7,955 bases of DNA from assembly GCA_001871015.1 (NCBI GenBank), contig MNUO01000095.1, positions 1 through 7,955 on the forward strand, read 5' to 3'. Position 1 is the first letter of the stretch; every line of letters begins with the position of its first letter. This DNA is from Candidatus Desantisbacteria bacterium CG1_02_38_46 (GTDB lineage Bacteria > Desantisbacteria > UBA1551 > UBA1559). Made by a program: the position numbers and the translations under genes. This document shows, one piece after another, positions 1 to 7,955 of the stretch. The notes beneath the pieces were generated by a model. It saw only the letters and a program-made list of their open reading frames with translations, was not told where the DNA came from and made no database searches.

Positions 1-213
1 AACCACAGCCATATCAATTTCTTGAGGTATAGCAGAGATGTTCGAATAACACTTGTGTTGCAGAATTTCATCAGCCTTAGGATTTACGGGATAAATATTG
101 CCTTTGAACTTATGCTGAATTATATTCTTTAAAATGCTGTGCCCCACTTTTCCTTCTTCCCGTGAAGCACCAATCACCGCTACCGATTTCGGTTTAAAAA
201 AGAATTCTAACAT
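1..213 (-). CDS. ADP-forming acyl/acetyl-CoA synthetase, N-terminal fragment (cut by window edge)
   Basis: Only the first 71 residues are in the window. They match the CoA-binding, Rossmann-like domain that opens ADP-forming acetyl-CoA synthetases and related acyl-CoA synthetases: an FFxPKSVAVIGAS motif near residues 5-17, then GKVGHSILKNI and GNIYPVNPKAD, the usual nucleotide/CoA-binding fold signature. The family interconverts acyl-CoA plus ADP and phosphate with the free acid, CoA and ATP, and is used by anaerobes and archaea to gain ATP from acetyl-CoA. The ATG at 213 lies 4 nt after the moaA stop, with a G-rich GGCGGG stretch just upstream, so it is probably translated from the same message. 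Whether this is a full-length fused alpha-beta enzyme, a lone alpha subunit, or a short CoA-binding protein cannot be told from this fragment. Confidence 0.85.
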   Translation of the reverse strand, partial: MLEFFFKPKSVAVIGASREEGKVGHSILKNIIQHKFKGNIYPVNPKADEILQHKCYSNISAIPQEIDMAVV

Positions 214-217
214 TTCT

Positions 218-1171
218 TTACCCGCCTATTCTGGACATTGACACAGGAATGAAACGGTCTTCCAATCCATCACAAACATATTTTTTACTTTCGCAGGTCT
301 GAAAAAATAATCTCCTTACCTCTTGTTCATCGCCTTCACGAAGTGCATTTCTTATATTGAATTCAGAAAGGGAAAACAAGCAGGAATGCAATTTTCCGTC
401 AATGGTAAGGCGTATACGGTTACAGTTAGAACAAAAGGGCTCACTTCTTGCACTTATAAAACCAACTATCAATCCGCTGTTTTTATAATATTTTGCAGGT
501 CCCGAAGATTCAGAGTTAAATATAGAATACGGCTCTAAAAGACCAATGTAATCCTCAATCTTATTCTTAACCAATATATTGGAAAGAAACCATTCTTCAT
601 TGAAGTTTTTCCCGACCGGCATATATTCGATAAAACGCAGAATCAAAGAATTGTCCCTGGCAAATCTCAGAAAATCAATTATCTCTGCATCATTAATATC
701 CTTGAGCATAACCACATTAATTTTTACAAGGATTCCCAAATCCCTTGCTGTTGTTATTCCATCAAGCACATTCTGTAATTCGTTCTTTCCGGTAATAGAA
801 ATAAATTTTCCCGGGTTAAGTGTATCGAGGCTCACATTGACACTATCAATTCCAATCTTCTTCAAAGATGGTGCAAATTCCTTAAGATTAACACCGTTTG
901 TTGTAAGACAGAGATTTTTAAGGGCTGAGATTTCCCGCAGCATTTCAAGCAATATAAGAATATCCTTTTTTATTAATGGTTCACCCCCTGTAATCCTTAC
1001 TTTTTCTATACCCCATTCTGTAGTGAGACGGACAAATTCAGCAATCTCCTCAAAACTCAGTACTTCCTCTCTGGATAAGTGTAAATAATCTCTTGATTTA
1101 CAGTATATACAATTCAGGTTACAATAATCTGTCACCGAAATCCGCAAATAATTGGGGTTAGAACTCAACAT
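218..1171 (-). CDS. moaA: GTP 3',8-cyclase MoaA (radical SAM)
   Basis: This enzyme performs the first step of molybdenum cofactor synthesis, turning GTP into 3',8-cyclo-7,8-dihydro-GTP, which MoaC then rearranges. The 317-aa product has the radical-SAM cluster motif CNLNCIYC (C17, C21, C24), the GGEPL SAM-binding motif at 62-66, and the second [4Fe-4S] site as C247, C250 and C264 in the family spacing CX2CX13C. It ends in Gly-Gly; that tail is needed for catalysis in characterised MoaA proteins. The N-terminus is short: YLRISVTD begins at residue 8, without the few residues that usually precede it. The ATG at 1171 lies inside the end of moeA (14-nt overlap) and has a GGAG Shine-Dalgarno 7 nt upstream, so it is probably coupled to moeA. 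Length and motifs are intact and the assignment is firm. Confidence 0.96.
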   Translation of the reverse strand: MLSSNPNYLRISVTDYCNLNCIYCKSRDYLHLSREEVLSFEEIAEFVRLTTEWGIEKVRITGGEPLIKKDILILLEMLREISALKNLCLTTNGVNLKEFAPSLKKIGIDSVNVSLDTLNPGKFISITGKNELQNVLDGITTARDLGILVKINVVMLKDINDAEIIDFLRFARDNSLILRFIEYMPVGKNFNEEWFLSNILVKNKIEDYIGLLEPYSIFNSESSGPAKYYKNSGLIVGFISARSEPFCSNCNRIRLTIDGKLHSCLFSLSEFNIRNALREGDEQEVRRLFFQTCESKKYVCDGLEDRFIPVSMSRIGG

Positions 1172-2369
1172 TCAACAACTCCACCAAAACTTCTTCTCCC
1201 TTTTTAATCTCTTTTCTCGCTGGAAGAACAACAATCCCGTTTGCCCAGACTAAAGATTTAAGTATTCCAGATTTTTGAGACGGAAAGGGAATTACACAAT
1301 ATCTTTCATTTTCTCCTGTTAGCTTCACTCTTATGAGATTTGTTCGGTCCCCATTATTTCTTATTAATTCCTCAAAATTTGCTCTGACTTTAAACCTTTG
1401 CCAATCATTTCTTCCTAACATTTTCAAAATCGCTGGACGAACAAGATTTTCAAAATTGAGCATTGAAGAAACAGGATAGCCAGGAAGTCCAAAAACAAGC
1501 GTTTTATCCCTTTTGCCAAAAAAAGTAGGTTTGCCAGGTTTCACTGCCACCTTCCAGAAAAGCATTTTTACCCCTGCATCTTTGAGCACATTCACAACTA
1601 TATCATAAACGCCTTCTGAAACACCACCGGAAAGAAGAAGAATATCAAATTTTAAACCCTCAAGAATTTTTTTTGATAAAATCTTTTCGTTATCTTTAGC
1701 AATTCCCAACCTATAAGATTTGCCACCACATTCTAAAACCTGCGAACACAGTCCATAACTATTGCTGTCATAAATTTGTCCTGTTTTCAATTTTACACCG
1801 GGTTCTACAATTTCATCACCTGTACTTATAACTGCAACGCGGGGCCTTCTGGTCACCTTAACTTTTGTCCTGTTCAATGCAGCAAGCATCGCAAGTTGTG
1901 GTGCGCGGATAAAGCTTCCTTTCTTAAGAATTAACTCTCCCTTTTTTACATCTTCTCCAGCAAAAGCAACATTCTCCTGTGCATTAACTGAGCGTAGAAT
2001 TCTTACATAATTTTTAATTTCTTTTGTATCTTCAAACATAACTACTGCGTCTGCACCTCCGGGCATTGGAGCACCAGTCATAATCCTGATACAACAACCA
2101 TTTCCAATCTTTATCTTTGTAGTTTTGCCTGCTGGTAAATCTGCAATTATTTTAAGTGTGACAGGATTTTGGAAAGAAGTGTTTGTTACATCTTTTGAGA
2201 TAACAGCATAGCCATCCATTGCTGCACGGTTAAATTCTGGAATATCAAAAGAAGAATAAATATCCTCTGCAAGTATTCTTCCCAGAGAAAAAGTAAATTT
2301 CACTTCTTCAGGATTCAAAATACTCGCAACAGACAACACTTTTTTTCTTGCTTCCTTTAGTGAAATCAT
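1158..2369 (-). CDS. moeA: Molybdopterin molybdenumtransferase MoeA
   Basis: MoeA inserts molybdate (or tungstate) into adenylylated molybdopterin, giving Mo-molybdopterin. The 403-aa product begins in the normal MoeA way (MISLKEARKKVLS) and shows the family landmarks in order: RAAMDGYAV at 48-56, MTGAPMPGGADAVV at 97-110, ISTGDEIVEPG at 181-191, SGGVSEGVYD at 247-256, VKPGKPTFFGK at 277-287, GLPGYPVSS at 294-302, and a C-terminal domain ending KKGEEVLVELLNVEF. I chose the ATG at 2369: it has GGAAAG just upstream and gives the usual MoeA length. An in-frame start at 2459 would add 30 residues foreign to the family. The chosen start still lies 62 nt inside tupC. The position directly after the transporter fits import followed by insertion of the metal. 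Confidence 0.96.
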   Translation of the reverse strand: MISLKEARKKVLSVASILNPEEVKFTFSLGRILAEDIYSSFDIPEFNRAAMDGYAVISKDVTNTSFQNPVTLKIIADLPAGKTTKIKIGNGCCIRIMTGAPMPGGADAVVMFEDTKEIKNYVRILRSVNAQENVAFAGEDVKKGELILKKGSFIRAPQLAMLAALNRTKVKVTRRPRVAVISTGDEIVEPGVKLKTGQIYDSNSYGLCSQVLECGGKSYRLGIAKDNEKILSKKILEGLKFDILLLSGGVSEGVYDIVVNVLKDAGVKMLFWKVAVKPGKPTFFGKRDKTLVFGLPGYPVSSMLNFENLVRPAILKMLGRNDWQRFKVRANFEELIRNNGDRTNLIRVKLTGENERYCVIPFPSQKSGILKSLVWANGIVVLPARKEIKKGEEVLVELLNVEF

Positions 2370-3015
2370 ATTCTTTCCATTTTTCAGTGACTTTTCCTGC
2401 TTCAAGATAAAAAACTCTGCCTTCAAATCGCTCAATTTCAGCAATGTCATAGGTGGCAAGGATTATAGTGGTCTTACATCGAGATTGCAGGGAAAGAATT
2501 GCATTCTGAATAAGCCTCTTGCTCCAGCTATCCAGATGAGTGGTGGGTTCGTCAAGGAGTAAAACTTCTGGCTCAAGCACAAGAGCTCTGGCTATGGCTA
2601 CCCTCTGTATCTCACCACCGGAAAGATTCAGGGCTGATTTATCTATGAATTCAGTGAGTTCCAATACTTTTACCACGGATTCAACTTTCACATTTATCTC
2701 ATTTTCACCCCGCACTCTCAATCCATAAGCAATGTTATTGAAAACAGAAGCATTAAACATTACAGAATTCTGCATCACCATAGTCATCCGCCTCTGCAAT
2801 GCAAATCTGGAAATTCGAGATGAACCTCCATCATATATCACTTCTCCTCTATCTGGCTCCTCTAACATATTCAAAATACGCAATAAAGTAGTTTTTCCTG
2901 CACCATTGGGTCCAATAATGCAGGTTGTACTACCCTTTTCAAATTCAACGGAAATTTTATCCAGAACAATTTTATTAATATATTTCTTCATGATATTATT
3001 CGCAAAAATTTTCAT
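2308..3015 (-). CDS. tupC: Tungstate ABC transporter, ATP-binding protein (TupC-like)
   Basis: This is the cytoplasmic ATPase that would power the TupB permease. The 235-aa ORF has Walker A GPNGAGKT at 35-42, the Q-loop glutamine at Q82, the ABC signature LSGGE at 131-135, Walker B VLLLDE at 151-156 and a D-loop at 159-162. The switch (H-loop) histidine, normally in a THD-type motif, is tyrosine here (ATYD, Y189; codon TAT, one base from CAT). The last 20 or so residues, a Lys-rich tail ending CCEYFES, lie beyond the usual ATPase core and are encoded in the 62 nt shared with moeA. The ATG overlaps the tupB stop (ATGA) and has an AGGAG Shine-Dalgarno at 3023-3027. The family is close to other molybdate/tungstate ATPases; the Tup assignment rests on its TupA and TupB neighbours. 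Confidence 0.92.
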   Translation of the reverse strand: MKIFANNIMKKYINKIVLDKISVEFEKGSTTCIIGPNGAGKTTLLRILNMLEEPDRGEVIYDGGSSRISRFALQRRMTMVMQNSVMFNASVFNNIAYGLRVRGENEINVKVESVVKVLELTEFIDKSALNLSGGEIQRVAIARALVLEPEVLLLDEPTTHLDSWSKRLIQNAILSLQSRCKTTIILATYDIAEIERFEGRVFYLEAGKVTEKWKEYDFTKGSKKKSVVCCEYFES

Positions 3016-3701
3016 CTTCGAACTCCTACCCCTTGTAGAAACTGCAAGAATAAATTCAGTATAAGTGAAACAACGAGCAGAATAATTGCCAGTGCAATTC
3101 CAAGTTCAAATTCTCCCCTCATTGTCTGTAGCGCAATTGCCGTTGTCATAACACGGGTACTTCCCTTTATATTTCCACCAACCATCATCGTCATCCCGGT
3201 TTCTCCAATAATACGGCTAAATCCCATTATAAAAGATGCCATCATTGGATACCTCGCCTCCTTAAAAATCGTCCAGGTAAGTTGCCACGAATTCGCACCG
3301 AGAGTAACTGCCGTGTCAATAAGTGACTTCCTGATTCCATCAATAGCAGCAATGGTCAGTGAAGTTATAATAGGAAAAACAAGAATTGCCTGAGCAACAA
3401 TCATTGCTCCAGGTGTGTATAACAATCTGAGAAAACCAAATAACCCCTGTCTTGTGAACATCAGGTAAAGAATAAGTCCAATTGCCACAGCAGGAATGGA
3501 GAGAAAACTGTTAATAAAAAGGAGAATTGCACTCTTTCCAGGAAAATCATTCATCGCTATTACCATTGCTACTGGAATTGCAACTAATGAAGAAACAAAA
3601 GCAGCAGTTAAAGAAACTCTTATGGATAGCAATGCTATCTCAATTACTTCCTTATCAAAACTAAAAACCAATTGGATTGCATTCTGAAATATTTGCGTCA
3701 T
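3012..3701 (-). CDS. tupB: Tungstate ABC transporter permease (TupB-like)
   Basis: This is the membrane subunit of the oxyanion importer. The 229-aa protein is strongly hydrophobic, with likely membrane spans near 21-50, 57-82, 97-121, 151-168 and 200-222. The EAA-type coupling loop (DTAVTLGANSWQLTWTIFKEA region, 129-149) contacts the ATPase. The following segment, GFSRIIGETGMTMMVGGNIKG (160-180) and TRVMTTAIALQT (182-193), is typical of TupB-type permeases and separates it from ModB and from sulfate permeases. It starts in an ATGA overlap with tupA, has AAAGGA 4 nt upstream, and ends in an ATGA overlap with tupC, giving a strictly coupled tupABC block. Specificity for tungstate over molybdate is inferred from family resemblance only. 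Confidence 0.94.
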   Translation of the reverse strand: MTQIFQNAIQLVFSFDKEVIEIALLSIRVSLTAAFVSSLVAIPVAMVIAMNDFPGKSAILLFINSFLSIPAVAIGLILYLMFTRQGLFGFLRLLYTPGAMIVAQAILVFPIITSLTIAAIDGIRKSLIDTAVTLGANSWQLTWTIFKEARYPMMASFIMGFSRIIGETGMTMMVGGNIKGSTRVMTTAIALQTMRGEFELGIALAIILLVVSLILNLFLQFLQGVGVRR

Positions 3702-4480
3702 TTTTTCCTTTCCAGAAAAAATAATTGTTGCCCATGCTTTTTGATTCCGTATTCCTGGATAATATTCCGCCCCTCACCTTTTGTTATGTAGTCCACGAAT
3801 TTCATTGCCAGGTCACAATTCACATCAGGATATTTCTTAGGAGAAATCGGTATAAGGGAATAAGGATTATATAGAATTTTATCTCCAGAAATCAAAATCT
3901 CCAGGTTTAATTCTTTGCGGTGTGCAATATAAGTAGCGCGGTCTGTTAAAATATACGCATTCTTCTCGCTCGCTATCCTTAAAGATTCAATCATCCCCTG
4001 CCCGGACTCAAGATACCATTTACCACCTGGTTTCACCTTAATTGCTGACCAGATTTCCTTTTCTTTTTCGTGTGTCCCGGAATCGTCACCTCTGGATACA
4101 AACAGTGAATTGGTCGAGGATATTCTTGCAAATACCTTTTCTGCATTTTTCACTCTACAGATGCCAGCAGGGTCATTCTCTGGACCTGCAATTACAAAGT
4201 CATTATGCATAACTTCATAACGCTTTATCCCAAATCCATCTTTTATCAGTTTTTCCTCTGATTTCCTGTCATGCACAAAAATTATATCTGCGTTTCCTTC
4301 CCTGGCAATTCTTATTGCTGCTCCGCTACCCACTGCCACAACTCTCACATTGCAGTTGTATTTCTTTTCAAATTTTAGCAGTAGTACATCAAGAAGCCCT
4401 GAATCCTGCACGCTTGTTGTGGTCGCCAGCATAAGAACAGCCATTACCAAATTTTTCATTTGACTTATCTTCTGCCACAC
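3698..4480 (-). CDS. tupA: Tungstate-binding protein (TupA-like)
   Basis: This is the substrate-binding component that would capture tungstate/molybdate outside the membrane. Family motifs are clear in the 260-aa product: LATTTSVQDSGLLD at 18-31 (TTTS ligates the oxyanion in TupA), VVAVGSGAAIRIAR near 47-60, NADIIFVHDR at 63-72, MHNDFVIAGP at 91-100, SRGDDSGTH at 129-137, YILTDRATY at 176-184 and NPYSLIPISP at 205-214. The start shown is GTG at 4480, with a G6 Shine-Dalgarno-like run 3 nt upstream; an ATG at 4459 (5 nt after the mogA stop) is the alternative. In either case only about 10-17 residues precede the first conserved strand, so a normal signal peptide or lipobox is missing. An in-frame TAA at 4490-4492 rules out a further upstream start. 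Family assignment is firm; the start and localisation are uncertain. Confidence 0.92.
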   Translation of the reverse strand: MWQKISQMKNLVMAVLMLATTTSVQDSGLLDVLLLKFEKKYNCNVRVVAVGSGAAIRIAREGNADIIFVHDRKSEEKLIKDGFGIKRYEVMHNDFVIAGPENDPAGICRVKNAEKVFARISSTNSLFVSRGDDSGTHEKEKEIWSAIKVKPGGKWYLESGQGMIESLRIASEKNAYILTDRATYIAHRKELNLEILISGDKILYNPYSLIPISPKKYPDVNCDLAMKFVDYITKGEGRNIIQEYGIKKHGQQLFFLERKK

Positions 4481-4965
4481 TCTCCCCCCTTACCCTGTAA
4501 AAGTTCAACCGCATGAGGAATGACAGGAAGGATTATATCAAGACATTCTTTTACTGCTACTGAACTACCTGGTAAATTGATTATAAGGGTTTTCCCGCGA
4601 ATACCTGCTATACTTCTCGAAAGCATAGCTTTTAGAGTAAACTTAAGACTTTTTATCCTCATAGCTTCTGGAATGCCCGGGATTTCCTTCTCGATAACTG
4701 CCCTCGTCGCCTCTGGGGTTACATCTCTTGCAGAAAATCCTGTTCCCCCTGTGGTCAATATCAAATCAATCTTCAGTTCATCTGCCAATATTTTCAGTTT
4801 CTTCTCAATGGTTTTTTTGTTATCAGGAATAATCTCGCGGCACAAAACCTTTGCCTTTATATTTTTGACCCGCGAGTTTATTATGGGTCCGCTCTTATCC
4901 TTTCGTTTTCCAGCAGAAGATTTGTCGCTGATTGTCAATATGGCAACTTTAATTTCTTTCCTCAT
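4465..4965 (-). CDS. mogA: Molybdopterin adenylyltransferase (MogA/MoaB family)
   Basis: This protein adenylylates molybdopterin with ATP so that MoeA can insert the metal. The 166-aa product has the MoCF-fold signatures: VAILTISDKSSAG at 7-19, KDKSGPII at 22-29, TTGGTGFSARDVTPEAT at 71-87, an acidic helix EIPGIPEAMR at 94-103, AMLSRSIAGIRGKTLIINLPGS (113-134) and a final ILPVIPHAVELL segment. The length is normal. It starts in an ATGA overlap with the MOSC gene. In some anaerobes MOSC and MogA domains occur as one fused protein (family knowledge), so the adjacency here looks like an unfused version. MogA and MoaB cannot be separated by eye. Its 3' end overlaps the GTG start proposed for tupA. 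Confidence 0.94.
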   Translation of the reverse strand: MRKEIKVAILTISDKSSAGKRKDKSGPIINSRVKNIKAKVLCREIIPDNKKTIEKKLKILADELKIDLILTTGGTGFSARDVTPEATRAVIEKEIPGIPEAMRIKSLKFTLKAMLSRSIAGIRGKTLIINLPGSSVAVKECLDIILPVIPHAVELLQGKGGECGRR

Positions 4966-5405
4966 TTTTCTTTCTGAATTCCATCTCCCTTTTTTATCCT
5001 CCCTCCATTAATCACACGTGCAAATACTCCCTGAATTGGCATAATGCAGGACCCGAGTTTTTTATAGATAGCACAGTGCCTCAAACATTTTTTCCCAAGC
5101 ATGGAAATTTCAAGAAGAACATCCCCAATTTTTATCTGACTTCCAAGTTTAATTGTACTGAAATCCATACCTTCAATTGTAAGGTTTTCTGCAAAATCAC
5201 CTGGCTTTATTTTCCCGGTGTTGGTTGGAAGACTCTGATTAAATATATTTATTGCTTCCATTGCAAGTAAACTTACCTGTCTTTCACCCGGGCCGGCATG
5301 GGCATCGCCTTCCAATCCCAAGTCTTTTCTGAAAAATCCCTGTTCTACAGGTGATTTTGAAATTCCCTTTTTCTTGCTGGTGTTTATTGAAATAATTTTA
5401 GGCAT
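4962..5405 (-). CDS. MOSC-domain protein
   Basis: This is a stand-alone 147-aa MOSC (Mo cofactor sulfurase C-terminal) domain. Members bind molybdenum cofactor or sulfur and are thought to deliver or modify it. Conserved elements are IISINTSKKKGISKSPV at 4-20, GLEGDAHAGPGERQVSLLA at 30-48, KPGDFAENLTIEG at 67-79, a sulfur-relay-like cysteine set GKKCLRHC (C107, C111) with GSCIMP (C120), and a VINGGRIKKGDGI end. The exact biochemical role of short MOSC proteins is not settled. Here it probably acts on the cofactor for the upstream formate dehydrogenase, possibly by adding the sulfido ligand; that is inference from context. It starts 3 nt after the moaC stop and no Shine-Dalgarno was seen, so translation is probably by coupling. 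Confidence 0.92.
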   Translation of the reverse strand: MPKIISINTSKKKGISKSPVEQGFFRKDLGLEGDAHAGPGERQVSLLAMEAINIFNQSLPTNTGKIKPGDFAENLTIEGMDFSTIKLGSQIKIGDVLLEISMLGKKCLRHCAIYKKLGSCIMPIQGVFARVINGGRIKKGDGIQKEK

Positions 5406-5408
5406 ATT

Positions 5409-5825
5409 CTAATTCATACTTTTGCCGCCGATTTTTTTAATCAGATGGATATCAGAAATAACTATTTTTTTATCCACCTGCTTGCACATATCGTATATGG
5501 TGAGAGCTGCAATTGTAACTGCAGTAAGCGCTTCCATTTCTACACCTGTTCTGTCAACAGCAGAAACTTTAGCCTCAATCGTGATGGTGGATTCTATGAA
5601 TGAAAATGAGATTTCGACTCCTGTTATTCTTATTGGATGACAGAACGGTATTAATTCAGAAGTCTTCTTTACTCCAAGTATTGCAGATGTTCTGGCAGTG
5701 GAAAGCACATCTCCCTTGGGAATTCTGTTAGCTTTAATTAGATTCACTGTTGCTGGCGACATTTCTACAGTGCCACGGGCAATTGCAAATCTAAAAGTTT
5801 CCTTCTTTTCTGTAACATCAATCAT
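5409..5825 (-). CDS. moaC: Cyclic pyranopterin monophosphate synthase MoaC
   Basis: MoaC converts the MoaA product to cyclic pyranopterin monophosphate. The 138-aa sequence carries the family motifs: MIDVTEKKETFRFAIARG at 1-18, IPKGDVLSTARTSAILG at 35-51, the substrate-pocket FCHPI at 61-65 (Cys-His), TGVEMEALTAV at 93-103, YDMCK at 111-115 with the catalytic Asp/Lys pair, and KIGGKS at 131-136. It is shorter than the usual roughly 155-160 aa because it starts at the MIDV position and lacks the LTHLD-type N-terminal strand. An in-frame stop a few codons upstream leaves no room for it. The ATG overlaps the mobA stop (ATGA). The active-site residues are intact, so I expect it to be functional. 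Confidence 0.95.
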   Translation of the reverse strand: MIDVTEKKETFRFAIARGTVEMSPATVNLIKANRIPKGDVLSTARTSAILGVKKTSELIPFCHPIRITGVEISFSFIESTITIEAKVSAVDRTGVEMEALTAVTIAALTIYDMCKQVDKKIVISDIHLIKKIGGKSMN

Positions 5826-6610
5826 TTCTCGTCTTTTCCTTGTAGATTATTATTTTGTTGATTACTTGTTGTTAACATTTTCAGTGCTTTTTCATAGTCT
5901 TTGACAGTGTTTACATTGAAAAACGACAGTCCCCGCCGGTCTATTTTCTTGAGGATTTTCTCTGGAACAAACTTCACATTTACGTACTTGAAAAAAGCCC
6001 TTACACGTCCCTGGTCCAGTAGCTTTTCTATGTAAGGAATGCATTTCTTTGAATAGACTGTACACAGGGGCTCAATCATCCCATGCCATTCAGGCACGAA
6101 GGCATCACAACCATCCACGTTTTCAATCAGATACTGAACAAGTTCTATTTTCAAAAAAGGAGTATCACAAGTTGTCACAAAATTGTAATCGGATGAACTA
6201 TTTTCCAACCCTGTATATAACCCCATCAAAGGACCGAGACCTTCTTTTTCATCTTTGACAACCCTAATTACCCCCCCTGCTTTCTTGCCAACAGTAGGCA
6301 CTCTGCCGAAAGTAGGCACTCTGCCGAAAGTAGGCACTCTGCCGAAAGTAGGCACTCTGCCGAAAGTAGGCACTCTGGAAGTGGAAGTGGAAGTGGAAGG
6401 GGAAGTGCGAAAGCAAAACTGGGGGGCGGTGTAAAGTTTTGGGTTATTGGTAACTACGATTATCTCTTCAAAGAGCGGTCTCAGTATTTTTATCTTGCGA
6501 CCGATGAAAGTATCGCCACCAAAACTCAAAAAAGCTTTTTCCTTGTTGCCAATTCTGCTACCTTTTCCTCCTGAAAGAATAATTGCATTCATTTTTTTAG
6601 GGACTGACAC
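5822..6610 (-). CDS. mobA: Molybdenum cofactor guanylyltransferase MobA with in-frame repeat insertion
   Basis: MobA transfers GMP from GTP to Mo-molybdopterin, giving the guanine dinucleotide form used by formate dehydrogenase. Visible motifs: the nucleotide-binding loop ILSGGKGSRIGNKEKAFL at 11-28, EIIVVTNNP at 49-57, KDEKEGLGPLMGLYTGL at 119-135, the metal-binding TTCDTPFL at 146-153 and FFNVNTVKDYEKA from about 230. The protein is 262 aa against roughly 190-215 for the family. The excess lies between Q64 and G112, where about 10 residues are usual: a TSPSTSTSTS stretch, then five copies of RVPT(F/V)G. The reading frame is intact. A Ser/Asn/Gln-rich tail closes the protein. The GTG at 6610 is preferred because AAGGGGG lies 3 nt upstream; ATG at 6592 would give the more usual MNAIILSGG start but has no Shine-Dalgarno. 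Confidence 0.93.
   Translation of the reverse strand: MSVPKKMNAIILSGGKGSRIGNKEKAFLSFGGDTFIGRKIKILRPLFEEIIVVTNNPKLYTAPQFCFRTSPSTSTSTSRVPTFGRVPTFGRVPTFGRVPTFGRVPTVGKKAGGVIRVVKDEKEGLGPLMGLYTGLENSSSDYNFVTTCDTPFLKIELVQYLIENVDGCDAFVPEWHGMIEPLCTVYSKKCIPYIEKLLDQGRVRAFFKYVNVKFVPEKILKKIDRRGLSFFNVNTVKDYEKALKMLTTSNQQNNNLQGKDEK
6285..6377 (-). repeat. 18-bp minisatellite inside mobA (encodes RVPTFG units)
   Basis: Four perfect copies of gtaggcactctgccgaaa (plus-strand reading) stand at 6294-6311, 6312-6329, 6330-6347 and 6348-6365, followed by a 12-nt partial copy ending at 6377. A degenerate half copy precedes the array at 6285-6293. Because 18 is a multiple of three, each unit adds RVPTFG to MobA without breaking the frame; the unit nearest the C-terminal side reads RVPTVG. 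The perfect identity of the units implies recent expansion or ongoing homogenisation. Confidence 0.97.
6378..6407 (-). repeat. 6-bp microsatellite inside mobA (encodes Thr-Ser repeats)
   Basis: Five hexamers in a row, gaagtg on the plus strand, with one substitution (gaaggg at 6396-6401). They abut the 18-bp array directly and encode the alternating Ser/Thr stretch (with one Pro) before the RVPTFG units. This repeat also preserves the reading frame. Confidence 0.95.
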
Positions 6611-6620
6611 TATCCCCCTT
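6611..6620 (-). promoter_or_regulatory. G-rich ribosome binding site of mobA
   Basis: AAGGGGG followed by ATA and then GTG (6610). It sits in the 17-nt gap after the small upstream gene and is the reason for choosing the GTG start of mobA over the in-frame ATG at 6592. The tupA start has the same layout: a G6 run, three bases, then GTG. Confidence 0.6.
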
Positions 6621-6627
6621 TCTTTTG

Positions 6628-6789
6628 TTATTTCTTTATCCTTATTAGTATCTCCCCGACCTTTCCCACACCACTGAGTGATTTCACCATTCCAAGAATA
6701 GTATTTATGATTATTTTTTTCACAAAAGGATTTATATCTACATCTTTTTTATTAACCTTAACTTCCACTGAAAATTTATTTTTTTTCAT
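6628..6789 (-). CDS. Small 53-aa protein of unknown function in the Mo cofactor operon
   Basis: This short gene fills what would otherwise be a 165-nt gap between mobB and mobA. It runs from an ATG at 6789 (14-nt overlap with the end of mobB) to TAA at 6628-6630. The product is basic, with Lys at about a quarter of positions. It alternates polar and hydrophobic residues at 6-12 (FSVEVKV), has an N-P-F-V motif at 20-23, then an amphipathic-looking segment KKIIINTILGMVKSLSGV (24-41) and a final strand-like EILIRIKK (46-53), suggesting a small beta-alpha-beta fold. There is no signal peptide and no Cys. No Shine-Dalgarno is apparent, so it is probably coupled to mobB, like its neighbours. I do not recognise a named family; the NPFVxxIIxNxIxGMVxSL pattern gives an impression of a conserved short protein rather than random sequence. 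Position suggests a role in Mo/W cofactor or formate dehydrogenase biology. Confidence 0.72.
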   Translation of the reverse strand: MKKNKFSVEVKVNKKDVDINPFVKKIIINTILGMVKSLSGVGKVGEILIRIKK

Positions 6790-7258
6790 ATTTTATAAAA
6801 ATGTCTACTTTATCCATTACTTCTTTTGCTGATTTTTTAATTTTTCCGTCCTTTGACATAATCATAATCGCAACGTCGGGATTCAACACCTCCAAAGCAT
6901 GGTTGCCCTCAAAAATTATTCCCTTGTAATTTCTCAACCTCTTAAATACCACCTCTATTGACTTTTTTAAGAATTCTGGTTTTGTCTTTACCCAAAGAAC
7001 CGCTTTTGCTCCTGCTTTCAACAATCTCTGCGTATCTTTTCCGTTTGAAGAAATTTCTTCTTTCTCTATTTCGTAATTCTTTTTCAAAGAACTGCACACA
7101 CCGTAGGACTTTTTTCCTCTGGGACATTTATGGGTTGCACCACCTATGCAGGTCGTAACCTTACATGCAGCCCAATTATCCAGTTTTCCAAGAAGCGTTT
7201 CTGCAAGAGCAGTCTTGCCTGCTCCGCTCATCGCTCCAGCGATACAGATGATTTTCAT
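6776..7258 (-). CDS. mobB: MobB-like P-loop NTPase
   Basis: This 160-aa P-loop protein is the probable partner of MobA in guanine dinucleotide formation. It has Walker A GAMSGAGKT at 8-16, a KDTQRLLKAGAKAVLWVKT segment typical of MobB-type proteins (KDT...AGA) in the middle, and IIFEGNHALEVLNPDVAIMI towards the C-terminus, resembling the MobB EG/pterin-contact region. Unlike standard MobB it carries four cysteines and a histidine between residues 32 and 55 (C32, C37, H43, C45, C55), which look like a possible metal site. I chose ATG 7258, directly before the P-loop strand and with TTGGATA just upstream. An in-frame GTG at 7288 lies inside the repeat element and would add 10 unlikely residues. 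It could also be a relative with a different maturation role; the mobA neighbourhood favours MobB. Confidence 0.78.
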   Translation of the reverse strand: MKIICIAGAMSGAGKTALAETLLGKLDNWAACKVTTCIGGATHKCPRGKKSYGVCSSLKKNYEIEKEEISSNGKDTQRLLKAGAKAVLWVKTKPEFLKKSIEVVFKRLRNYKGIIFEGNHALEVLNPDVAIMIMSKDGKIKKSAKEVMDKVDIFIKYEKK

Positions 7259-7278
7259 ATTATCCAACCACGAAAAAT

Positions 7279-7432
7279 ATTTTACCACGGAGACACTGAA
7301 AAAGTAACTCAGGACTTTAGTCCTGATATGTAACTCAGGGCTTTAGCCCTGATATGTAACTCAGGACTTTAGTCCTGATATCAAAACTAAAGTTTTGAGT
7401 TACACATTTTCTCCGTGTCTCTGTGGTTAAAT
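7279..7432. mobile_element. MITE-like palindromic element between fdhA and mobB
   Basis: A non-coding block of about 154 bp is bounded by imperfect inverted ends. The left end reads TTTACCACGGAGACACTGA (7281-7299); the right end, read on the minus strand from about 7431, gives TTTAACCACAGAGACACGGA. Both ends continue inward into GTAACTC. Inside are four copies of a 26-bp hairpin unit. No transposase is present, so if mobile it would depend on a source elsewhere. The ends resemble the CCACAGAGACAC-type repeats scattered through many environmental bacterial genomes; this is recollection, not a search. The right end overlaps the fdhA stop codon, and the left end stops about 20 bp before the mobB start. 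Confidence 0.7.
7304..7403. repeat. Four 26-bp hairpin units (three direct, one inverted)
   Basis: Units lie at 7304-7329, 7330-7355, 7356-7381 and (inverted) 7378-7403, the last sharing a few bases with its neighbour through a GATATC junction. Each holds a perfect 7-bp stem with a 2-nt loop: CAGGACT-TT-AGTCCTG (7310-7325), CAGGGCT-TT-AGCCCTG (7336-7351), CAGGACT-TT-AGTCCTG (7362-7377) and CAAAACT-AA-AGTTTTG (7382-7397). Every difference in a stem arm is matched in the other arm. Each unit has GTAACT before and GATAT after the hairpin. In the transcript these would be four stem-loops between fdhA and mobB; the last one is followed by a short U-run, so partial termination or RNA protection of fdhA mRNA is possible. 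Confidence 0.92.
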
Positions 7433-7954
7433 TTTTCTTATCTTTACGGCACAGACTTTGAACTCAGGAATTTTTGCCACAGGGTCAAGGGCATCATTTG
7501 TAAGAATATTTGCAGATGCCTCTTTAAAATGAAAGGCCATAAAAATAATGCCGGGTGCTGGCCTCTCAGACACTTCGGCTTTAACCCTAACATTGCCCCT
7601 GCGAGAAGAAACCTCTACAATATCTCCAGTTTTCAATTTCAATTTTTCTGCATCTTCCGAATTTATTTCCGCAATTCCTTCAGGTCTGATTTCATTCAAT
7701 CCTGTTGAGTGTCTGGTCATAGTGCCTGTATGGTAATGATAAAGTATTCTGCCGGTAGTCAGCACGAAAGGATAATCGGAATCAGGTGTTTCTGCCGGTC
7801 CATTATATTCAACCGGACTAAAAAGGCCCTTGCCGCGATTAAATTTATCCCTGTGTAAAATTGGTGTACCCGGATGGTTCATATCAGGACAGGGCCACTG
7901 CAACCCTTCTTCTTCAAGGCGGTTATGCCTTATTCCTCCATAAATCGGGGTTGT
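7427..7954 (-). CDS. fdhA: Formate dehydrogenase catalytic (alpha) subunit, C-terminal fragment
   Basis: The last 175 residues of a molybdopterin oxidoreductase are present; the N-terminal part, with the Fe-S cluster site and the active-site Cys or Sec, lies beyond the window edge. The sequence LEEEGLQWPCP, HPGTPILH, KGLFSPVEY, YPFVLTTGRILYHYHTGTMTRHS, SSRRGNVRVKA, GIIFMAFHFKEASANILTN and DPVAKIPEFKVCAVKI is characteristic of the C-terminal bis-MGD-binding domain of FdhA-type formate dehydrogenases. They oxidise formate to CO2 or run in reverse. The frame is open to the window edge, so no start is given. The TAA stop is contributed by the edge of the repeat element, so the last couple of residues (RKI) may have been changed by its insertion. 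It precedes cofactor genes that would supply its bis-MGD with Mo or W. Confidence 0.93.
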   Translation of the reverse strand, partial: TTPIYGGIRHNRLEEEGLQWPCPDMNHPGTPILHRDKFNRGKGLFSPVEYNGPAETPDSDYPFVLTTGRILYHYHTGTMTRHSTGLNEIRPEGIAEINSEDAEKLKLKTGDIVEVSSRRGNVRVKAEVSERPAPGIIFMAFHFKEASANILTNDALDPVAKIPEFKVCAVKIRKI

Positions 7955-7955
7955 C

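Follow-up and report, generated by a model that had tools for sequence, protein, structure and literature searches.

MobB has been known for a long time as a cofactor protein, and its function is still under debate. The P-loop domain of MobB (Pfam PF03205) has several solved structures (1p9n, 1np6, 2f1r, 1xjc, 4nkr and 4oyh), and in many phyla it is fused to an additional C-terminal tail. Such longer proteins are represented by the NCBIfam PRK14494 models (NF011062-NF011065; putative MobB/FeS domain-containing protein) of 227-244 aa, in which one chain carries an Fe-S motif besides the MobB P-loop domain. A search of open-licence papers for the PRK14494 domain yielded no description. In Methylorubrum extorquens, MobB and MoeA1 are required for W-dependent and not for Mo-dependent formate dehydrogenase (PMC13197769). 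In the 7,955-nt stretch of DNA analysed here (the window), from Candidatus Desantisbacteria bacterium CG1_02_38_46, the tail alone appears, judging by homology, to be encoded as a separate 53-aa protein between mobB and mobA.

The window is occupied by a minus-strand operon with the gene order mobB, the 53-aa ORF, mobA, moaC, a MOSC protein gene, moaB/mog, tupA, tupB, a transporter ATPase gene, moeA and a moaA-like gene. Upstream of mobB lies the C-terminal part of a bis-MGD oxidoreductase (7427-7903; Pfam Molydop_binding, E 1.4e-35), which runs off the contig and is the only Molydop_binding match in the genome. It is formate dehydrogenase-like, and we infer the formate dehydrogenase label for it. 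The mobA gene (5822-6610; molybdenum cofactor guanylyltransferase) matches Pfam NTP_transf_3 (E 1.7e-35) and the NCBIfam MobA models. It is followed by moaC (5409-5825; TIGR00581, over cut-off), the MOSC-domain protein gene (4962-5405; C-terminal half of NF011069) and the moaB/mog-type molybdopterin adenylyltransferase gene (4465-4965; TIGR00177, over cut-off). The transporter genes encode a tungstate-binding protein TupA (3698-4480; best match NF041772, E 2.3e-61, under the equivalog cut-off), a TupB-type permease (3012-3701; NF038017 over cut-off, NF041773 TupB E 2e-44) and an ATPase in the tupC position (2308-3015; many ABC ATPase models). The operon is completed by moeA (1158-2459; MoeA-type models, E 1e-124 to 1e-95) and the moaA-like radical SAM gene (218-1171), which was read from its translation alone. 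With the listed start, TTG at 2459, moeA shares 152 nt (2308-2459) with the transporter ATPase gene; a downstream ATG is the likelier start.

Two repeats were also observed in the window. Between the oxidoreductase gene and mobB, the 26-nt sequence GTAACTCAGGACTTTAGTCCTGATAT is repeated three times in tandem (7304-7381); every copy contains a palindrome, and an inverted relative comes next. Within mobA, an in-frame 18-bp tandem repeat (VPTFGR units; 6286-6377) is inserted between conserved parts; its 18-mer occurs at 12 sites of the genome with at most two mismatches, and the reversed control at none.

The 53-aa ORF (6628-6789, minus strand, ATG start) is present exactly as the first-pass annotation had placed it, with all 53 codons open. 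The 14-nt overlap with mobB that it reported is there, the mobB stop codon ending at 6776, and so is the distance of 17 nt to the GTG start of mobA at 6610. It had also described this as the same tight spacing as that of every other gene pair. The description stands because the remaining gaps of the operon lie between -16 and +3 nt if the dubious long moeA start is set aside; 17 nt is the widest gap. Most genes of the operon are preceded by a Shine-Dalgarno-like sequence, and none was seen ahead of the ATG of the ORF. Translation from another possible start, the GTG at 6768, would leave a minimal domain of 46 aa; this start aligns with the starts of two homologues (L071 and L072, described below).

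The C-terminus of PRK14494, the last ~46 model positions, matches the ORF with E-values of 5.3e-7 and 1.2e-6. When the ORF was used as the sole query, the best matches were the C-terminal ends of MobB frames of 223-240 aa from other phyla (E 1e-3 to 1e-4). Because of these two kinds of match the ORF is identified as the MobB tail domain alone. It also matches the tail profile A1, of which it is itself one row. The whole tail of ~46 residues is matched, with the N-P-F, T-I-x-G-M and S-L-x-G positions kept. A chance ORF is ruled out by this homology to PRK14494, to the ends of fused MobB proteins and to free-standing homologues. The likeness to PRK14494 is confined to the tail: as sequenced, the frame is separate, with no MobB P-loop domain on its own polypeptide. 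The ORF contains no cysteine and scores far under the whole-protein cut-offs of PRK14494. It is not the P-loop domain of MobB; a Pfam search of the ORF gave no match, to PF03205 or otherwise. The Fe-S motif (PF04060) that would precede the tail was likewise found neither in the ORF by Pfam nor in the MobB of the window. A PDB sequence search with the tail returned nothing; in one searched fused MobB the solved MobB structures cover the chain up to residue 162, and the tail lies outside.

Tail domains are widespread. A profile of nine tails, whose rows were supplied by nine of the 386 sampled genomes, matches 59 of these genomes at E <=0.01, and most of the matching frames are 215-260 aa long. 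A profile built from 16 divergent tails proved too degenerate for scanning. The domain was found in about one seventh of the sampled genomes, yet no Pfam entry or solved structure was found for it. Fused forms were located at L002-L007, L055, L057, L060-L062, L076 and L077, and the fused proteins inspected have the architecture MobB-tail or MobB-FeS-tail. In the only other sampled genome of the phylum of the window, neither the mobB-like gene nor the ORF was found. A scan of genome contigs with the joined MobB-ORF protein gave no match.

As fusion is the common state, mobB and the ORF might be one gene. A run of eight A (A8; 6779-6786, minus-strand reading) lies at their junction, and with seven A the two frames are joined into a single MobB-tail protein; slippage at A8 (for instance in the transcript), an A added in the assembly or a recent frameshift mutation would each fit a normal MobB-tail fusion. 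That the ORF has no Shine-Dalgarno sequence of its own fits this as well. We nevertheless regard it, the main rival reading, as unlikely. The fused protein would have essentially no linker past the last MobB strand, and moeA contains a T8 run (1667-1674) across which its frame stays open. Further evidence comes from the neighbouring gene itself. The mobB-like gene (6776-7258, likely start ATG 7258; the ORF list gives GTG 7288) encodes a tailless protein of a divergent P-loop subfamily (26.4 bits with Pfam MobB, whose cut-off is 26.6), and elsewhere this subfamily is tailless or fused to MobA. Its closest relative found, a MobB-like protein 48% identical, is encoded in a Clostridia-labelled MAG (G067), which also has the tail as a clearly separate gene, placed after an in-frame stop and preceded by a strong Shine-Dalgarno sequence.

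The MobB of the window lacks the last ~20 residues present in this relative, which would fit a deletion at the junction. This, together with the absence of a Shine-Dalgarno sequence, could indicate that the ORF is a decaying remnant of a once-fused tail, transcribed and unused. We consider such decay very improbable, as every one of the 53 codons is open and the residues conserved in the family (N-P-F, T-I-x-G-M, S-L) are kept.

Other features of the divergent MobB-like subfamily (window 6776-7258; L021 1474-2604; L029 268-1401) are a cysteine-rich insert, fusion to MobA in several genomes and scores at or under the Pfam MobB cut-off. A helical protein of ~56 aa ending in LGCF, distinct from the tail, follows MobB-like genes; it is free at L030 (1248-1421, minus strand) and L024 (1877-2047, plus strand) and apparently fused to the MobB-like protein at L028 (1285-1980, minus strand).

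The tail is more than a broken MobB: free single-domain homologues were found in six other lineages. In the Clostridia-labelled MAG (L071) a 52-aa tail directly follows the MobB-like gene, with a strong AGGAGGT. In G260 (L037) a 71-aa tail precedes mobA and moaA; scanning the order and class of this genome gave no further free copies. In a Spirochaetota MAG (L075) a 53-aa tail with a Shine-Dalgarno sequence is located between moeA and moaC-moaB-moaA. Three free single copies do not adjoin cofactor genes: in Aminicenantes (L074) the tail is between protease-like and TatD-like genes, in two Methanofastidiosia archaea (L072/L073) it is beside flavodoxin-like and agmatinase-like genes, and in G287 it is a tail of ~48 aa. 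In addition, two genomes have tandem pairs. At L093 the pair follows fdhD with an ATGA overlap, its start falling within the stop codon of fdhD; at L088 it is flanked by fmdE and a gene for a molybdopterin-binding MoCF_biosynth protein. The PRK14494 C-terminus also matches the six free homologues tested, both tandem forms included. Overall, the free or paired tail most often adjoins late-acting Mo/W cofactor genes.

The earlier claim of a small conserved protein of Mo/W cofactor operons is therefore upheld, and homologues with the conserved residues are indeed present in related operons; the protein is not an orphan, however, and that it is a MobB-type C-terminal domain set free had been missed. 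The copies in archaea, Aminicenantes and G287 away from cofactor genes could mean that this conserved small domain serves some general purpose beyond Mo/W cofactors and that its membership in this operon is incidental. This seems improbable to us in view of the repeated fusion to MobB and the independent adjacency to mobB, mobA, moeA/moaC, fdhD and fmdE; moreover, the genomes tested also carry a tailless MobB. Seven genomes with free tails were inspected for MobB or MobB-like proteins, and those inspected are tailless, as in the window (L079-L082, L020/L071, L028, L029), a count that covers the proteins inspected. They are MobB proteins of 171 aa in Aminicenantes and 180 aa in both Methanofastidiosia archaea, a MobB-MobA fusion in the Spirochaetota MAG, a MobB-like-MobA fusion in G287, and the MobB proteins of G067 and G261.

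Between the two archaeal copies L072 and L073, the free gene shows seven synonymous substitutions and a single nonsynonymous one, the stop codon being ignored (dN/dS about 0.03; one-sided binomial P 7e-5); in this one pair the ratio is far from the value near 1 that had been named as speaking against a functional protein. AlphaFold2 with eight sequences predicted the 53-aa monomer at a mean pLDDT of 87 and a pTM of 0.64, with two short strands, one helix and then a C-terminal extended stretch, which is confidently placed and pairs with nothing in the monomer. The predicted fold is therefore beta-beta-alpha with this stretch added, and not strictly the beta-alpha-beta look noted in the first-pass annotation. 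Comparison of this model with the PDB by Foldseek and VIA-align gave no meaningful fold match. A prediction of a full fused MobB (L077, eight rows) had a mean pLDDT of 53 and was set aside. The unpaired C-terminal strand of the modelled monomer and the tandem duplications suggest that the tail may be a homodimer.

The best explanation, which we hold to be moderately probable, is that the ORF encodes an accessory domain of MobB that acts in trans while Mo/W-bis-MGD is completed. The separate tail would be translated by coupling to mobB and would act in trans with MobB, and possibly with MobA and MoeA, at the final stage of making Mo- or W-bis-MGD. It would probably do so as a homodimer, either docking MobB to a partner enzyme or assisting in holding the pterin intermediate. 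The chaperone or regulator role proposed in the first-pass annotation may be thought of in these terms, the trans-acting MobB module being its better-supported version. Three observations argue against this explanation: the three free single copies that do not adjoin cofactor genes; G260, which has a free tail and gave no MobB match at E 0.01; and the missing Shine-Dalgarno sequence of the window ORF. In its favour, a Molydop_binding oxidoreductase is found in 48 of 55 tail genomes (the other seven are without it) and in 199 of 331 others, and FdhD in 24 of 55 and 73 of 331, respectively, phylogeny being ignored in both comparisons. In the operon studied the metal is probably tungsten, since a TupA-type transporter and a bis-MGD oxidoreductase are both encoded in it. 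A broader proposal is that the tail, as a MobB fusion, a single protein or a tandem pair, could be a general, undescribed maturation factor of the late Mo/W cofactor pathway, in some lineages helping to commit the cofactor to tungsten or receiving it from MoeA/MobA and delivering it to FdhD and the enzyme; we offer this tentatively, as somewhat unlikely. With the 53-aa form split off, expression, deletion and binding of the domain can be studied independently of the MobB P-loop domain; the fused forms do not permit this.

The late tungsten-cofactor pathway of Methylorubrum extorquens, MoeA1-MobB-MobA-FdhD, is among the closest known counterparts, and a separate tail protein is not mentioned in the available part of its description (PMC13197769). 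FdhD, which belongs to that pathway, was not found by a search of the genome of the window, though a formate dehydrogenase-like gene is present; as the genome is 88% complete, this absence may be a gap. The operon context with moeA, mobB and mobA is common to both, and in the window a tungstate transporter accompanies these genes.
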